Source: Bacteroidales bacterium (lineage in GTDB: Bacteria; Bacteroidota; Bacteroidia; Bacteroidales; UBA932). Taken from it: DNA of 64,000 nucleotides. Below the pieces are notes generated by a model. It was not told the DNA's origin. It worked only from the letters and a program-made list of their open reading frames with translations, and did no database searches. Below are positions 1 to 64,000 of this stretch, piece by piece (the first letter of the stretch is position 1; each line of letters starts with the position of its first letter). Made by a program: the position numbers and the translations under genes. The stretch spans positions 124,001 through 188,000 of the forward strand of contig JAFRRA010000002.1 of the NCBI GenBank assembly GCA_017428325.1. Direction: 5' to 3'.

Positions 1-627
1 CACATCTGAAGATGCGGATACCAGCTGTGATTTCTCGTTTGCCAGCTGTGCCTGTACTTCCAGAAGGGTACTGTAGGCCTGGCTTCCGGCATCCACCAGC
101 TTGGCTGTCCTTTCCACCTGTTCCTGAGTGCTGTTGCAGCTCTCGATGGCGCTGCGCTCTATCTCGCGTGACAGCAGTAGCTGGAGATAGGCCCTGGTTA
201 TCTGGATTGTAATGTCGTTCTTGACTTTCTCCACCTGCTCTCTGGCTATCTCCAGTGAAGTGGCGTTGCTCTTGATGGAATTGAGCTTTGAGAATCCGGA
301 GAAAATCGTGGCGGAAGCGCTGAGGTTTCCGCTTGTGGACATGCTTCTTTTATTCTTGATTATTTCCAGAGTCTGGAGGTTGACGCTCCTTCCCCAGCTC
401 ATACTGTGGCTGAGTCCGGCGTTGACGGCTGGAGCAAGGTCCCATTTAGACTGGGTCAGGTTTCCTTCAGCCTGCTCCACGCTTATCTCTTCCATCTTGA
501 CCTGCAGGTTGTTCTGCCTTGCATACTCAATGCACTGGCTCAGCGTCCAGGGACGTGGACTCTGGGCGTGTGAACTGACGCCTGATGCCAGAATGACGGC
601 AACTGATATGACCAACAATTTTTTCAT
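1..627 (-). CDS. TolC-family outer-membrane efflux protein (N-terminal part, runs off left edge)
   Basis: Read on the minus strand from the ATG at 625-627, the frame stays open for 209 codons to the window edge. It starts MKKLLVISVAVILASGVSS with a Sec signal peptide ending near HAQ. Next comes WTLSQCIEYARQNN, the usual opening of TolC-family proteins, then long Gln/Ser/Leu-rich amphipathic helices. TolC trimers form the outer-membrane duct for ABC exporters and RND pumps. Its place downstream of a C39-peptidase exporter and two GG-leader peptides suggests it is the outer-membrane partner of that exporter. A hairpin with a U-run separates it from the peptide genes, and it has its own TAnnTTTG box, so it may be transcribed partly on its own. 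The membrane-fusion (HlyD-type) partner is not in the window and may lie to the left. Confidence 0.85.
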   Translation of the reverse strand, partial: MKKLLVISVAVILASGVSSHAQSPRPWTLSQCIEYARQNNLQVKMEEISVEQAEGNLTQSKWDLAPAVNAGLSHSMSWGRSVNLQTLEIIKNKRSMSTSGNLSASATIFSGFSKLNSIKSNATSLEIAREQVEKVKNDITIQITRAYLQLLLSREIERSAIESCNSTQEQVERTAKLVDAGSQAYSTLLEVQAQLANEKSQLVSASSDV

Positions 628-632
628 CGGTG

Positions 633-640
633 CAAATATA
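633..640 (-). promoter_or_regulatory. TAnnTTTG -7 box just upstream of the TolC gene
   Basis: On the minus strand TATATTTG ends five bases before the TolC ATG, an exact match to the Bacteroidota -7 element TAnnTTTG. No TTTG lies at the usual 19-21 base spacing (one lies 15 bases away), so the -33 box is weak. If used, transcription would start at or next to the ATG, giving an almost leaderless message. Confidence 0.35.
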
Positions 641-673
641 AAGTTTAAAGTCTAACAAAGGTTGTTTTATAGC

Positions 674-702
674 AAAAAGAGGCTGACACGTAGGCCAGCC
701 TC
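674..702 (-). terminator. Intrinsic terminator after the GG-peptide genes
   Basis: Read on the minus strand, GAGGCTG and CAGCCTC form a perfect 7-bp stem around a 10-base loop, followed directly by five U residues. It lies 19-47 bases past the stop of the second peptide gene and before the TolC gene, so it would end the peptide transcript or reduce read-through into TolC. Confidence 0.6.
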
Positions 703-720
703 CATCTGAATCCGCAATTC

Positions 721-915
721 TCATCTTGCGTACATCTTCAGGATCTCCACAGGAATGTTCTGTGGATTCTGCCTGTTCTGGATCAAAATCTTTATTGCCC
801 TTACAAGGGCTCCTATGCCGTAACCCAACGCTTCCATAAAGCGGGATACGTCCGCGTCCTTTCCTCCGAAAACCAGGGTTTGCTCGCTTGCGGAGATTTC
901 AATGAAACAGTCCAT
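721..915 (-). CDS. Double-glycine-leader peptide B (putative secreted peptide precursor, 64 aa)
   Basis: The 64-residue product has a short leader ending SEQTLVFGG (Gly17-Gly18) and a predicted 46-residue mature peptide beginning KDADVSRFMEALGYGIGALV. Glu at -8, Val at -4 and GG at -2/-1 fit the leader type cut by C39 peptidases. The mature part is basic and amphipathic and holds GYGIG, a GxxxG motif. The ATG has an unusually good ribosome site for this phylum, AAGGAGG, whose bases overlap the stop codon of peptide gene A 11 bases upstream, so the two genes are probably translationally coupled. It lies downstream of the C39 exporter. Function is inferred: bacteriocin subunit or signal peptide. 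I do not recognise a named family. Confidence 0.65.
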   Translation of the reverse strand: MDCFIEISASEQTLVFGGKDADVSRFMEALGYGIGALVRAIKILIQNRQNPQNIPVEILKMYAR

Positions 916-926
916 AACTATCCTCC

Positions 927-1139
927 TTACCTGGTAGAGAACACGAACAGAGGCTTTCCCTCAAGTCCTTTCTTGTAGCCCTTGTAGAAATCTTCCCCAT
1001 AACTGGTGACGAAGTCTATAACAATACCTATGATCTTCGCGATCTTCCTGATGGTTTCGGGGTTAAGTCCCCCGCATACCGAGAGTTCGTCGTCTCTTGG
1101 CTCGACAAATCCGCTCCCTTTCAATCTCTTTTCTTCCAT
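927..1139 (-). CDS. Double-glycine-leader peptide A (putative secreted peptide precursor, 70 aa)
   Basis: The 70-residue product has a charged 24-residue leader ending DDELSVCGG and a predicted 46-residue mature peptide starting LNPETIRKIAKIIGIVIDFV. Its middle contains GYKKG, a GxxxG motif, and it is rich in Lys, Ile and Val. The E-L pair lies one residue closer to GG than in the textbook leader, so the cleavage call is good but not perfect. It sits 51 bases after the C39-peptidase exporter and 11 bases before peptide B. Equal mature lengths and a GxxxG in each peptide recall two-peptide (class IIb) bacteriocins. This is inference; the peptide could also be a signal. Confidence 0.65.
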   Translation of the reverse strand: MEEKRLKGSGFVEPRDDELSVCGGLNPETIRKIAKIIGIVIDFVTSYGEDFYKGYKKGLEGKPLFVFSTR

Positions 1140-1190
1140 ATTGTCAACAGTGTTTTGATTTCCGGCAGACTTGGCGCGCCGGATTCCGCC

Positions 1191-3329
1191 TTATGACCGG
1201 CCAGTCAATTCTATCTTATAGTCGCAGCAGGATGCGATTCTGCTGTCGTGAGTAATGACAATCACACATTTTCCAGATTCTTTCAGAGACTGCATAAGCC
1301 TTATGGAGGAGGCAACCGACTGCCCGTCCATATTGGATGCGGCCTCGTCGAAAATCATGACGTCCGCCCTGGAGTGCAGCATCCTTGCAGTCAGAACCAT
1401 TTGCCTTTCTCCGGAAGAAAGTCTCACTCCCCCTTTACCCAATCCCGATAGCAGTCCTTTATCCAGTCTTTGGATCAGAGGCTCCATACCTGCACGGCGG
1501 CAGGAATCCATAACCCGTTCTATCTCTGAATTAACTATGTAGCTGTCCCTTCTTCCCGGAGACATGGCAATGTTGTCAAAAATGGTGGCATTGAACAGGT
1601 GAGAGTTTTGAGGAACGGCAGATACAATGTTCCTCCAGCAAGTTGAATCTATCAGATTGATGTCAATGCCACCATAGGTGATTTTTCCGCTGTCCGGAAT
1701 GTAATCGCGGAGTATCAGTGAAGCGACTGTGCTCTTCCCGCATCCGTTAGGGCCCAGGATGCCCGTAATGCATCCTTTGCGGAACGTGCAGCTCAGATTG
1801 TCTATCAAGGCCTTTCCTCCGCGATATCTGAAGCAGACATTCTGGAAAACCAGGTCCTTTGGCTCTCCGGCCCGGGCGGTGAAAGTTTCAGCCGGGCCGT
1901 CCGGATTCACGTCGCTGAAGGAAGTTATCCCGTGTATTCTTTCAGAAGCCGTAACGGCCTCGTTCATAAGCGAGTCGAACTGTACCAGGGTGCTTGTCGG
2001 AGAAATGAAGAACGCGCTCAGGGTCCAGAAGCTGACAAGTTCCCCGAGACTCATCCTGCCGGCAATGACGGCACTGCCTCCTATGATGAGGACAGCGCCG
2101 AGGATCAGCTGGTTCAAGCCGCTGCTCAGACCTGAAAGCAACGCGGACCATCTGCCGGCCCTGTAGTTGCAGAAGGCGAGGCGGGAAAAACTGCTGTTGA
2201 AACTCAGCGATGACGTCTCCACACCGAAATGCCTTATGGCGGCCTCTCCCTCTATGCTGTCCATCACGTCGTTCTCGAAATCCGCCGCCGCGGCCATAAC
2301 CTTCCGGCTCATCCTTCGGTTAATCCTGTCCGCAATGCACAGAAGGACAACATACACCGGAATGCAGGCCATCAGTATGGCGGCAAGTCTGCTGTAGAAA
2401 GTGAACATCAGGGCGCAGACGCCGGCCAGGGTAACCGAACACACGCAGACGCTCACTATACCTTCGCAGATAAAGAGCCTTATCTTTCCTGTATCGGAAA
2501 GCCTGCTTTCAAGTTCTCCCTTGGGATAATCGCAGAAGAATCTCTCGTCCATCCTGAGAATCCTTCTCATAAATCCGATAACCAGGGAAGTGTCGATTGA
2601 AATCCCTCCCTGGATCAGATACAGGTCTCTGAGATATCCGATGAGCAGAGACAGGGGAATCATCGTCAGGATAACTGCCGCTATTGCCGCAAGGGCTGAA
2701 AAGTTTCCGGAAGGAATGGCTTTGTCTATCAGCATCTGGAGCAGCAGTGAATTGCATATCCCCATGGCAGTCAATACTATGGAACCGGCCAAAGCAAGGA
2801 TTACCTCTCTGCGGTGCATGTTTAGGAGTCTGAGCAGCCGCCTCTTCCTGCCTGATGTCTGATCTTCTGCACGGTATCCCTCTCCCGGGCAGACGAGCAC
2901 GATGTAACCGCTCCATCTTCCTGCAAAATCCGCAATATTCACCCTCTCGATCCTTTCTTTGGCCGGGTCCATAATCTCCACACAATCCTTCCCCACATTA
3001 AATAAAACAACAAAATGAAAATAACCGTCCTCCGATACAGTGTGGACAATGACCGGAGCGCCGGCTTCCTTCAAAGAGCGCAAACGTGCTATCCTGGATT
3101 CAATGTCCATGTTTTCAGCACCCTCCGCTTTCAGAGGTTTTGCGCTCAAGCCGATGCTTTGGGCCCCGTCCACAATGCCGCGGATGGTTATGCCGTCGGA
3201 AGAGCAGCCGCACTCTCTTCTTACGCGGCTCAGCGGCAGGCGTATTCCCCACCAGGCAGCAACGCTTGTCAGGCTGGCGGCGCCGCAGTCGTAAGAATCA
3301 GTTTGACTTATATGTATCTTCTTCCTCAT
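1191..3329 (-). CDS. C39-peptidase-containing ABC exporter (PCAT)
   Basis: A 712-residue protein that cuts GG leaders and exports the peptide across the inner membrane. The N-terminal C39 peptidase (about 1-140) keeps its residues: Gln9 (oxyanion), Cys15 in DCGAAS, His105 in YFHFVVL and Asp121 in MDPA. A six-helix membrane domain follows (about 165-440). The ATPase has Walker A GPNGCGKST, signature LSSGERQ, Walker B MIFDEA and the switch His in VITHD. I use the ATG at 3329 because C39 domains begin just before the Q-x5-C motif. A longer frame up to 3416 overlaps the upstream small gene and adds unrelated residues. Downstream are two GG-leader peptides, its likely substrates, then TolC. Confidence 0.9.
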   Translation of the reverse strand: MRKKIHISQTDSYDCGAASLTSVAAWWGIRLPLSRVRRECGCSSDGITIRGIVDGAQSIGLSAKPLKAEGAENMDIESRIARLRSLKEAGAPVIVHTVSEDGYFHFVVLFNVGKDCVEIMDPAKERIERVNIADFAGRWSGYIVLVCPGEGYRAEDQTSGRKRRLLRLLNMHRREVILALAGSIVLTAMGICNSLLLQMLIDKAIPSGNFSALAAIAAVILTMIPLSLLIGYLRDLYLIQGGISIDTSLVIGFMRRILRMDERFFCDYPKGELESRLSDTGKIRLFICEGIVSVCVCSVTLAGVCALMFTFYSRLAAILMACIPVYVVLLCIADRINRRMSRKVMAAAADFENDVMDSIEGEAAIRHFGVETSSLSFNSSFSRLAFCNYRAGRWSALLSGLSSGLNQLILGAVLIIGGSAVIAGRMSLGELVSFWTLSAFFISPTSTLVQFDSLMNEAVTASERIHGITSFSDVNPDGPAETFTARAGEPKDLVFQNVCFRYRGGKALIDNLSCTFRKGCITGILGPNGCGKSTVASLILRDYIPDSGKITYGGIDINLIDSTCWRNIVSAVPQNSHLFNATIFDNIAMSPGRRDSYIVNSEIERVMDSCRRAGMEPLIQRLDKGLLSGLGKGGVRLSSGERQMVLTARMLHSRADVMIFDEAASNMDGQSVASSIRLMQSLKESGKCVIVITHDSRIASCCDYKIELTGRS

Positions 3330-3399
3330 CTTCAAAAGAAGGGTGCCGGAAAAAAAGCCCATTTGTCCGAATTGTAGAAAAGTCCGGCACCCGTGGATA

Positions 3400-3579
3400 T
3401 TATGATAACAACACACTCAATGTGCCCAGGCACAGAAGAAAACCCAGGATGATGGAAAAGATATAAAGGAAAAGTGCTCTCCTGCCAATTCTTACCGCAG
3501 CCCATTCGGGGCTGGAAGACAGGTCTTTAATGAAGCCGTCCAGGCTTTCGTCAGTCCTTTGCGTTTTTTTCCTTTTCAT
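3400..3579 (-). CDS. Small single-helix membrane protein, first gene of the peptide-export locus
   Basis: A 59-residue frame starting MKRKKTQRTDESLDGFIKDL: a basic, charged N-terminus, then one hydrophobic stretch (about residues 36-58, LFLYIFSIILGFLLCLGTL) that ends the protein. It lies 70 bases before the exporter start on the same strand and has a well-placed promoter upstream, so it probably leads the operon. I do not recognise the family. Its size, single helix and place fit an immunity or accessory protein for the exported peptides, but nothing in the sequence proves that. It is the only open frame between the exporter and the promoter. Confidence 0.55.
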   Translation of the reverse strand: MKRKKTQRTDESLDGFIKDLSSSPEWAAVRIGRRALFLYIFSIILGFLLCLGTLSVLLS

Positions 3580-3599
3580 CGCCTTTGTTTTCGACGATG

Positions 3600-3630
3600 C
3601 AAAGATGAGCCGGCAAGGACGGGTTTCAAA
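3600..3630 (-). promoter_or_regulatory. Promoter of the peptide-export operon
   Basis: On the minus strand TTTG (3630-3627) is followed after exactly 19 bases by CATCTTTG (3607-3600), which matches the Bacteroidota pair TTTG/TAnnTTTG except for C in place of the first T. Predicted start is about 3593, 14 bases before the 59-residue gene. Confidence 0.45.
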
Positions 3631-3704
3631 ACCATCCGGTAAAATTGACCCGGTACAATCCTGCGATTGTACAAAAAACGGGAAAGAATTTTATGAAATA
3701 GGCC

Positions 3705-4211
3705 TTAGGCGGCTATTTTGCTGAACACATTCTTGACAAAAGGCAAGATATGTTCGGCCGCCTGGTTGAGCAAAGCGTATATTTTGCTCTGGGAAAGCCA
3801 TTCCGGTTCAGGAATCTGCATTGCTTCCAGAGAACTCTTTGTCAATGAGGCTATTGCTATAAGCAGCAATGCTATTTTAAGAAGGCAGAAAATTGCTCCG
3901 AAGATTCTGTTGACTCCACCCAGGACGGTAAGTCCGGCAATTTTTTCGATCGCCTTGCCTATGAGATGGCAGATCAGGATGATTACAAGTACTAGGATTA
4001 CAAATACCACAACCTTGACAACAGACTCGTCCTGTCCCTCTCCCAGCCATCCGCAAACGATGCCGGTCAGATAAGGTGTGAACTTGGATGCCCCCCAGAT
4101 GCCGACGAATACACCGAGGATTGAAACCAGCTGTGCTATGAAACCTTTCCAGGCTCCCCAGATGAGGGCGATGACGCCTATCGCGATAATCGCAATGTCA
4201 ATTATGTTCAT
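3705..4211 (-). CDS. CvpA family membrane protein
   Basis: A 168-residue protein with four hydrophobic helices. It opens MNIIDIAIIAIGVIALIWGA and contains the family's pattern of a glycine-rich first helix (WKGFIAQLVSILGVFVG) and a conserved NRIFGAIFCLLK segment before the last helix. CvpA proteins are small inner-membrane proteins linked to envelope maintenance; the 'colicin V production' name reflects E. coli history. It is transcribed away from ileS. Its closeness to the peptide-export locus is probably chance because a promoter and 125 bases separate them, but it is on the same strand and upstream. Confidence 0.8.
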   Translation of the reverse strand: MNIIDIAIIAIGVIALIWGAWKGFIAQLVSILGVFVGIWGASKFTPYLTGIVCGWLGEGQDESVVKVVVFVILVLVIILICHLIGKAIEKIAGLTVLGGVNRIFGAIFCLLKIALLLIAIASLTKSSLEAMQIPEPEWLSQSKIYALLNQAAEHILPFVKNVFSKIAA

Positions 4212-4243
4212 GATACAATGTCTTTTTTGCCTTTCCTATGCTG

Positions 4244-4270
4244 CAAATATATTCAAATTGTATAAATTTG
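4244..4270. promoter_or_regulatory. Divergent -7 boxes for cvpA-like gene and ileS
   Basis: TATATTTG on the minus strand (4251-4244) points toward the CvpA gene and TAAATTTG on the plus strand (4263-4270) points toward ileS. Both match TAnnTTTG exactly. Clear TTTG -33 boxes at 19-21 bases are missing for both, so strength is uncertain. Confidence 0.4.
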
Positions 4271-4303
4271 TCACCTTAAAAAACAAGAGAGACATATTTG
4301 AAT

Positions 4304-7300
4304 ATGGGTTTTGCAGAATACAAGAAATTCGATCCGGTAGAGCTTGGACGGGAAGTTCTTGCCAAGTGGAAGAAAGAGAAGTGTTTTGAGAATGTGACCA
4401 AGGCAAGGGAGGGTTCTCCGAAGTTTGTCTTCTTCGAGGGTCCGCCTTCCGCTAACGGGAAGCCTGGTATCCACCACGTTATGGCAAGGAGTATCAAGGA
4501 TGCCTATTGCCGTTACAAGACACAGCGGGGCTTTATGGTTCCGCGCAAGGCAGGTTGGGACACCCACGGACTTCCTGTGGAACTGGGAGTCGAGAAGATG
4601 CTCGGCATCACCAAGGAAGATATCGGAAAGAAGATTTCTGTAGACGAATACAATCTGGCCTGCCGCAAGGAGGTTATGAAATATACCGCGGAATGGGTGG
4701 CCCTTACCGAACAGATTGGTTACTGGGTGGATATGGACAATCCTTACATAACCTATGACAACCGCTACATTGAGACCTTGTGGTATCTTCTCAAGGACCT
4801 TTACAACAAGGGTTTGCTCTATAAGGGATATACAATCCAGCCTTATTCTCCGGCTGCCGGGACAGGACTTAGCTCCCACGAACTCAACCAGCCGGGCTGC
4901 TATCGCGACGTAAAGGATACCACCGCAACAGTACAGTTCGAGGTCAAGAAAGACGACAGGAGCGCATTCCTTTTCAAGGGTGCTTCACTGGACGGAACAG
5001 AGGGTGAGGATAAAAGCCTGGAGGAAGGGGAACTCTTCTTCATCGCCTGGACCACAACGCCTTGGACACTTCCTTCAAACGTGGCTCTCTGCGTCGGACC
5101 TAACATTGAATATGTCAGGGTGGCTTCCTTCAACCCGTACAGCGGCAAACCGGCCGTGTACATTGTGGCAAAGGAACTGCTTGGAGCCAACTTCAATCCA
5201 AAGGCCGCATCAATCGCCCTCGGCGATTACAAGCCGGGAGACAAGCTGGTGCCTTACAAGGTCCTGGACAGCTTCAAGGGCAAAGACCTGGAGGGCGTAA
5301 GATACAGCCAGCTGCTGCCTTGGATACTTCCGGAAGAGAATACAATGAGAGTGATCTGCGGAGATTTCGTCTCCACAGAGGAAGGTACCGGTATCGTCCA
5401 CATAGCTCCTACCTTCGGAGCGGATGACGACCGCGTGGGAAAGCAGAACAACATAGCTCCGTTCACCCTCAAGGACAAGGAAGGCGTATGGCGTCCGATG
5501 GTGGACCGTACCGGAAAGTTCTTCAAGGTCGAGGATCTGGATGAGGAATTTGTCAAGACCAGGGTGAAGGACGAGTATCTCCAGTTTGCCGGAAGGTATG
5601 TGAAAAACGCGTACGACGCATCGCTCGCTCCTGACGCTGAGACTCTTGACGTTGATATCTGCGTACAGATGAAGATGGACGGCAAGGCATTCAAGATCGA
5701 GAAACACGTCCATTCCTATCCTCATTGCTGGAGGACGGACAAGCCTGTCCTCTACTATCCTCTTGACAGCTGGTTCATCAAGGCAACCGCCGTCAGGGAC
5801 GAGATGATAGAACTCAACAGGCAGATTAACTGGAAGCCTGAAAGCACCGGAACCGGCCGCTTCGGAAAATGGCTGGAGAATCTTCAGGACTGGAACCTTT
5901 CCAGAAGCAGATACTGGGGCACTCCGCTTCCAATCTGGAGAACAGAGGACAAGAAGGAGGAGAAGTGCATTGGAAGCGTCGCTGAGCTTTACAATGAGAT
6001 TGAAAAGAGTGTGGCTGCCGGAATTATGAAGAGCAATCCTCTGAAGGACAAGGGATTCGTTCCTGGCGACTTCAGTGACGGGAACTACTTCAAGATAGAT
6101 ATCCATAAGCCGTATATAGACGAGGTTGTGCTTGTTTCCGACAGCGGAAAGCCTATGCACCGCGAGAGCGACCTTATTGACGTTTGGTTCGATTCAGGTG
6201 CAATGCCTTACGCCCAGGAGACTCTGAAGGCACTCGGCACGCCTGAGTTCGGGCAGACCGCAGACTTCATCGCCGAGGGAGTTGACCAGACGAGAGGCTG
6301 GTTCTACACCCTTCACGCTATCCATACGATGGTTTCCCACACTCCTGCTTTCAAGACAGTGGTTTCCAACGGTCTGGTATTGGACAAGAAGGGAGAGAAG
6401 ATGAGCAAGAGGCTCGGCAACGCCGTGGATCCTTTCGAGCAGCTGGAAAAGTACGGGGCTGATGCTCTGCGATGGTATATGCTTACCAACGCCCAGCCTT
6501 GGGACAACCTTAAGTTCGACGAGGCCGGTGTGGACGAGGTCAGAAGGAAATTCTTCGGAACTCTCTATAACACATATTCCTTCTTTGCCCTTTACAGCAA
6601 TGTGGACGGCTTTACCGGAAAGGAGGCTGAAGTGCCTGTTGCACAGAGACCGGAGATTGACCGATGGATCATCTCTTACCTCAATTCCCTGATCAGGGAT
6701 GTGAAAGCCTGCTACGATGACTACGACGTTACCACAGCCGGCAGGATGATCCAGGAGTTCGTATGCGACCATCTGAGCAACTGGTATGTCCGCCTTAACC
6801 GCAAGAGATTCTGGGGAGGTACGATGAACACCGACAAGCTTGCTGCTTACCAGACTCTTTACAGTTGCCTGGAAGCGGTTGCGATACTGGCCGCTCCGAT
6901 TGCACCGTTCTACACGGACCGCCTTTTCCTGGACCTGAACGCGGTTTCAGGCCGCCACAGCGAGTCCTCCGTACACCTTACTCTCATGCCAGAGGCAGAC
7001 GAGAGCCTGATAGACAAGGATCTGGAAGACCGTATGGCCCTTGCCCAGAAGAGCACTTCAATGGTTCTGGCTCTCAGACGCAAGGTAAACATCAAGGTCC
7101 GCCAGCCGCTTGCCAAACTGATGATTCCGGTAATCGATTCCAAGGTCCAGGACCAGCTGGAGAAGGTTCAGAACATCATTCTCAGCGAGGTAAACGTAAA
7201 GGAGATCGAATATATCACCGATACTGAGGGCCTGATTACAAAGAAGATAAAGCCAATGTTCAAAACATTGGGTAAAAAATATGGCAAACAGATGAAGGAG

Positions 7301-7780
7301 ATTTCATCTGCATTTGCTAACTTTACACAGAAAGATATCTCGGCGATAGAGCGCTCCGATGAATACACGATGCATCTTCCTGGCGGAGATGTGGTGCTCC
7401 AGAAGGGTGACTATGAGATTTCTTCCGAGGATATGCCGGGTTGGCTTGTGGCTTCAGAAGGAGCCCTGACCCTGGCTCTGGACATCCAGATTTCCGACGC
7501 TCTCCGCAGGGAAGGCACTGCAAGGGAACTGGTGAACCGTATCCAGAACCTCAGGAAAGACTCCGGATTCGAGGTGACAGACAGGATATCGGTAGTTCTC
7601 GAGTCCAGGAAAGACATCGCCGAGGCTCTTGAAGGAGAAGGCAATTTCTCCGATTATGTCTGCGCTCAGACCTTGGCAAACAGCCTGAAGCTGGCAGAGG
7701 CATCCGCTCCTGAACTGGAAGGCGCCGCCGAGGTAGAGTGGGAAGACGGAAAGACATTGAAAATTAAAGTTGAGAGATAA
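4304..7780 (+). CDS. ileS: Isoleucyl-tRNA synthetase
   Basis: A class I synthetase of 1158 residues that charges tRNA-Ile in the cytoplasm. The ATP site is seen in GPPSANGKPGIHHVMAR (variant HIGH, here GIHH) and GEKMSKRLGNAVDP (KMSKR rather than KMSKS). VWFDSGAMPYAQ lies just before the catalytic core's second half. Between them is the CP1 editing domain with TTTPWTLPSN. Length and KMSKR fit the long type 2-like IleRS usual in Bacteroidota. I start at the ATG at 4304; a TTG two codons earlier is in frame but less likely. The DksA-like and lspA genes follow closely, a familiar arrangement in this phylum. Confidence 0.95.
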   Translation: MGFAEYKKFDPVELGREVLAKWKKEKCFENVTKAREGSPKFVFFEGPPSANGKPGIHHVMARSIKDAYCRYKTQRGFMVPRKAGWDTHGLPVELGVEKMLGITKEDIGKKISVDEYNLACRKEVMKYTAEWVALTEQIGYWVDMDNPYITYDNRYIETLWYLLKDLYNKGLLYKGYTIQPYSPAAGTGLSSHELNQPGCYRDVKDTTATVQFEVKKDDRSAFLFKGASLDGTEGEDKSLEEGELFFIAWTTTPWTLPSNVALCVGPNIEYVRVASFNPYSGKPAVYIVAKELLGANFNPKAASIALGDYKPGDKLVPYKVLDSFKGKDLEGVRYSQLLPWILPEENTMRVICGDFVSTEEGTGIVHIAPTFGADDDRVGKQNNIAPFTLKDKEGVWRPMVDRTGKFFKVEDLDEEFVKTRVKDEYLQFAGRYVKNAYDASLAPDAETLDVDICVQMKMDGKAFKIEKHVHSYPHCWRTDKPVLYYPLDSWFIKATAVRDEMIELNRQINWKPESTGTGRFGKWLENLQDWNLSRSRYWGTPLPIWRTEDKKEEKCIGSVAELYNEIEKSVAAGIMKSNPLKDKGFVPGDFSDGNYFKIDIHKPYIDEVVLVSDSGKPMHRESDLIDVWFDSGAMPYAQETLKALGTPEFGQTADFIAEGVDQTRGWFYTLHAIHTMVSHTPAFKTVVSNGLVLDKKGEKMSKRLGNAVDPFEQLEKYGADALRWYMLTNAQPWDNLKFDEAGVDEVRRKFFGTLYNTYSFFALYSNVDGFTGKEAEVPVAQRPEIDRWIISYLNSLIRDVKACYDDYDVTTAGRMIQEFVCDHLSNWYVRLNRKRFWGGTMNTDKLAAYQTLYSCLEAVAILAAPIAPFYTDRLFLDLNAVSGRHSESSVHLTLMPEADESLIDKDLEDRMALAQKSTSMVLALRRKVNIKVRQPLAKLMIPVIDSKVQDQLEKVQNIILSEVNVKEIEYITDTEGLITKKIKPMFKTLGKKYGKQMKEISSAFANFTQKDISAIERSDEYTMHLPGGDVVLQKGDYEISSEDMPGWLVASEGALTLALDIQISDALRREGTARELVNRIQNLRKDSGFEVTDRISVVLESRKDIAEALEGEGNFSDYVCAQTLANSLKLAEASAPELEGAAEVEWEDGKTLKIKVER

Positions 7781-7802
7781 TAACAAGTTAAAAGATCTGA
7801 TT

Positions 7803-8753
7803 ATGGCAACAAAAGTGAAGAAGGCAGCCAAGGTGGCTCCAAAGAAGACTGCCGCCAAGCCGGCAGCAAAGAAGGCTGTTGTGAAAAAAGCAGAGCCTAA
7901 GAAGCCTGCGGTAAAACCTGTTGCCAAGAAGCCTGCCAAGGCGGCTGCGGCAAAGAAGGCCGTAGCCAAGGCTCCGGTAAAGAAAGTTGCGGCTAAGGCT
8001 CCGGCAAAAAAGGCCGTTGCAAAAGCCCCTGTAAAGAAGGTCGTAGCAAAGGCCCCTGCAAAGAAAGTTGTAGCCAAGGCTCCAGCAAAGAAGGTTGCTG
8101 CAAAAGCACCGGCCAAGAAGGTTGTGGCTAAAGCTCCGGTAAAGAAGGCTGTTGCAAAAGCTCCTGTAAAGAAGGTCGTTGCCAAGGCTCCAGCCAAGAA
8201 GGTTGTGGCTAAAGCTCCGGTAAAGAAGGCCGTAGTTAAAGCTCCTGTTAAGAAGGAAGCCCCAAAGGCCCCAGCAAAGAAGGTTGTAGCCAAGGCTCCA
8301 GTAAAGAAGGTGGAAGAGGTTAAGAAAGCTCCGGTAAAAGTTCCTGAGGTAAAGCCTGTTGCTCCAAAAGAAGAGCCAACTGTTCCGAAGGTTCGCTACA
8401 GCGACGCTGATCTTCAGGAATTCAAGAAGATCATCCTCGAGAAGCTTGCCAAGGCAAAGGACGATTACGAGATGCTGCGTTCAGCCATCACTCACCGCAC
8501 CAGCAACGATGTCGAGGACACATCTCCTTCTTTCCAGGTAATCGAGGAGGGCGCATTCTCCCTTTCCAAGGAGGAAAGCAGCCAGCTGGCAAACCGTCAG
8601 TACAAGTTCATCCAGAACCTCGAGGCCGCTCTGGTAAGAATCGAGAACAAGACCTACGGTATCAGCCGCAAGACCGGAAAGCTCATCCCTAAGGCAAGGC
8701 TTCTTCTTGTTCCTCACGCAACTCTAAATGTAGAGGACAAGGAGAGCAGGTAG
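7803..8753 (+). CDS. DksA/TraR-like protein with long histone H1-like Lys-Ala-Pro tail
   Basis: A 316-residue product starting MATKVKKAAKVAPKK. Residues 1-197 are almost only Lys, Ala, Pro and Val, including 13 tandem nine-residue units (AKAPVKKVA type, residues 55-171), like histone H1 or AlgP tails that bind DNA. Residues 198-316 (RYSDADLQEFKKIILEKL onward) match the DksA/TraR-like protein normally found alone, about 125 residues long, between ileS and lspA in Bacteroidota. The C-terminal KTYGISRKTGKLIPKARL replaces the zinc-finger cysteines; no Cys remains. Probable role: nucleoid or RNA-polymerase-associated regulator. The start at 7803 is chosen over an in-frame ATG at 7770 inside ileS. 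The fusion is the odd point. Confidence 0.85.
   Translation: MATKVKKAAKVAPKKTAAKPAAKKAVVKKAEPKKPAVKPVAKKPAKAAAAKKAVAKAPVKKVAAKAPAKKAVAKAPVKKVVAKAPAKKVVAKAPAKKVAAKAPAKKVVAKAPVKKAVAKAPVKKVVAKAPAKKVVAKAPVKKAVVKAPVKKEAPKAPAKKVVAKAPVKKVEEVKKAPVKVPEVKPVAPKEEPTVPKVRYSDADLQEFKKIILEKLAKAKDDYEMLRSAITHRTSNDVEDTSPSFQVIEEGAFSLSKEESSQLANRQYKFIQNLEAALVRIENKTYGISRKTGKLIPKARLLLVPHATLNVEDKESR
7965..8315 (+). repeat. Coding tandem repeat, 27-base unit, about 13 copies
   Basis: Degenerate 27-base units coding A-K-A-P-(A/V)-K-K-x-x are repeated in frame inside the H1-like tail. Third-position differences between units show they are not recent exact copies. Copy number is likely to vary between strains. Confidence 0.85.
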
Positions 8754-8758
8754 GCGTT

Positions 8759-9403
8759 ATGGGCATAAAAGGCAGAAAGTGGACAATTGTCTTTCTCGCG
8801 ATTATCCTGCTTGTCATAGACCAGGCAATCAAGTTCTATGTCAAGCTGAACTTCGCGTACGGGCAGGGATTTGAGCTGTTCGGCCACAGCAAGTGGGCTC
8901 AGCTGCTGTTCATAGAGAACAACGGCATGGCCTTCGGTATGCAGCTCGGCGGCGTCTGGGGCAAGATTCTCCTGTCCAGTCTAAGGGTTATTCTGATAGC
9001 TGTCCTCATCTGGTACATAAACCGTCTGATCAACAGGGGCAAGGCTCCCTGGGGAGTTGTCATTGGCATGACCATGGTTCTTGTGGGTGCCATCGGCAAT
9101 ATGATAGACAGTGCCTTCTACGGTCTGATCTTCAGCGAGTCCACTTATGGCACCGTTGCCACTATGGTTCCTTTCGGGCAGGGCTACGCCCCTTTCCTCC
9201 AGGGCAAGGTTGTGGATATGTTCTATTTCCCGATGGCGCACTGGACCTGGCCGGAATGGATGCCTTGGGTAGGGGGGAACGACTTTGAGTTCTTCCGCCC
9301 TATCTTTAACTTCGCCGATTCCTGCATAACCTGCGGAGTAATCTATATGATTCTCTTCCAGAGGAAGTATTTTGCAAGAGCAGACAAGAAGAAAGAGGCT
9401 TAG
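8759..9403 (+). CDS. lspA: Lipoprotein signal peptidase (signal peptidase II)
   Basis: A 214-residue inner-membrane aspartyl protease that cuts the signal peptide of prolipoproteins. Helix 1 holds [11 protein letters not shown], followed by [24 protein letters not shown] with the first catalytic Asp, VVDMFYFP, and [13 protein letters not shown] with the second catalytic Asp. It is longer than the E. coli enzyme because of an extra periplasmic segment around residues 120-170 ([19 protein letters not shown]), which is common in Bacteroidota. The gene starts five bases after the DksA-like stop, so it is probably cotranscribed. The many lipoproteins in this window are its substrates. Confidence 0.93.
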
Positions 9404-9415
9404 AAAGTAACTTTT

Positions 9416-9446
9416 TTTGGCAATTGACAAAAATCCGTTATTTTTG
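9416..9446 (+). promoter_or_regulatory. Promoter of tRNA-Ser(TGA)
   Basis: TTTG (9416-9419), exactly 19 bases, then TATTTTTG (9439-9446): a full match to the Bacteroidota -33/-7 consensus. Predicted start is about 9452, a few bases before the tRNA at 9458. This is the best promoter in the window. Confidence 0.7.
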
Positions 9447-9457
9447 CAGCCCAATCA

Positions 9458-9542
9458 GGAGAGATGGCAGAGTGGTCGATTGCGGCAGTCTTGAAAACTG
9501 TTGAGGTGAAAGCCTCCCGGGGTTCGAATCCCTGTCTCTCCG
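9458..9542 (+). tRNA. tRNA-Ser (anticodon TGA)
   Basis: An 85-base class II tRNA. The acceptor stem GGAGAGA pairs with TCTCTCC (9535-9541), with discriminator G at 9542 and no encoded CCA. The anticodon loop CTTGAAA puts TGA at 9492-9494. There is a long variable arm and a GGTTCGAATCC T arm. It reads UCA and related serine codons. Confidence 0.95.
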
Positions 9543-9558
9543 CAACCAACAAGAAAAA

Positions 9559-9586
9559 GCAGACTGGAATTTCCGTCTGCTTTTTT
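9559..9586 (+). terminator. Intrinsic terminator between the two tRNA-Ser genes
   Basis: GCAGAC (9559-9564) pairs with GTCTGC (9575-9580) around a 10-base loop, followed by six T (9581-9586). It would end transcription 38 bases after the first tRNA, so the second tRNA may need its own promoter or read-through. Confidence 0.75.
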
Positions 9587-9609
9587 CGTATCTTGCAGTC
9601 TGTAAATCT

Positions 9610-9695
9610 GGTGAGTTGTCCGAGTGGTTTAAGGAGCCTGCCTCGAAAACAGGTTTGCAGTCAATGCAACGGGGGTTCGAATCCCTCACTCACCG
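9610..9695 (+). tRNA. tRNA-Ser (anticodon CGA)
   Basis: An 86-base class II tRNA. GGTGAGT pairs with ACTCACC (9688-9694), discriminator G at 9695, no encoded CCA. The loop CTCGAAA gives anticodon CGA at 9644-9646, with a C-A mismatch closing the anticodon stem. It has a long variable arm. It reads UCG. Confidence 0.95.
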
Positions 9696-9745
9696 CAATT
9701 TCGGATAAAATATGTACCTTTGAAATAACCTTAATCAAATTGAAT

Positions 9746-10663
9746 ATGAAAAAGCTTGTTTTTGCGTCACTGTCTATTGCCCTGATGTGCTTTGTAATCT
9801 CCTGTAAAAACCAGAATACGGGTAATACGGAGAATCCTACGGTTTCTGAGGTTACAGAACCGGTTGAGGAAGTGTTTGTCCTTCCGGAAGTTGAGGATGT
9901 GTGTACCGTAATGGATGACCCTTCTTTCATAGCATTCTGCAAGAAGAATTTTGACACCAATGCTGACGGCAAGATTTCCATGTCTGAATTGGATACAGTA
10001 ACCATTCTTTTGTTTCCTTCTCCGTTCGCCGATGAAGAGGGCGCTCCTGCATGGGAATATGACCAGCTTTTGCAGTCCTTAAAGGGAATTGAATATTTCC
10101 CGAACCTTAAGGTCCTGATTTTTGAGAATCACCAAGTTACCGGTCTGGATGTTACTAAGAATCCTAAGCTGGAGCATCTGTATTGCGACGGCAATAAGAT
10201 TAGCACCTTGGATGTGAGCAAGAATCCGTTGCTTAAGGAGCTGTATTGCTCTTCCTGCGGCCTTACGGGACTGGATGTAAGCAAGAATACGGAACTGATC
10301 CATTTAGGTTGCAACGACAATCAGATTCCAAGCCTGGATGTGAGCAAGAACACAGAACTTACAGATCTTGCCTTGTCTACCAATCAGGTATCAAGTCTGG
10401 ATGTAAGCAATTGCCCTAAACTGGAGCAACTGTATTGCGTCAACAATCAGCTTACTGCTCTGGACGTGAGCAACCTCCCGGAACTTGGGACTCTTAATTG
10501 CGAGGGCAATCAGCTTACAAGTCTTGATGTAAGCAAGAACCCGAAACTGTCTTGGCTGCTGTGCCAAAGAAACAAGCTCACAAAACTGGACTTGACCAAT
10601 AACCAGAAAATGAGTTTGGCATTGGCCGATAAAGACGTGGAACTTATCGGTTACAAGAAATAA
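9746..10663 (+). CDS. Lipoprotein with EF-hand-like loop and leucine-rich-type repeats
   Basis: A 305-residue product beginning MKKLVFASLSIALMCFVISC, a lipoprotein signal with Cys near residue 20. A calcium-type EF-hand loop, DTNADGKISMSEL, lies near residue 71. From about residue 120 to the end there are eight or nine 21-residue units of the form LDVSKNPKLxxLYCxxNxL, a leucine-rich-repeat solenoid with many Cys. TACCTTTG at 9715-9722 is a -7 box 23 bases before the ATG. A longer frame through the tRNA genes is not credible. Likely an outer-membrane-anchored, surface-exposed binding protein; the ligand is unknown. The sigma/FecR/SusCD set follows on the same strand, but a link is not shown. 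Confidence 0.8.
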   Translation: MKKLVFASLSIALMCFVISCKNQNTGNTENPTVSEVTEPVEEVFVLPEVEDVCTVMDDPSFIAFCKKNFDTNADGKISMSELDTVTILLFPSPFADEEGAPAWEYDQLLQSLKGIEYFPNLKVLIFENHQVTGLDVTKNPKLEHLYCDGNKISTLDVSKNPLLKELYCSSCGLTGLDVSKNTELIHLGCNDNQIPSLDVSKNTELTDLALSTNQVSSLDVSNCPKLEQLYCVNNQLTALDVSNLPELGTLNCEGNQLTSLDVSKNPKLSWLLCQRNKLTKLDLTNNQKMSLALADKDVELIGYKK

Positions 10664-10683
10664 GACTCTAGAGGCACTTTCTA

Positions 10684-11232
10684 ATGTCTACAGGCCCCGA
10701 CTATATCTCGTCTATTGTCTCCGAAATCTATGGGAAGAGCAGGTCTTTCCTGTGTTTTTATGCCATGAGGTTTGTGGAGTCCATACAGGAGGCCGAGGAT
10801 ATAGTGCATTCTGTGTTTGAAAGGATGCTTTCAAGGAATGTGGAGCTTGAAGATGGCAAGTCTGTCAATTCTTATCTGCTAAGCGCTGTAAGGAATGCCT
10901 GTCTGAACCATATAACGAAAAAGAAAGTGCACAGCAGATATGTTTCCGCCTGGCTGAAAGAAGCTGAGACTTCTGATGAAGACAGCTATGTCAACAGCCG
11001 GATAGAAACCGAGATTCTCTGGGAGGTTTTTTCTAAGGTGGATAACCTCCCAGATGGCTGCCGGCAGATATTCAAGATGAGTTATCTGGAAGGTATGAGC
11101 AACCAGGAGATTGCAGATAGGCTGGGTATCTCCGTCAATACCGTCAAGAGCCAGAAGGCACGGTCAAAGGAACTGCTGAGGGAGTCTCTGAAAGATCTGT
11201 TCGCTGTAGCGGCAGTTTTTTTCGGACTCTGA
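10684..11232 (+). CDS. ECF-type RNA polymerase sigma factor (SusC/FecR-associated)
   Basis: A 182-residue sigma-70 family factor with region 2 (AEDIVHSVFERMLSRN) and region 4 helix-turn-helix (MSNQEIADRLGISVNTVKSQ). It is followed by a FecR-type anti-sigma gene and a SusC with an N-terminal signalling domain. This is the usual trans-envelope control: substrate binding at SusC signals FecR, which frees the sigma factor to transcribe the transporter genes. It sits 20 bases after the leucine-repeat lipoprotein stop. A hairpin separates it from fecR. Confidence 0.92.
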   Translation: MSTGPDYISSIVSEIYGKSRSFLCFYAMRFVESIQEAEDIVHSVFERMLSRNVELEDGKSVNSYLLSAVRNACLNHITKKKVHSRYVSAWLKEAETSDEDSYVNSRIETEILWEVFSKVDNLPDGCRQIFKMSYLEGMSNQEIADRLGISVNTVKSQKARSKELLRESLKDLFAVAAVFFGL

Positions 11233-11266
11233 TTCCATCCTTTTGAGTTTTGTGATTGTCTTTATT

Positions 11267-11292
11267 ACAGCAGGGCATCATGGCTCTGCTGT
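11267..11292 (+). other. Inverted repeat in the sigma-fecR gap
   Basis: ACAGCAG (11267-11273) and CTGCTGT (11286-11292) are perfect inverted arms around 12 bases, ending eight bases before the fecR ATG. There is no T-run, so it is not a standard terminator. In RNA it would place a stem close to the fecR start and could lower its translation. Confidence 0.35.
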
Positions 11293-11300
11293 GAATCTTT

Positions 11301-12254
11301 ATGCAAAGTTTCAATGAAGACAGGATAAAACATCTTCTGGCAAAGCATCTTATGAAGGATCTTTCAGAAGATGAATCAAAGGAGCTTGAAAGATGGAGAG
11401 AGCTCTCTTCACTTAACGAGGATCTTTATCAGAGGATGTCAGATCCGGCATACCTGGAAAAACGTTACAGCGATTTCACGAAAGCAACTTATGCCGAAGC
11501 CAAGGGCAGGAAGTCGTCCGCCCATATTTGGTGGCGCTGGGGAATTCTGGCTGCCGCGGCAGCTATACTGCTGGCCTTGATACTGCCAGGATTTTTCAGG
11601 CCTCAGATGAAGACGGTTACAGCTCCTCAGAAAGGAATCGCAAGGCTGGAACTTCCGGATGGCACCAGAGTGTGGATGAAGTCATTGTCTAGCATCACTT
11701 ATCCAGAACGTTTCAGAGGAAAGGAAAGGACGGTTTCTTTTAATGGCGAGGGTTACTTTGAGGTAGCCTCATCCAAGAGCAGTCCTTTCATCGTGGATGC
11801 TGATGGCTTTGAGGTTATAGCAACCGGAACAAAGTTCGATATAAAGGCCTACCGCGACGAATCCAGGGCCTATGCGGCACTGATGGACGGGGAGATTTCC
11901 ATCCACTATTCGGACAGCTCCGGAAGAGAATGCAGGGATAATATGCATACCGGGGAACTTGCTGTATTCGACAAGGTCCGCCGCAACAATTCAATCATGA
12001 CGGCGAACACATCCATCTATTCTTCCTGGATCGGAGGGGTCTATTCATTCGAGTCAGAAAAACTGGAGGACATTATGAGGGAAGTTTGCCGCTATTACGG
12101 CTACAATCTTATTATCGCCGATGAGGATATAAAGAACAAGGTGCTGAGCGGAAGGCTCAAGATGAGCGACAGCTCAGACGTGATAATTGAAGTGTTCCGG
12201 GAATTCCTTCCGGGGCACATATCGTTTGAATCTGACACCATTATTATTAAATAA
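11301..12254 (+). CDS. FecR-family anti-sigma factor
   Basis: A 317-residue inner-membrane protein. The N-terminal cytoplasmic part (about 1-75) would bind the sigma factor. One membrane helix follows (WGILAAAAAILLALILPGF, about residues 76-94). The periplasmic FecR domain then reads LPDGTRVWMKSLSSITYPERF with VSFNGEGYFEVASSKSSPFI and a C-terminal domain (SFESEKLEDIMREVCRYYGY) of the DUF4974 type. It would hold the upstream sigma factor until the STN domain of the SusC protein signals. SusC begins 12 bases downstream. Confidence 0.92.
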   Translation: MQSFNEDRIKHLLAKHLMKDLSEDESKELERWRELSSLNEDLYQRMSDPAYLEKRYSDFTKATYAEAKGRKSSAHIWWRWGILAAAAAILLALILPGFFRPQMKTVTAPQKGIARLELPDGTRVWMKSLSSITYPERFRGKERTVSFNGEGYFEVASSKSSPFIVDADGFEVIATGTKFDIKAYRDESRAYAALMDGEISIHYSDSSGRECRDNMHTGELAVFDKVRRNNSIMTANTSIYSSWIGGVYSFESEKLEDIMREVCRYYGYNLIIADEDIKNKVLSGRLKMSDSSDVIIEVFREFLPGHISFESDTIIIK

Positions 12255-12266
12255 ATCTGTTTACCT

Positions 12267-15200
12267 ATGAAGAAAAGAGATTCAAGATCCTTTTTGATGC
12301 TTCTGGTGGCGGGTTTGGGCCTGCTGGTTACAACAGCAGGTTTTTCCCAGTCAAAGAAAGGGGTGTATGATGTGAGTATCAACAACCTCTCTCTCAAAGA
12401 AGCGCTGGTCAAAATCTCCACGCAATGTGGGTACTACTTTGTTTATGAGGATGCAGATCTGGCTCAGGCTCCTAGAATTACCAAGGAGTTCAAGCAGAGC
12501 CCGATCGACCAGATTATCTCCGGATGTCTGGAGGGCACAGGCCTGACATACCAAATAAGCAAGAAGAATGTCTACATCAGAAAGGCTGCCAAACAGCAGG
12601 AAAGCCCTTCTGACAAGACTCAATCAAGACAGGCCCAGAGCCAGCAATCAAGGCAGGGCTACATTACAGGAAAGGTCACCGATATTAATGGCGAGCCGCT
12701 TCCTGGAACTTACGTAAAGGTCAAAGAAGAACCGACCGCCGGAGCTACTGCAGACGCAGACGGAAACTACCGGGTAAAAATTTCAGATTTCTCTACTGAC
12801 AAGACTCTGGTATTCAGTTTTGTAGGAATGCAGGAGCAGGAAATCAGCGTAGGCGGCCGTTCCGTAATAGATGTCACGATGAGAGAAGAGTATAACAAAC
12901 TCGAACAGATCGTGGTGGTTGGTTACGGTACGGTAAGAAAGAAAGACATTGCCGGTTCTGTACAGAATGTTACCTCCGACCAAATCGCGGAGACCAACAA
13001 TCCAACCTTCGAGAAGGCTCTCCAGGGTAGGGTTTCCGGAGTCCAGATCATTTCGTCTTCCGGTATTCCTGGCGGTACGGTTTCCATCAACATCCGCGGT
13101 AGGGGATCAATCAATGCCGGCACCCAGCCTCTGTATATCATAGACGGAGTGCAGATGACTAACGGCGGACAGTCTACCAGCGTAGTTGAGAGTGCCAACG
13201 TTATGGGAGGTATCAACCCTAACGACATCGAGTCTATCACAGTCCTGAAGGACGGTGCTTCCGCTTCCATTTACGGAGCCCAGGCTGCCAACGGCGTAGT
13301 TATCATTACCACCAAGAGAGGTGCTGCAGGCAAGACCCGCGTTTCTTTCAGCGCATCTGTGGGAGCCCAGAAACTGGCCCGCAAGATCAAGGTTATGACC
13401 GGTCCTCAGTGGGCAGAGTTCGCCTTGGAGGAGTACAAGAACTACGACAAGGTTTACGGAACCAACTACTACCAGCAGCACAAGGATTTGTTCAAGACCT
13501 TTGGCTGGGGAGACGACGGTTATTCCGAGGCCCAGACAACGGACTGGTACAAGGAGATTTTCCGCACGGCCATCTCGCATAACTACGAGCTGGGAGTTTC
13601 CGGCGGTGGAGAGAAGACACGCTTCTACATCTCCGGCAACTACAACAAGACAGACGGTGTTATCAGACATACCGGCTACACAAGAGCCACCGGCAGGGTG
13701 AATCTTTCCCACGACCTGACCAGATGGTTGAACTTCAGCACAAAGAACACCTTTAGCCGCAATAACTACGATCAGGCATCTACGGTAGCAGCAGCAAATC
13801 CTTCCAGAGCAGCAATGTTCCTCAATCCTGGAGTTTCTCCTAGAGACGAGGACGGCAACTGGGTAATGGACCTTCCTTACGGATATCCTCTTTACAACAT
13901 TCCTCAGATGCTGGAACTCAACGAGTATAACGCAAAGGTCAACAATCTGATTTCTTCTAACGACCTTACGGTCAAATTCATGGAAGGTCTTGAATTCAAG
14001 AGCAGCTACAATGTCAACTACACCTGGATCAACGAGCACCAGTACAGCGACCCTCGCACAAGACTGGGTAACCGCCAGAACGGAGTGGTAACTGCTCACG
14101 ACACAGACGAGAGCATCTTCCAGACAGACCAGGTTCTGACTTACAATACTGAATTCGGAAGAGACCGCTTCACTGCTGTAGCCGGTTTCTCATACAGGGA
14201 TTCAAGATTCCACAGCATTACGGCCTCTGCGATTGGAGCCGCAACTCCTGGACTCCATCTGCTGGACAGCGCTCCAACTCCACAGGAGACGAGCGAGAGC
14301 TTCTCCGAGAGCAAGATGGCCGGTTTCTTCACAAGATTGAGCTACACTCTCAGAGATAAATACATCTTTACAGGAACTCTCCGTTACGACGGATCTTCAA
14401 GATTCGGAAAAGATAACCGCTGGGGCTGGTTCCCTTCATTCTCCTTTGCCTGGAGAGCCAAGGAAGAGGACTTCCTCAAGGATGTTGACTGGCTCAGCGA
14501 TCTCAAGCTCAGGGCCAGCTACGGTGTAACCGGAAACTCAAGCATATCCAACTACGGTGCAGTAAGACTGTATTCGGGCGGATATGCATACGACGGAATG
14601 ACAGGCCTGGTTGCTTCTTCCATCGGAAACCCTAAACTCTCCTGGGAAAAGAAGCACTCCAAGAACGTGGGTGTCACCGCAGGATTCTTCAAAGGCAGAA
14701 TTACCTTTGACTTTGATGTATATCGCGATGATACCAAGAACCTGCTTTACTCAAGAAGCATTCCTGTTACCACCGGTTTCGGTTCCATTTCATCCAATAT
14801 GGGTGGCGTAAAGAACGAGGGATTCGACTTCCAGTTGAACACCATCAATATCGATAGGGAAAACTTCCGTTGGGAGACCAATTTCAACATTTCCTACACA
14901 AGGAACGCCATCACCAAACTTCAGGACGGTCTGGATCAGATCGGAGACCTTAAGGTTGGTAAGCCGATTACTGCTGAATATGTTTACAAGTGGGCAGGAG
15001 TCAACGCATCAGACGGACGCCCGATGTACTATGACAAAGATGGTTACATTACCTATAATCCTGATCTGGCAGACAGATACTGGGTAAGGGGAAGAGATCC
15101 GAAATGGTACGGCGGTATGCTCAATACCATTACCTGGAAAAACTTCACCCTGTCCTTCTTCTTCCAGTTCCAGGCAGGAGCTGTCAAGTACTGGAGCGAC

Positions 15201-15602
15201 AAGACCGTGCTTATCGGACAGGCTGCCGACAACAACCTCTTCCAGGAGATGTACTACAACTACTGGAGAAATCCAGGCGATGTTACCTGGGTTCCGCTGC
15301 CATTCTACAACGGCAGTTATCCTGGAAGCCCAAGGGCTTATGACTCCAACACAGATCCGGGTATGAGTTTGATTTACGAAAAGACAGACTTCATAAAGCT
15401 GAAGAACATCAACCTCAGCTATGACTTCCCTAAACCGATGATCCGCAAAATCGGTCTCGAGGGACTTCAGGTGTTTATGAATATGTACAATATCTGGACT
15501 TCCACACCTTACCAGGGCTATGACCCTGAGTCGATCGGTAACGACAGAGGTCTTTACCCTCAATCCAAGAGCATCAGTTTCGGTTTGAAGTTGAATTTCT
15601 AA
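12267..15602 (+). CDS. SusC-type TonB-dependent transporter with signalling (STN) domain
   Basis: A 1111-residue outer-membrane importer. Signal peptide (MKKRDSRSFLMLLVAGLGLL), then an STN signalling domain (about 30-110, VSINNLSLKEALVKIS), a carboxypeptidase-regulatory-like fold (about 130-205, ITGKVTDINGEPLPGTYVKV), the TonB plug (IVVVGYGTVRKKDIAGSV, IRGRGSINAGTQPLYIIDGV) and a beta-barrel ending SISFGLKLNF with a terminal Phe. The STN domain links it to the FecR/sigma pair just upstream. With the SusD partner it should take up an oligomer too large for porins. The downstream peptidase and cyanophycinase genes point to peptide material rather than glycan. Confidence 0.95.
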   Translation: MKKRDSRSFLMLLVAGLGLLVTTAGFSQSKKGVYDVSINNLSLKEALVKISTQCGYYFVYEDADLAQAPRITKEFKQSPIDQIISGCLEGTGLTYQISKKNVYIRKAAKQQESPSDKTQSRQAQSQQSRQGYITGKVTDINGEPLPGTYVKVKEEPTAGATADADGNYRVKISDFSTDKTLVFSFVGMQEQEISVGGRSVIDVTMREEYNKLEQIVVVGYGTVRKKDIAGSVQNVTSDQIAETNNPTFEKALQGRVSGVQIISSSGIPGGTVSINIRGRGSINAGTQPLYIIDGVQMTNGGQSTSVVESANVMGGINPNDIESITVLKDGASASIYGAQAANGVVIITTKRGAAGKTRVSFSASVGAQKLARKIKVMTGPQWAEFALEEYKNYDKVYGTNYYQQHKDLFKTFGWGDDGYSEAQTTDWYKEIFRTAISHNYELGVSGGGEKTRFYISGNYNKTDGVIRHTGYTRATGRVNLSHDLTRWLNFSTKNTFSRNNYDQASTVAAANPSRAAMFLNPGVSPRDEDGNWVMDLPYGYPLYNIPQMLELNEYNAKVNNLISSNDLTVKFMEGLEFKSSYNVNYTWINEHQYSDPRTRLGNRQNGVVTAHDTDESIFQTDQVLTYNTEFGRDRFTAVAGFSYRDSRFHSITASAIGAATPGLHLLDSAPTPQETSESFSESKMAGFFTRLSYTLRDKYIFTGTLRYDGSSRFGKDNRWGWFPSFSFAWRAKEEDFLKDVDWLSDLKLRASYGVTGNSSISNYGAVRLYSGGYAYDGMTGLVASSIGNPKLSWEKKHSKNVGVTAGFFKGRITFDFDVYRDDTKNLLYSRSIPVTTGFGSISSNMGGVKNEGFDFQLNTINIDRENFRWETNFNISYTRNAITKLQDGLDQIGDLKVGKPITAEYVYKWAGVNASDGRPMYYDKDGYITYNPDLADRYWVRGRDPKWYGGMLNTITWKNFTLSFFFQFQAGAVKYWSDKTVLIGQAADNNLFQEMYYNYWRNPGDVTWVPLPFYNGSYPGSPRAYDSNTDPGMSLIYEKTDFIKLKNINLSYDFPKPMIRKIGLEGLQVFMNMYNIWTSTPYQGYDPESIGNDRGLYPQSKSISFGLKLNF

Positions 15603-15615
15603 ATACGAGAGAGAA

Positions 15616-17058
15616 ATGAAAACATTAAAGAACATATCAATTATACTGCTTCTGGCTTTCAGCTTTTGCGCATGTGACTCTCTCCTTGATGTAGAGACCA
15701 AGCACGCTCTTCCTCAGGAAGATATGGAAAACGAGGATGGAGCAAGGAGCCTGATCATAGGCGTATACGACCGCATGCAGGAACCGACTTACGCAGGCAG
15801 GGACTTTTTGACTCTTCCGGACGTACTCGGAGACAACGTGAAACTCAATCCGGGTGCAACCAGATACACTCGCCAGTATCAGTTCACCCCGTACTACAAC
15901 ATTGATATATGGAGTGACGCCTATCGTCAGATTGTATCACTGAACGAGGCGCTGTATTATCTGAACAAACTTGAGGAAACCAATTCCGTAAAGGCTCTCA
16001 AAGGCGAGGCTCTTTTCCTCAGGGCTTATGACTACTTCTATCTGGCAAGCATCTACGGCCGTATGCCGGGCCATCTGGTAGACGGTTTCGACCTGTGCGT
16101 TCCGCTGGTTCTGGAGCCTTTCTTCAACAATGGAGGCAGCATCACCGAGCAGGCATCCGTACCAAGAGACAAGGTTGATGCAGTTTGGGCCCAAATTGTT
16201 GACGACCTGAACGATGCATTCGACTATATGAACGGAAACGATAAGGGCAACTTCCCTAACAGAGGTTCCGCAATAGCTGCAAAGGCTTTGCTCTCAAGAG
16301 TATATCTCTACATGGGCAAATGGGCTGAATCTGCAGCTGCAGCAACTTACGTTCTGGATAATGCATCCGTGAAGATTTATTCCGGAAACCAGTACACCAG
16401 TGTGTTCTCCTCCGGAAGCGAAAGCATCTGGCAGCTCCACTACACCGAGGCTGAGAACCTGCTTTCATCATCACTGCACTCCGCATATGGAACCAAGGAT
16501 GATGGCGTCAGGGACGCTGAAGGCTATGGCAACGGAAAGGGAACAGGAGACGCTGTACTTTCTGTAACTGACGAGTTTGTGGCTTTGCTTGACCAGGAAA
16601 AGGATATCCGCTTCGGAGCCTTGAGAAAGGTTAAGTATTCCGGCCTGAAACTCTGGTGGACTATCAAGTTCAACTCCTGGAAGAAGGCAGACCTCTTCGG
16701 TCTGGACGATGTTCCGCTGATCAGAATCTCCGAGATGATCCTGAACCGTGCCGAGGCATACGCTCACCAGAACAATATGACTCTGGCCAGAAAGGACATC
16801 AACGATTTCAGGGGTAAGCGAGGCATCGGCGACACCGATGTTCCGGATTCCGGACTGCTTGATGAAATCCTCCTCCAGAGAAGGCTCGAGCTCGCATTCG
16901 AAGGCCACAGGTACTTCGACCGCAAGAGGCTTGGCCTGGACATTCTCCGCCCTGAAGGTCTTCCTACTGTTCCATATTCGGACTACAGGGTTGTTGCAGC
17001 TATCGGTACAACCGAACTGGATGTAAACAAGAAGCTGGTACAGAATCCTGGTTATTAA
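15616..17058 (+). CDS. SusD/RagB-type substrate-binding lipoprotein
   Basis: A 480-residue surface lipoprotein that caps the SusC channel. It starts MKTLKNISIILLLAFSFCAC, with lipobox FCAC, and has the SusD pattern: LNEALYYLNKLE, KGEALFLRAYDYFYLASIYG, and near the C-terminus LNRAEAYAHQNN, LLQRRLELAFEGHRYFDRKR. Thirteen bases separate it from susC. The size and RAYDYFYLASIYG box are typical. Substrate cannot be read from the sequence. RagB-type members bind peptides, which would fit the genes downstream. Confidence 0.94.
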   Translation: MKTLKNISIILLLAFSFCACDSLLDVETKHALPQEDMENEDGARSLIIGVYDRMQEPTYAGRDFLTLPDVLGDNVKLNPGATRYTRQYQFTPYYNIDIWSDAYRQIVSLNEALYYLNKLEETNSVKALKGEALFLRAYDYFYLASIYGRMPGHLVDGFDLCVPLVLEPFFNNGGSITEQASVPRDKVDAVWAQIVDDLNDAFDYMNGNDKGNFPNRGSAIAAKALLSRVYLYMGKWAESAAAATYVLDNASVKIYSGNQYTSVFSSGSESIWQLHYTEAENLLSSSLHSAYGTKDDGVRDAEGYGNGKGTGDAVLSVTDEFVALLDQEKDIRFGALRKVKYSGLKLWWTIKFNSWKKADLFGLDDVPLIRISEMILNRAEAYAHQNNMTLARKDINDFRGKRGIGDTDVPDSGLLDEILLQRRLELAFEGHRYFDRKRLGLDILRPEGLPTVPYSDYRVVAAIGTTELDVNKKLVQNPGY

Positions 17059-17077
17059 CAGATAATACAAGATCGAG

Positions 17078-18100
17078 ATGAAAACATTATTGAAATCAAC
17101 AATAGTTCTTGCCTTTATGATGGTTCTTTTCTCCTGTCAGAAGGAGGACTGGACATACAAAGGCCCGCAGTATTTCGAGTTCAGCGCATACGAGGAAGGG
17201 CAGACCGCTTCCAACGGTGTATACACCAAGGAAAACGGAGAGGTTGGACTGTCCAAGGTTTGCGTTCAGCTTGTAAAGCATTCCGATGCTCCGGTAACTG
17301 TAGCTTACAAGATCGTCGACCAGGTTTATTATCTGAAAGACGAGAGCCGCCTTTCTGCAGAACTTCCTGCAGGAAAGCCTGTCGAGGATTATGAAATTCT
17401 GCCGTCAACTGCTGAGTACGGGACTGATTACGAGATTGTTGCCGGAAGCGGCAGCACATTCAACACGTCTACCATGAGCGGTACCGTTACCATACCTGCC
17501 GGAGAATATTTCGGCTATATCACGGTGGATATGAAGATCAAGAGTGGAAACAACTTCTATATCGTACTGGTTGATTCCCCTGATACCAAGGCCAACAAGC
17601 CGAGCAGCATCCTCAATTACGTGTCGATGCCGGATATGATAACCTACTTCGAGGAAAGCTTCGCAAGCGAGATTCCTTCTACCTTCACCCTTATCGACAA
17701 GGACGGTGACGGATATTGCTGGGAGTGGTATAGCGGAGAGGCAACATCAGACTCCTGGAAGAGTGGCGGAATTGGAGCCCTCACTCCTGAGAACTATCTG
17801 GTAACTCCGGCTATTGCTATCGGAAACAAGATGAAAAACGCTTTCGTAAGCTTTGACGTACGTGCAAAGTACGACGAGGGTTATAGATTGGTTATCTCCA
17901 CTTCTCCGATAACCGAGGCAAACTGCCGTGAAGCAGACGTAGCTTTGGACTGGCAGGTAACGGAAGTCAACGCATTCGTTACCATTACGGTTGACATCAG
18001 CGCCTACAAGGGCAAGACAGTTTACATTGCTCTCGTTCACGGAAACTGCACAGACCAGTACTACATCAGGATCAAGAACCTGAAGGTTTACGGAATATAA
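17078..18100 (+). CDS. Surface lipoprotein with choice-of-anchor/adhesin-type beta-sandwich
   Basis: A 340-residue product opening MKTLLKSTIVLAFMMVLFSC (lipobox LFSC). Residues about 25-185 look like an N-terminal beta-rich domain of the kind found after SusD (YFEFSAYEEGQTA, TVTIPAGEYFGYITVDMKI). Residues about 190-340 match the choice-of-anchor J / cleaved-adhesin type (FTLIDKDGDGYCWEWYSG, NYLVTPAIAIGNKM, AYKGKTVYIALVHGNC). It starts 19 bases after susD, so it probably serves as an extra surface binding protein of this uptake locus. No catalytic motif is visible. Confidence 0.8.
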   Translation: MKTLLKSTIVLAFMMVLFSCQKEDWTYKGPQYFEFSAYEEGQTASNGVYTKENGEVGLSKVCVQLVKHSDAPVTVAYKIVDQVYYLKDESRLSAELPAGKPVEDYEILPSTAEYGTDYEIVAGSGSTFNTSTMSGTVTIPAGEYFGYITVDMKIKSGNNFYIVLVDSPDTKANKPSSILNYVSMPDMITYFEESFASEIPSTFTLIDKDGDGYCWEWYSGEATSDSWKSGGIGALTPENYLVTPAIAIGNKMKNAFVSFDVRAKYDEGYRLVISTSPITEANCREADVALDWQVTEVNAFVTITVDISAYKGKTVYIALVHGNCTDQYYIRIKNLKVYGI

Positions 18101-18126
18101 TTATCAAGCATTGGATACAAGGAAAG

Positions 18127-19224
18127 ATGATAGATGAAAGACTAAGGCAGATTTTTGAAGATCTGACAAACATAAACGCCACTTCCGGAAACGAAGCACC
18201 TGTGGCTGAATACATAAAGGCCTTTGCCGAAAGGCTGGGACTTGAATTCGAAATGGACGGTGCCGCAAGCCTTTCCGGCGGAAACAGCGGCAATGCCATA
18301 GTGAGGATTAAAGGCGGCGGAAACCATTATCTCGCCTCCCACATGGATACCCCGCGTTCCATCGAAGGCTTGAAAAGGCTGTATCTTGAAGACAGGATAA
18401 CTTCCGACGGCACCACTCCGCTCGGAATTGACGATCGCGGAGGCCTTTCATCTATCCTCTATGCCTTGGAAAAGGCTGTCGCTGACGGCAATATCAAGCC
18501 TTGCACCCTGGTTTTCACGGTGTGCGAGGAGACGACTTTGGCAGGTTCCACTTTCTACACTCCGGATCCGGGAATCCGCTATGGCTTCATTTTCGATTCC
18601 TATATGAGCCCTCCGGCACTGGTTAGCGAGACCTGCGGACTGCTGGAATTCGATTTCACTTTCCACGGTCGCTCATCCCACGCCGGCATTGCACCTGAAA
18701 AGGGAATCAGTGCCATCCAGGTTGCATGCGAGGCCATTACCAAGTTCCCTTACGGTAAACTTGGGGAGAAGGATACGGGAAATATAGGCAAGATCTGTGG
18801 CGGAACCGCTACGAATGTGGTCTGCGATGAAGTTAAGGTTTCCGGAGAGATACGCAGCGGAAACCTTGAGGAGGGGGAAAGGCGTTTCAGGAAAGTCGTT
18901 GAAGACTTTGAGGAGGTCTGCCGTAAGCACGGAGCCACTCTGGAGTATCGGAGCGCATGGGATTTCACCCCGTACCACATACATCCGGAAGATGAGCCTT
19001 ACCGCCACTTCGAGAAAGTGGTAAAGGCAATGGGCCTGGAACCGCTACCTATGAAGTCTATGGGCGGCAGCGATGCCAATGCAATGAACAAGAAAGGTAT
19101 TAAGACAATCAACCTGGGAGTCGGCGCCCAGAATCCTCACGGGAACGACGAGTTCATTCTCTATGAGGATTTCACAAGGGCTGCTCAGATTGCCTACGGT
19201 TTGATGACAACAACTCTTGAATAA
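18127..19224 (+). CDS. M20-family metallopeptidase (PepT-like)
   Basis: A 365-residue cytoplasmic zinc peptidase without signal peptide. Metal ligands are in HYLASHMDTPRS, LGIDDRGGLSSILYALE, VCEETTLAGS (Glu pair) and FIFDSYM; the dimerisation domain (FTFHGRSSHAGIAPEKG) follows, and the last metal His is probably in NPHGNDEFI. This pattern and length fit peptidase T-like aminopeptidases. It lies between the SusCD lipoprotein and a cyanophycinase-like gene (4 bases between stop and start), so it likely finishes peptide breakdown after import. Substrate choice, including isoaspartyl dipeptides, is not shown. Confidence 0.85.
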   Translation: MIDERLRQIFEDLTNINATSGNEAPVAEYIKAFAERLGLEFEMDGAASLSGGNSGNAIVRIKGGGNHYLASHMDTPRSIEGLKRLYLEDRITSDGTTPLGIDDRGGLSSILYALEKAVADGNIKPCTLVFTVCEETTLAGSTFYTPDPGIRYGFIFDSYMSPPALVSETCGLLEFDFTFHGRSSHAGIAPEKGISAIQVACEAITKFPYGKLGEKDTGNIGKICGGTATNVVCDEVKVSGEIRSGNLEEGERRFRKVVEDFEEVCRKHGATLEYRSAWDFTPYHIHPEDEPYRHFEKVVKAMGLEPLPMKSMGGSDANAMNKKGIKTINLGVGAQNPHGNDEFILYEDFTRAAQIAYGLMTTTLE

Positions 19225-19228
19225 TAAA

Positions 19229-20095
19229 ATGAAGAAAATAATTCTGGCACTTGGTGCCATTACAATGCTTTTTGCCTACTCTTGCAAATGCGATAAAGGC
19301 GAGCAGCTTGAATTCCTGCCGGAAAACATTACCGCCAAGGGAACTCTTGTGATTGAGGGCGGCGGAGACCGCATCGCTCCGATACTCAACAAGATAATCG
19401 AAAAGGGCGGTGGTCCTCAGAAATGCAAGCTTCTTGTGATTCCGTTTGCAAGCCAGATACTGGAAACGGGAGAGAGGCAGGCTGCTGAGTTCAGGGCTCT
19501 TGGCTGCGAGAATGCAGATTACATTCTCTGCCCAAAGGATTCGATAGACAGTCCTGAGATGCTCGCCAAGCTTGATGGCGTTACGGCCATATTCCTCTCT
19601 GGCGGAGATCAGAGCCGTCTGAAAGATTTTTTGAACGGAACAAAGTTTTTCGATAAGATGCTGCAGATCTACAAGGATGGTGGAGTTATCGGAGGAACCA
19701 GTGCAGGCGCTGCCATTCAGAGCCGTATTATGCTGACTGGAAATCAAGTTAATGCAAGTCCGGATGACGAGTCTCCTGTTTTCAACGAAATAAAGAGCAA
19801 CTGGGTCGAGACCAAGGAGGGCTTCGGTTTCCTGGACAACATAATCATCGACCAGCATTTCATCGCCCGCCGCCGTCAGGTAAGGCTGATTAACGTTCTG
19901 CTGGACAACCCTGGATACCGTGGAATCGGCATCGATGAGGAATGTGCCGTTGTGGTTAACTCGGACAAGACCATCGAGATTGTAGGCACGGGATGCGCAA
20001 TGTTGTTCGAGCCTTACAAAAAGGGTGAGGACGGAAGAGACGCCCACAGTTTCAAGATGACAGTTCTCTATCCTGGCGACAAGTATAACATCTAA
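19229..20095 (+). CDS. Cyanophycinase-like serine hydrolase (S51), lipoprotein
   Basis: A 288-residue protein starting MKKIILALGAITMLFAYSC, a lipoprotein signal. The S51 fold shows GGGDRIAPI, FLSGGDQSRLKDFL, the nucleophile elbow GGTSAGAAIQS and GFGFLDNIIIDQHFIARRR, with GIGIDEECAVVV near the end. GGDQ and IDQHF are features of cyanophycinases rather than PepE dipeptidases. Cyanophycinases cut cyanophycin (a poly-Asp backbone with Arg side chains) to beta-Asp-Arg. The lipoprotein signal places it outside the inner membrane, as in extracellular CphE-type enzymes. An in-frame TTG at 19217 overlaps the previous gene and is less likely. Activity on cyanophycin is inferred. Confidence 0.85.
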   Translation: MKKIILALGAITMLFAYSCKCDKGEQLEFLPENITAKGTLVIEGGGDRIAPILNKIIEKGGGPQKCKLLVIPFASQILETGERQAAEFRALGCENADYILCPKDSIDSPEMLAKLDGVTAIFLSGGDQSRLKDFLNGTKFFDKMLQIYKDGGVIGGTSAGAAIQSRIMLTGNQVNASPDDESPVFNEIKSNWVETKEGFGFLDNIIIDQHFIARRRQVRLINVLLDNPGYRGIGIDEECAVVVNSDKTIEIVGTGCAMLFEPYKKGEDGRDAHSFKMTVLYPGDKYNI

Positions 20096-20112
20096 AGACC
20101 TTTTTTATAAAC

Positions 20113-20151
20113 GGAATCTTGGACTTCAAAACCCAAGATTCCTTACCTTTG
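20113..20151 (+). promoter_or_regulatory. 10-bp inverted repeat abutting a TAnnTTTG box upstream of the YfcC gene
   Basis: GGAATCTTGG (20113-20122) and CCAAGATTCC (20133-20142) are perfect inverted arms around 10 bases. No T-run follows, so it is a poor terminator. TACCTTTG at 20144-20151, an exact -7 box, begins two bases later, seven bases before the ATG at 20159. The arms cover the -33 region, so an operator or a cyanophycinase-gene 3' hairpin are both possible. Confidence 0.4.
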
Positions 20152-20158
20152 AAGCATT

Positions 20159-21727
20159 ATGGCAAAAGCAAAGAAAATACCCCATACCTTCGTCATCATT
20201 GGTACAGTTCTGCTGGTGTGCGGAATACTGACCTGGATTATCCCGTCGGGAGAGTTTGACCATCAGACCATCTCCGTCAACGGGGTGGAAAGAGACGTTA
20301 TCGTAAACGGTTCTTACCATCAGGTTGAGAGCAATCCCCAGAGCTGGGAGATTCTCGGAGCCATTGTGGACGGATTCAAAAGGCAGGCTGCCATAATCGC
20401 TTTTGTGCTTATAATCGGCGGGGCTTTCCAGATTCTGAACAGCAGCCGCGCCATTGATTTCGGCATTCAGTCGTTTCTGAAGAAGGCCCGAAGACACTGG
20501 GTTATCATAGTGGTCACGATGATAATTTTCAGCATCTTCGGGGCCGTCTTCGGGATGAGCGAGGAAACGATAGCCTTCATAATAATCTTTGTCCCGATGG
20601 CCATATCCATGGGCTATGATTCCATTACGGGACTGCTGATGGTTTATGTGGCTGCCCACATAGGTCTGAGCGGAGCCGTCTTCAACCCTTTCACCATCGG
20701 AATCGCTCAGGGCATCAGCGGATTGCCATTGTTCTCGGGATTCGAGTACAGGATGGTGGTATGGGTAATCCTTACGCTCCTTATAATCGCTTTTACGCTC
20801 TGGTATGCAGCCAGGGTGAAGAAGAATCCTCAGCTCAGCCCTACATACAAAATCGATGAATACTGGAGAAACAGGGAAAAGGAAAGCTCGGCGATGGGAT
20901 TCGAGGAAAAAACTCCTGCCAGCGCCTGGGTGATTTTCATTCTTTCCACTGTCGTGCTCGTCATTGCTTCGATACTTTACCCTAAGACAACAGTCAGTTT
21001 CGGAGGCAATGAGGTTACCTTTGTCTGCATTCCGATTGTCAGCGCCCTGTATGTGATTTTCGGAATCCTGACTCTCAGGAAATCTTATCTGTACTTCATA
21101 CTGAGTGTCCTTGCCTTTACGATCATTTTCCTGATTATCGGAGTTCTGGGCTATGGATGGTATGTTAAGGAGATCTGTGCCCTGTTCCTTGGAATGGGAA
21201 TCATATCAGGCGTTGCAATGGGCAGTTCCGCCAACAAGATTGCTGTCGAGTTCATTGGCGGGGCAAAAGACATCCTTTCCGCAGCTTTGATTGTTGGTCT
21301 TGCAGGCGGCATCATCGAGGTGCTTACTGCAGGAAGGGTTATGGACACAATACTCTATGCCCTGGCCAACACTATGCAGGGGACCAGCCAGGGAGGAACC
21401 GTTTCTATAATGTACGGAATACAGACTGCCCTGAACCTTTTCATCCCGTCAGGAACTGCCAAGGCCGCTCTCACAATGCCTATTATGGCTCCGTTCTCCG
21501 ATGTAATCGGCCTCAGCCGCCAGGCAACCGTAATGGCATACCAGTTCGGCGACGGATTCACCAACATGATTACCCCTACATCTGCAGTGCTGATGGGAGT
21601 GCTTGGAGTTGCCAGGATACCTTACGATATCTGGCTCAAATGGTGGTGGAAAGTGCTGCTGGTATTCATGCTGATAGGCCTTCTTCTCCTGATGCCTACG
21701 GTCTATATGAATCTCAATGGATTCTGA
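20159..21727 (+). CDS. YfcC-family (DcuC/AbgT-like) membrane transporter
   Basis: A 522-residue inner-membrane protein with about 12 helices, opening KIPHTFVIIGTVLLVCGILT and IPSGEF, the usual start of YfcC-type permeases. Conserved stretches include EILGAIVDGFKRQAAIIAFV, GMSEETIAFIIIFVPMA, HIGLSGAVFNPFTIGIAQG and FIPSGTAKAALTMPIMAPFS. Family members are predicted amino-acid or dipeptide/C4-acid transporters, some called arginine/ornithine antiporters. Following a cyanophycinase and a peptidase, uptake of dipeptides (such as beta-Asp-Arg) or amino-acid exchange is a fair inference. Confidence 0.85.
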   Translation: MAKAKKIPHTFVIIGTVLLVCGILTWIIPSGEFDHQTISVNGVERDVIVNGSYHQVESNPQSWEILGAIVDGFKRQAAIIAFVLIIGGAFQILNSSRAIDFGIQSFLKKARRHWVIIVVTMIIFSIFGAVFGMSEETIAFIIIFVPMAISMGYDSITGLLMVYVAAHIGLSGAVFNPFTIGIAQGISGLPLFSGFEYRMVVWVILTLLIIAFTLWYAARVKKNPQLSPTYKIDEYWRNREKESSAMGFEEKTPASAWVIFILSTVVLVIASILYPKTTVSFGGNEVTFVCIPIVSALYVIFGILTLRKSYLYFILSVLAFTIIFLIIGVLGYGWYVKEICALFLGMGIISGVAMGSSANKIAVEFIGGAKDILSAALIVGLAGGIIEVLTAGRVMDTILYALANTMQGTSQGGTVSIMYGIQTALNLFIPSGTAKAALTMPIMAPFSDVIGLSRQATVMAYQFGDGFTNMITPTSAVLMGVLGVARIPYDIWLKWWWKVLLVFMLIGLLLLMPTVYMNLNGF

Positions 21728-21741
21728 TTTAACGTGGAGAT

Positions 21742-22113
21742 ATGATAATATCAATTATTGCGATAGGGTTCTGTGTCGTTTTCTTCACGTTAAGGATTGG
21801 ATTAAAGAACAACCTTCCAGAATGGTGGAGCATTCTTAATATAATTGCACTGTTTCCAATAGCGTTCTATTTTGGGGTTATGATAGCAACAGTTATGTAC
21901 TGCTTTGATAATCCAGATGGAAATAATGCCTTGCTGAAAAGAATCATTTTCATCTTTGTCCTTCTTTATCCCGCTATACTGGTGCTCCTTTCAGTTGCAA
22001 GTTATTTTATATACAAGAAATACAGGAACTGGTTATCCGTTTTGCCTCAGATAATCGTAATCTGTTTTTGGGTTTTCTTATTGTTTAGAATGTTCAGACC
22101 ATCCATTTTTTGA
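21742..22113 (+). CDS. Small four-helix membrane protein, unknown
   Basis: A 123-residue, very hydrophobic product (MIISIIAIGFCVVFFTLRIG) with four predicted membrane segments and short loops (GLKNNLPEWW, FDNPDGNNALLK, YKKYRNW). I do not recognise a family. It starts 14 bases after the YfcC gene, so it may be cotranscribed. Its last 67 bases overlap the end of the convergent acetyltransferase gene, which suggests one of the two 3' ends is loosely kept. Base composition is more AT-rich than its neighbours. Confidence 0.6.
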   Translation: MIISIIAIGFCVVFFTLRIGLKNNLPEWWSILNIIALFPIAFYFGVMIATVMYCFDNPDGNNALLKRIIFIFVLLYPAILVLLSVASYFIYKKYRNWLSVLPQIIVICFWVFLLFRMFRPSIF

Positions 22114-22598
22114 TAGGCGAGCCGTTCGTCGCCGTTTGCAAGATAGATTATGCCGCAATAAGTGAAGCCTTCCTTTAGGATAAGGTGCTGCATTATGCTG
22201 TTATCGCGATGGGTGTCGATCCTGATGTTTGGATTCTGTGAGAAGCACCAGTCCATAATGAATTTGAAAATTCCGTGGACTTCCGGAAAACTTCCGATCC
22301 TGTGGATTACGTGGTAGGGCAGGCTGTCATCCAGCCATTGTCCCTGATAGATTTTGCTGTAAGTGGGTTCCGGAGACGGAACAAAGGCAAAGTATCCCAC
22401 AACATTTCCCTCATCTTCAACTACATATCCGCATCCTTTTTCTATATCGCAGAGTATTGCCTCTTCTGAAGGATAGCCACCGGTCCACTGGTTCAGGTTG
22501 CCACTTGACCGCATTATCTTCTTTGCGGCGGAAAGGACTTCCATTATCCGTGGGAGCTGGAAAGGGCGGGCCTGGCGTATGATCCTTTCGGGGGTCAT
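22047..22598 (-). CDS. GNAT-family N-acetyltransferase
   Basis: A 183-residue protein. It begins IIRQARPFQLPRIMEVLSAA, the beta1-alpha1 opening of GNAT enzymes, has GYVVEDEGNVVGYFAFVPSP (beta3-beta4), and ends with NIRIDTHRDNSIMQHLILKE and GFTYCGIIYL, the usual beta5-alpha4-beta6 of the acetyl-CoA fold. The substrate is unknown. The last 19 residues (LNILNNKKTQKQ region) overlap the convergent small membrane gene. Its ATG directly follows the stop of the upstream membrane-anchored protein, so the two form an operon. Confidence 0.8.
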   Translation of the reverse strand: MTPERIIRQARPFQLPRIMEVLSAAKKIMRSSGNLNQWTGGYPSEEAILCDIEKGCGYVVEDEGNVVGYFAFVPSPEPTYSKIYQGQWLDDSLPYHVIHRIGSFPEVHGIFKFIMDWCFSQNPNIRIDTHRDNSIMQHLILKEGFTYCGIIYLANGDERLAYQKMDGLNILNNKKTQKQITII

Positions 22599-23003
22599 TT
22601 AAATAACGGGCTTGGGTTCTGCAAGCAGCGGGAACTTGCGGTATAATTTATCCTTGTCTTTGATATAGACGTGCCCCAGAATGCCGAATGAAATCCTCTT
22701 CCATGAAATCCTCTTTTGAGGTTCTTTGGGTTCTTCCGGTATGTAACCTATGCTGAACAGACCGTATCCCATGACCTTGAGGCAGGGATTTACCGCACTG
22801 TTGTAGAATTCATAGTTTGCCTCTTTAAAGGATTTTGCCGCATCGCCGAGCAGATTCAGGTTGGCTTTTCTTAAAATGGAGTTGCCAACCTCGTCTATGA
22901 GGGCTTCCCTATGGGCCTTTCTTCCAGGGCAGGTAATCAGAAGTACAGCAATGGCAATAATCAGGATTGCGGACAATATCAGTTTGGTCTTCTTTGCTTT
23001 CAT
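22599..23003 (-). CDS. Membrane-anchored protein of unknown function
   Basis: A 134-residue product starting MKAKKTKLILSAILIIAIAV, with one N-terminal helix and LLITCPGRK, which could be a lipobox-like Cys or just a membrane anchor. The rest is soluble: SILRKANLNLLGDAAKSFKE, a Gly-rich middle and WKRISFGILGHVYIKDKDKL. No family is recognised. I prefer the Met at 23003 over an in-frame ATG ten codons earlier because the signal-like segment begins there. The stop touches the acetyltransferase ATG. Confidence 0.55.
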   Translation of the reverse strand: MKAKKTKLILSAILIIAIAVLLITCPGRKAHREALIDEVGNSILRKANLNLLGDAAKSFKEANYEFYNSAVNPCLKVMGYGLFSIGYIPEEPKEPQKRISWKRISFGILGHVYIKDKDKLYRKFPLLAEPKPVI

Positions 23004-23091
23004 AATATCATTATCGCGATGCAAATTTAGCACTTTGGATTTAACCTTTTGCCATTTTCTCCATCATAATAATGTAACAACCGGAAAACAG

Positions 23092-23643
23092 ATGACAGAC
23101 GCTGCTCAAGATATGAATATAAGAACGATGATTGCCGAGCCTTCCCAAAGGGAGAAGGGCTTCAGGTTGCTTATGCAACGCTACGGCAAGGCTCTGTACT
23201 GGCATATCAGGAGAATTGTGGTGGGGCACGAGGATGCGGAAGACGCTCTTCAGGAAGCCGCTGTCAAGATATTCCGGAGCATAGACAGTTATCGCGGAGA
23301 AGGAAAACTTACTTCCTGGATTTACAGGATTGCAACTAACGAGGCCCTACAGGTCCTTAGGAAAAGGGCCGGGCTGTTTCACAGTATCGATTCCCTGAGC
23401 CCGCAGTTGCTCTCCACTCTAGAATCAGAGGCTCCTCTGGATGCGGACAATGCGGTGGTGGCTTTGCAGAAGGCTCTGATAGCCCTTCCGGCTCGGCAGA
23501 GGATAGTGTTCAATATGAGATACTACGATAATCTCAGCTATGAGGAAATCGCTGAGGCAACAGGAAATAGCGTTGGTACACTCAAGGTTAACTACCACTA
23601 CGCATACGAAAAAGTAAAGAAATACCTTCAAGAGAATATATGA
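23092..23643 (+). CDS. ECF-type RNA polymerase sigma factor
   Basis: A 183-residue sigma factor with region 2 (HEDAEDALQEAAVKIFRSID, then GEGKLTSWIYRIATNEAL) and region 4 (LPARQRIVFNMRYYDNLSYE, EEIAEATGNSVGTLKVNYHY). Start at 23092 or at the Met seven codons later; the longer open frame to 22861 has no support. Its stop overlaps the next gene's ATG by two bases, a sign of coupled synthesis with its anti-sigma partner. The group resembles RpoE-like envelope-stress sigma factors rather than the FecR type seen at 10.7 kb. Confidence 0.9.
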   Translation: MTDAAQDMNIRTMIAEPSQREKGFRLLMQRYGKALYWHIRRIVVGHEDAEDALQEAAVKIFRSIDSYRGEGKLTSWIYRIATNEALQVLRKRAGLFHSIDSLSPQLLSTLESEAPLDADNAVVALQKALIALPARQRIVFNMRYYDNLSYEEIAEATGNSVGTLKVNYHYAYEKVKKYLQENI

Positions 23644-23966
23644 TGAAAAATATGGAAAATAAAACTAGACAGATGCCTTACTCCGAATCTGAGGAGTATC
23701 TGGACAATCTGGTTTCCAGGGTGACGAACAAGGCTGTTGAAGCGGTAAAGACTCAGAAGAAATCTTTCCGTCCGCTGTGGATAGCCGCAAGCCTTGCTGC
23801 CGCTGCTGCCGTCCTGCTGTTTATCTTTATAGGTAGAGGAGGGGAGAACGCCGAGGGCCCTATAGACAAGTATCTGGCAAGCCTTTCTGACGAAGAACTG
23901 TTGCAACTTACCTCGTACGAGATTGAAGAGTGGGAAGACGCGGACGCATATCAGATTGAGTATTAA
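23640..23966 (+). CDS. Putative anti-sigma factor, single-pass membrane protein
   Basis: A 108-residue protein: a soluble, charged N-terminus (about 1-43), one helix (LWIAASLAAAAAVLLFIFIG) and an acidic periplasmic tail ending EEWEDADAYQIEY. The ATG overlaps the sigma stop (ATGA). Layout and coupling fit an anti-sigma protein, though no zinc-binding anti-sigma motif is present. It is shorter than FecR-type regulators. Confidence 0.65.
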   Translation: MMKNMENKTRQMPYSESEEYLDNLVSRVTNKAVEAVKTQKKSFRPLWIAASLAAAAAVLLFIFIGRGGENAEGPIDKYLASLSDEELLQLTSYEIEEWEDADAYQIEY

Positions 23967-23995
23967 ATATTTGTTTGATTAAAAATATGGTTATT

Positions 23996-24592
23996 ATGAA
24001 AAAGAGTTTGATTTTTGTCGCGATGCTGCTGGTGTCATTCACTATGGCAGCCCAGGATGGCAAGAAGGAAGACATGAAAGAGAAGTTCTTCCAGGCAAAG
24101 GTTAAGGAAATGGTTTACCGTCTGGATATTACAGACGAGCAGAAACCTGAGTTCGTAAAGGTTTACAGGGCATACACGGACGCTATGAGAGAGGCTTTCG
24201 GAGAGGGAAAGCCAAGCCGTCCGATGCCTCCGAAAGGCGGGATGAAGAAAGGCGAAAAGCCTCAGGCAGGTCAGGCTGAGGCAAAGCCAGAGCACAAGCA
24301 GCTCTCAACCGAGGAGGTTGTGAAGATTGAAAAGGAAAAGGCTGAAAGGCAACAGAGAGTCCAGGCCGTTAAGCTACAGTACATCGATGAGTTTGCCAAG
24401 GTGCTTGATGCAAAGCAGCTTTCCCGCTTCTTCAACGTGGAGGCTCAGATCCAGAACAAGCTCAGGGCAAAGCAGCAGGGGGCGCGCAATGGCAAGGGCA
24501 TGCGTCCGGGTAACGGCCCTCGCCCGGGTAAGGGACAGCGTCCAGCTCCAAGAGGCCCTCGTCCTGCAGACGAACCTCAGACGGTCGAGTAA
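23996..24592 (+). CDS. Periplasmic helical protein, Spy/CpxP- or DUF4890-like
   Basis: A 198-residue secreted protein with signal peptide MKKSLIFVAMLLVSFTMAAQ. Two helical parts (AKVKEMVYRLDITDEQKPEF and LQYIDEFAKVLDAKQLSRFF) carry the 'L-x-x-x-Q' type turns seen in Spy/CpxP and Bacteroidota DUF4890 proteins. The C-terminus is a basic Gly/Pro/Arg tail (RPGNGPRPGKGQRP). A related protein with a similar Arg-Pro-Gly tail is at 58691-59260. Following an ECF sigma/anti-sigma pair, it is probably part of an envelope-stress regulon. Confidence 0.7.
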   Translation: MKKSLIFVAMLLVSFTMAAQDGKKEDMKEKFFQAKVKEMVYRLDITDEQKPEFVKVYRAYTDAMREAFGEGKPSRPMPPKGGMKKGEKPQAGQAEAKPEHKQLSTEEVVKIEKEKAERQQRVQAVKLQYIDEFAKVLDAKQLSRFFNVEAQIQNKLRAKQQGARNGKGMRPGNGPRPGKGQRPAPRGPRPADEPQTVE

Positions 24593-24606
24593 GAGATGAT
24601 TTGTCT

Positions 24607-25377
24607 ATGGGGAAAATGTATCACGTAGCAGCGTTATTCCTTTGCTTGGCAATGGTTTCCTGCAGCAAAAGCAGCAACTCCATCGAGCCGGAAAAAGAGA
24701 CTCCGAAAGAGGTCACGCAGCAACAGATAACTTTCACAAAGGAGAGCGGTACTTTTGCGGGTACCGCCCTTCCTTATCGCAAGGCTTTGATAAATAGTGG
24801 TAAAGAGGGGAAGAACATACTCGTTCTGTATCTTCACGGAGGTTCTGCAAAAGGATCCGACAACGAAAAACAGATTGCGGAGCCTGGCGTAACATCCGTT
24901 TCCGAATACCTTAAGAACGCCGGGGCTAAAGCCGTGATGATTGTTCCGCAATGTCCGTCTTCCGGCAATTGGGACGGGGTATCCATCCAGCCTGCAGTCA
25001 AGGCTCTGGTGGACAATGTGGCAGCAGGTTCCAATGTAAACTTCTCCAAAATTTTTGTTTTGGGCGGTTCAATGGGAGGAACAGGAACCTGGGCGCTGGT
25101 AAACACTTATCCTACTCTTTTTGCGGCAGCTATGCCTTGTGCCGGAAATCCGTCCAAGTGCAAAACGTCAAACGTGGTCAAGACTCCAGTCTATGCCGTA
25201 ATGGGAACGGCGGATAACATAATGAGCGTGGAAACTGTTCAGACTTTTATCGCTGAACTGGATAAACTAGGAGGCAAGACAAGGCTGGATGTTATAACCG
25301 GCTGGACCCACGAGCAGACCTGCAAGCAGAGCTATACTTCCACCCGCCTTCAATGGCTCTTCTCCCAGTCGAGATAA
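24607..25377 (+). CDS. Alpha/beta-hydrolase (esterase-like) lipoprotein
   Basis: A 256-residue product with a lipoprotein signal (YHVAALFLCLAMVSCSKSS). The hydrolase domain (about 65-256) has the oxyanion strand LVLYLHGGSAKGSDN, nucleophile elbow VLGGSMGGTG (Ser), acid in MGTADNIMS and His in GWTHEQTC: a complete triad. It resembles feruloyl-esterase/dienelactone-type hydrolases acting on secreted or surface substrates. The substrate is unknown. A TTG at 24601 is in frame but the ATG at 24607 is preferred. Confidence 0.8.
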   Translation: MGKMYHVAALFLCLAMVSCSKSSNSIEPEKETPKEVTQQQITFTKESGTFAGTALPYRKALINSGKEGKNILVLYLHGGSAKGSDNEKQIAEPGVTSVSEYLKNAGAKAVMIVPQCPSSGNWDGVSIQPAVKALVDNVAAGSNVNFSKIFVLGGSMGGTGTWALVNTYPTLFAAAMPCAGNPSKCKTSNVVKTPVYAVMGTADNIMSVETVQTFIAELDKLGGKTRLDVITGWTHEQTCKQSYTSTRLQWLFSQSR

Positions 25378-25379
25378 CT

Positions 25380-26252
25380 TTACTTCAGCGAGAATCTCCA
25401 GAGCTTGGAATGTCGCGGTTGCTTGGGCGTATGGAAAATAACATACGCCCATTTTCCGTGAATATCTATCCCTTCTGGTTCATCCAGGAGAGCATTGAGA
25501 TTTTTTGTGCGTTCAATCTGCTTATACTTCAAGTTCACGATATGTAGCAGCCTGTCGTGAGGAGGATAGCCGTCCGGGAGAAAAGCGTAATCCCCCATCA
25601 CGAAACTCCCCTGCCAGATATTGATGCCGCTTTCTATGCGTGTAACGTCCAGCACGTCCGCATCCTTCAGATGAACCTCTCCGTTTTCATCTGAATCTGA
25701 GAGCCTTGGCATACGGAATTTCTTCAGCAGCTTGAAATCCCCGTTCCTTCCGCCAAAGGTGTAAATGAAGCCGTTACGTACATCAGCGCACCAGTCAATC
25801 GAGCCTGGATAGTCCGTTCCCTCATAATAGATCTTCTGCACTATCTTGCTGCCTTCCAGGGTAATGTCAGTGACAAGGCAGGCGTGCTTCCCTCTGCATT
25901 CGGATACATAGAGAAGTGGAAACTTGGATTTGCGGGAATACTTTTCCTTCCCGAAGAAAGCGTTGTTGCAATGAGAGGTATTGCCTTCCATCATATATGC
26001 CGCAACCAGAGCCTTCTTCTTCATATCGTAGATGCAGCACATCCCGTTATCGTGCAGCACCACTGCATAGTTCCTGTATATCGCGAGTCCCTGTGTAGAA
26101 CCCTTGATCTCCACATTCTCTGGAGTCCAGTCAGCAAAGTCTGCAATCAGCTGCGGCGTCAGCGGAACCTTGCTCGCATCCTTGATCTTAACCTGAGAAA
26201 AGGATAAACTGCTCACGAAGAGCACTACAAGAAGAAAAACCGTTCTTTTCAT
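25380..26252 (-). CDS. Secreted protein of unknown function, possible beta-propeller
   Basis: A 290-residue product with signal peptide MKRTVFLLVVLFVSSLSFSQ. Repeated strands such as GLAIYRNYAVVLHDNGMCCI, FPLLYVSECRGKHACLVTDI, NGFIYTFGGRNGDFKLLKKF and KWAYVIFHTPKQP suggest a six-to-seven-bladed propeller-type fold. No catalytic motif is recognised. It converges with the esterase gene, with two bases between stops. Its start is about 180 bases from the end of the TonB-like gene, with a hairpin between. Confidence 0.6.
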   Translation of the reverse strand: MKRTVFLLVVLFVSSLSFSQVKIKDASKVPLTPQLIADFADWTPENVEIKGSTQGLAIYRNYAVVLHDNGMCCIYDMKKKALVAAYMMEGNTSHCNNAFFGKEKYSRKSKFPLLYVSECRGKHACLVTDITLEGSKIVQKIYYEGTDYPGSIDWCADVRNGFIYTFGGRNGDFKLLKKFRMPRLSDSDENGEVHLKDADVLDVTRIESGINIWQGSFVMGDYAFLPDGYPPHDRLLHIVNLKYKQIERTKNLNALLDEPEGIDIHGKWAYVIFHTPKQPRHSKLWRFSLK

Positions 26253-26343
26253 ATATCGTCGATATTATAATTCAAAGATACTCAAATCTTCGCAAAAAGA
26301 GACTGCAATGTTAATGCCTGATAGTCAGTTTATTAAATAATCA

Positions 26344-26367
26344 CCCTAGGTCAAAAATAACCTAGGG
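26344..26367 (-). terminator. Inverted repeat after the TonB-like gene
   Basis: CCCTAGGT (26344-26351) and ACCTAGGG (26360-26367) are perfect arms with an 8-base AT loop, 65 bases past the TonB-like stop on the minus strand. The following minus-strand sequence is AT-rich but has no clean U-run, so terminator function is likely but not certain. Confidence 0.5.
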
Positions 26368-26432
26368 CGATTGCGCTATTAGCTGATTTTCAGCAATATC
26401 CGTTGCGGGGGACAGACAATACCACTTGAGGT

Positions 26433-27125
26433 TTACCTCATCTGGAAGATGATAGGGAAGGTGTACTTTACCTTCACCGCCTTGCCCCTCTGCTTTCCCG
26501 GACTCCATTTTGGAGATTTGGAAATAACTCTTACGGCTTCCTTGTCGAGAGTGGAGTCTGCTCCTCTCAATACCTGAACATCCTTTACGCTGCCATCCTT
26601 GTCTATGGTGAACTGGACGGTAACCCTTCCCTGTATTCCGTTTTCGATGGCCAGTTCCGGATATACGATATTGTCGTAAACCCACTTGGTGAAGGTGTTT
26701 GCGTCTCCGCCCTGGAAGGTTGGCTTGTCTTCAACGATGGCAAAGGGAATATACTCTTCAACCTCCTCTTCCTCAGTCTTGTTGGATTGCTCTATATAAG
26801 GAACAATCTTTATCGGCTCGGTGTTGTCATCAAAGCTGGTGAAATCCGTGTTGACCTTCACGTCGTTTTCCACGATCTGGAGTTCCTCGCTGATTACAGG
26901 CTCCTTGATGTTCTCAGGTGGAGGCGGAGTTTCCTGCTGGGTGATTGGAACAGTCTCGTCGTCGACGAGTGAAATTCTTCCGGCAGAAATAGATCCTACT
27001 TCCTTGGTGGCGGTATTCCACTCGAAGGAGGTCAGTACAACCGCAAGTGCTGCGATAAGCCCGATCTCAAAGAACATCGTCCTTTTGTTTTCCAGGCTGG
27101 CTCTGCTGTTTTTCTTTGTTTCCAT
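26433..27125 (-). CDS. TonB-like energy-transducing protein
   Basis: A 230-residue protein: short cytoplasmic N-terminus, one helix (FFEIGLIAALAVVLTSFEW, about 18-36), a Pro/Glu-rich periplasmic linker (ETPPPPENIKEPVISEELQ), and a C-terminal TonB domain (about 150-230; PELAIENGIQGRVTVQFTID, DGSVKDVQVLRGADSTLDKE, VKVKYTFPIIFQ). It couples the proton gradient to outer-membrane transporters such as the SusC protein here. It stands alone, transcribed away from the TPR/AraC regulator. Of the Bacteroidota 'energy transducer TonB' type. Confidence 0.9.
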   Translation of the reverse strand: METKKNSRASLENKRTMFFEIGLIAALAVVLTSFEWNTATKEVGSISAGRISLVDDETVPITQQETPPPPENIKEPVISEELQIVENDVKVNTDFTSFDDNTEPIKIVPYIEQSNKTEEEEVEEYIPFAIVEDKPTFQGGDANTFTKWVYDNIVYPELAIENGIQGRVTVQFTIDKDGSVKDVQVLRGADSTLDKEAVRVISKSPKWSPGKQRGKAVKVKYTFPIIFQMR

Positions 27126-27222
27126 AGTAGTTGTCTTTATATGGTTTGAAATGGAATGCCTATGTTCCGCATTGCAAATATCGGTTCATTGCACGCTCTT
27201 GCAATAAATTGCATATCAATTA

Positions 27223-27240
27223 ATTATCAAAGTTGATAAT
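27223..27240. promoter_or_regulatory. Palindrome between divergent tonB-like and TPR/AraC genes
   Basis: ATTATCAA and TTGATAAT, separated by two bases, make an 18-base near-perfect palindrome in the 258-base AT-rich gap between the two divergent genes. It lies about 97 bases upstream of the tonB-like ATG. TATTTTTG at 27360-27367 is a -7 box 16 bases before the TPR/AraC ATG. The rest of the gap shows no gene. Confidence 0.35.
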
Positions 27241-27383
27241 CCTCAATTATACCTCAATTCTTTGTCAAATCTTCATCAACGGAAACTCAACTTTTCCTCA
27301 ACATTTTTCCGGTTTCCGGCCTCCGGAGGGCACAGGAAACACTTTTGGCCTTTTTTGATTATTTTTGACACTTGTTTGAGGGT

Positions 27384-29057
27384 ATGACAAGGATTTTCCA
27401 CATATCACATATGTTGCCTGGGAGTTTCCGCAGGTTTTTCTTTGCGGCGACCGTGCTGACTGTCCTGCTTTCATCCCTTTGTCCTTCTTATTCAAGAGCA
27501 GGCGATACGGATTCACTGAATGTGCTTCTGGAGTCTTTCTCCCAAAGCTATTCTCTTGACAAGGCGAACGGCATTTTGTCTGCCCTGGCACAGATTACCG
27601 GGTCGGACGAGATAGAAACATTCTCCAGGGATGCGGATGAATCCCTTGTCCAGACAAATGTGTGGTACTATGCGGCAGATTATATGTACGGAGTGCAGCA
27701 GTACGGAAGATCTGTGGACTATGCCGAGAAGGCACTTGATGCCTGCCGCAGGATTTCAGACAAGGACTTTGAGGCGGATGTGCTCAGCCTTCTTGCCATA
27801 GGCACTATGCGTATGGGAAACTACGAGAGGGCGGCTTATTATGCGGAACAATGCTACGATCTTGACAAGAAAAGCAAGGATCCGGACAGGATAAGTTCTT
27901 CCCTTAACACCCTGGCGGGAATATACCTGACTTCAAAACGATACCCGGAAGCCGAAAAATATGTACTCAAAGGAATAGAGGAATGCTCCAAGACCACAAA
28001 CAAGCCGAGGATGGCAATCCTGCTGGGAATGGCTTCCGAGGTCTACCAGTCCATAGGAAAGAGCGACATTGCCCTGGACTATGCCCAGAAGGCTTATGAC
28101 CTGGAGAAGGAACTGGGGCGTGAGCCTCAGGCGATGGTAAGGCTCTCGCAGAGGGCTGCCGCGCTTCTCGGACTCGGACGAATGGAGGAAGCGGAAGCCG
28201 ATCTCAAGGAGGCGATTCCTTTTTTCCGCCAAAGCGGCAACCTCCAGTCCCTGGGAATTTCCTGCAACAAGATGGGCCGAGCCCTGCTTTTCCTGGACCG
28301 CAAACCTGAGGCTCTGGAATATTTCAGGGAGGCTGCGGACATTTTCATGAAGCTCGGCGATCCTTTCAACGAACTGCATTCCAGAAAGGGCCTTTATGAA
28401 TGCCTGCTGGAGACAGACAGCAAGGAGGCCTCCCGCCAGCACGACCGCTACGATGCCCTCAAGGATTCCATATACAACCTTTCCATGGCTGAAAGCCTGA
28501 GCCGCTATGAGGCTTCTATGGGCAATGATGCGCTCCGGGCAGAAAACGCCAAAGCTCTCCGGCAAAAGTACTCGATGCTTATGTGGGGAATCCTTGCCGC
28601 CATTGTGATCGCCGTTGCCGTATGGCTGGTTATGCACAGACGCAGCCAGCGCCAGAAAGCGGTTCTGGAGTCCACGATCCGTTCCCTGACAGAACCTAAG
28701 CAGGAATCCCGGCCTAAGGATATTGTCAGCAATGCAGACCGGGCTTTTCTGGATAAGATAGTCTCATATGTCCTTTCTAACCTTACTGAGGGAAAGCTTG
28801 GCGTGGAGGATCTTGCCTCACATATGTGCCTTTCCAGCGGCCAGCTTAACCGCAAGGTCAAGTCCATAACGGGTATCACAACCCAGAACTATATGCTTAG
28901 GCTGCGCCTGGAGCAGGCCCGCCTCATGCTGCAGAACGAACCTGACTCCCCGGTGGCGGATGTTGCTTACCGGTGCGGATTCGAGGATGCGGCATCATTC
29001 TCCAGGGCATTCAAGCGCACTTTGGGCTCTACTCCGTCCCAAATCAGGGGCAAATAA
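27384..29057 (+). CDS. Membrane regulator with TPR sensor and AraC-type DNA-binding domain
   Basis: A 557-residue protein. A signal/anchor segment (FFFAATVLTVLLSSLCPSYS) is followed by a helical periplasmic region of about six TPR units (residues about 60-370; SVDYAEKALDACRRI, ADVLSLLAIGTMRMGNYERA, YPEAEKYVLKGIEE), one helix (MLMWGILAAIVIAVAVWLVM, about 396-415) and a C-terminal AraC-type double helix-turn-helix (LGVEDLASHMCLSSGQLNRK; VADVAYRCGFEDAASFSRAF). Layout matches one-component membrane regulators of Bacteroidota that sense in the periplasm. An in-frame TTG at 27372 is less likely. AraC-like direct repeats lie directly after the stop. Confidence 0.88.
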   Translation: MTRIFHISHMLPGSFRRFFFAATVLTVLLSSLCPSYSRAGDTDSLNVLLESFSQSYSLDKANGILSALAQITGSDEIETFSRDADESLVQTNVWYYAADYMYGVQQYGRSVDYAEKALDACRRISDKDFEADVLSLLAIGTMRMGNYERAAYYAEQCYDLDKKSKDPDRISSSLNTLAGIYLTSKRYPEAEKYVLKGIEECSKTTNKPRMAILLGMASEVYQSIGKSDIALDYAQKAYDLEKELGREPQAMVRLSQRAAALLGLGRMEEAEADLKEAIPFFRQSGNLQSLGISCNKMGRALLFLDRKPEALEYFREAADIFMKLGDPFNELHSRKGLYECLLETDSKEASRQHDRYDALKDSIYNLSMAESLSRYEASMGNDALRAENAKALRQKYSMLMWGILAAIVIAVAVWLVMHRRSQRQKAVLESTIRSLTEPKQESRPKDIVSNADRAFLDKIVSYVLSNLTEGKLGVEDLASHMCLSSGQLNRKVKSITGITTQNYMLRLRLEQARLMLQNEPDSPVADVAYRCGFEDAASFSRAFKRTLGSTPSQIRGK

Positions 29058-29063
29058 TGCAGA

Positions 29064-29130
29064 TTGCACGATTTTGACAAGGGTTTGCACGATTGTGCAT
29101 ATCCCTTCTTTTTCTGTGCCCGTACCTTTG
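29064..29130 (+). promoter_or_regulatory. AraC-type direct repeats and -7 box
   Basis: TTGCACGATTTTG (29064-29076) and TTGCACGATTGTG (29085-29097) match at 12 of 13 bases and repeat at 21 bases, two DNA turns, the spacing of AraC half-sites. TACCTTTG at 29123-29130 is an exact -7 box, so the second repeat ends just before the -33 region. The site starts seven bases after the stop of the AraC-type regulator gene. Confidence 0.55.
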
Positions 29131-29197
29131 TATCAGCAAATTTATATTAGAACAGTGTTGTATTAAATATAAGACACGCTTCAAACTATGAAAACAG

Positions 29198-29223
29198 AAA
29201 AGGCCGGCATCCACCGGCCTTTT
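29198..29223. terminator. Bidirectional intrinsic terminator
   Basis: AAAAGGCCGG and CCGGCCTTTT (10-bp arms, 6-base loop) lie between the plus-strand regulator/AraC site and the minus-strand GATase-like gene. Both strands give a GC stem followed by U residues, so it can end transcripts from both sides. Confidence 0.8.
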
Positions 29224-29245
29224 CAATTTCCATGAAAGTATCCTG

Positions 29246-30385
29246 TTACCTGTAGAGAGAATTGATATCCTCAACGGCTTTCTGCATTATGGCTTTGGCA
29301 ATTGGGTTTTCTTCCAGGGCGAAGGCCGCTTCAAGATCTTTCTTTGCGGTAAGAAGTTCTGTGGATGCAATCCAGGCTGCAGCCGCTCCCCTTACTTCAA
29401 AGTCTTTGTCGTAGAGAAGGCCTGTGGCCCAGGTTTTCATGCTCCAGGACGGATGTGTCATCATCCAGTTGATTCCTTCCAGTTTCTCTTCCTTGGTGCC
29501 GTAGACAAAGGTGCGGTACATGGAGCCTTCCTTTTCCAGGTCCTGTTCGCTCATTATGACCTCTGTGTCCAAAAACGGGGCCTTGTACTCTACAGGCAGG
29601 GCCATATCCTCTTTTCCGGCACACCAGAAGAGGATTCTTGGTATCATCCAGGAGAAGGAAGCAGAGCCTTCCGGATGGCCTATGGATGTGAAAATCCTTC
29701 CCTTGCCGTAACTGTTTGTGAGGAAGAACGGTTTTCCCGGACTGATTCCGGCCTGGAATTCCGCTCCCACATGCACATCGCTGAGCATAACGGCTATAGG
29801 GGTGTATTCCGTGGCTGGTGACTCTGCCAGGATAGCTGAATCTGCAGGGGCCAGCATAGGGCCGTTTTCAAAGAGCAGGTGTATGGTATCTATATCCTTG
29901 AGTTCCGGGAAAAGCTTCCTGCCCTCTTCCGTAAGGGCAACGGAACACAGTCCCTGGCCTCTTGAAGAGTGGTCCAGGTCCACGACCTGGGCTCCGTTCA
30001 TCCCGAAGCAGGCATAATCAGGGGTGTGGCTCAGGGCATAGGCACCGGCACAGATGCAGAGGATTCCGCCTCCGTTCTCTGTCCATTTCTTTATGATATT
30101 TATGTTGGTGCTGCCTAGACTGAAAGTATGCATGCTGCCTCCTCCGCCGGGGATTATCAGCACGTCCAGGCTGTCCAGAACTCCCCATGCTATGTTTGCG
30201 CTGGTGATGTAGCGTATATTTATGCGGGAATCCAGCTGCGCTGCCGCATAGGCTTCCGTCATGTTGGTGTGGCCGCTTCCTAGTCCGTCCAGCATTCCCA
30301 CCCTGAGGGCTGGAGTGGCGGTTCTCTGAGTGCAGGAAAAGGCGCATAAAATGGCGGCAAACAGAAAAATAAGTTTCTTGCTCAT
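29246..30385 (-). CDS. GATase1/BPL_N-like lipoprotein
   Basis: A 379-residue product starting MSKKLIFLFAAILCAFSCTQ (lipobox AFSC). Residues about 25-260 have a class I glutamine-amidotransferase/DJ-1-like fold: DVLIIPGGGGSMHTFSLG, ENGGGILCICAGAYALSH (nucleophile-elbow Cys in CICAG) and GRIFTSIGHPEGSASFSW. This is the domain found at the N-terminus of some biotin-protein ligases (BPL_N). The C-terminus (about 275-379) is helical, HEAT-like. Function is unknown; probably an envelope hydrolase or binding protein. Confidence 0.75.
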   Translation of the reverse strand: MSKKLIFLFAAILCAFSCTQRTATPALRVGMLDGLGSGHTNMTEAYAAAQLDSRINIRYITSANIAWGVLDSLDVLIIPGGGGSMHTFSLGSTNINIIKKWTENGGGILCICAGAYALSHTPDYACFGMNGAQVVDLDHSSRGQGLCSVALTEEGRKLFPELKDIDTIHLLFENGPMLAPADSAILAESPATEYTPIAVMLSDVHVGAEFQAGISPGKPFFLTNSYGKGRIFTSIGHPEGSASFSWMIPRILFWCAGKEDMALPVEYKAPFLDTEVIMSEQDLEKEGSMYRTFVYGTKEEKLEGINWMMTHPSWSMKTWATGLLYDKDFEVRGAAAAWIASTELLTAKKDLEAAFALEENPIAKAIMQKAVEDINSLYR

Positions 30386-30423
30386 ATCGCTGAAGATTAT
30401 ACTTCAAAAATACATCTTTTTTG

Positions 30424-30431
30424 TAATTTTG
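30424..30431 (+). promoter_or_regulatory. -7 box of the VanX-like gene
   Basis: TAATTTTG is an exact TAnnTTTG match 21 bases before the ATG at 30453. No TTTG is seen 19-21 bases upstream. Confidence 0.45.
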
Positions 30432-30452
30432 CCTATCAAAATCCAGTCAAAT

Positions 30453-31244
30453 ATGAAAAGGTACTTTGTCATTCTATCGGCAACTTTAGCTATATGCCTG
30501 TCAGGTTGTACGGGCAAGAATTCCCAGACTGATGTAAAAGCCGCAGCCGATACATTAGCTGTTGTGGATGAAACAGATTTCGGAGACTCTTCTGCAAAGG
30601 ATGTTGTGAAGAAAGTTCCCGCAAACATGATCCGAAGCGGCTTTGTGGTTATTTCCGAGGCCGTTCCTGATGTTATCCTTGAGATAAGATATTATTCAAC
30701 CTACAATTTCGTGGGAACCAGGATAGACGGCTATGAAGAGCCTGTAGCCTTGATGACAAAGGAAGCCGCCAAGGCTCTCAAGGCTGTCAGCGATGACGTC
30801 AAGGCCCAGGGATACCGCCTGAAGATCTATGACGCCTACCGTCCGGCAAGGGCCGTTGCCCATTTCTGCCGCTGGGCAAAGGATGCTGACACCTCGATGA
30901 AGAGGGCATTCTACCCGAATCTTGACAAGGCGAATCTGTTCAAGCAGGACTACATAGCCACCAAGTCCGGCCACAGCCGCGGAAGCACCGTGGACCTTAC
31001 ACTTTTCGACATGAAGACCGGAAAGGAAGTGGATATGGGAGGAACCTTCGATATGCTTGACCCTAGCGCCCATCCGGACTATAAGGGAGACCTGACTCCT
31101 CAGCAGATAGCCAACCGCCAGCTTTTAAGGCAGGCAATGATGCGTCACGGCTTCAAGCCGCTGTATTCTGAGTGGTGGCACTTCACCCTCCGCGACGAGC
31201 CTTATCCGAACACCTACTTTGATTTCCCTGTAACGTTCAAGTAG
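30453..31244 (+). CDS. M15D D-Ala-D-Ala dipeptidase (VanX/DdpX-like) lipoprotein
   Basis: A 263-residue protein with a lipoprotein signal (MKRYFVILSATLAICLSGCT). The M15 domain (about 65-263) has YYSTYNFVGTRIDGY, LKIYDAYRPARAVAHF, the zinc motif SGHSRGSTVDLTLFD (His and Asp) and EWWHFTL (catalytic Glu and third His). It hydrolyses D-Ala-D-Ala dipeptides. An extracytoplasmic form most likely serves cell-wall recycling or feeding. There is no VanH or VanA nearby, so it should not be read as vancomycin resistance. Start chosen at the signal peptide. Confidence 0.88.
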   Translation: MKRYFVILSATLAICLSGCTGKNSQTDVKAAADTLAVVDETDFGDSSAKDVVKKVPANMIRSGFVVISEAVPDVILEIRYYSTYNFVGTRIDGYEEPVALMTKEAAKALKAVSDDVKAQGYRLKIYDAYRPARAVAHFCRWAKDADTSMKRAFYPNLDKANLFKQDYIATKSGHSRGSTVDLTLFDMKTGKEVDMGGTFDMLDPSAHPDYKGDLTPQQIANRQLLRQAMMRHGFKPLYSEWWHFTLRDEPYPNTYFDFPVTFK

Positions 31245-31264
31245 GGCGAACAGACACCATCGAC

Positions 31265-31597
31265 CTACATATACTTCAACCAGCTGAAGAGTTTCCTGCG
31301 CTTCAGGTATTCTTCGTTGTTTTCGTTGGCGTAGGCTTCCCTTTCAAAGCTGATTCCGAAGTAGGCTTTCTTCGCGGAGAAACAGCACAGTAGTCTTATC
31401 AGCCATTCCAGCACATACCAGATGTAGAAGAAGACAAAAAGCATCTCCCGCTGCTGGGCGGAGTGGATCATTTCATGGTTTAAGGAGGAGTCCGGGAAAA
31501 AGGCACCCTTCCGCACCACGATAAGCCCGAAAAGGTTTATCGCGATGAAATCCTTTCCCATAAAAGGGACTTTTTTCCAGTAGCGGACTCTTGCCAT
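31265..31597 (-). CDS. Small membrane protein with HExxH-type motif
   Basis: A 110-residue product of a type common in Bacteroidales. It reads VRYWKKVPFMGKDFIAINLF, then NHEMIHSAQQREML, an HExxH-like zinc motif (HEMIH), a hydrophobic segment (LFVFFYIWYVLEWLIRLLCC) and SFEREAYANENNEEYLKRRK with a Glu that could be the third metal ligand. A small membrane metalloprotease is possible, but activity has not been shown. Last gene of a seven-gene minus operon, three bases after the previous stop. Confidence 0.7.
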   Translation of the reverse strand: MARVRYWKKVPFMGKDFIAINLFGLIVVRKGAFFPDSSLNHEMIHSAQQREMLFVFFYIWYVLEWLIRLLCCFSAKKAYFGISFEREAYANENNEEYLKRRKLFSWLKYM

Positions 31598-31600
31598 CTG

Positions 31601-32128
31601 TTACCAGTCGTGATGATGGGCTACTCCCAGGCTGTCCTGAGGAGTGGCGGCATTGAAGAGGGAATCCAGATAGTTGTTTATGCAATGTATACCCTGGCTG
31701 AGTTCCTTCTTCGGCCAGGCGTTTGTGCCTCCGGAGGAGATACTGCCATTCTCGTATCTGATGTATATATGCCAGCCGTATCCGTCGAGAACTTCCATTT
31801 TTGGACGGTAGGATCCTTTGAGGTTATGAAGGGAGTATTCCTCTGCGATTTCTGCGATTTTCTTCAGGGCTTCTTCCGGCACTCTAACAAGATGGATGTC
31901 GTTATCATCGTGGGAATAGCCCAGCTGGACTGTTCCGTCCTCAAGCACTTTTAGCGTGTAGAAATGGATAGGATAAGCCATGGTTCCGCTGTAGGAGTAC
32001 TCGTAGGAAGTAACGGTTCCCTCCGGCTTTTCGTTGTCTCCAGACTCTATGTTTCCGCTAACGTAATGGCTTCTGGAACAGAAATTTAAAAGAGCCATAA
32101 TGCAGGTTAATGTAAAGATGTGTTTCAT
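31601..32128 (-). CDS. Secreted protein/lipoprotein, unknown
   Basis: A 175-residue product starting MKHIFTLTCIMALLNFCSRS; a Cys lies near residue 17, so lipid anchoring is possible. The rest has beta-strand character (GTVTSYEYSYSGTMAYPIHF, FYTLKVLEDGTVQLGYSHDD) and ends in a His-rich GVAHHHDW. The family is not recognised. An in-frame upstream extension to 32254 is only the antisense of the Gly-rich end of the next gene. Confidence 0.6.
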   Translation of the reverse strand: MKHIFTLTCIMALLNFCSRSHYVSGNIESGDNEKPEGTVTSYEYSYSGTMAYPIHFYTLKVLEDGTVQLGYSHDDNDIHLVRVPEEALKKIAEIAEEYSLHNLKGSYRPKMEVLDGYGWHIYIRYENGSISSGGTNAWPKKELSQGIHCINNYLDSLFNAATPQDSLGVAHHHDW

Positions 32129-32151
32129 ATCGATGCTTTTTTGTTTCTTGT

Positions 32152-33966
32152 TTAACGTATTCCGCCTCCGCCACCGCCGCCGGAGTAGCCTCCGCCGCCA
32201 CTGTAGGACGAGTGTCCGCCTCCTCCGCTGTAGCTGCTTCCACCGCCGCTCCACATGGATGAGTATGCGGCACTCCGTTCGGCGGCAAGTGTGGAGTACA
32301 TTGCAGCATTGGAAGTATAGTTTGCGATAGTGTATACGGTTGTGTTGAAATTGAATGAAGGGGAATCAAGGACCTGTGCGAACTTGCTCATGGAGAAATA
32401 TTCAGGACAGACTTTCCTGAATTCTTTCCTGACCTGGTCCGCGATGCCGAAGAGGGTAGCGAAAACTAAATATTCGTCCCAGAGCCTGACTTCCATCACG
32501 CCGCGCTCCTGAATGAGGGTGAAATCGCTGAGGAAGTTCTTGAGCCTTTCTAGCTTTGCAAGCTCGTCCTTGTTCACGGAATCAGGGCTGTTTTGCAGTT
32601 CAATTATTTCCTTGGCGTATTTGGTGTTGTTCCTCAGCCACCTCTTCAGCTCGTTTTCCTGGAGAACCCTGTCTTCTCCTGAAGCGCACTTGAAGATGTA
32701 GAACAGGGTGTTTTCCATTTTTATGTCCTTTGGACTCTTGCGGTCATTGCCGTCGTCTTCCAGGTTTTGAGTCTGGTCCACGTGTTCGCCGACTTTTATT
32801 GTCTGCTTGCCGTTGTCGTCAGTGAGCATCAACTCTCCCCTTTGGAAAAGGCGCAGGATGAAGGCGCCAAGGACATTGTTTATACTAGGCTTCTGCTTGT
32901 AGCTCAGCGAATTCAAGGCCTTGTTGGCGGCATATAGGCTTCCGTTGAACGGAATCTCCCTCTGCCAAGGGGAGAGGCCCTGCTTTACCTTCCTGCGGAT
33001 GCTGAGGCGCTTGATAAGCACCCTTAAAGGTCTCAGGGTGATGATACTTGCAATCCAGGTGAGAACCCTCTTGATCATCGCGAGAAGCAGCACCATGACT
33101 CCCAGAAGCGCGATGCATAGTCCGGTGGACACGTTGTCTATGGTCTTTGCGCTGGTAATCCCGAATTTTCCGCAGATCCATTTTGCCCAGTCATCAGTAA
33201 CGATAGGGTCTGACCCGCTGTATTCCCCTCCGAAATCAGCCCCGTCCAAAGCCTTGTCCACTACATCCTGAAAGGCCTGTTCAAGGGTGTCAACCGGGTG
33301 GATAATGTCCTTTTTCAGGGCCAGCATGATAATCATCCTGCTGGCGGATGTAAAGTTGTCAGTCCAGGCCTCAAAGCCTCCGTCCCTAAACTCCGTGTTC
33401 CCATAATAACCGAATGCCCAGCCTCTTGCGTTGGATGTGTCTATCTGGACAGAATCCACGGAAACTCTCAGGCTGACCTTGTCTGGAAGGGGATAGATGC
33501 CTGGGTTTACAAACATGTGGTTGAAGCCCTCGGCCTCATAATAGGATTTCACAAGGGAGCCCAGAGTGTAGCTTATGGTGTATACCTTGTCCTTCTGGCT
33601 CTCTCCGTCTTTCAGCTCGTCCAGACCCCAGCAGAGTTCATACGAATTGTCTCCCTTGGAGATTATTCCGCATCGCCCCGCTTTCTCCTTTCTGGTGGCG
33701 GACACGTTCCATGCTACCGTTTGGTAGTCCAGGCCGGTTTCATCGCTGACCTTGAAACCGGAGAGGGTTATTCCCCTGAGGCCCTCCATCGGGATATAGC
33801 ACTCTGTACCCTTGGAGGTGATTGTCATTTCCCGCGTTTCAGTCACCACTGCGTCTCCGTTATCCCGCACATCTACCTTTATCCCAAGGTTCTTGAGATA
33901 GGGCTGGCCTGCCGCCCACAGAGGCAGCATTATCCAGAGAAGGATGATGACAAAACGCCTTGACAT
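32152..33966 (-). CDS. DUF2207-type membrane protein with Gly-rich tail
   Basis: A 604-residue product. Signal peptide (VIILLWIMLPLWAAGQ), then the extracellular beta domain typical of DUF2207 proteins (IKVDVRDNGDAVVTETREMT, GFNHMFVNPGIYPLPDKVSL), a membrane segment (GLCIALLGVMVLLLAMIKRV, about residues 277-296), a large cytoplasmic domain (about 330-540) and a Ser/Gly tail of repeated YSGGGG. These proteins are often found with LemA, as here: its ATG directly follows the lemA stop. A role in envelope homeostasis is likely; biochemistry is unknown. Confidence 0.8.
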   Translation of the reverse strand: MSRRFVIILLWIMLPLWAAGQPYLKNLGIKVDVRDNGDAVVTETREMTITSKGTECYIPMEGLRGITLSGFKVSDETGLDYQTVAWNVSATRKEKAGRCGIISKGDNSYELCWGLDELKDGESQKDKVYTISYTLGSLVKSYYEAEGFNHMFVNPGIYPLPDKVSLRVSVDSVQIDTSNARGWAFGYYGNTEFRDGGFEAWTDNFTSASRMIIMLALKKDIIHPVDTLEQAFQDVVDKALDGADFGGEYSGSDPIVTDDWAKWICGKFGITSAKTIDNVSTGLCIALLGVMVLLLAMIKRVLTWIASIITLRPLRVLIKRLSIRRKVKQGLSPWQREIPFNGSLYAANKALNSLSYKQKPSINNVLGAFILRLFQRGELMLTDDNGKQTIKVGEHVDQTQNLEDDGNDRKSPKDIKMENTLFYIFKCASGEDRVLQENELKRWLRNNTKYAKEIIELQNSPDSVNKDELAKLERLKNFLSDFTLIQERGVMEVRLWDEYLVFATLFGIADQVRKEFRKVCPEYFSMSKFAQVLDSPSFNFNTTVYTIANYTSNAAMYSTLAAERSAAYSSMWSGGGSSYSGGGGHSSYSGGGGYSGGGGGGGIR

Positions 33967-34509
33967 TTAAATAGTAGGGAAGTCTTTCTTGGCTTCGTTG
34001 GCCTCGAGATACTCTCTCTTGCCAAAGTGGAGCATGCTTGCAACGAACGAGCTCGGCCACTGCCTTACCATACGGTTCATCTTGGTGGCGCAGTCGTTAT
34101 AGACCATGCGGCTCAGCCTTACGTTTTCCTCGTATCCGCGGATAGAAGCCATAGTGTCCTTGAAGACACCGGCGGCCTGAAGCTGAGGATATTGCTCGCC
34201 GATGGCAATCAGTCTTCCCAGCACCTGTCCTATTGCGTTTTGCTGATTGTTCACGTCTTCTGCCGTGGAAATGTTTGTCTGACGCCTTTGGGCAATGGTC
34301 TCAACCAGAGTGTCGTGCTCGTGCTTGGTGTACTGTTCGGTCATCTTGACCAGGGCGGTTACGGCATCCCATCTGGTGTTGAGCTGCACCGCTATCTGGC
34401 TGATGGCGTTATTTGCCTTCTCGTCCAGATTCACGAGGTTTCTCTGTGTGGAAAAGATGTAGAGCCCAACTATTACAATCAGGGCCAGAATTATAATTCC
34501 AATAATCAT
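33967..34509 (-). CDS. lemA: LemA family protein
   Basis: A 180-residue protein with an N-terminal helix (IIGIIILALIVIVGLYIF) and a long periplasmic helical bundle. LVNLDEKANNAISQIAVQLN, RWDAVTALVKMTEQYTKHEH, and VRLSRMVYNDCATKMNRMV match LemA. Function of LemA is not settled; it is an inner-membrane protein usually paired with TPM or DUF2207 proteins. Its stop abuts the DUF2207 start with no gap, and it follows the 5'-nucleotidase gene by 19 bases. Confidence 0.92.
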   Translation of the reverse strand: MIIGIIILALIVIVGLYIFSTQRNLVNLDEKANNAISQIAVQLNTRWDAVTALVKMTEQYTKHEHDTLVETIAQRRQTNISTAEDVNNQQNAIGQVLGRLIAIGEQYPQLQAAGVFKDTMASIRGYEENVRLSRMVYNDCATKMNRMVRQWPSSFVASMLHFGKREYLEANEAKKDFPTI

Positions 34510-34528
34510 ATTCTTGTGTTTTTAGTTA

Positions 34529-35980
34529 TCAGTAGTTTTCCTTGAGGCACTTGCGTCCCTGGTAGCTTACAGTCTTCATCTTTTCCAGATACTTCATAAG
34601 GATGTCGGCTGTCAGGGCATTGATGTCTTCTCCCTGGTCGTCACCAGGCACATCGCTGGTGATGATGGCGTAGGAGTTGGCGATTACCTTGTATTTCTTG
34701 TTGAGGTTCAGAGGCTTGCCGTCCTGACCGAAGAGTTTCAGGTCCTTGACTCCGCTCTGCTGTTTGTCCGTATAGGTTACCTCGCAGGAGATTCCTGAAG
34801 TGAACGGGAATCCGTGGGAGTCCTGGCTCTTGCAGGCAATAAGCATATCGCGGAGCTCCTTGCCTGTCACATTCACGATTACAGCGGTGTTTCCGAACGG
34901 GTCCAGACGCAGCACATCGTTTACGGTAAAGTCTCCGGCAGGATGGTCCTCATATCTTACTCCTCCGGAATTGCAGTAGGCTATGTCTGCACCGCTGAAG
35001 TCCTTCAGGGCGTCGCACATCATTATACCCAGTTCCTCGTAACTGGAGAACGGGGTTTGGGCCTGTGCCAGCACTCTCTTGAACTCCGGATTGTCGCTGA
35101 AGAAATCCACAAGGCACTTGGAGGCAACGTTTTGCTTAGGGTAATCCTTTACATTTATGTTCGTTGCGCTCTTTCCCGTAACCTTTCCGTTTTCCACTAC
35201 AAGGACGGTGTGGGTGAGTTTCTTGAGCTTGTTCTCGTTCTGGGTGATAAGCACTCCGTTATGCAATTCGCCACCATCTATCTGGGTGTGTGAGTGTCCG
35301 CCGATGATCAGGTCGAACTGAGGGAACTTCTTGGCCACTTCCACATCCTCTTCATATCCTATATGGGACAGCAGGATGAATACATCGCATTCGTCTCTGA
35401 GCCACAGATATTTTCTGATGGTCTCCTCCGCCTGGGCGAACCTCATTCCCTTCACATTGTTCGGATGGGTGGAAGGAATGCCGTTGAACTCGGCCTCCAC
35501 AACTCCAAGGATGCAGATTTTCACGCCCTTGACATAGAAGAACTTGTATGGTATGTACTGGATTCCCAGTTCCTGGTCCGTGAATATGTTGGCGCAGATG
35601 TAAGGGAATGCGGACTCGTTGATATTCCTGGCAAGGCCTGCCTGTCCTGAGTCAAACTCGTGGTTTCCGAAAGCAGAGCACAGGAATCCCATCTGGTTCA
35701 TCAGGGCTATCATAGGATATGAAGGGTCTGAATACATGTCGTTTACAGGATTGCCCGTACGGTTGTCCCCTGCGCTGATTACCATCAGGTCCTTGTCCAC
35801 TGCCCTGAGACTGTCTACAATGGCGGCCATCTTCGGCATGTTTTCAATAGCCGCGTGCACGTCATTTACAGACACGATGTTAATGTCCGTTTTGTAGGAA
35901 GCTCTGATATTCTGACCCAGAGCCTTGCCTGTTCCTCCCAAAACCAGAAGGGTGGCAAGTATCGATAGGATTTTTTTCAT
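34529..35980 (-). CDS. Periplasmic 5'-nucleotidase/2',3'-cyclic phosphodiesterase-type metallophosphatase (UshA-like)
   Basis: A 483-residue secreted enzyme (signal MKKILSILATLLVLGGTGKA). The metallophosphoesterase domain has VNDVHAAIENMPKMAAIVDS, ISAGDNRTGNPVND, AFGNHEFDSG, LLSHIGYEEDVEV and LIIGGHSHTQID. The C-terminal 5'-nucleotidase domain has YCNSGGVRYEDHPAGDFTVN and DPFGNTAVIVNVTGKELR. It should dephosphorylate external nucleotides. Normal length with both domains in one chain. Second metal motif is VNDVH where others have NDTHG/NDFHG. Confidence 0.9.
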   Translation of the reverse strand: MKKILSILATLLVLGGTGKALGQNIRASYKTDINIVSVNDVHAAIENMPKMAAIVDSLRAVDKDLMVISAGDNRTGNPVNDMYSDPSYPMIALMNQMGFLCSAFGNHEFDSGQAGLARNINESAFPYICANIFTDQELGIQYIPYKFFYVKGVKICILGVVEAEFNGIPSTHPNNVKGMRFAQAEETIRKYLWLRDECDVFILLSHIGYEEDVEVAKKFPQFDLIIGGHSHTQIDGGELHNGVLITQNENKLKKLTHTVLVVENGKVTGKSATNINVKDYPKQNVASKCLVDFFSDNPEFKRVLAQAQTPFSSYEELGIMMCDALKDFSGADIAYCNSGGVRYEDHPAGDFTVNDVLRLDPFGNTAVIVNVTGKELRDMLIACKSQDSHGFPFTSGISCEVTYTDKQQSGVKDLKLFGQDGKPLNLNKKYKVIANSYAIITSDVPGDDQGEDINALTADILMKYLEKMKTVSYQGRKCLKENY

Positions 35981-35985
35981 CTTGT

Positions 35986-36183
35986 CTAGATTTTGAAAGT
36001 TATGCTCTGTCCATCCTTAAGAGGGGCATCGTCTCCGATCTTGTGTCCCTGGCTGTCAAATACCTTCATCTCGTCCAGCTCAGACACTTCCATTTTCTTC
36101 TTGAGGATATACTTCAGTATGGCGTGCTTTGCGGTAGCGCCCTTGAATATCCTAACTTCTTCCTTGTTGACTTTTACTATCAT
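35986..36183 (-). CDS. Small beta-grasp-like protein, unknown
   Basis: A 65-residue product: MIVKVNKEEVRIFKGATAKH then AILKYILKKKMEVSELDEMK, VFDSQGHKIGDDAPLKDGQS and ITFKI. The strand-helix-strand order with a final beta strand recalls ThiS/MoaD or ubiquitin-like folds, but the C-terminal Gly-Gly needed for activation is absent. It lies between TMEM43-like and 5'-nucleotidase genes with gaps of 12 and 5 bases, so it is surely cotranscribed. Function unknown. Confidence 0.6.
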   Translation of the reverse strand: MIVKVNKEEVRIFKGATAKHAILKYILKKKMEVSELDEMKVFDSQGHKIGDDAPLKDGQSITFKI

Positions 36184-36195
36184 GGCAAAAAGTAT

Positions 36196-37617
36196 TTACT
36201 GTCCGTTATTGTTTTTCATCTGTTCCTGCATCTTCTTGAATTCCTGGAACTGTTTCCACTGCTCGAATTCCTTCTGCTGCTCCGGTGTCATCTGTGGCTG
36301 CTCCGGCTGAGCAGGCTGGGCAGGCTGCTGATACTGAGGTATCTGGATTTCAGGGGCCTGTGGAGTTGGAGGAACCTGAGGGTCAGGAATTCCGGCCTTT
36401 GCAAGTTTCTTTTTCTTTGACCTCTTGACCAGCCAGAATATCAGTAATCCAGCAACTACAAGCAGGCAGATTCCAAGCACTGGCCTGTAGCGCAGCCAGG
36501 CTATCGCGATAATAATCAGAGACCATACGAGGCCTACGATTCCGCATACCAGTCCGAGTCCGGTTTCCACGATCTGTCCCAGGAACGGAAGTACCTTGAG
36601 AAGGGTTGGAACTATGCTTACTATGCTTCTCAATCCACCGATGATAATCAGTATGCCCAGGATTCTGAGCATCCAGAGTTTCACCATTCTTGCGTCATAT
36701 GCTCTAGTAAACATAAAATCCGCAGTCTTTTCTCCCATATAGAGCATTTCTAATTCGTAATTGTTCTTTCCTTTGTAGCTTGTGAAAGAATCTCCCACTA
36801 CTTTTGCTATTATGGATACTTTTGAAGGCATATCCTTGGTGAACGTAATTCTTACGTCTCCCACTTCCGGGACATTAGGGTTGCGGCCGATATAAACCGT
36901 ATTGCCCTGGGTGTGGATAACTGCCGCAGAGTCCGGAATCTGGTCTGTCAGGCCGCCTCTGGAAAGGAATGAGCGCGCATTGTCCCTTGCCGCCTTGTCC
37001 ATCTGCTTTACAAGGTCTGTATCCATTTCCACATTAAGCGGCTGTTCGTTGTGGAAAGAACTGACCTGTCCGCTATTCAGCCTGTAGGCGCCGAAAGTGA
37101 CGTTCTCGGCATTGCTGGAAGCATCTTCAATCTCACTGTATACAAAATTCAGGTCCTGGTAATCAGGATCGTGGAAACTTCTTGAGTCTACAGGAGCGCC
37201 TGTCCAGTCCTTCTTGTAAGTGTAGGTGGTAGTGGTTTCCTTTGCTCCTCCAATCTTGTCTTTGGAGGTGGAGCTTGCGTGCTCAATCCACTGATAATAT
37301 TCCACGCTGCGGTGCAGCTTGACGGCTACCGCTCCAACATTGAATGTTCCGTCTGAAAGGGAGTCTGTGGTGGTTGCCAGGGCCACAGCATGCACCAGCT
37401 GGCCTTCCATATCCGGAGACTTTACTGCCGGATTTTCCATTTCCACATAAATTTTCTCCCCTTCTTTTAAGATATCATAGGTTTTTTTTGCATTTCCCTC
37501 GTTCCACCAGAGGAGGATGGTTCCGCCAATGAACATCAGGATGCCGATCAGTACGCCACCCAGTGAATTCTTAAGTCTTGTCCCGTATCCTGTACGGGTT
37601 ACTTCCGTGTAAGCCAT
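36196..37617 (-). CDS. TMEM43-family membrane protein
   Basis: A 473-residue protein. It opens with GTRLKNSLGGVLIGILMFIG then GTILLWWNEGNAKKTYDIL, the typical TMEM43 start (first helix, then WWNEG). A large periplasmic domain follows (about 45-320), then three or four helices (WMLRILGILIIIGGLRSIVS, GLVCGIVGLVWSLIIIAIAW, VLGICLLVVAGLLIFWLV) and a Pro/Gln-rich cytoplasmic tail (QQPAQPAQPEQPQMTPEQQ). TMEM43 family proteins occur from bacteria to man; bacterial roles are unknown. First gene of the seven-gene operon. Confidence 0.85.
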   Translation of the reverse strand: MAYTEVTRTGYGTRLKNSLGGVLIGILMFIGGTILLWWNEGNAKKTYDILKEGEKIYVEMENPAVKSPDMEGQLVHAVALATTTDSLSDGTFNVGAVAVKLHRSVEYYQWIEHASSTSKDKIGGAKETTTTYTYKKDWTGAPVDSRSFHDPDYQDLNFVYSEIEDASSNAENVTFGAYRLNSGQVSSFHNEQPLNVEMDTDLVKQMDKAARDNARSFLSRGGLTDQIPDSAAVIHTQGNTVYIGRNPNVPEVGDVRITFTKDMPSKVSIIAKVVGDSFTSYKGKNNYELEMLYMGEKTADFMFTRAYDARMVKLWMLRILGILIIIGGLRSIVSIVPTLLKVLPFLGQIVETGLGLVCGIVGLVWSLIIIAIAWLRYRPVLGICLLVVAGLLIFWLVKRSKKKKLAKAGIPDPQVPPTPQAPEIQIPQYQQPAQPAQPEQPQMTPEQQKEFEQWKQFQEFKKMQEQMKNNNGQ

Positions 37618-37689
37618 CTTGTTTAAGTTTATTGTTGTTTTTAAATGTCCATATTAAGCCAATATACGAGCCGAATTTAGTAAAAATAA

Positions 37690-39273
<1,584 letters not shown>

Positions 39274-39279
39274 AGGATT

Positions 39280-39525
39280 ATGGATTATCTGAAGCTGAAT
39301 ATCATATCGCCGGAAAAATCCCTGTTCAAGGGAGAAGTCTCTGAAGTGACCCTTCCGGGATCCCTGGCTCCTTTTACCATTTTGCCGGACCACGCCCCTA
39401 TAATCTCCTCTCTGGAAAAGGGGAAAATTCTGTTCACCGACAAGGCCGGGCAGAAAGGGGATGTCGAGATAGACGGCGGCTTTGTGGAGATGAGTAACGG
39501 AACAGTAACCGTATGTATCTGCTGA
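39280..39525 (+). CDS. atpC: ATP synthase F1 epsilon subunit (short form)
   Basis: An 81-residue product with only the N-terminal beta-sandwich: LKLNIISPEKSLFKGEVSEV, LPGSLAPFTILPDHAPIISS, GGFVEMSNGTVTV. The usual C-terminal helical hairpin, which inhibits ATP hydrolysis and binds ATP in E. coli and Bacillus, is absent. Short epsilon subunits are common in Bacteroidota. It follows atpD by six bases. Confidence 0.92.
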   Translation: MDYLKLNIISPEKSLFKGEVSEVTLPGSLAPFTILPDHAPIISSLEKGKILFTDKAGQKGDVEIDGGFVEMSNGTVTVCIC

Positions 39526-39526
39526 T

Positions 39527-39907
39527 ATGGAACTTGGAATAAGGAAATATGCACTGGGAGTTCTGCTCTGCATCCTGATAGTGGAGGCCGTGGCCCTTGC
39601 CCTGGCTTATTTCCTGTATCCGGACGCCCTGTCATGGCAACTGTATGTTATGCCGGTAGTTTTCTACGTGGTGGCTTTGTTCGGGATACTTCTTCTGAGG
39701 CATTTTGCAAGTAAGGGAGACAGGACACTGGTTTCCGGCTATATGGCAGTCAGGGGAATAAGGCTGATTCTCCTGGTGGCGTTCCTTCTGGTTCTCTACA
39801 TCGTGGACAGATCATCCGTCAAATGGGTTACGGCAGCATTCGTGCTGTTCTACATAGCCCTGCTGATATATGACACAATATACTTTTCAAAGAAAATGAA
39901 GGGCTGA
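39527..39907 (+). CDS. Small membrane protein of the ATP synthase operon (AtpI-like position)
   Basis: A 126-residue protein with four hydrophobic helices (YALGVLLCILIVEAVALALA, LYVMPVVFYVVALFGILLL, IRLILLVAFLLVLYIV, VTAAFVLFYIALLIYDTIYF). It lies between epsilon and subunit a, the slot where other phyla carry atpI/atpZ. Sequence likeness to AtpI cannot be claimed by eye. Its stop overlaps the atpB start (TGATGA). Probable role: assembly or c-ring formation. Confidence 0.75.
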   Translation: MELGIRKYALGVLLCILIVEAVALALAYFLYPDALSWQLYVMPVVFYVVALFGILLLRHFASKGDRTLVSGYMAVRGIRLILLVAFLLVLYIVDRSSVKWVTAAFVLFYIALLIYDTIYFSKKMKG

Positions 39908-41004
39908 TGAGAAGGAGTCTGGCTATTATCGCGATGATGTTTGCGGGGCTGATTTTCAGCTCCTCCTGCCTTTTTGCCTCTCCCGGGAATGAGGAAGGGG
40001 AAGGCGGAGGAGTAAACGTGCAGCACATCATCTTCGAGCATATGCTGGATTCCTACACCTGGCACATAACAAAGGTCGGTGACAGGGATATAGCCGTTTA
40101 TCTCCCTGTCATACTCTACAGCAAGACAAGCGGCTGGCACGTCTTCTCTTCCAGGAGGCTCCACGAGAACGGAGGAAGTTACGATGGCTTCTATCCTGCT
40201 CCGGAAGACAGCGCCCACGCCTACAAGCTGATGGAGAAGATGCCGGACGGCAGCCTTGTCAGGCCTTTGGATCTTTCTCTGACAAAAATGGGTTTGGCTC
40301 TGCTGATCAACGGAGCAATTCTCCTGCTTCTTTTCCTGCCTGCAGCAAGATGGTACAGGCGCCACCGCGGAGACAGAAACGCTGTTCCTACCAAATACGT
40401 GAGCTTTGTGGAAAGTCTTGTGGAAATGGTGGAAGACGGAATCATAAAGCCTTGCATCGGAGAAAACTACAGGAAGTTCTCGCCATATCTCCTTACGGCG
40501 TTCTTCTTCATTTTCACCTGCAACCTGATGAGCTTGCTTCCAATCTTCCCGGGCGGAGTGGGAGTGACTGCCAATATGTCCATCACCCTGTTCCTTGCCC
40601 TTTGCACCTTCCTGATGGTGAACATATTCGGAAGCAGGGAATACTGGAAGGAAATCCTCTGGCCGGATGTGCCGACCTGGCTCAAGGCTCCGGTTCCGCT
40701 GATGCCGATGATCGAGCTGCTGGGAATTTTCACCAAGCCGATAGCCCTGATGATAAGGCTCTTTGCCAACATGCTTGGCGGACATATGGCGATGCTGGTG
40801 CTCACGACTTTGATTTTCATAGGATTCAGTGCGGGAATGGTTATGGGAAGTTCAATGACTTTCCTTTCCGTCCTGTTCAACATATTCATGTACGGACTGG
40901 AACTTCTGGTGGCATACATCCAGGCATATGTGTTCACTCTGCTGAGCGCGGTGTTCATAGGTTCCGCCCAGATACACCATCATAAGGCAAAAGAAGAGAG
41001 ATAA
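39907..41004 (+). CDS. atpB: ATP synthase Fo subunit a
   Basis: The 365-residue proton channel. It has an N-terminal signal-like helix (SLAIIAMMFAGLIFSSSCLF) and a long periplasmic N-terminal part (about 28-135), typical for Bacteroidota and making the protein longer than the E. coli subunit. The core helices include LLTAFFFIFTCNLMSLLPIF, the essential Arg in KPIALMIRLFANMLGGHMAM and the last helix ELLVAYIQAYVFTLLSAVFI. It overlaps the preceding gene by one base. Confidence 0.96.
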   Translation: MRRSLAIIAMMFAGLIFSSSCLFASPGNEEGEGGGVNVQHIIFEHMLDSYTWHITKVGDRDIAVYLPVILYSKTSGWHVFSSRRLHENGGSYDGFYPAPEDSAHAYKLMEKMPDGSLVRPLDLSLTKMGLALLINGAILLLLFLPAARWYRRHRGDRNAVPTKYVSFVESLVEMVEDGIIKPCIGENYRKFSPYLLTAFFFIFTCNLMSLLPIFPGGVGVTANMSITLFLALCTFLMVNIFGSREYWKEILWPDVPTWLKAPVPLMPMIELLGIFTKPIALMIRLFANMLGGHMAMLVLTTLIFIGFSAGMVMGSSMTFLSVLFNIFMYGLELLVAYIQAYVFTLLSAVFIGSAQIHHHKAKEER

Positions 41005-41031
41005 ATATAAACAATTAAAAACAAATAAATT

Positions 41032-41301
41032 ATGTTAACAATTCTTTCAGTAATCCTTGAGTACACGATGGCTGTCGCTGTCAGCAAGGCCGCAGCTGCA
41101 ATAGGTGCGGGAATCGTGGTAATCGGTGCCGCTTTCGGAATCGGCAAGATCGGATCCAACGCTATGGACGCAATCGCCCGCCAGCCTCAGGCTGCCGGAG
41201 ACATCCGCAGCGGCATGATCCTGTCCGCCGCCCTGATTGAGGGTGTTTCCCTTATCGCGGTTATCGTCTGCATGCTTTCATACTTCGTTCAGCTCGACTA
41301 G
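41032..41301 (+). CDS. atpE: ATP synthase Fo subunit c
   Basis: An 89-residue two-helix proteolipid. Helix 1 GAGIVVIGAAFGIGKIGSNA, polar loop with Arg50-Gln51-Pro52 (IARQPQAAG), helix 2 with the ion-binding Glu70 in SAALIEGVSLIAVIVCML. The Gln of helix 1 and the Ser/Thr directly after the Glu that mark sodium-type rings are absent, so proton coupling is the likely choice. Confidence 0.95.
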   Translation: MLTILSVILEYTMAVAVSKAAAAIGAGIVVIGAAFGIGKIGSNAMDAIARQPQAAGDIRSGMILSAALIEGVSLIAVIVCMLSYFVQLD

Positions 41302-41323
41302 TAAAGGTTTTAAAGAATAAGTT

Positions 41324-41845
41324 ATGTCATTGCTTGTTCCCGACAGCGGACTGTTGTTCTGGATGCTCATATCTTTCGGCGTGGTGTTCTTCATCCTCGC
41401 CAAGTTTGCGTTTCCGGTGATAACCAAGTCTGTCGAGGAGAGGAAGAATTACGTGGAAACTTCCTTGAGCGACGCTAAAGAGGCCAAGGAAACCCTCGCA
41501 AGGGTTGAAGAGGACACCAAGGCCATCATCGCCGAGGCAAACAAGGAGCAGGGCAGGGTTCTGAACGAGGCCGCCAGCCAGCGGGAGAAGATAATCGCCG
41601 CTGCCAAGGATGAGGCTTCCGAGGAGGCCCGCAAGACTCTTGAGGATGCCAGGGAGCAGATCCAGAGAGAAAAGGACGAGGCTATGCTTTCCGTCAGGAG
41701 AGAGATGGCCAGCCTTTCCTGCGACATCGCGGAGAGAGTGCTCCGTGAAAAGCTCTCTGACCAGGAGAGCCAGATGGCGCTTATAGACAAGATGCTCGAG
41801 GAAGTTGTAAGGGAGACACGCGCTGAAGGGGGCGCACTCTCCTGA
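41324..41845 (+). CDS. atpF: ATP synthase Fo subunit b
   Basis: A 173-residue stator subunit: one N-terminal helix (LLFWMLISFGVVFFILAKFA) and a long charged coiled coil (about 35-165; KEAKETLARVEEDTKAIIAE, EEARKTLEDAREQIQREKDE). It starts 22 bases after atpE. Confidence 0.94.
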   Translation: MSLLVPDSGLLFWMLISFGVVFFILAKFAFPVITKSVEERKNYVETSLSDAKEAKETLARVEEDTKAIIAEANKEQGRVLNEAASQREKIIAAAKDEASEEARKTLEDAREQIQREKDEAMLSVRREMASLSCDIAERVLREKLSDQESQMALIDKMLEEVVRETRAEGGALS

Positions 41846-41856
41846 AAATAAGGATT

Positions 41857-42417
41857 ATGGATGTAGGAGTACTGGCAGTAAGATATGCAAAGGCATTGCT
41901 GGGTTACGCCCGTGAAAAGGGAGTGGCCGGAGAGGTTTATGACCTCTGCGATGGAGTGCTGCATTGCTTTGCCCAGAACCCTGGCCTGTCCACTACGCTT
42001 GAAGATCCTTTGCTCTCCTCTGAAGAAAAACACAAGCTGCTTTCCACCGTTGTTTCAGGCGGCGGAAAAGAGGGGGAGGTGATGCTCAGGTATTTTTCCC
42101 TGATGATAGAAAAGCGCAGGGAAGCCTATATTGCATCGTCTCTCCGCAGCTATATGGACCTCTACCGCAAGAGCGAAGGAATCGCGGTGGTAAAGATTAT
42201 TACCGCCGTTCCCCTTGAAAAGGAAATGGAAGACAAGATTCTTTCCCAGATCTCAAAGATGCTGGGCAAGAAGATTGAGCTTCAGAAAAGTGTCGACCCT
42301 GCAATCGAGGGCGGCTTCATAATCGATATTGACGATTACAGATTGGATGCGAGCGTGGCGTCGCGGCTCAGGCAGATACGCCGCCAGCTCATAGACAAGA
42401 ACAGGAGAATAGTTTAG
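41857..42417 (+). CDS. atpH: ATP synthase F1 delta subunit
   Basis: A 186-residue stalk subunit. [20 protein letters not shown] is the normal opening, and the C-terminus [20 protein letters not shown] with [10 protein letters not shown] is diagnostic. It links the b subunits to the top of F1. Twelve bases after atpF and two before atpA. Confidence 0.94.
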
Positions 42418-42419
42418 TT

Positions 42420-44006
42420 ATGGCATTGAATATCAAAGCAAGTGAAGTTTCCGACGTGTTGCGCAGGCAACTGGAAGGCATTCAGGACAAATTTGCCCTG
42501 GACGAGGTGGGTACAGTCCTTCAGGTAAGCGACGGAGTTGTAAGGATTTACGGTCTTCGCAACGCCGAGGCCAGCGAGCTTCTCGAATTTGAAAACGGAG
42601 AGATGGCCGTGGTGATGAACCTTGAGGAGGACAATGTGGGTGCAGTGCTTCTGGGACCTACAGACAACATCAAGGAAGGATTCACAGTACGAAGGACAAA
42701 GCGTATCGCTTCCATACGTGTGGGCGAGAGCATGCTCGGAAGAGTAATCAATCCTCTTGGCCAGCCGCTAGACGGCAAGGGAGAAGTAGGGGGAGAACTC
42801 TTTGAGATGCCGCTGGAAAGAAAGGCTCCGGGAGTTGTTTTCCGCCAGCCTGTTAACCAGCCGCTCCAGACAGGTATCAAGGCCATAGACTCCATGATTC
42901 CTATCGGAAGGGGCCAGAGGGAGCTCATAATCGGAGACCGCCAGACAGGAAAGACCGCCATTGCCATAGACACCATCATCAACCAGAAGAACGCGATGCG
43001 CAAGGGCAAGCCGGTTTACTGCATCTATGTGGCAGTGGGACAGAAAGGTTCTACCGTTGCGGCCCTGGTCGAGACATTGAGAAAGAGCGGGGCCATGGAC
43101 TACACGGTTGTGGTTTGCGCAACTGCCGCAGATCCTGCCGCCCTGCAGTATTTCGCTCCGTTTGCAGGAGCCGCCATCGGAGAGTATTTCAGGGATACGG
43201 GAAGGGATGCGCTGGTTGTATATGACGACCTCAGCAAGCAGGCTGTTTCTTACCGCGAGGTTTCCCTGATCCTCCGCCGTCCTTCAGGACGTGAGGCATA
43301 TCCTGGAGATATTTTCTACCTGCACTCAAGGCTTCTGGAAAGAGCAGCCAAGATAATTGACCAGCAGGAAGTTGCGGAGAAGATGAACGACCTTCCGGCA
43401 TCGCTTAAGGGAAAGGTCAAGGGAGGGGGTTCCCTTACGGCTCTCCCAATAATCGAGACCCAGGAGGGAGACGTTTCAGCATATATTCCGACAAACGTGA
43501 TTTCCATTACGGACGGTCAGATATTCCTGGATACCGATCTGTTCAACCAGGGCAACCGTCCTGCAATCAACGTGGGAATCTCCGTTTCCCGTGTGGGAGG
43601 TAACGCACAGATTAAGCCTATGAAGAAAGTTGCCGGAACCCTGAAGATAGACCAGGCCCAGTACCAGGAACTCGAGGCCTTCTCCAAGTTCGGCGGCGAG
43701 ATGGACAAGGTTACCGCGATGACCATAGACAAGGGAAGGAAGAACACCCGCCTTCTTATCCAGCCTCAATATTCCCCGATGCCTGTGGAGGAACAGGTTG
43801 CAATCCTTTACTGCGGAACGCACGGCCTGTTCAGGGATCTGGACATCAGCCAGATCCAGGCGTTCGAGAAGACCTTCATCAATTCGCTGAGGCTCAACCA
43901 TCAGGAAGACGTGCTTGACCTCCTTGCAAAGGGAGAGTTCAACGACGACATCACCTCCAAGATAGAGAAGACCGCCAAGATGACCCTCAACCAGTTTATA
44001 GCATAG
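42420..44006 (+). CDS. atpA: ATP synthase F1 alpha subunit
   Basis: A 528-residue non-catalytic nucleotide-binding subunit. [20 protein letters not shown] (N-terminal barrel), Walker [59 protein letters not shown] and [11 protein letters not shown]-like [12 protein letters not shown] are all present. Usual length. It is followed by atpG after four bases. Confidence 0.97.
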
Positions 44007-44010
44007 TATC

Positions 44011-44937
44011 ATGGCATCGCTGAAGGAGATAAAGTCAAGGATAGGTTCAGTAAAGGGAACAAGCAAGGTGACCTCTGCGATGAAGATGGTTTCCTCCGCC
44101 AAGCTTCACAAGGCGCAGGGAATGATCAACTCCATGCTGCCTTACCAGAAAAGCCTTGACGATATCGTGTCCAACTTCCTTTCAGGCGAGACTCCTTTCT
44201 ACTCTCCATATGTGCTCAAGGAGGAAGAAAAACCGTCTGCCGCCAACAGGGTTGCGGTTGTGGTCTTTTCTTCCAACTCTTCCCTGTGCGGAGCCTTCAA
44301 CTACAATATAATCAGGGAATTCATGTCTCTGGTCCTGGACCTTAAGGCAGAGATGATACCGGATGACAGGATAGATATCTATCCTGTGGGCAAGAAGGTT
44401 GAGGATGCAGTCAGGAAGATGGAGTTCAAGCCGGTTACATCACTTAAGACAGGGGAAGAGGAATTCTCTTTCCAGAGCCTGGCCGCAAAACCGGATTACA
44501 AGAAAATATTCGCCCTGGCTTCCCACATTATGGAGCAATATGCTTCGGGAGTCCTTTCAAGGGTTTATGTCATCTATCACCACTTCAAGTCCTCCGCAGT
44601 CCAGAAGGTGGAGAGGCTTTCTTACCTTCCTCTGGAAATATCTTCCTACAAAAAGGAGAAGAACGCCACCTCTGAAGGATGGCTGAATAATTACATCGTG
44701 GAGCCATCTGTCTCCCAGGTAATTGAATCGCTGATGCCTCAGCTGCTGAAGCAGAAACTCTATACCTGCCTGGCAGATTCCTACGCCAGTGAGCACGCTG
44801 CCCGTACAATTGCGATGCAGGTGGCAACGGACAATGCTGAAGACCTGATACAGGAGCTCACCATACTCTACAACAAGAGCCGTCAACAGGCAATTACCGC
44901 AGAATTGCTTGATATAATAGCCGGTAGTTCACAGTAG
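44011..44937 (+). CDS. atpG: ATP synthase F1 gamma subunit
   Basis: A 308-residue rotor. N-terminal LKEIKSRIGSVKGTSKVTSA then MKMVSSAKLHKAQ, and C-terminal ASEHAARTIAMQVATDNAED then LTILYNKSRQQAITAELLDI, form the coiled coil that turns in the alpha3beta3 hexamer. Last gene of the operon; the convergent MBL-fold gene ends 17 bases away. Confidence 0.96.
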   Translation: MASLKEIKSRIGSVKGTSKVTSAMKMVSSAKLHKAQGMINSMLPYQKSLDDIVSNFLSGETPFYSPYVLKEEEKPSAANRVAVVVFSSNSSLCGAFNYNIIREFMSLVLDLKAEMIPDDRIDIYPVGKKVEDAVRKMEFKPVTSLKTGEEEFSFQSLAAKPDYKKIFALASHIMEQYASGVLSRVYVIYHHFKSSAVQKVERLSYLPLEISSYKKEKNATSEGWLNNYIVEPSVSQVIESLMPQLLKQKLYTCLADSYASEHAARTIAMQVATDNAEDLIQELTILYNKSRQQAITAELLDIIAGSSQ

Positions 44938-44954
44938 TATCGCTGAGGACAGTC

Positions 44955-46013
44955 CTAGATATCTGCCATCTGTCCTATCTGCAGGACCATTAGGTTCTTG
45001 CCGGAATCTTCCGATGCATATTTCTCGTTGAGGCGAGGCTCGTACCAGTTGTGTGAAGAAAGCGCGAACTTGGAGTGATGGACCGTGACATAGCATTTCG
45101 CATCCAGGTCTTCCATAACCTTGTGGAGCTTTTCCGGCATTGTATGAATGAGCGCCCAGCGCGAGTTGTACTGCCCGTTTTCTATGAAAGCCAGGTCCAG
45201 ATCATATTTCTCGCCGATTTTCCTGAAGTGGGAACCGTATCCGCCGTCTCCGCCGATGAATATGCGCTTTTCTCCAACTTCCACAACAAAAGATGCCCAC
45301 AGTGTCCTGTTAAGGCGGAAGCCTCTTCCGGAAAAATGCCTTGCAGGAGTGCAGTGGAAAGTGATGTTATCCGTTTTAAAGGTTTCTCCCCAGTCTAGTT
45401 CAGTGATGCTTTCCGGCTTGTATCCCCAATATTCCAGATGCGAGCCGACGCCTAGCGGGGTTATGACTTTCCCCAGCTTGTGTTTCAGCCTCTTTGCAGC
45501 CGTGTAGTCCAGATGGTCATAGTGGTCGTGAGTATAAACCAGGTAATCGATTAAAGGGAAATCCTGCGGTTTGTAAATGGAGGTTCCCTTGAACGGCTTG
45601 TTTATGAAAGAAATCGGAGAACCGCTGAACAAAACGGGATCCACGAGTATGGTTTTTCCGTCTATTATAAGAAGGTAGGATGAATGTCCGAACCATATGA
45701 CCTTGCTTTGCTTTTCATTGATAGCCAGATTGATGGATTCAGTGTCAAGAGGGATCGCCTTAAGGGGCTTTTCCGGTTTCAGGCCTTTTTTGCTGCCCAC
45801 CAGAATATTCCACACTATGGAGAGGTTGCTCTGTTTCTTCTTAGAATCGGTCAGCAGCTTTGTGGGCTCTGGATTTACGAACCTGCGGTTTTTGAAATGC
45901 GGACTCTGACGGAATCTTTCCAGCCTCTTTCCGTGAGGAACCCTGCCCATGCTCACATAGTCAGTAAAGAACAGTGCCACGATGGTAAGTATTATTCCTA
46001 GAGCGATAAGCAT
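44955..46013 (-). CDS. MBL-fold metallohydrolase (NAPE-PLD/UlaG-like)
   Basis: A 352-residue protein with an N-terminal membrane anchor (LIALGIILTIVALFFTDYV). The metallo-beta-lactamase fold has VIWFGHSSYLLIIDGKTILV, metal motif YTHDHYDHLDY (HxHxDH), HCTPARHFSGRGF, FIGGDGGYGSHFRKIG and CYVTVHHSKFALS. GHSS, HFSGR and GGDGGY are features of the NAPE-hydrolysing phospholipase D group. Lipid phosphodiesterase activity is possible, but the substrate is not known. Stands alone. Confidence 0.82.
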   Translation of the reverse strand: MLIALGIILTIVALFFTDYVSMGRVPHGKRLERFRQSPHFKNRRFVNPEPTKLLTDSKKKQSNLSIVWNILVGSKKGLKPEKPLKAIPLDTESINLAINEKQSKVIWFGHSSYLLIIDGKTILVDPVLFSGSPISFINKPFKGTSIYKPQDFPLIDYLVYTHDHYDHLDYTAAKRLKHKLGKVITPLGVGSHLEYWGYKPESITELDWGETFKTDNITFHCTPARHFSGRGFRLNRTLWASFVVEVGEKRIFIGGDGGYGSHFRKIGEKYDLDLAFIENGQYNSRWALIHTMPEKLHKVMEDLDAKCYVTVHHSKFALSSHNWYEPRLNEKYASEDSGKNLMVLQIGQMADI

Positions 46014-46091
46014 TCTTTTACTTTTTACGGTCCAAAGGTATCAAAATCTGCGCTATTATGTCTAACACAGTGTATTTTCTACGCAATTTCT

Positions 46092-46099
46092 TATATTTG
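46092..46099 (+). promoter_or_regulatory. -7 box of the NUDIX regulator gene
   Basis: TATATTTG is an exact TAnnTTTG match 18 bases before the ATG at 46118. This places transcription inside the longer open frame that begins at 46058 and supports the later start. No good TTTG at -33. Confidence 0.45.
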
Positions 46100-46117
46100 C
46101 ATAACAAACACACGATT

Positions 46118-46966
46118 ATGGCACACAGCGTTTTCAAGTATCGTACAGGTGAGGCATATCCTTATTGCTACAAATATCCTCAGGTAGGTCTGACTGCAGA
46201 TTGCGTAATTTTTTCATATGACGGGAAGGATCTTCTTGTCCTGTTGATAAAGAGAGGCATAGAGCCGTTCAAGGACAAGTGGGCCTTGCCAGGAGGTTTT
46301 GTAAAGCCTGAGGAGACAGCAGAACAGGGTGCCCGCCGTGAACTTCTTGAAGAGACGGGTCTTGAGGCTAACTACCTGGAACAGATAAAGGTGTTTTCAG
46401 ATCCCGACAGGGATCCAAGGCAGAGAGTTGTGACAGTTCCTTTCATAGCCCTTGTTAAACACAGTCCAGTAATGGGTGGAGACGATGCCGCAGAAGCACG
46501 ATGGTTCCCGATTGACCAAGTCCCGGATCTGGCTTTTGACCACAATCAGATACTTGCCGAGGCTCGGATAGCCCTGAAGCATTCCCTGTACTTCAATCCT
46601 GTGTCCTTTGACCTTCTTCCGCAGCAGTTCACTATGCCTCAGCTGCAGAGGCTGTACGAGCTCATACTTGGCCGAAAGTTCGACCGCCGCAATTTCGCCC
46701 GCAAGATGAACTCTCTGGGAGTTCTTGATTTCCAGGGTATTGAGGATGATAGAGATACAGCGGATTATTTGGAATGCATGGAATCTGCTCCAGATGCAGA
46801 AATCAATTTCTGCAAGTCTTTTCCAGAAAAAGAAACCACTGTTGACGAGGAAAAGAAATCAAGGCTCCGGAAAGACATTCCTTCCCGCAAGCCGTCCATC
46901 TTCTCCTTCAATTTCAAGAAATGGTCGGCTATGAAGAACGAATCGGATACTAATTTTGAATTCTAG
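46118..46966 (+). CDS. NrtR-like regulator: NUDIX domain plus winged helix
   Basis: A 282-residue protein. The NUDIX domain (about 20-150) has the full box GGFVKPEETAEQGARRELLE followed by ETGL. The following winged helix (about 165-225; TMPQLQRLYELILGRKFDRR, NFARKMNSLGVLDF) is that of NrtR proteins, which sense ADP-ribose-type ligands and repress NAD or sugar-use genes. The C-terminal 55 residues are acidic/basic and unlike known domains. Regulated genes cannot be told; CstA lies convergent, four bases away. Confidence 0.82.
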   Translation: MAHSVFKYRTGEAYPYCYKYPQVGLTADCVIFSYDGKDLLVLLIKRGIEPFKDKWALPGGFVKPEETAEQGARRELLEETGLEANYLEQIKVFSDPDRDPRQRVVTVPFIALVKHSPVMGGDDAAEARWFPIDQVPDLAFDHNQILAEARIALKHSLYFNPVSFDLLPQQFTMPQLQRLYELILGRKFDRRNFARKMNSLGVLDFQGIEDDRDTADYLECMESAPDAEINFCKSFPEKETTVDEEKKSRLRKDIPSRKPSIFSFNFKKWSAMKNESDTNFEF

Positions 46967-46970
46967 AAAC

Positions 46971-48440
46971 TCAGGCTAGTTCTCCCTTCTTGAGGACGTG
47001 GCGCATATGCAGCCATACGGCAACGGTGACCACTATTGTGGCGCATCCTGCCAGTATTGTTCCCAGGTTTCTCTCAAGTCCCATCATCTGTCCTGAAGTA
47101 AACAGGAAGTCCGTGCAGATGAACGTCATGAACATAGCCGGCAGCAGGGAGATCAGGTAATATGGCTTGCCGCTTAAAACCCTATAGCTTCTCAGATACA
47201 GGAATACCGTAATCGCCCAGAGGGTGAATACGGCAAGCGTCTGGTTCGCCCAGGCGAAATACCTCCACAGTATATCGTAGTTCATAAGGGTTATGGCATA
47301 GCCTATAGCGAACATCGGGATACAGATATAGAGCCTTTTCAGTATGCTCTTCTGTTCCATTCCCATAAAATCGGCGATGATGAGCCTTGAACTTCTGAAA
47401 GCCGTGTCTCCGGATGTGATAGGGGCGGCAACCACTCCAAGCAGTGCCAGTATCGCCCCGAATTTTCCAAGGGTGGTGTTGGTGATTTCATTCACTGCCC
47501 AGGATGCGTCGTTTCCGTGTTCTGCAAGCGCGGCGTTCAGTCCGGCAAGGGAATCTTCAACTCCGTTAAAGCCTCTGAAGAAGGCCATTGCGGCGGCTGC
47601 CCAGATCAGTGCGATAATGCTTTCGGAAATCATTGCGCCGTAGAATACGCTGCGGCTTTCCTTCCGGTCCTTAAGGCATCTTGCCATCATCGGACTCTGG
47701 GTTGCATGGAATCCCGATATCGCTCCGCAGGCAATCGTGATGAACATAGTCGGTATGATAGGGAAGCTTGCTGCGTTTGGCTTGGCGTTGGCGAAAGTTG
47801 TAAGGTCCGGAATCACCAGGTTTCCAGTAAACAGGACATACAGGATTCCAAGTGCCATGAATATCAGCGCTATGCCGAATATCGGATAAACGTTGCCGAT
47901 AATCTTGTCTATCGGAAGCAGGGTGGCAAGGATGTAGTATGCGAATACTATGTACAGCCACACGCTCTTATCCCAGCCAGTCATCGATGCAAGTATTCCG
48001 GCCGGCCCCAGCATGAATACGGCTCCGACCAGAATCATCATAACCACGGCAAAAAGTCTCATCACCTGCTTGGTGGTCATTCCCAGATATTTGCCTATGA
48101 TTTCAGGAAGGCTGGCCCCGTTGTGGTTGAGGCTCATCACTCCGGCAATGAAGTCATGCATTGCGCCCATGAAAATACCTCCCAGTGTTATCCAGAGGAA
48201 CGCTACCGGTCCATAGGTTGCTCCCAGCACCGCTCCGAAGATAGGTCCAAGACCTGCAATGTTCAGCAGCTGGATAAGGAAAGTCTTCCATCTTGGCATC
48301 GGAATGTAATCCACCCCGTCATACATTGTCTTTGACGGAACCTCCTTGTCCTTCTTGATTCCCAAAGTCCTTTCAAGGAACCATCCATATGTGAAATATG
48401 CAATTATCAATGCCGCCAGGCAAATAAGGAATGTAGTCAT
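46971..48440 (-). CDS. cstA: Carbon starvation protein A (peptide/pyruvate transporter)
   Basis: A 489-residue inner-membrane protein with about 13 helices. It has TMYDGVDYIPMPRWKTFLI, LNIAGLGPIFGAVLGATYGP, LGGIFMGAMHDFIAGVMSLN and ISGFHATQSPMMARCL, all typical of CstA, here of the shorter type (about 480-490 residues). CstA members import peptides or pyruvate on carbon limitation. Single gene; no start-codon conflict. Confidence 0.93.
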   Translation of the reverse strand: MTTFLICLAALIIAYFTYGWFLERTLGIKKDKEVPSKTMYDGVDYIPMPRWKTFLIQLLNIAGLGPIFGAVLGATYGPVAFLWITLGGIFMGAMHDFIAGVMSLNHNGASLPEIIGKYLGMTTKQVMRLFAVVMMILVGAVFMLGPAGILASMTGWDKSVWLYIVFAYYILATLLPIDKIIGNVYPIFGIALIFMALGILYVLFTGNLVIPDLTTFANAKPNAASFPIIPTMFITIACGAISGFHATQSPMMARCLKDRKESRSVFYGAMISESIIALIWAAAAMAFFRGFNGVEDSLAGLNAALAEHGNDASWAVNEITNTTLGKFGAILALLGVVAAPITSGDTAFRSSRLIIADFMGMEQKSILKRLYICIPMFAIGYAITLMNYDILWRYFAWANQTLAVFTLWAITVFLYLRSYRVLSGKPYYLISLLPAMFMTFICTDFLFTSGQMMGLERNLGTILAGCATIVVTVAVWLHMRHVLKKGELA

Positions 48441-48468
48441 ATATCAGTATTTATGATACTATTAAAAT

Positions 48469-49293
48469 TTACAATGCCAGTCTGAAACCAATAAAATATG
48501 CCCGGTCAACCGGATCGCTGTTTACCTCTCTGTAAGAGATGCGGCAGTACCAGGCAGTAGTTGAGCAGTCTCCGCCCCTGAAGACGTGATACTGTGGAGC
48601 ATCTCCATAATCTTTAGGTCCGGTCGGATTTGTCTGAGGCATGCTTGTGGGGTAATAACCCTGCATGTCAGCACACCACTCCCAGACATTTCCGCTCATG
48701 TCATAAATGCCCAGTTCGTTGGCAACCTTTGTCTTGACGGGATGTGTCTTGTCCCCGCTATTGTCTTTCAGCCATGCTGCACTGGAAAAAGAATCGCTTC
48801 CGCTGTACTTGTATCCGCGGGATTTGTTGCCGCCACGGGCTGCAAATTCCCATTGTGCTTCAGTCGGGAGCCTGAACTTTTTACCGGTAATTGTATTCAG
48901 CTTACTAATGAAACTTTTGCATTGGTTAAATCCAATCCTGTCCACAGGGTTTTTCTTATCATCCTGGAACCAGCTTGCATTAGTTCCCATTACAGCCTCC
49001 CATAACTCCTGGGTAACCTCAGTTTCCCCGATGTAATAACTGTCCAGTGTGACAGGGTGAACAGGTGTTTCTCTGCGATATGCCTCCATTTTGTCTGTAA
49101 CCCCTTGCTCTGGTGTCGCCCCCATGTCGAAAGTTCCTCCTTCAACACGTATCATATTGAAAGATACTCCGTTGGCTTCGATTGTAAGTATCGGGCTCTC
49201 CGGTGTTTTTTCCTTTTCCGTTCCGCTTTTGCCGCATCCTGAAGAAAAGATGGCAGCGGCAATGACGAAGCTTACGAAACAAATTTTATTCAT
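48469..49293 (-). CDS. Formylglycine-generating-enzyme-like (SUMF1) lipoprotein
   Basis: A 274-residue product with lipoprotein signal (IAAAIFSSGCGKSG). The FGE-sulfatase fold shows IRVEGGTFDMGATPEQGVTD, YIGETEVTQELWEAVMG, FRLPTEAQWEFAARGG, YDMSGNVWEWCADMQGYYP and HVFRGGDCSTTAWYCRISYR. Many Bacteroidota surface lipoproteins use this fold without sulfatase-maturing activity. The two active-site Cys of true FGEs are not clearly placed, so an enzymatic role is doubtful. It follows 28 bases before cstA on the same strand. Confidence 0.82.
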   Translation of the reverse strand: MNKICFVSFVIAAAIFSSGCGKSGTEKEKTPESPILTIEANGVSFNMIRVEGGTFDMGATPEQGVTDKMEAYRRETPVHPVTLDSYYIGETEVTQELWEAVMGTNASWFQDDKKNPVDRIGFNQCKSFISKLNTITGKKFRLPTEAQWEFAARGGNKSRGYKYSGSDSFSSAAWLKDNSGDKTHPVKTKVANELGIYDMSGNVWEWCADMQGYYPTSMPQTNPTGPKDYGDAPQYHVFRGGDCSTTAWYCRISYREVNSDPVDRAYFIGFRLAL

Positions 49294-49342
49294 ATACGGA
49301 TCAAGAATGGTTATTCCGATTTCAAAATTACAAATTCTTGCT

Positions 49343-49350
49343 TAAATTTG
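49343..49350 (+). promoter_or_regulatory. -7 box of the 49.4-kb lipoprotein gene
   Basis: TAAATTTG is an exact TAnnTTTG match 22 bases before the ATG at 49373, with TTTC in place of TTTG at the 19-base position (49320-49323). Confidence 0.45.
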
Positions 49351-49372
49351 AGAAATCAAAAGATTTAAGACT

Positions 49373-50176
49373 ATGAGAACCCCGATTATTATCCTTATTG
49401 CCGCAATGGCAATGATGTCCTGCAAAAACAGCCAGACTTCATCCAATGCTTCAGAAGGCCAGGCGGCGGATACCGTACAGGCTCCTAAGGCTGAGGCGGC
49501 ACCTGCAGAGAACAGCAGGTACAATCCAAACGATGCCCGCACATTTGGACTTGTAGGTCCGGTTCAGGAAGTCCGTTATTCAAAAGCCCTGCTTTCAACC
49601 ACAAGTACAGAAGAGCAGGGAGATCCTTGGTTTGAGTCCGATGAGCTTGAGCTTACGTTCGACGAATATGGCAGAGTTACCCTGGACGGCCTTCGTGGCT
49701 GCAAATATGTCTATGACGAGAACGGAAACTTCATCAAGGGCTTCTCAGACAAGACAGTGATGAAGCGTGACGAAACAGGCCGCATAGTATCTTATTCCAA
49801 CACCAATATAGAAGGTGTGGATGATTACTCAAAAATCAACTTTGACGAATATATAGGCAAACACTTTGAGTATGACGACCTTGGCAGAGTTGCAAAGGCA
49901 GAGTACTCTGGCTGGGAATGGTTGACGGAATATACCTACACATATTTCGGCGGCAATGTCTATCCAAGGACAGAAAAGTATGACAGCACCGCGGAGTCCC
50001 TTGTCATTGAAGGCACGGTAGAATATGAATACCTCAAGTATGACAATAACGGAAACTGGCTGGAAAGGAACTCGTACGTAAAGGAGACCACCCGCGACTG
50101 CGGTGGAGCGGGAGATCCGGAAACCATAGAATACAAATTTCTGGAGAGGCGCACTATCAAGTACTATCCAGAATAA
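49373..50176 (+). CDS. Lipoprotein with YD/RHS-like strand repeats, unknown
   Basis: A 267-residue product starting MRTPIIILIAAMAMMSCKNS (lipobox MMSC) and a low-complexity Ala/Glu linker (about 20-50). The rest holds repeated strand pairs with a Tyr/Asp pattern: LTFDEYGRVTLDGLRGCKYV, YDENGNFIKGFSDK, FEYDDLGRVAKAEYSG, YLKYDNNGNWLERNSYV. This recalls RHS/YD-type beta repeats. The function is unknown. A strong bidirectional terminator follows. Confidence 0.65.
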   Translation: MRTPIIILIAAMAMMSCKNSQTSSNASEGQAADTVQAPKAEAAPAENSRYNPNDARTFGLVGPVQEVRYSKALLSTTSTEEQGDPWFESDELELTFDEYGRVTLDGLRGCKYVYDENGNFIKGFSDKTVMKRDETGRIVSYSNTNIEGVDDYSKINFDEYIGKHFEYDDLGRVAKAEYSGWEWLTEYTYTYFGGNVYPRTEKYDSTAESLVIEGTVEYEYLKYDNNGNWLERNSYVKETTRDCGGAGDPETIEYKFLERRTIKYYPE

Positions 50177-50189
50177 TCTAATAAAAGAG

Positions 50190-50227
50190 AAAACCCAGGT
50201 GATTGAGACTCAATACACCTGGGTTTT
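50190..50227. terminator. Bidirectional intrinsic terminator
   Basis: AAAACCCAGGTG (50190-50201) and CACCTGGGTTTT (50216-50227) form a 12-bp stem; the loop holds a further small ATTG/CAAT pair. It ends both the lipoprotein transcript (plus) and the tRNA-Ser transcript (minus), lying 8 bases past the tRNA 3' end. Confidence 0.85.
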
Positions 50228-50234
50228 ATGTTAG

Positions 50235-50321
50235 CGGAGAGATAGGGATTCGAACCCTAGTGACGGTTACCCGCCAACCCGCCCTCCAAACGGGCGCTTT
50301 AGACCACTCAGCCATCTCTCC
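50235..50321 (-). tRNA. tRNA-Ser (anticodon GGA)
   Basis: An 87-base class II tRNA on the minus strand. GGAGAGA pairs with TCTCTCC, discriminator G, no encoded CCA. The anticodon stem is CCCGT/GCGGG and the loop TTGGAGG gives GGA at 50287-50285. A long variable arm and GGTTCGAATCC T arm are present. It reads UCC and UCU, so with the two tRNAs at 9.5 kb the window serves all four UCN codons. Confidence 0.95.
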
Positions 50322-50491
50322 TGAGGTTTGTTTGGGAGTGCGAATATAGTATATTTTTTGTTACGTTGTTACATTGTCGGCGAAAAAAGTTATTCCCAGT
50401 ATAAAATGCTGTCAATATGATGGTTGTGAATATTGTTTACAACTTGTTGATTTCTTTGCCTGCAATGATTTTTTGAGACGGGTTTAATTCT

Positions 50492-50534
50492 TACATTTGT
50501 GTTGCGCAATACCCCCCAAGGGCATTGCTTTTTT
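50492..50534 (+). promoter_or_regulatory. nrdD leader: -7 box and terminator-like hairpin
   Basis: The 258-base gap between the tRNA and nrdD has no gene. TACATTTG (50492-50499) is an exact -7 box, with TTTG 16 bases upstream (closer than usual). Just after it, GCAAT (50506-50510) pairs with ATTGC (50524-50528) and CCC (50512-50514) with GGG (50520-50522), followed by six T (50529-50534). The hairpin lies 45 bases before the nrdD ATG, in the place of an attenuator. Confidence 0.5.
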
Positions 50535-50579
50535 GCTCAAACCTGAATTTATAATATTGATATTTTTTTGTTGAACACT

Positions 50580-52775
50580 ATGTCAGCCACCCAAATTTCT
50601 ATTGTCAAGAGGGACGGAAAACAGGAGTTGTTTTCGATTGAGAAGATTAAGAACGCAATTAGAAAGGCTTTCCTTGCAACAGGAAGCTTCGCATCAGACG
50701 AAGACCTGACAATTATTCTTTCACATGTAGCTATCCGCAACGGGATGAGCGTAGAGGAGATACAGAACCAGGTGGAAGTTGCCCTGATGAAGGAGAAATA
50801 CTACCAGATTGCAAAGAACTACATGCTCTATCGCCAGAGGCACACGGAGGACCGTGATGTGAGAGACCGTCTGGATTTCCTGGTAAACTACTGCAAGGCA
50901 GACAATGCTGCAACCGGCAGCAAGTATGATGCTAACGCAAACGTTGAGCACAAGAATATAGCCACTCTCATCGGCGAGATTCCAAAGGCAGGATTCATCC
51001 GTCTGAACAGGCGTCTGCTTACAGACCGTCTGAAGGATATGTACGGAAAGGACTTTGCAGACAGATACATAAGTCTGCTTAGCAAGCATTTCATCTACAA
51101 GAACGATGAGACTTCCCTGGCCAACTACTGCGCCAGCATCACGATGTATCCTTGGCTTCTGAACGGAACCCTCAGCATCGGCGGAAATTCCACCAAGCCA
51201 ACCAACCTGAAGAGTTTCTGCGGAGGATTCGTAAACCTCGTGTTCATTGTTTCATCAATGCTCAGCGGCGCCTGCGCAACTCCTGAGTTCCTGATGTACA
51301 TGAACTACTTCCTCCAGAAGGAGTACGGAGAGGATTACTACAAGAGGGGAACACAGATTGTTGACCTTAGCGTAAAGCAGAGAAGCATCGAGAAGGTGAT
51401 CACTGACTGCTTCGAGCAGGTGGTATATTCCATCAACCAGCCGACAGGAGCAAGAAACTTCCAGGCAGTGTTCTGGAATGTGGCATATTACGACAAATAC
51501 TACTTCGAGAGCCTGTTCGGAGAGTTCCGCTTCCCGGACGGAACCGCTCCTCACTGGGAGAGCCTTAGCTGGCTGCAGAAGTTGTTCATGAAGTGGTTCA
51601 ACGCAGAGAGGCTGAAGACCCCTCTGACCTTCCCTGTAGAGACAATGGCTCTCCTTACAGAGAACGGAGACGTAAAGGACAAGGAGTGGGGAGACTTCAC
51701 CGCACAGATGTACAGCGAGGGTCACTCTTTCTTCACGTACCTGTCTGACAACGCAGACTCTCTGTCAAGCTGCTGCCGTCTGAGAAACGAGATCCAGGAC
51801 AACGGATTCAGCTACACCCTTGGAGCCGGCGGAGTTTCCACCGGAAGCAAGAGCGTGCTGACCATCAACCTCAACCGCTGCATCCAGTATGCCGTCAAGC
51901 ACAAGATGGACTATATGGAATTCCTCGGCGAGGTGATCGATCTCGTGCACAAGGTTCAGCTGGCTTACAACGAAAACCTTAAGGATCTCCAGGCCAAGGG
52001 TATGCTCCCTCTGTTCGATGCAGGATACATCAACATCGGAAGGCAGTATCTGACAGTCGGAATCAACGGTCTGGTAGAGGCAGCTGAATTCCTCGGCCTC
52101 AAGATCGACGACAATCCTGACTATGCACACTATGTTCAGGAAGTTCTCGGACTGGTGGAGAAGTACAACAAGAAGTACCGCACAAAGGACACGATGTTCA
52201 ACTGCGAGATGATTCCGGCAGAGAATGTTGGAGTAAAGCACGCGAAGTGGGACAAGGAAGACGGTTACTACGTGCCTAGGGAGTGCTACAACAGCTACTT
52301 CTACATCGTTGAAGACAAGACTCTCAATATCGTGGACAAGTTCAAGCTCCACGGAAAGAAATACATAGAGCATCTCACCGGAGGCTCTGCACTTCACATG
52401 AATCTGGAGGAGCACCTTTCACAGGCTCAGTACCGCCAGCTTCTGAAGGTTGCCGCCAAGGAAGGATGCAACTATTTCACCTTCAATATTCCTAACACCA
52501 TCTGCAATGACTGCGGACATATAGACAAGCGCTACCTGAAGGAGTGTCCTCACTGTCACAGCACCAACGTGGACTATATGACCCGTATCATCGGCTACAT
52601 GAAGAGGGTAAGCAACTTCTCAGCTCCAAGGCAGAAAGAGGCGGCCCGCCGCTACTATGCAACGGATCACGGAGAGATAGCTTCCGCCCTGACTATGGCT
52701 GACGTGGAGAAGCTGGAACAGACCGCAAAGGCCGAGCAGGTGGCTCAGGAAGAGAGGGCCAAGGTAGAGGTATAG
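50580..52775 (+). CDS. nrdD: Anaerobic (class III) ribonucleoside-triphosphate reductase
   Basis: A 731-residue glycyl-radical enzyme that makes dNTPs without oxygen. N-terminal ATP-cone (about 5-95; ISIVKRDGKQELFSIEKIKN). Core stretches: LYRQRHTEDRDVRDR, SFCGGFVNLVFIVSS, and SSCCRLRNE, with the paired active-site Cys. The C-terminal zinc site is CNDCGHIDKRYLKECPHCHS and the radical Gly lies in RIIGYMKRVSNFS. The ATG at 50580 is chosen over an in-frame TTG. nrdG follows 9 bases after the stop. Points to an anaerobic life. Confidence 0.95.
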   Translation: MSATQISIVKRDGKQELFSIEKIKNAIRKAFLATGSFASDEDLTIILSHVAIRNGMSVEEIQNQVEVALMKEKYYQIAKNYMLYRQRHTEDRDVRDRLDFLVNYCKADNAATGSKYDANANVEHKNIATLIGEIPKAGFIRLNRRLLTDRLKDMYGKDFADRYISLLSKHFIYKNDETSLANYCASITMYPWLLNGTLSIGGNSTKPTNLKSFCGGFVNLVFIVSSMLSGACATPEFLMYMNYFLQKEYGEDYYKRGTQIVDLSVKQRSIEKVITDCFEQVVYSINQPTGARNFQAVFWNVAYYDKYYFESLFGEFRFPDGTAPHWESLSWLQKLFMKWFNAERLKTPLTFPVETMALLTENGDVKDKEWGDFTAQMYSEGHSFFTYLSDNADSLSSCCRLRNEIQDNGFSYTLGAGGVSTGSKSVLTINLNRCIQYAVKHKMDYMEFLGEVIDLVHKVQLAYNENLKDLQAKGMLPLFDAGYINIGRQYLTVGINGLVEAAEFLGLKIDDNPDYAHYVQEVLGLVEKYNKKYRTKDTMFNCEMIPAENVGVKHAKWDKEDGYYVPRECYNSYFYIVEDKTLNIVDKFKLHGKKYIEHLTGGSALHMNLEEHLSQAQYRQLLKVAAKEGCNYFTFNIPNTICNDCGHIDKRYLKECPHCHSTNVDYMTRIIGYMKRVSNFSAPRQKEAARRYYATDHGEIASALTMADVEKLEQTAKAEQVAQEERAKVEV

Positions 52776-52784
52776 CATACCGCA

Positions 52785-53252
52785 GTGATCAAGTGTTATA
52801 ATTTTGATATTGTCTGTCAGGAAATTCCTGACCAGATAACCCTTGCGCTCAATATCTCGGGTTGTCCCAACCGGTGCCGCGGCTGTCACAGCCCGTGGCT
52901 CTGGAAGGATGAAGGTGTGCCGCTGGATACACATTTTCTCTCTCTTCTCATAGACAAATATTCCTCCGGAATTACCTGTGTCTGCTTTATGGGCGGAGAC
53001 CAGGCCCCTTATCAGGTGAACTCCCTGGCCGCTTTTGTAAGGAAGAACTTCCCTCATCTGAAAACCGCCTGGTATTCAGGCTTCGACACAATCCACAGGG
53101 ATATAACAGTATCCAACTTCGACTTCATAAAGATAGGTCCGTATGTGGAGGAGAAGGGAGGTCTCAGAAGCGCTTCCACCAACCAGATTTTCTACATCGT
53201 TGAAAAAGACGGAAGCCTTACCCGTTATCATTTTCCTCCAAGGAACGGCTAA
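52785..53252 (+). CDS. nrdG: Anaerobic ribonucleotide reductase activating enzyme (radical SAM)
   Basis: A 155-residue protein that puts the glycyl radical on NrdD. The radical-SAM motif is in GCPNRCRGCHSPWLW (CxxxCxxC); CFMGGDQ carries the GGE-like SAM site. The reading frame begins with GTG (GTG ATC AAG), as no earlier in-frame ATG follows the nrdD stop. YHFPPRNG ends it. Short form usual in Bacteroidota. Confidence 0.93.
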   Translation: MIKCYNFDIVCQEIPDQITLALNISGCPNRCRGCHSPWLWKDEGVPLDTHFLSLLIDKYSSGITCVCFMGGDQAPYQVNSLAAFVRKNFPHLKTAWYSGFDTIHRDITVSNFDFIKIGPYVEEKGGLRSASTNQIFYIVEKDGSLTRYHFPPRNG

Positions 53253-53308
53253 AGTCCCGGTTTAGCATAATTTTTGTACTTTCATATCCTGAAACAATAT
53301 TTAAGGTT

Positions 53309-54517
53309 ATGAAGAGGTTGTTTTTATTTTCAGCGATGGTTTTGTGCTGCGCATTCTCCCTTGCACAGAACAAGACTTCTTATGCCGGGATATATTACTA
53401 TGACTCATCGTCTTACGGAGTTATGGACCGAGACTCGGCAGATTATTACAGGGTTGTTGAAAACAACAACACTTTCAACGACTATTATGCCAAGGACAAT
53501 GCCCTGAGGGCAAGCGGAGCGCTTTCATACGCAGACGCTTCCGATGACAGCAAGACGGTTTTTGAAGGAGCCTTCATAGCTTATTATCCGACCGGGAAGG
53601 TGTGGATCAAGCAGTTCTTCAAGGGCGGCGTAAACGACGGTGAATACACGGAGTATTACGAGAACGGCCTGATGAAGCAGCACGAGTTCTACAAGATGGG
53701 TGTGCTGGACGGAGTCAAGACGGTCTTTGAGGAGGACGGAAAGACCTGCAAGCAGTGGGAATACAGGGACGGGGAGCTGGTCAACGATTACTATACCCAG
53801 AGTGGCGGAGGCTATTCCGTTGACTATGATACCACTACAAAGGAGCCGATATGGAGGGACGTAACAACCAAAGACCTGAACGTAATTAAGGACAAGACAG
53901 GAAACACAATCCAGGCTTATGCCATCAACGGACTGTATGTTTCCGTGGATGTGGCCTACAGGCATTACTTCGGCAAGTACTACGTCATCCAGCTTTTCAT
54001 ACAGAACAATTCTCCGGAGGACGCATATTTCACTTTTGACGACATTTCGATAGACAGTCCACAGGGAAAGATCAAGTTCTTCTCCAAGAACGATTTTGAC
54101 AGGCGTATGAGCAGCCGTCAGGGATGGGCCCAGTTCGGTCTTCAGGCCGCTAGTTTTGCCACGGCCATAACCCTGGAAGCCGTTACCGACGAGGCTTTCT
54201 ACCGCCAGAACAGAAGGCATCACCGTACCTTCGGAAGAGACCTTGCCCAGGATATGTCCGCCTTCCTGATCCGCCAGAGCGCGGTTGTGGGAAGCGTGCT
54301 GGTTGCAGGCCTTTTCAACGAGGAAAACATGAAGGTCAGAAACGAGAATATCGGCTATCTGAGAAATTACCAGATAAAGCCTCATTCCTCAATCACAGGC
54401 TTTGCATACGCCAAGTACAGTCCTGGCGCCAAGATGATAATGGTGAACCTTCCTATCAACGGAAAGATTTACCAGTTCCCGGTGGATGTCACTCATCTGA
54501 GGAATATCGACAACTGA
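53309..54517 (+). CDS. Secreted protein with MORN-like repeats, unknown
   Basis: A 402-residue product with signal peptide MKRLFLFSAMVLCCAFSLAQ. Residues about 85-165 hold three MORN/YwqK-like units (GAFIAYYPTGKVWIKQFFKG, NDGEYTEYYENGLMKQHEFY, LDGVKTVFEEDGKTCKQWEY). The rest (about 190-402) is a separate domain with NGLYVSVDVAYRHYFGKYYV, FIQNNSPEDAYFTFDDISID and a possible helix (AVVGSVLVAGLFNEENM). This second domain is found in Bacteroidota secreted proteins of unknown role. It converges with copA, one base apart. Confidence 0.65.
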   Translation: MKRLFLFSAMVLCCAFSLAQNKTSYAGIYYYDSSSYGVMDRDSADYYRVVENNNTFNDYYAKDNALRASGALSYADASDDSKTVFEGAFIAYYPTGKVWIKQFFKGGVNDGEYTEYYENGLMKQHEFYKMGVLDGVKTVFEEDGKTCKQWEYRDGELVNDYYTQSGGGYSVDYDTTTKEPIWRDVTTKDLNVIKDKTGNTIQAYAINGLYVSVDVAYRHYFGKYYVIQLFIQNNSPEDAYFTFDDISIDSPQGKIKFFSKNDFDRRMSSRQGWAQFGLQAASFATAITLEAVTDEAFYRQNRRHHRTFGRDLAQDMSAFLIRQSAVVGSVLVAGLFNEENMKVRNENIGYLRNYQIKPHSSITGFAYAKYSPGAKMIMVNLPINGKIYQFPVDVTHLRNIDN

Positions 54518-54518
54518 T

Positions 54519-56492
54519 CTAGATCTTCCTGAAATTCAGCAGCAGCGAGTTCGTTACCACGCACACGCTGGATGCTGCCATTGCCGCTCCTGCAATCATA
54601 GGATTAAGCAGAAAACCGTTTAACGGGAACAAAACCCCGGCGGCTACCGGAATGGCAATCACATTATAGACAAAAGCCCAGAAAAGGTTCATTTTAACCG
54701 TTTTCACAGTTTGTCGGGATAATCTTATCGCAGAGGCGAGTTTTCTCAAATCCGAGCCCGAGAGGGTGATTTTAGCGGCATCCATCGCGATGTCGCTTCC
54801 GTTTCCCATAGCTATGCTTACATCTGCCCTTGCAAGAGCCGCGGAATCGTTGATACCGTCTCCGACCATAGCCACAACCTTACCCTCTTCCTGCAATTCA
54901 CGTATATACTTTTCCTTGTCTTCCGGAAGCATTCCACTGCGGACTTCCCTTATGCCGCATTCCCTTGCAATGACCTCTGAAGTATGGGAGTTGTCTCCAG
55001 ATAGCATCACCACTTCTATTCCCAGGTCCTGAAGCTCCCTTACTGCCTGACAGGAGGTTTCCTTGACCTTGTCCGCAACCGCTATAACGGCAAGCGCTTT
55101 TTCACTGTCGGCAAAGTAAACAACTGTTTTTGCCTGGTCTTCAAACTCTTTTGCCTTCTCAGCGATGGAGTCCGGAACGCTTATTCCCTCCCTTTTCATC
55201 AGCGATGAGTTTCCAGCAAGGAACCTGACTCCTTCTTCCTGGCAGATTACGCCCATTCCCGGGATGTTTTCCACATTAGAGACATTTCCGTTTGGATAAT
55301 GCCTTGCAATGGCCTCTGCTATCGGGTGCTGTGAAAGGGATTCCATACCTCCGAGAATGCTCCTGAGCAGTTGCTTGTGCTGTGGTTCATATTCCCAGGA
55401 CTCGTCAGTAACTTCCGGATGTCCGGTGGTGAGTGTTCCGGTCTTGTCAAGGGCCACAACATTAATCTTGCGTGCATTCTCCATAGCTTCGGCATCCTTG
55501 ATAAGAATCCCGTTCTGTGCTCCTTTGCCGATACCCACCATAATGGCGGTAGGGGTGGCCAGCCCAAGGGCGCAAGGACAGGCGATTACCAGAACCGTTA
55601 CAAGTGCAAGTATAGAGTGTACGATATAGTTATTACCTGTTGCAAAGCCGCAGATATTCCATACTATGAACGCTATCAATGCAATGCACATTACGGCCGG
55701 AACAAAGATACCTGCAATCCTGTCTGCCAGTTTCTGGCTCGGGGCACGGCTTCCCTGAGCCTGGCGCACCAGTTGGATTATCCTGGAAAGATTTGTTTCC
55801 AAGCCAACTTTCTCGGCTCTGAAAACAAAGCTTCCCATCTGGTTGACGGTTCCGGAAAAGACCTTGCTTCCGGCTTTTTTCTCCACAGGAACGCTCTCTC
55901 CTGTAAGGGAGCTTTCATCCACGAAGGATTCTCCCTCCAGAACGGTTCCGTCCACGGCAATCCGCTCTCCCGGTTTGACCACAACCTTATCTCCAACGGC
56001 CACATCCTCAATGCTTATTTCAGATAATAATCCGTCTTTCTGGACAAAGACGGTCTTTGGCTGGAGACCCGCGAGTTTCTTAATCGCTGAGGAAGTTGAA
56101 TATTTTGCCCTTTCTTCCAGCAGCCGTCCCAGCAGGATGAAGGCGATGATAACGGCGGCGGACTCAAAATACACGTGGCTTTCAAGTCCGCGGCTTGTCC
56201 ATAAGGAAGGGAACAGGGTGTTGAATACGCTGAAAAGATATGCCACCCCGGTAGAAAGGGCTATCAGCGTGTCCATATTGGCATGGCCGTGCTTGGCCTG
56301 TTTCCAGGCATTTACATAGAAATCCCTTCCGAATAAAACAATGGAGATTGTGGCCAGAGCCCACATTATGATATTGGCGGTGTTTTGCTGCAAAAAGAAA
56401 TCACCGGAACGTCCCATTGAAGACATCCCGATGATAACTATAGGTATGGCGACGATTATCGCCCCAACAGTTTTCCTAAGAAGCCCCTTGAC
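54519..56492 (-). CDS. copA: Copper-exporting P1B-type ATPase, main part (frame -1 to the HMA gene)
   Basis: The frame, read after an A10 run, gives 657 residues: helix pair (GAIIVAIPIVIIGMSSMGRS), actuator SSLTGESVPVEK, metal-site helix VIACPCALGLATPTA (CPC), phosphorylation motif LDKTGTLTTG, HP motif SQHPIAEAIARHYP, hinge MVGDGINDSAALARADVSIA and the Cu(I) signature YN (FVYNVIAIP) with MAASSVCVVTNSLL. The first ATG within this frame is at 56426, but that start would cut the first membrane helix. The missing N-terminus (HMA domain) is encoded immediately upstream in the other frame; joined at the A10 run, the protein would be 742 residues, the usual length. Either programmed slippage or a real or assembly frameshift. 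Confidence 0.85.
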   Translation of the reverse strand, partial: VKGLLRKTVGAIIVAIPIVIIGMSSMGRSGDFFLQQNTANIIMWALATISIVLFGRDFYVNAWKQAKHGHANMDTLIALSTGVAYLFSVFNTLFPSLWTSRGLESHVYFESAAVIIAFILLGRLLEERAKYSTSSAIKKLAGLQPKTVFVQKDGLLSEISIEDVAVGDKVVVKPGERIAVDGTVLEGESFVDESSLTGESVPVEKKAGSKVFSGTVNQMGSFVFRAEKVGLETNLSRIIQLVRQAQGSRAPSQKLADRIAGIFVPAVMCIALIAFIVWNICGFATGNNYIVHSILALVTVLVIACPCALGLATPTAIMVGIGKGAQNGILIKDAEAMENARKINVVALDKTGTLTTGHPEVTDESWEYEPQHKQLLRSILGGMESLSQHPIAEAIARHYPNGNVSNVENIPGMGVICQEEGVRFLAGNSSLMKREGISVPDSIAEKAKEFEDQAKTVVYFADSEKALAVIAVADKVKETSCQAVRELQDLGIEVVMLSGDNSHTSEVIARECGIREVRSGMLPEDKEKYIRELQEEGKVVAMVGDGINDSAALARADVSIAMGNGSDIAMDAAKITLSGSDLRKLASAIRLSRQTVKTVKMNLFWAFVYNVIAIPVAAGVLFPLNGFLLNPMIAGAAMAASSVCVVTNSLLLNFRKI

Positions 56493-56746
56493 TTTTTTTT
56501 TTCGTCCTCGCCGCTGTCCTCAGCTCCAGAAAGGGGAGCAGTGTCCATATCATATCCGGCGGCAACGACGGCTTCCTTTATCTGCTGAGGGGTAATCTTG
56601 CTTTCGTCATATTCTATGAGTGCGCTGCTGGACGCGAGGTTCACGTTCACGTCCGTCACTCCGTCAAGAGCCTCAATGGCTTTCCTGACGTGGGCGACGC
56701 ACATGGCGCACATCATATTCTTTATCGCAAAACTCTGCTTTGTCAT
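56456..56746 (-). CDS. HMA copper-binding domain; N-terminal part of copA or free CopZ-like chaperone
   Basis: A 96-residue product with one heavy-metal-associated domain (1-70): SFAIKNMMCAMCVAHVRKAI carries the MxCxxC site, then VTDVNVNLASSSALIEYDES and IKEAVVAAGYDMD. An acidic linker (GAEDSGEDEKKK) follows, and the frame ends 11 codons after the A10 run (RGFLGKLLGR, stop TAA). The A-run codons read GAA AAA AAA AAG, a slip-prone 'A AAA AAG'. The -1 frame after it encodes the ATPase. In E. coli, copA frameshifting yields such a short chaperone from the same gene. Starts one base after the AKR stop. Confidence 0.85.
   Translation of the reverse strand: MTKQSFAIKNMMCAMCVAHVRKAIEALDGVTDVNVNLASSSALIEYDESKITPQQIKEAVVAAGYDMDTAPLSGAEDSGEDEKKKSRGFLGKLLGR
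56493..56502 (-). other. A10 homopolymer: candidate slippage site within copA
   Basis: Ten A residues on the coding (minus) strand, read GAA AAA AAA AAG. Adding one A or slipping back one base joins the HMA and ATPase frames. Long A-runs promote both RNA-polymerase slippage and -1 ribosomal slippage; the GGCGA/TCGCC hairpin at 56448-56463 lies about 28 bases downstream. Confidence 0.7.
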
Positions 56747-56747
56747 A

Positions 56748-58070
56748 TTAGAATTCTTTGCTGATTCTTTCCATCAGGTCTGGGATAGGGAGGTGCTGAG
56801 GGCATTTTGCGAGGCACTCCTGGCAGCCTACGCAGGTTTCAGGTCCGCCGCCCTTGGCAAATTCCTTGCGGAAAGCATTGGCGAAGGCAGCCTTTTTCTT
56901 TGCATATTCGCTGTCGCTCTGGGTCTCCTTGTTAGGAACGTTTCCGTCCATAACAAGCTTGTTGTAAGTTGCAAAGACAGACGGAATCTCAACATCGAAC
57001 GGGCAAGGCATGCAGTAGCGGCAGGCGGTGCAGTTGACCCTCTTGTAGCTCTGGTATTCCAGTATGGCCTTCTGGAGAGTGGTCTGCTCGTCGAGAGTCA
57101 GAGGCTTGAAGTTTGTGTAGCTCTTGAGGTTATCCACAAGATGCTCCATATAGGTCATACCGCTCAGCGATACCAGCACGTTTGGAAGGCTTCCCAGATA
57201 CCTGAAAGCCCAGGATGCTATGCTGAGATCCGGATTCTTGTCCTTGAGGATCTTGTTTGCGCTGTCTGACAGGCTGGCGAGCCTTCCGCCCAGAAGCGGT
57301 TCCATGATGACTGCCGGGATCTTCCTTTCAGCCAGCGAGTTGTAAAGATATTCGCCGTCCTCTTTCCAGTCGATGTAGTTTAGCTGGATCTGCACGAAAT
57401 CCCACGGATGCTTGTCAATGACATAGTCCCAGCAGGCACGGTCCGCATGGAAGGAGAAACCGAGGTTCTTGATCCTTCCCCTGCGCTTCTGTTCAGCCAG
57501 ATACTCGTATCCGCCAAACTCCTCGTAAACCTTTTCGTAGCTGCTCTGCTTTGAGATAGAGTGCAGGAGATAATAGTCGAAGTAATCCACGCCGCATCTC
57601 TGAAGCTGCTCCTCAAAGATTCTCGGAATATCCTCTTTGCTGTTGACGGCAAACGTAGGCATCTTGTCCGCAAGCAGCCAGGTGTTTCTAGGATATTTCT
57701 TGAGGGCGTTGCCAATTACGCCTTCGCTCTTTCCACCATGATAGATGTAAGCGGTATCGTAGTAGTTGATGCCGTGAGCATAGGCATAGTCCACCAGCTC
57801 TTCGGCCTTAGGCACATCTATCGGAGCGGTCCTGCCTTTTCCGATAGTAGGGAATCTCATGCATCCGAAACCGAGCATGGAAACCATCTCTCCGTTCTTG
57901 TAGTTTAGCCTTTTGTCAACAGGAGTTATGTCTCCGTTCAAGGCCTTGGCCTGAAGGTTGGTCAGAAACGGGTTGTTCTTGAAGGAAACGGTGCTGGCTG
58001 CCAGTGCGGCTGCCCCCAAACCCATAAGTTTCAGAGCCTTTCTTCTGCTGATGTCTTTGTTGTCTTTCAT
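56748..58070 (-). CDS. Tat-exported aldo/keto reductase with C-terminal 4Fe-4S domain
   Basis: A 440-residue protein. The N-terminus ISRRKALKLMGLGAAALAAS is a twin-arginine signal. The AKR barrel (about 60-340) has LGFGCMRFPTIG, HGINYYDTAYIYHGGKSEGV (Asp-Tyr), LLADKMPTFAV and FDYYLLHSISKQ (Lys/His), and GFSFHADRACWDYVID. The C-terminal region holds CTACRYCMPCPF and ETCVGCQECLAKCPQHLPIP, Cys sets for one or two Fe-S clusters. Such proteins are periplasmic oxidoreductases of unknown substrate. Its stop is one base before the HMA/copA ATG, so it is cotranscribed with copper export. Confidence 0.87.
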   Translation of the reverse strand: MKDNKDISRRKALKLMGLGAAALAASTVSFKNNPFLTNLQAKALNGDITPVDKRLNYKNGEMVSMLGFGCMRFPTIGKGRTAPIDVPKAEELVDYAYAHGINYYDTAYIYHGGKSEGVIGNALKKYPRNTWLLADKMPTFAVNSKEDIPRIFEEQLQRCGVDYFDYYLLHSISKQSSYEKVYEEFGGYEYLAEQKRRGRIKNLGFSFHADRACWDYVIDKHPWDFVQIQLNYIDWKEDGEYLYNSLAERKIPAVIMEPLLGGRLASLSDSANKILKDKNPDLSIASWAFRYLGSLPNVLVSLSGMTYMEHLVDNLKSYTNFKPLTLDEQTTLQKAILEYQSYKRVNCTACRYCMPCPFDVEIPSVFATYNKLVMDGNVPNKETQSDSEYAKKKAAFANAFRKEFAKGGGPETCVGCQECLAKCPQHLPIPDLMERISKEF

Positions 58071-58117
58071 GGCGGATGTGATTGTTGGTGCTTATCTGTT
58101 GCAATTTAGCAAAAAAA

Positions 58118-58675
58118 TCAATCGGGGAGGATGGTTACAGGCATTCCCACCCAGGCATAATTTTCCTTCAGGTGGATGATGTCCTCATCGCGGAGGCGGA
58201 TGCAGCCCTCGCTGCCCCTTCCGGGCACGCTTTCCTCATTATTGGTGCTGCCGTGGATTCCTATGCCGCTCCATTTATATGTATTGAGCCTCAGGAACCA
58301 CTTTCCGTATGAGAGGATGCTTCCACGGCCGTCTCCAAAGTCGTGCTTCCAGTAGCCGGAAGGCTGGATCTGGGAAATCTTGAAAGGCTTTCCCTCAGGA
58401 GATTCGGGAGTTCTCATATCTCCCTTCTTCTGCTTGTTGCCGGGGTTCTTGCCAACGCAGACCGGATACTCTGCGATTAGGGTTTTCTCTCCCTTTACCT
58501 TTGCGTACACATATAGTTTGAACTCCTTTTTGGAGATCACGATGTATGAAGTGCTTTTTGGGAATGTGCCAATATAATGGACTATCCTTTCCACTTTCTT
58601 GTCTTGGGAAAAAGCGTTAAGGCTGCAGCACATTAATGCCGCAGCCATAACGAACGCTTTAATAAGGAATTTCAT
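58118..58675 (-). CDS. L,D-transpeptidase (YkuD domain)
   Basis: A 185-residue secreted enzyme (signal IKAFVMAAALMCCSLNAFSQ). YIVISKKEFKLYVYAKVKGE opens the YkuD fold; the active site is GIGIHGSTNNEE...RGSEGCIRLRDE, with His and catalytic Cys of the HGxx/SxGCIRL motif. It makes 3-3 cross-links or anchors proteins to peptidoglycan. Ends 47 bases before the AKR gene, which may be in the same transcript. Confidence 0.92.
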   Translation of the reverse strand: MKFLIKAFVMAAALMCCSLNAFSQDKKVERIVHYIGTFPKSTSYIVISKKEFKLYVYAKVKGEKTLIAEYPVCVGKNPGNKQKKGDMRTPESPEGKPFKISQIQPSGYWKHDFGDGRGSILSYGKWFLRLNTYKWSGIGIHGSTNNEESVPGRGSEGCIRLRDEDIIHLKENYAWVGMPVTILPD

Positions 58676-58690
58676 TGATGGTGAAAGACT

Positions 58691-59260
58691 TTAATTACCA
58701 GGCTGCTGAGGTGGACGCTGGCCCTGAGGAGGCCGCTGTCCGCCAGGACGCTGACCGCCGTTTCTCATATTCTTCATGCGGTCCATCATCTCTTTCTGTC
58801 TTTGGGCTTCCAGTTCCTCGTACTTTGCATACTGCTCGTCTGAAAGTGCTTTCCTGATTTTCTTGTCGCACCTTTCCCTGGACGCTTTGATTTGTTCCTG
58901 GGTACTGGTCATCTCGGTCCTTGCAGGCCTTTGGCCGTTCATTCCCTCGGGAGGTCTTACTCCACCGCCAGGTCCCATTCCGCCAGGTCTCATTCCACCG
59001 GGCCTCATTCCGCCAGGTCTTCCCTGAGGCATAAGGTTGGCCACTTCCTTTTCCCTGTTAAGGATGGCCTTGTAGACTTTCTTGTACTGTTTGTCATCAA
59101 GGTTAAGCTCCTTCTGGAGCCTTTCTGCCTGCATTTCGGCCCTCTCTTTTGGAGTTGTCTGTTTAGGACGTTCGCCTCTTGGTCCTTCTGGCCTGTCCTG
59201 TGCAGTCATCGCAGAGATGGACAATACCAGGGCAGCTGCCATTAGAATAAAACTCTTCAT
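58691..59260 (-). CDS. Periplasmic helical protein, DUF4890/Spy-like with RPG-rich segments
   Basis: A 189-residue secreted protein (signal MKSFILMAAALVLSISAMTA). The helical part EMQAERLQKELNLDDKQYKK then ILNREKEVANLM, and a second helix set (QIKASRERCDKKIRKALSDE), match DUF4890-type proteins. Between them and at the end are Gly/Pro/Arg repeats (GGMRPGGMRPGGMGPGG; GGQRPPQGQRPPQQP). A similar protein lies at 23996-24592 under a sigma/anti-sigma pair. Possibly a metal- or misfolding-linked periplasmic chaperone, like Spy. Confidence 0.75.
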   Translation of the reverse strand: MKSFILMAAALVLSISAMTAQDRPEGPRGERPKQTTPKERAEMQAERLQKELNLDDKQYKKVYKAILNREKEVANLMPQGRPGGMRPGGMRPGGMGPGGGVRPPEGMNGQRPARTEMTSTQEQIKASRERCDKKIRKALSDEQYAKYEELEAQRQKEMMDRMKNMRNGGQRPGGQRPPQGQRPPQQPGN

Positions 59261-59266
59261 TGTTTT

Positions 59267-61093
59267 TTATGTTTTTATGTGCTTAAGTCCGAGTTCCGCA
59301 CCCTTTGCCTTCATCAGTTCAAAGGCCTGCTCAAAGTTATTTTCAATTGTCCCGTCCAGTATGGCTTCCTTCACATAATCCTTAATCTGCCCGATCAGGT
59401 TGCAAGGCTCTATCCCGTAATACTCCATAACAAGTTCCCCGGTAATCGGGTTCTTGAAGTTGCGGATGGCGTCCTTTTCCTCCACTTCCACGAGTTTCTG
59501 CCTTACCATCTGGAAGTTGGATTTCAGGCGGCGTACCTTTGCCTCGTTCTTGGACGTTATGTCCGCGTTGCAGAGGATCATCAGGTCGTCTATATCATCT
59601 CCGGCATCAAACAGAAGCCTCCTTACCGCGGAATCAGTTACAGCGTCCTCCACAAGGGCTATCGGACGCAAATGCAGTGCCACAAGCTTCTGAACATACT
59701 TCATCTTCTCGTTCAGCGGCATCTTCAGCTGCTTGAAAATTCCGGGTACCATCTTGGCTCCCACCACTTCGTGGCCGTGGAATGTCCAGCCGGCTCCGCT
59801 CTCGTATCTTTTGGTAGCCGGTTTTCCGATGTCGTGCAGCAGGGCCGCCCACCTGAGCCAGAGGTTATCTGACTGCTCTGCGACATTGTCCAGCACCTGG
59901 AGGGTATGGGCAAAGTTTTCCTTGTGGCCCCGTCCTTCCATAGTCTCCACACCCTGTAGTGCGGAAAGCTGCGGCAGGAACTCATCCAGAAGACCTGTCT
60001 GCAACAAAAGGTTCAGCCCAATGGAAGGTTTTGGAGCAAGAAGTATCTTGTTCATTTCCTCGGCAATCCTCTCGCGGCTCAGTATCTCCAGCCTTTTCCT
60101 GTTTCTCTTTATGCTCTCGATGGATTCCGGAACGATGGTGAAGTTAAGCTGGGTGGCAAATCTTATGGCGCGTATCATCCTCAGAGGATCGTCCGAGTAG
60201 GTGATGTCCGGATCCAGAGGAGTCCTGAGCAGGCCTTTCTGAAGGTCAGCCACTCCACCGAACGGATCCACCAGGTTTCCGTAATCTTCTTTCTGCAAGG
60301 AAAATGCAAGGGCGTTGACGGTGAAGTCCCTTCTCTTCTGGTCATCTTCAAGGGTTCCGTCTTCCACAATCGGTTTCCTGGAATTGCGGTTGTAGGATTC
60401 CTTCCTGGCTCCCACAAATTCAATCTCCACGCCGTTGTGCTTCAGCATTGCGGTGCCGAAGTTCCTGAACACGCTGACCTTGCTTCTAACTTTCTCTCCC
60501 ACTGCCTGGGCAATCTCGATTCCGCTTCCTTCCACCACCACATCGATATCGTTCCTAGGCCTCTGAAGGAAGCAGTCACGCACAAAGCCTCCGATCACAA
60601 AAGCTCTTACACCGTGCTCTGCGGCTGTCTCTGATATCACCTTGAATATCTTGTCCTTCAGGAATATGTCGTTTCCTCCGGTCATCGTTTCTTCTTTCTT
60701 CTCTTCAGCGTAAGCAGGTATATCGCTGATAAAAACATATTGCTTTTTCTCTCCGTCATAGCGGCAGGCGAAAGTTTGCATCCCGTTTGTCGCCACAATG
60801 TATTCCACCTTGAGTATGAGGGCGTAGTTCCATATCTGCTCAAATGTTCTGGAAGATATTTTCACCGTAGGCCTTTTGCACTCAACTATCATCTTCGGAC
60901 AAAGGTCCTTGCCGTAGCAGACTATGTCGCATCTGAGCTTTACCTCGCCGATGGAAATCTCCGTCTCGCTGGCCATCATATGCAGCGGCCAGAGGCGCTT
61001 TTCATTCAGGTAGCGGATGAACTGCTGCCGTACATTTTCCTCCGGTGTCAGCGCCACGTATTTCTTCCTCAGCGGGTCAAAAACTTCTTCCAT
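59267..61093 (-). CDS. Fusion: HsdR_N-type PD-(D/E)XK domain with CCA tRNA nucleotidyltransferase and HD domain
   Basis: One open frame of 608 residues. The N-terminal 130 (MEEVFDPLRKKYVALTPEEN; LRCDIVCYG, IVECKRP with Asp-Glu-Lys) match the small restriction-endonuclease-like protein that in Bacteroidales is normally a separate gene beside holA. A linker (YAEEKKEETMTGGND) joins it to the nucleotidyltransferase: FVIGGFVRDCFLQRPRNDID, KRRDFTVNALAFSLQ, DDPLRMIRAIRFATQL, and the HD hydrolase LLHDIGKPATKRYES. An internal ATG at 60685 could start the CCA enzyme alone. The start at 61093 is chosen because a TATATTTG box at 61111-61104 overlaps longer starts. Confidence 0.88.
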   Translation of the reverse strand: MEEVFDPLRKKYVALTPEENVRQQFIRYLNEKRLWPLHMMASETEISIGEVKLRCDIVCYGKDLCPKMIVECKRPTVKISSRTFEQIWNYALILKVEYIVATNGMQTFACRYDGEKKQYVFISDIPAYAEEKKEETMTGGNDIFLKDKIFKVISETAAEHGVRAFVIGGFVRDCFLQRPRNDIDVVVEGSGIEIAQAVGEKVRSKVSVFRNFGTAMLKHNGVEIEFVGARKESYNRNSRKPIVEDGTLEDDQKRRDFTVNALAFSLQKEDYGNLVDPFGGVADLQKGLLRTPLDPDITYSDDPLRMIRAIRFATQLNFTIVPESIESIKRNRKRLEILSRERIAEEMNKILLAPKPSIGLNLLLQTGLLDEFLPQLSALQGVETMEGRGHKENFAHTLQVLDNVAEQSDNLWLRWAALLHDIGKPATKRYESGAGWTFHGHEVVGAKMVPGIFKQLKMPLNEKMKYVQKLVALHLRPIALVEDAVTDSAVRRLLFDAGDDIDDLMILCNADITSKNEAKVRRLKSNFQMVRQKLVEVEEKDAIRNFKNPITGELVMEYYGIEPCNLIGQIKDYVKEAILDGTIENNFEQAFELMKAKGAELGLKHIKT

Positions 61094-61131
61094 ACTCAAC
61101 ATACAAATATAACGAATCTGCTCCAATGATT

Positions 61132-61163
61132 TTTGGATTATTTGGCAAAAGCGGTTATTTTTG
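61132..61163 (+). promoter_or_regulatory. Promoter of holA
   Basis: TTTG (61132-61135), 20 bases, then TATTTTTG (61156-61163), full match to the Bacteroidota consensus. It ends four bases before the holA ATG (61168), so the message may be leaderless. On the minus strand TATATTTG (61111-61104) serves the divergent fusion gene. Confidence 0.6.
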
Positions 61164-61167
61164 AAGT

Positions 61168-62211
61168 ATGGCTCAGAAAGTGGACAAGGAAGCGTCGGTC
61201 AGGAAGTTTTCCGAGATTATGGAAAATATCCGTAACCGCAAGTTTGCCCGTATGTATGTTCTTGCGGGCGAGGAGCCTTATTACTCTGATGTAATTATAG
61301 ATGCCCTCAATTCCACCGTTCTGGACGAGAGCCAGAAGGACTTCAACCTGAGCATTGTCTACGGCAACGAGACCGATGCCGGACAGATTGTCTGCCTGTG
61401 CCGCAGATATCCGGTGGCCAGTCCTTATCAGCTGATTATCGTCAAGGAGGCACAGCAGCTTTCCAGCCTTCAGCCTTTCGAGTATTACCTCAAGGTTCCT
61501 GCTCCAGACACTATTCTCGTCCTGAGTTTTACCGGCAAGAATCTGGACAAGCGCACAGGTTTCTACAAAAGCCTCAAGGACAAGGCGGAGGTTCTTGAAT
61601 CCTATCCTTTGGACGAATGGAAAGTGCCTCAGTGGATTACAGATTATGTGCGTGAGAAAGGTTACTCCATTGACCAGGATGCAGCCCAGCTCCTTGCCCA
61701 GAGCGCAGGCTCATCGCTGAGGAAAATAGTCCTGGAGATAGACAAACTTATAAAGGGGACAGACGGCACAACCATCAAGGTCAAGGACGTGGAGGTGAAC
61801 ATCGGCGTTTCCAGAGATTACAACCCGTTTGAGCTTTGCAAGGCAATTAGCGAGAGAAACATAATGAGGGCTTTCTCAATCGCCGAGGTCTTTGCTTCCA
61901 ATCCCAAAAAATATCCGGTCCAGGCTACTCTAGGTGCCATGTTCTTCTATTTCAACCAGCTTCTTACGGTTGAGGCTGAGCTGACAGGAGGAGAGAAGGA
62001 TTTCTTCCAGGCCTGCCAGAGAGCAGGTGTCTTCGGTACTATGAGAGTAAGGGAATATCAGACCGCAGCCAGAAATTTCCCTCTGAAAAAGATAATGGGA
62101 ATAATCTCGCTTATCAAGGACACAGATCTCAAATCCAAGAGCAACTACGGCGGAAACGCCACGGACGGCGCCCTTCTGAACGCCCTCCTGACAAAACTTT
62201 TTGTCCTCTAG
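61168..62211 (+). CDS. holA: DNA polymerase III delta subunit
   Basis: A 347-residue clamp-loader subunit. KFARMYVLAGEEPYYSDVII (the 'GEEPYY' signature), YQLIIVKEAQQLSS, VLSFTGKNLDKRTGFYK and the C-terminal helical domain ATLGAMFFYFNQLLTVEAEL fit HolA. It opens the beta clamp at the replication fork. Starts divergently from the PD-(D/E)XK-CCA fusion, 74 bases apart. A start at MENIRNRK (61219) is possible. Confidence 0.92.
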   Translation: MAQKVDKEASVRKFSEIMENIRNRKFARMYVLAGEEPYYSDVIIDALNSTVLDESQKDFNLSIVYGNETDAGQIVCLCRRYPVASPYQLIIVKEAQQLSSLQPFEYYLKVPAPDTILVLSFTGKNLDKRTGFYKSLKDKAEVLESYPLDEWKVPQWITDYVREKGYSIDQDAAQLLAQSAGSSLRKIVLEIDKLIKGTDGTTIKVKDVEVNIGVSRDYNPFELCKAISERNIMRAFSIAEVFASNPKKYPVQATLGAMFFYFNQLLTVEAELTGGEKDFFQACQRAGVFGTMRVREYQTAARNFPLKKIMGIISLIKDTDLKSKSNYGGNATDGALLNALLTKLFVL

Positions 62212-62224
62212 CGGACAAGAAGCC

Positions 62225-63334
62225 TTATCTCTTTACGACAACGCGCTTTACTCTTCTTGCGATGGAGGTGTAGACTTCGTAAGGGATGGTTCCAAGGACC
62301 TTGGCCTGGTCTATGGCGGTTGGCTTGTCTCCAAAGACGGTTACTATGTCTCCGACTTTTACATCCTTGACGCCTGTTACGTCTATCATGCACATATCCA
62401 TGCAGATGTTGCCGATGGTTGGAACGAGCTTGCCGTTAACGCAGAACTTGGTTGCTCCTCTGCCCAGATGGCGGTTGATGCCGTCTGCGTAGCCTAGAGG
62501 AAGGGTTGCGATCTTTGATTTCCTTGTAATCTTGCCGTGGCGGCCGTAGCCTACGGTGCCGTCTTCAGGAGTGAGCTCCTTGATCTGGAGGATGCGGCAC
62601 TTCAGGCTTGCAACAGGCATCACATTCTTCTGGTTTACAGCGCTTACGCCGTAGATGCCGATGCCGAGCCTAACCATATCCTTCTGGAACTGGGAGAAGC
62701 GCTCTATGCCGGCAGAGTTGAGGATGTGGTGGATAGGATGGTATCCGATAGCCTCGTCGATCTGGGGAGCCATCTTGTCGTAGAGGGCAATCTGGCCGAG
62801 GGTGAACTTGTCCCACTTCTTCTCGTCTGAAGCGGCAAGGTGGGAGTAGATGCTCTGGACCTTGATCTCCTTGTGTGCCTTGAGGAACTTGAGGAGTTCA
62901 GGAAGCTCCTTCTCCATAAAGCCCAGGCGGTGCATGCCGGTATCCAGCTTGATGTGGACAGGATAGGTGTCTACGCCGAGTTTCTTGACCATTGCGTCAA
63001 ACTTTTTCAGGGAGTAAAGGTTAGGGATGCCTGGCTCCAGTCCGTTTTCTATGATTTCCTTGTAGTAGTCTGTTCCGGTGGTGAGCACAATGATAGGGGT
63101 GGTGATTCCCCCTTCGCGGAGCTCGATGCCCTCGATCGGATGAGCCACTGCAAAATAGTTGGCTCCGGCCTTTTCCATCAGACGTGCAAAGTCAACGGCT
63201 CCGTGTCCGTAGGAGTTGGCCTTGATGAGGATGAGAAGTTTGGTTTCTTTCTTGAGATAGCTTCTGAAATACTTGAAGTTATGGAGAGCAGCCCTGGTGC
63301 TTATCTCCATTTGTGCAAAAGTCTCTTTTTCCAT
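62225..63334 (-). CDS. alr: Alanine racemase
   Basis: A 369-residue PLP enzyme supplying D-alanine for peptidoglycan. The PLP Lys is in LILIKANSYGHGAVDFARLM; KLDTGMHRLGFMEKELPELL, RLGIGIYGV, the catalytic Tyr region TVGYGRHGKITRKSKIATLP with LGYADGINR, and GNICMDMCMIDVTG follow the family. The ATG at 63334 is the sensible start (MEKETFAQMEISTRAALHNF); the open frame upstream to 63448 overlaps the epimerase. It begins one base after the epimerase stop. Confidence 0.95.
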   Translation of the reverse strand: MEKETFAQMEISTRAALHNFKYFRSYLKKETKLLILIKANSYGHGAVDFARLMEKAGANYFAVAHPIEGIELREGGITTPIIVLTTGTDYYKEIIENGLEPGIPNLYSLKKFDAMVKKLGVDTYPVHIKLDTGMHRLGFMEKELPELLKFLKAHKEIKVQSIYSHLAASDEKKWDKFTLGQIALYDKMAPQIDEAIGYHPIHHILNSAGIERFSQFQKDMVRLGIGIYGVSAVNQKNVMPVASLKCRILQIKELTPEDGTVGYGRHGKITRKSKIATLPLGYADGINRHLGRGATKFCVNGKLVPTIGNICMDMCMIDVTGVKDVKVGDIVTVFGDKPTAIDQAKVLGTIPYEVYTSIARRVKRVVVKR

Positions 63335-63335
63335 T

Positions 63336-64000
63336 TTACTGTATCTTATAAAATGCTTTGTACCAGTTATAGAACTCGGCGATGCCCTTTTCAAGCGGAG
63401 TGTCAGGGCGGAAGGCGTAATCCTCTTCAAGATGCAAAGTGGAAGCAAATGTAGTGTAAACGTCTCCCCGTTGCATCCCTTTCATGATTTTTTTAGCGTT
63501 TTTGCCGGTAGTTTTCTCTATGGTGGAAATGAAATCCATAAGCTGTACCGGGCGGCTGTTGCCGATGTTGTAGACAGGGCGTCTGGATTTGTTAGGGCCG
63601 TCAATTATCTCCGCGATGCCTTTGACGATGTCGTCAACATAGCTGAAGTCGCGGCTGAGGTTGCCGCGGTTGTAGACCTCGATAGGCTCATCGCCGAGAA
63701 TCTTCTTCATAAACTTGAAAGGAGCCATATCAGGTCTTCCCCAAGGGCCGTAGACAGTGAAAAAGCGCAGGCCTGTGCAGCTGAGGCCCCTCTGGTGCAT
63801 ATAGACGTGGGCCATCAGTTCGTTGGATTTCTTGGTGGCGGCATAAAGGCTCTGGGGATCGTCCGTGCGGTCATCCTCGCTGAACGGAACCTTGGCATTG
63901 TTGCCGTAGACGCTTGAGGAACTTGCATAGACAAGATGCTTGACCTTGTACTTGGTGCAGAGTTCCAGGATGTTGAAGAATCCGATGATGTTGCACCGGA
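63336..64000 (-). CDS. NAD-dependent sugar-nucleotide epimerase (UDP-glucuronate 4-epimerase-like), partial
   Basis: The minus frame is open from the right edge (first full codon at 63998) for 220 codons to the stop: LELCTKYKVKHLVYASSSVY, GNNAKVPFSEDDRTDDPQSL, YAATKKSNELMAHVYMH (YxxxK catalytic), LRFFTVYGPWGRPDMAPF, GNLSRDFSYVDDIVKGI and GNSRPVQLMDFISTIEK. These match UDP-glucuronate 4-epimerases of short-chain dehydrogenase type, used for capsule or LPS sugars. The NAD-binding N-terminus lies beyond the edge. alr follows one base after the stop. Confidence 0.9.
   Translation of the reverse strand, partial: RCNIIGFFNILELCTKYKVKHLVYASSSSVYGNNAKVPFSEDDRTDDPQSLYAATKKSNELMAHVYMHQRGLSCTGLRFFTVYGPWGRPDMAPFKFMKKILGDEPIEVYNRGNLSRDFSYVDDIVKGIAEIIDGPNKSRRPVYNIGNSRPVQLMDFISTIEKTTGKNAKKIMKGMQRGDVYTTFASTLHLEEDYAFRPDTPLEKGIAEFYNWYKAFYKIQ

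Follow-up and report, generated by a model that had tools for sequence, protein, structure and literature searches.

We describe here a locus of a Bacteroidales genome that we consider, with a probability of about one half, to be a dedicated two-peptide secretion module acting in the manner of class IIb bacteriocins, with RNA control and immunity. A C39 exporter and two adjacent GG-leader peptides, p1 and p2, are encoded on the minus strand, which confirms an observation made in a preliminary description of the same DNA. The elements of the locus and its flanks, within the stretch of 64,000 nucleotides that was analysed as a whole (the window), are the following.

3705..4211, minus strand: cvpA-like gene (Pfam Colicin_V), the upstream boundary of the module, a neighbour and not part of it
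3400..3579, minus strand: gene upstream of the exporter for a 59-aa protein, a candidate immunity protein or exporter partner
1191..3329, minus strand: C39 peptidase-containing ABC exporter of 712 aa, from direct reading and Pfam
1161..1190, minus strand: predicted H-type pseudoknot RNA, placed between exporter and p1 in the p1 leader
927..1139, minus strand: p1, GG-leader peptide of 70 aa (leader 24, mature part 46, with GYKKG)
922..928, minus strand: Shine-Dalgarno-like AAGGAGG of p2, overlapping the stop codon of p1 (929-927)
721..915, minus strand: p2, GG-leader peptide of 64 aa (leader 18, mature part 46, with GYGIG)
678..703, minus strand: terminator-like hairpin directly after p2
1..627, minus strand, running on beyond the window: tolC (Pfam OEP), the probable outer-membrane route

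The predicted pseudoknot RNA, the conserved small transmembrane gene, the terminator-like hairpin and the cvpA/tolC/macA/tsaB setting go beyond that first reading of the sequence.

The exporter frame starts at an ATG at 3329, the open frame extending upstream to a GTG at 3416 by direct reading, and its product matches Peptidase_C39, ABC_membrane and ABC_tran in Pfam. Cys15, His105 and Asp121, described earlier as intact, are indeed present in the window together with Gln9, and these residues are invariant across all 24 family exporters aligned. By sequence, the closest solved structures are 4ry2, an ABC-type bacteriocin transporter, and then ComA entries such as 8hf4. Beyond the edge of the window, tolC is followed by a gene for an HlyD/MacA-type adaptor and then by tsaB.

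The leaders, read directly, end in ELSVCGG in p1 and EQTLVFGG in p2, in keeping with the SVCGG and LVFGG endings reported before. Both peptides have 46 residues after the GG in this genome, but the equality is not general: over 33 loci the automatic cut gave mature lengths of 28-49 aa for p1 and 30-49 aa for p2, the p1 of L106, L118 and L126 being cut at an inner GG by that procedure (in the length and the co-variation analyses), so that the corrected p1 minimum, counted by hand, is about 36 aa. Because mature lengths vary among these loci, we regard the equal length as a coincidence of this genome. The GxxxG motifs attributed to both mature peptides are found in the window and are common among relatives (31 of 33 loci for p1, 25 of 33 for p2); the looser small-xxx-small motif, a weak test, occurs in 33 of 33 in each. 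Among 26 aligned p1 the leader GG and the first G of GxxxG never vary; in 26 aligned p2 the same holds for the leader GG and the final G of GxxxG. The earlier proposal of amphipathic, basic helices stands in part: the window's mature peptides carry a net charge of +3 each and the hydrophobic moment of p1 exceeds that of shuffled sequences (p 0.023), whereas p2 is marginal (p 0.070), and across the 33 loci 30 p1 are significantly amphipathic, compared with just 17 p2. Net charge also varies widely across loci, from -5 to +5 in p1 and from -4 to +6 in p2, and every mature part among the 33 p1 and 33 p2 contains at most one Cys.

That the two peptides resemble no named family is borne out by the searches, as no Pfam or NCBIfam family matched the window's p1 or p2 and no bacteriocin family of PHROGs did so, p1 giving two weak unrelated matches there and p2 none. 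The p1 profile had only two weak unrelated matches among solved structures, and the 26 p2 gave one weak unrelated match in Pfam. A single weak NCBIfam match among the 26 p1, to the pheromone BlpC (E 0.00044), probably arises through the leader of that peptide.

Comparison across the host family strongly supports the proposal that p1 and p2 form a pair served by this exporter, because the two genes are always adjacent where both are detected, the exporter is linked to them in every genome judged, and the p1 and p2 distances covary. In 299 sampled genomes, profile searches detected p1 in 135 and p2 in 136; the 115 genomes with both have them adjacent, in the order p1 then p2 and on the same strand, in 115 of 115 cases, with a median gap of 32 nt between the matched stretches. 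The exporter lies directly upstream of the peptides in 134 of the 134 peptide-bearing genomes judged against the 150 exporter matches listed; peptide-bearing genomes number 156, and the 22 outside the 134 are without an entry among those matches, four of them (G004, G047, G049 and G141) carrying the exporter in the locus comparison. Seven individual peptide matches are not behind a listed exporter, two being the pair of G163, on another contig. After correction for ileS and the exporter, the distances of p1 and p2 covary with a partial r of 0.26, which 0 of 1000 permutations reached, and the value was the same when L106 was cut at its first GG. Loss of exporter linkage was not encountered in the genomes examined, nor was a missing or variable GG, although the profiles include the GG and copies without it could escape them.

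Within one genus the module is nearly fixed (37 of 39 genomes), with a clear empty site in G037 (L209); a true loss in G026, where the contig begins at tsaB and the arrangement is like that of the sister genome G024, is not claimed. Presence in other families of the order was considered and rejected: the p1 profile matched 5 of 393 genomes, three in the host family and the other two weakly, within long frames. The p2 profile matched 4 of 324, two in the host family and two weakly, within long frames, in a search of limited sensitivity, since G047 and G066 have p1 yet gave no p2 match. In groups g10, g5 and g21 often just one peptide passes the threshold.

The module is at a core-genome site and is largely vertically inherited. 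In the 33 loci studied, with genes called by ORF length and BLAST clustering, it usually lies between cvpA and tolC-macA-tsaB, the latter coming directly after p2 in 28 loci; in 25, cvpA precedes the exporter, separated from it by nothing but small unassigned ORFs. Other genes in this comparison are provisionally named, by their sequence, as ileS, ribF, greA, HIT and dksA. Across these loci the module broadly tracks the species tree, and the mature peptides are under purifying selection, with pN/pS of about 0.14 for p1 and 0.18 for p2 (16 pairs sharing genomes, some synonymous sites being near saturation). The possibility of mobile cargo was set aside, p1, which alone was queried, being unmatched in plasmid and phage collections and the locus being mostly syntenic. 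As tolC and macA are found beside cvpA also where the module is missing, they are not dedicated to it. Beyond tsaB, most loci have a thioredoxin-like gene (Pfam Thioredoxin_8), which falls outside the module and is encoded on the other strand in the genome of the window.

Ahead of p1, positions 1190-1187 would pair with 1176-1173 (stem A) and 1183-1177 with 1167-1161 (stem B). A predicted pseudoknot about 50 nt upstream of p1 is found in 118 of 135 genomes, against 3.0 expected from dinucleotide shuffles, by a finder that allowed no stem-B mismatch and accepted G-U pairs; these comprise 51 different stem-B 5' arms, 9 of the 118 are without GG in the stem-A 5' arm, and two of these nine, in G048 and G227, look like chance or another fold. 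In the locus set, with one stem-B mismatch allowed, the pseudoknot is present in 29 of 33 (27 in register); shuffles gave 1.5, and of 160 control upstream regions 9 had it. These comparisons with shuffles are the unselected figures, whereas pair counts on alignment A6 (87 distinct sequences, with junctions longer than 1 nt and duplicates removed) come from sequences chosen because they pair, which makes their percentages circular; there, MAFFT shifted stem A by one column in rows with a short loop 1. The named loci of one further listing partly duplicate genomes already counted. With E values up to 5 accepted, a covariance model has 1159-1193 as its sole match in the window; that sequence is one of those from which the model was built, and the match follows by construction. 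At the gathering score, Rfam had no matches in 17 loci, one of which (L003) contains the leader of the window itself, and a search of 880-1320 gave one weak match (E 0.25), inside p1 and away from the pseudoknot. The covarying pattern is apparent from these sequences, to which we add a fold and a role that are predicted. Read-through of the exporter stop into p1 was also considered: in the window, the reading frame ahead of p1 stays open, but the stop in G009 is out of frame with p1, and the idea was dropped.

The placing of AAGGAGG over the stop of p1, noted before, is read at 928-922. The site of p2 is more than incidental: Shine-Dalgarno-like sites accompany p2 in 19 of 32 cases, p1 in 1 of 34 (a tally in which the p2 of L124 is counted as p1) and eight neighbouring genes, pooled, in 20 of 232. 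In 18 of 33 loci a terminator-like hairpin follows p2 at a distance of no more than 130 nt, with 3.35 expected from single-base shuffles. The consensus Bacteroidota promoter pattern has three exact matches in the window, none of them near the module.

The 59-aa protein has a charged N-terminus and one C-terminal hydrophobic segment, predicted to be transmembrane. Its gene is kept in 15 of 16 close relatives under purifying selection (pN/pS 0.27), and this, together with a size near that of the short immunity proteins CbnZ (42 aa) and AbpIM (55 aa; PMC6957408), makes it a possible immunity gene. Its profile, whose 15 seeds match by construction, recognises 18 of 33 loci, five outside the seed set (two of these close relatives of seeds), and does not recognise it in 15, including all three g10 and all three g14 loci; recognition in just 18 of 33 leaves a universal immunity gene unsupported.

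Gene order, GG sites, catalytic residues, conservation, adjacency and p1/p2 co-variation can be read from the DNA, and around them we propose a model in which co-transcription, cleavage, a secretion route, helix pairing, killing and immunity are the inferred steps. Exporter, p1 and p2 would probably form one transcription unit, ending at the terminator-like hairpin in about half of the loci, with the pseudoknot probably setting the amount of peptide mRNA that is translated or kept. The C39 domain would cut both leaders after the GG, and the exporter would hand the peptides on to the adaptor and TolC encoded next door. Beyond the cell, the helices of p1 and p2 would pair via their GxxxG motifs and, like class IIb bacteriocins, act on the membranes of cells in the vicinity, probably those of relatives, while the small one-TM protein, where present, would shield the producer.

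The likeness to class IIb systems (plantaricin S, lactococcin G, carnobacteriocin XY) lies in the adjacent pair of GG-leader genes with a C39 exporter, in mature peptides that both carry GxxxG or a motif like it, and in a small TM protein as possible immunity, the one-TM gene being recognised here in 18 of 33 loci. Those systems belong to Gram-positive bacteria, whereas here the host is Gram-negative, no described family is matched, and the locus is a core one with TolC and adaptor and a predicted pseudoknot leader. The unmodified two-component clusters of the Hungate1000 rumen set also have two successive core peptides, with GG in most and GxxxG-type motifs, most bacteriocin clusters of that set being placed in Bacillota (PMC13289728); the portion of that source available to us shows no pair of this kind in the host family. 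Bacteroidetocins share the Bacteroidales host, the GG leader and the C39 exporter; they are described as single peptides with at least two Cys and leaders of 15-16 aa, on mobile elements, in operons with a TM protein and mostly also a thiol oxidoreductase (PMC6671954). The present locus is a core one; its two peptides have 0-1 Cys, and their leaders measure 24 and 18 aa. Identity with bacteroidetocins is ruled out by Cys content, operon content and location. Class II microcins of the colicin V type (CvaAB-TolC) likewise combine a GG peptide, a C39 exporter, a membrane fusion protein and TolC, a set whose genes are adjacent in 28 of 33 loci; unlike in those systems, the peptides are two, and loci that lack the module can have the adaptor and TolC as well.

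A patchy and mobile distribution is common among bacteriocins. The bacteriocin reading is weakened since the module is core, largely vertical and under strong purifying selection, unlike the mobile bacteroidetocins (PMC6671954), since net charge varies widely and p2 is often not clearly amphipathic, and since no Pfam, NCBIfam or PHROGs bacteriocin family matches the window's peptides. Core, mostly vertical inheritance leaves room for signal, fratricide and biofilm roles. A tentative broader idea, clearly less probable than the bacteriocin-like reading, is that of a family-wide core pair under a dedicated pseudoknot RNA, of a class not represented in Rfam, with the pair having a conserved role in signalling or kin lysis and not in ordinary warfare; combining RNA and peptide might then be an older theme of the Bacteroidota. 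Pseudoknot-led GG peptides of a similar kind occur at four loci in Cyclobacteriaceae.

We consider it unlikely that the pair is a self-directed factor of fratricide or autolysis, one that at a particular state of growth would lyse sister cells or the producer itself and that the pseudoknot would keep off the rest of the time. Such a role would suit core, largely vertical, conserved peptides with an RNA element upstream of their genes, and GG peptides of Neisseria, in the account available in PMC11798529, promote autolysis without detectable antimicrobial activity; however, no lytic enzyme or competence gene is among the recurring identified neighbours. Equally improbable in our judgement is an intercellular signal, a pair of pheromones for which the receptor gene lies elsewhere. 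Streptococci use GG-leader peptides, exported through C39 transporters, as pheromones, a parallel to which the BlpC match of one p1 in 26 can be added, and strong purifying selection, a usual single copy and a recurrent site would fit; yet no sensor is among the recurring identified neighbours at the locus, and the mature p1, amphipathic and of about 36-49 aa, is closer to pore formers than to short pheromones. Slightly less probable again are factors of matrix, adhesion or biofilm, as in Synechococcus, where several GG peptides beside a chromosomal C39 transporter provide a precedent in an outer-membrane bacterium: the GG-motif EbfG proteins need the transporter PteB and serve in biofilm (PMC4997328). 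The core distribution of the module agrees with this, but the four EbfG are different peptides, mature EbfG is described in the available part of that source as without homologues in other cyanobacteria while the pair here is conserved, and the GxxxG helices suggest membrane action. A chance pair of ORFs is ruled out by conservation across the family, and a chance arrangement or annotation artefact, refuted by the profiles, exporter linkage, pN/pS and pseudoknot, has a negligible probability.

Most known two-peptide systems with GG leaders come from Gram-positive bacteria, in agreement with the part of the literature available to us. The bacteriocin-like module proposed here would place such a system in uncultured gut and rumen Bacteroidales, on the core chromosome and apparently old in the family, behind a covarying pseudoknot pattern for which Rfam has no matching family. 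The locus offers concrete targets, namely two short peptides that can be synthesized, an RNA of 30 nt and a putative immunity protein of 59 aa. If the pair is antibacterial, it would be a new source of anti-Bacteroidales peptides; if it serves as a signal, Gram-negative gut anaerobes would have a pair of signalling peptides.

The window covers bases 124001-188000 of contig 1 in a genome of 1.95 Mb in 7 contigs. Re-reading of the sequence bears out the C39 exporter and the two GG-leader peptides (p1 and p2) of the preliminary description, which are found among the following features.

3705-4211 (-): cvpA-like gene, first in transcription order
3400-3579 (-): gene of a 59-aa protein that has a single hydrophobic segment, between the cvpA-like gene and the exporter
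1191-3329 (-): C39 ABC exporter, upstream of p1
927-1139 (-): p1, between the exporter and p2
721-915 (-): p2, downstream of p1
703-678 (-): terminator-like hairpin, downstream of p2
from 627 to beyond the window (-): tolC, after the hairpin
beyond the window (-): HlyD/MacA-type adaptor gene, then tsaB, downstream of tolC

A divergent gene, which we take to be ileS, runs from about 4298. The solved structures nearest to the exporter by sequence are 4ry2, an ABC-type bacteriocin transporter, and then ComA (8hf4 and others). An inverted repeat, GGGTGCCGG...CCGGCACCC, is found at 3341-3392 (-), between the gene of the 59-aa protein and the exporter start. Elsewhere in the window, 7770-8753 (+) encodes a protein without Pfam match, whose C-terminal part is presumably DksA/TraR-like; tandem repeats of 27/54/81 nt in its gene give rise to a long Lys/Ala/Pro repeat stretch. 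The relatives of this protein measure about 290-318 aa in five closely related genomes and about 125-161 aa elsewhere. The product of 9740-10660 (+) carries leucine-rich repeats (Pfam LRR_4) and an EF-hand (Pfam EF-hand_5).

A single-sequence search with p1 at a loose E of 0.1 gave relatives in 104 of the 299 sampled genomes of the family UBA932. Profiles of 26 sequences each, run over the same genomes at E 0.01, detected p1 in 135 and p2 in 136. In all 115 genomes with both, the peptides are adjacent and on the same strand, with p1 first. At least one occurs in 156 genomes, and the co-occurrence with C39 exporters, a check proposed in the preliminary description, is borne out: the exporter is directly upstream in 134 of the 134 genomes having one among the matches listed. 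Seven single peptide matches sit elsewhere than behind the exporter, two of them being a genuine pair on another contig. Within the genus of the window genome, 37 of 39 genomes have both peptides, and in two without them (G026 and G037) the exporter match is also absent at E 1e-60. The 33 loci studied closely, which span 11 genera and were picked for having peptide matches, all show p1 then p2 behind an exporter. The relatives that carry names comprise Bacteroidales MAGs from rumen and gut, Candidatus Coprenecus and Candidatus Cacconaster; by profile, 22 of 80 named loci have both peptides and 2 more have p2 only. Two draws across the order gave, beyond the family, few and weak matches within long frames, in a search of limited sensitivity. 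Four loci from family genomes without p1 or p2 matches (L211, L224, L225 and L227) contain a C39 exporter of another kind, adjoined by a membrane-fusion-like protein of its own that is 23-27% identical to the macA set.

The module of exporter, p1 and p2 occupies a core site and is largely inherited vertically. Only small unassigned ORFs separate it from an upstream cvpA in 25/33 loci, and tolC-macA-tsaB directly follows p2 in 28/33; in four loci (L101, L106, L109, L128) the exporter-to-tsaB block is intact, with cvpA and ileS on its other side. The tolC-macA-tsaB unit also occurs without the module, the joins in module-free genomes being macA-tolC-cvpA (G037), tsaB-macA-tolC-cvpA (G044), cvpA-tolC-macA (G043) and tolC-cvpA (G046), so that the module lies between cvpA and this unit. 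On an ileS tree of 44 rows, its presence needs 6 changes against a mean of 9.9 in shuffles (2/500 as low), with G026 scored absent, though its contig cannot tell. Exporter and ileS distances correlate over 33 rows (Spearman 0.50, Pearson 0.65; 0/2000 permutations as high), and most genera hold together in the exporter tree, with genus g1 split over two parts and g10 mixed with g12 and g21. An old single gain followed by losses is the simplest reading, the direction being beyond what the tree can prove. At the locus of G037 (L209, 11264-14142), cvpA and ileS are separated by the genes of a phage-type integrase and of an ATPase_2/AAA protein.

That p1 and p2 form a pair is strongly supported by their constant adjacency and by the covariation of their distances once those of ileS and exporter are removed (partial r 0.26, 32 loci; 0/1000 permutations). 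Mean pN/pS, taken over 16 non-independent pairs from 16 close relatives, comes to 0.14 in mature p1, 0.18 in mature p2 and 0.19 in the exporter (leaders of p1 and p2, 0.33 and 0.26, respectively), so purifying selection on the mature peptides is about as strong as on the exporter; at this depth, no sign of an arms race is seen. The first G of the GxxxG motif is invariant in 26 aligned p1 sequences, and the last G in 26 aligned p2. The equal mature lengths (46 + 46) proposed earlier hold in the window genome but vary among other loci, and are therefore a coincidence of this genome. A Shine-Dalgarno site precedes 19/32 p2 vs 1/34 p1, and a terminator-like hairpin follows p2 in 18/33 loci (3.35 expected); both fit a tuned peptide unit.

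With two GG peptides, each with GxxxG, a motif that matters for activity in plantaricin S (PMC6382864), the module mechanically resembles class IIb bacteriocins, and being one depends on activity. As far as genes can tell, the export chain is colicin-V-like, that is, a C39 exporter, a fusion protein and TolC (PMC10352776). GG peptides with C39 peptidases are also reported to drive biofilm (PMC4997328) or autolysis with undetectable antimicrobial activity (PMC11798529). The 59-aa protein is a candidate immunity protein, since some of those described for two-peptide bacteriocins are as short as 42-55 aa (PMC6957408). Of 16 close relatives, 15 have it (pN/pS 0.27), its gene overlapping the exporter start in five of these, and its profile matches 18 of the 33 loci, none of them in genera g10 or g14. 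Bacteroidetocin producers are reported to self-inhibit, without an obvious immunity gene (PMC6671954).

The exporter-p1 gap, read in the 33 loci, contains a recurring pattern that can be drawn as an H-type pseudoknot, with stem A typically GGYG/CRCC, a loop typically GAA, a stem B of 5-7 pairs and a last loop of 2-9. A finder tolerating at most one mismatch in stem B matched 29/33 upstream regions, 27 in one register, where dinucleotide shuffles gave 1.5, and 9/160 controls, which were upstream regions of five neighbouring genes. A second finder, accepting G-U and no mismatch, matched 118/135 genomes (3.0 expected). Every match begins 43-61 nt ahead of the start of p1, and together they comprise 51 distinct 5' arms of stem B and 76 distinct combinations. 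Among the other 17 genomes, inspection by eye shows a comparable outline in several, but not in G039 and G042. In 20 of 30 loci measured, the element starts 0-29 nt past the exporter stop or up to 7 nt before it. Among 87 sequences pre-chosen for pairing, 120 cells changed on both sides, compared with 43 in shuffles. These sequences served to build a covariance model of stem B, which was run over 679 kb (the window and 32 loci). Its 27 best matches (at least 18.0 bits) all fall directly upstream of p1, each in a different locus; 25 of them are expected because their sequences belong to the model, the other two, in L110 (E 0.57) and L115 (E 0.86), come from outside it, and the six weaker matches fall elsewhere. 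In 581 kb surrounding the C39 exporters of other groups, the model found no match (E up to 5). In Rfam 15, no match reached the gathering score over 17 loci, window positions 880-1320 giving only a weak one inside p1.

Palindromic hairpin-like words (GAGTGCGCACTC, GAATGCGCATTC, GGGTGCACACTC, ACCGGT) occur upstream of the pseudoknot in a raw count of 83/135 regions, several loci having them where the exporter gene ends. Separately, a pseudoknot-like leader is seen at about 55 nt from Cyclobacteriaceae GG peptides near C39 exporters (3/19 other GG peptides tested, and a fourth by eye; L186 7761, L194 8558, L205 9901, L208 9538), with stems GGG/CCC and CCCAAC/GTTGGG or similar, little covariation and no match to the UBA932 model; in L205 and L208, a second GG peptide directly follows the first.

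Neither the pair nor the RNA was found described in those titles and abstracts of open-licence PMC papers that were listed. To the confirmed two-peptide locus, our results add a covarying RNA pattern, not in Rfam 15, which precedes p1 with a predicted pseudoknot fold and may control how far the peptide mRNA is translated or how stable it is.
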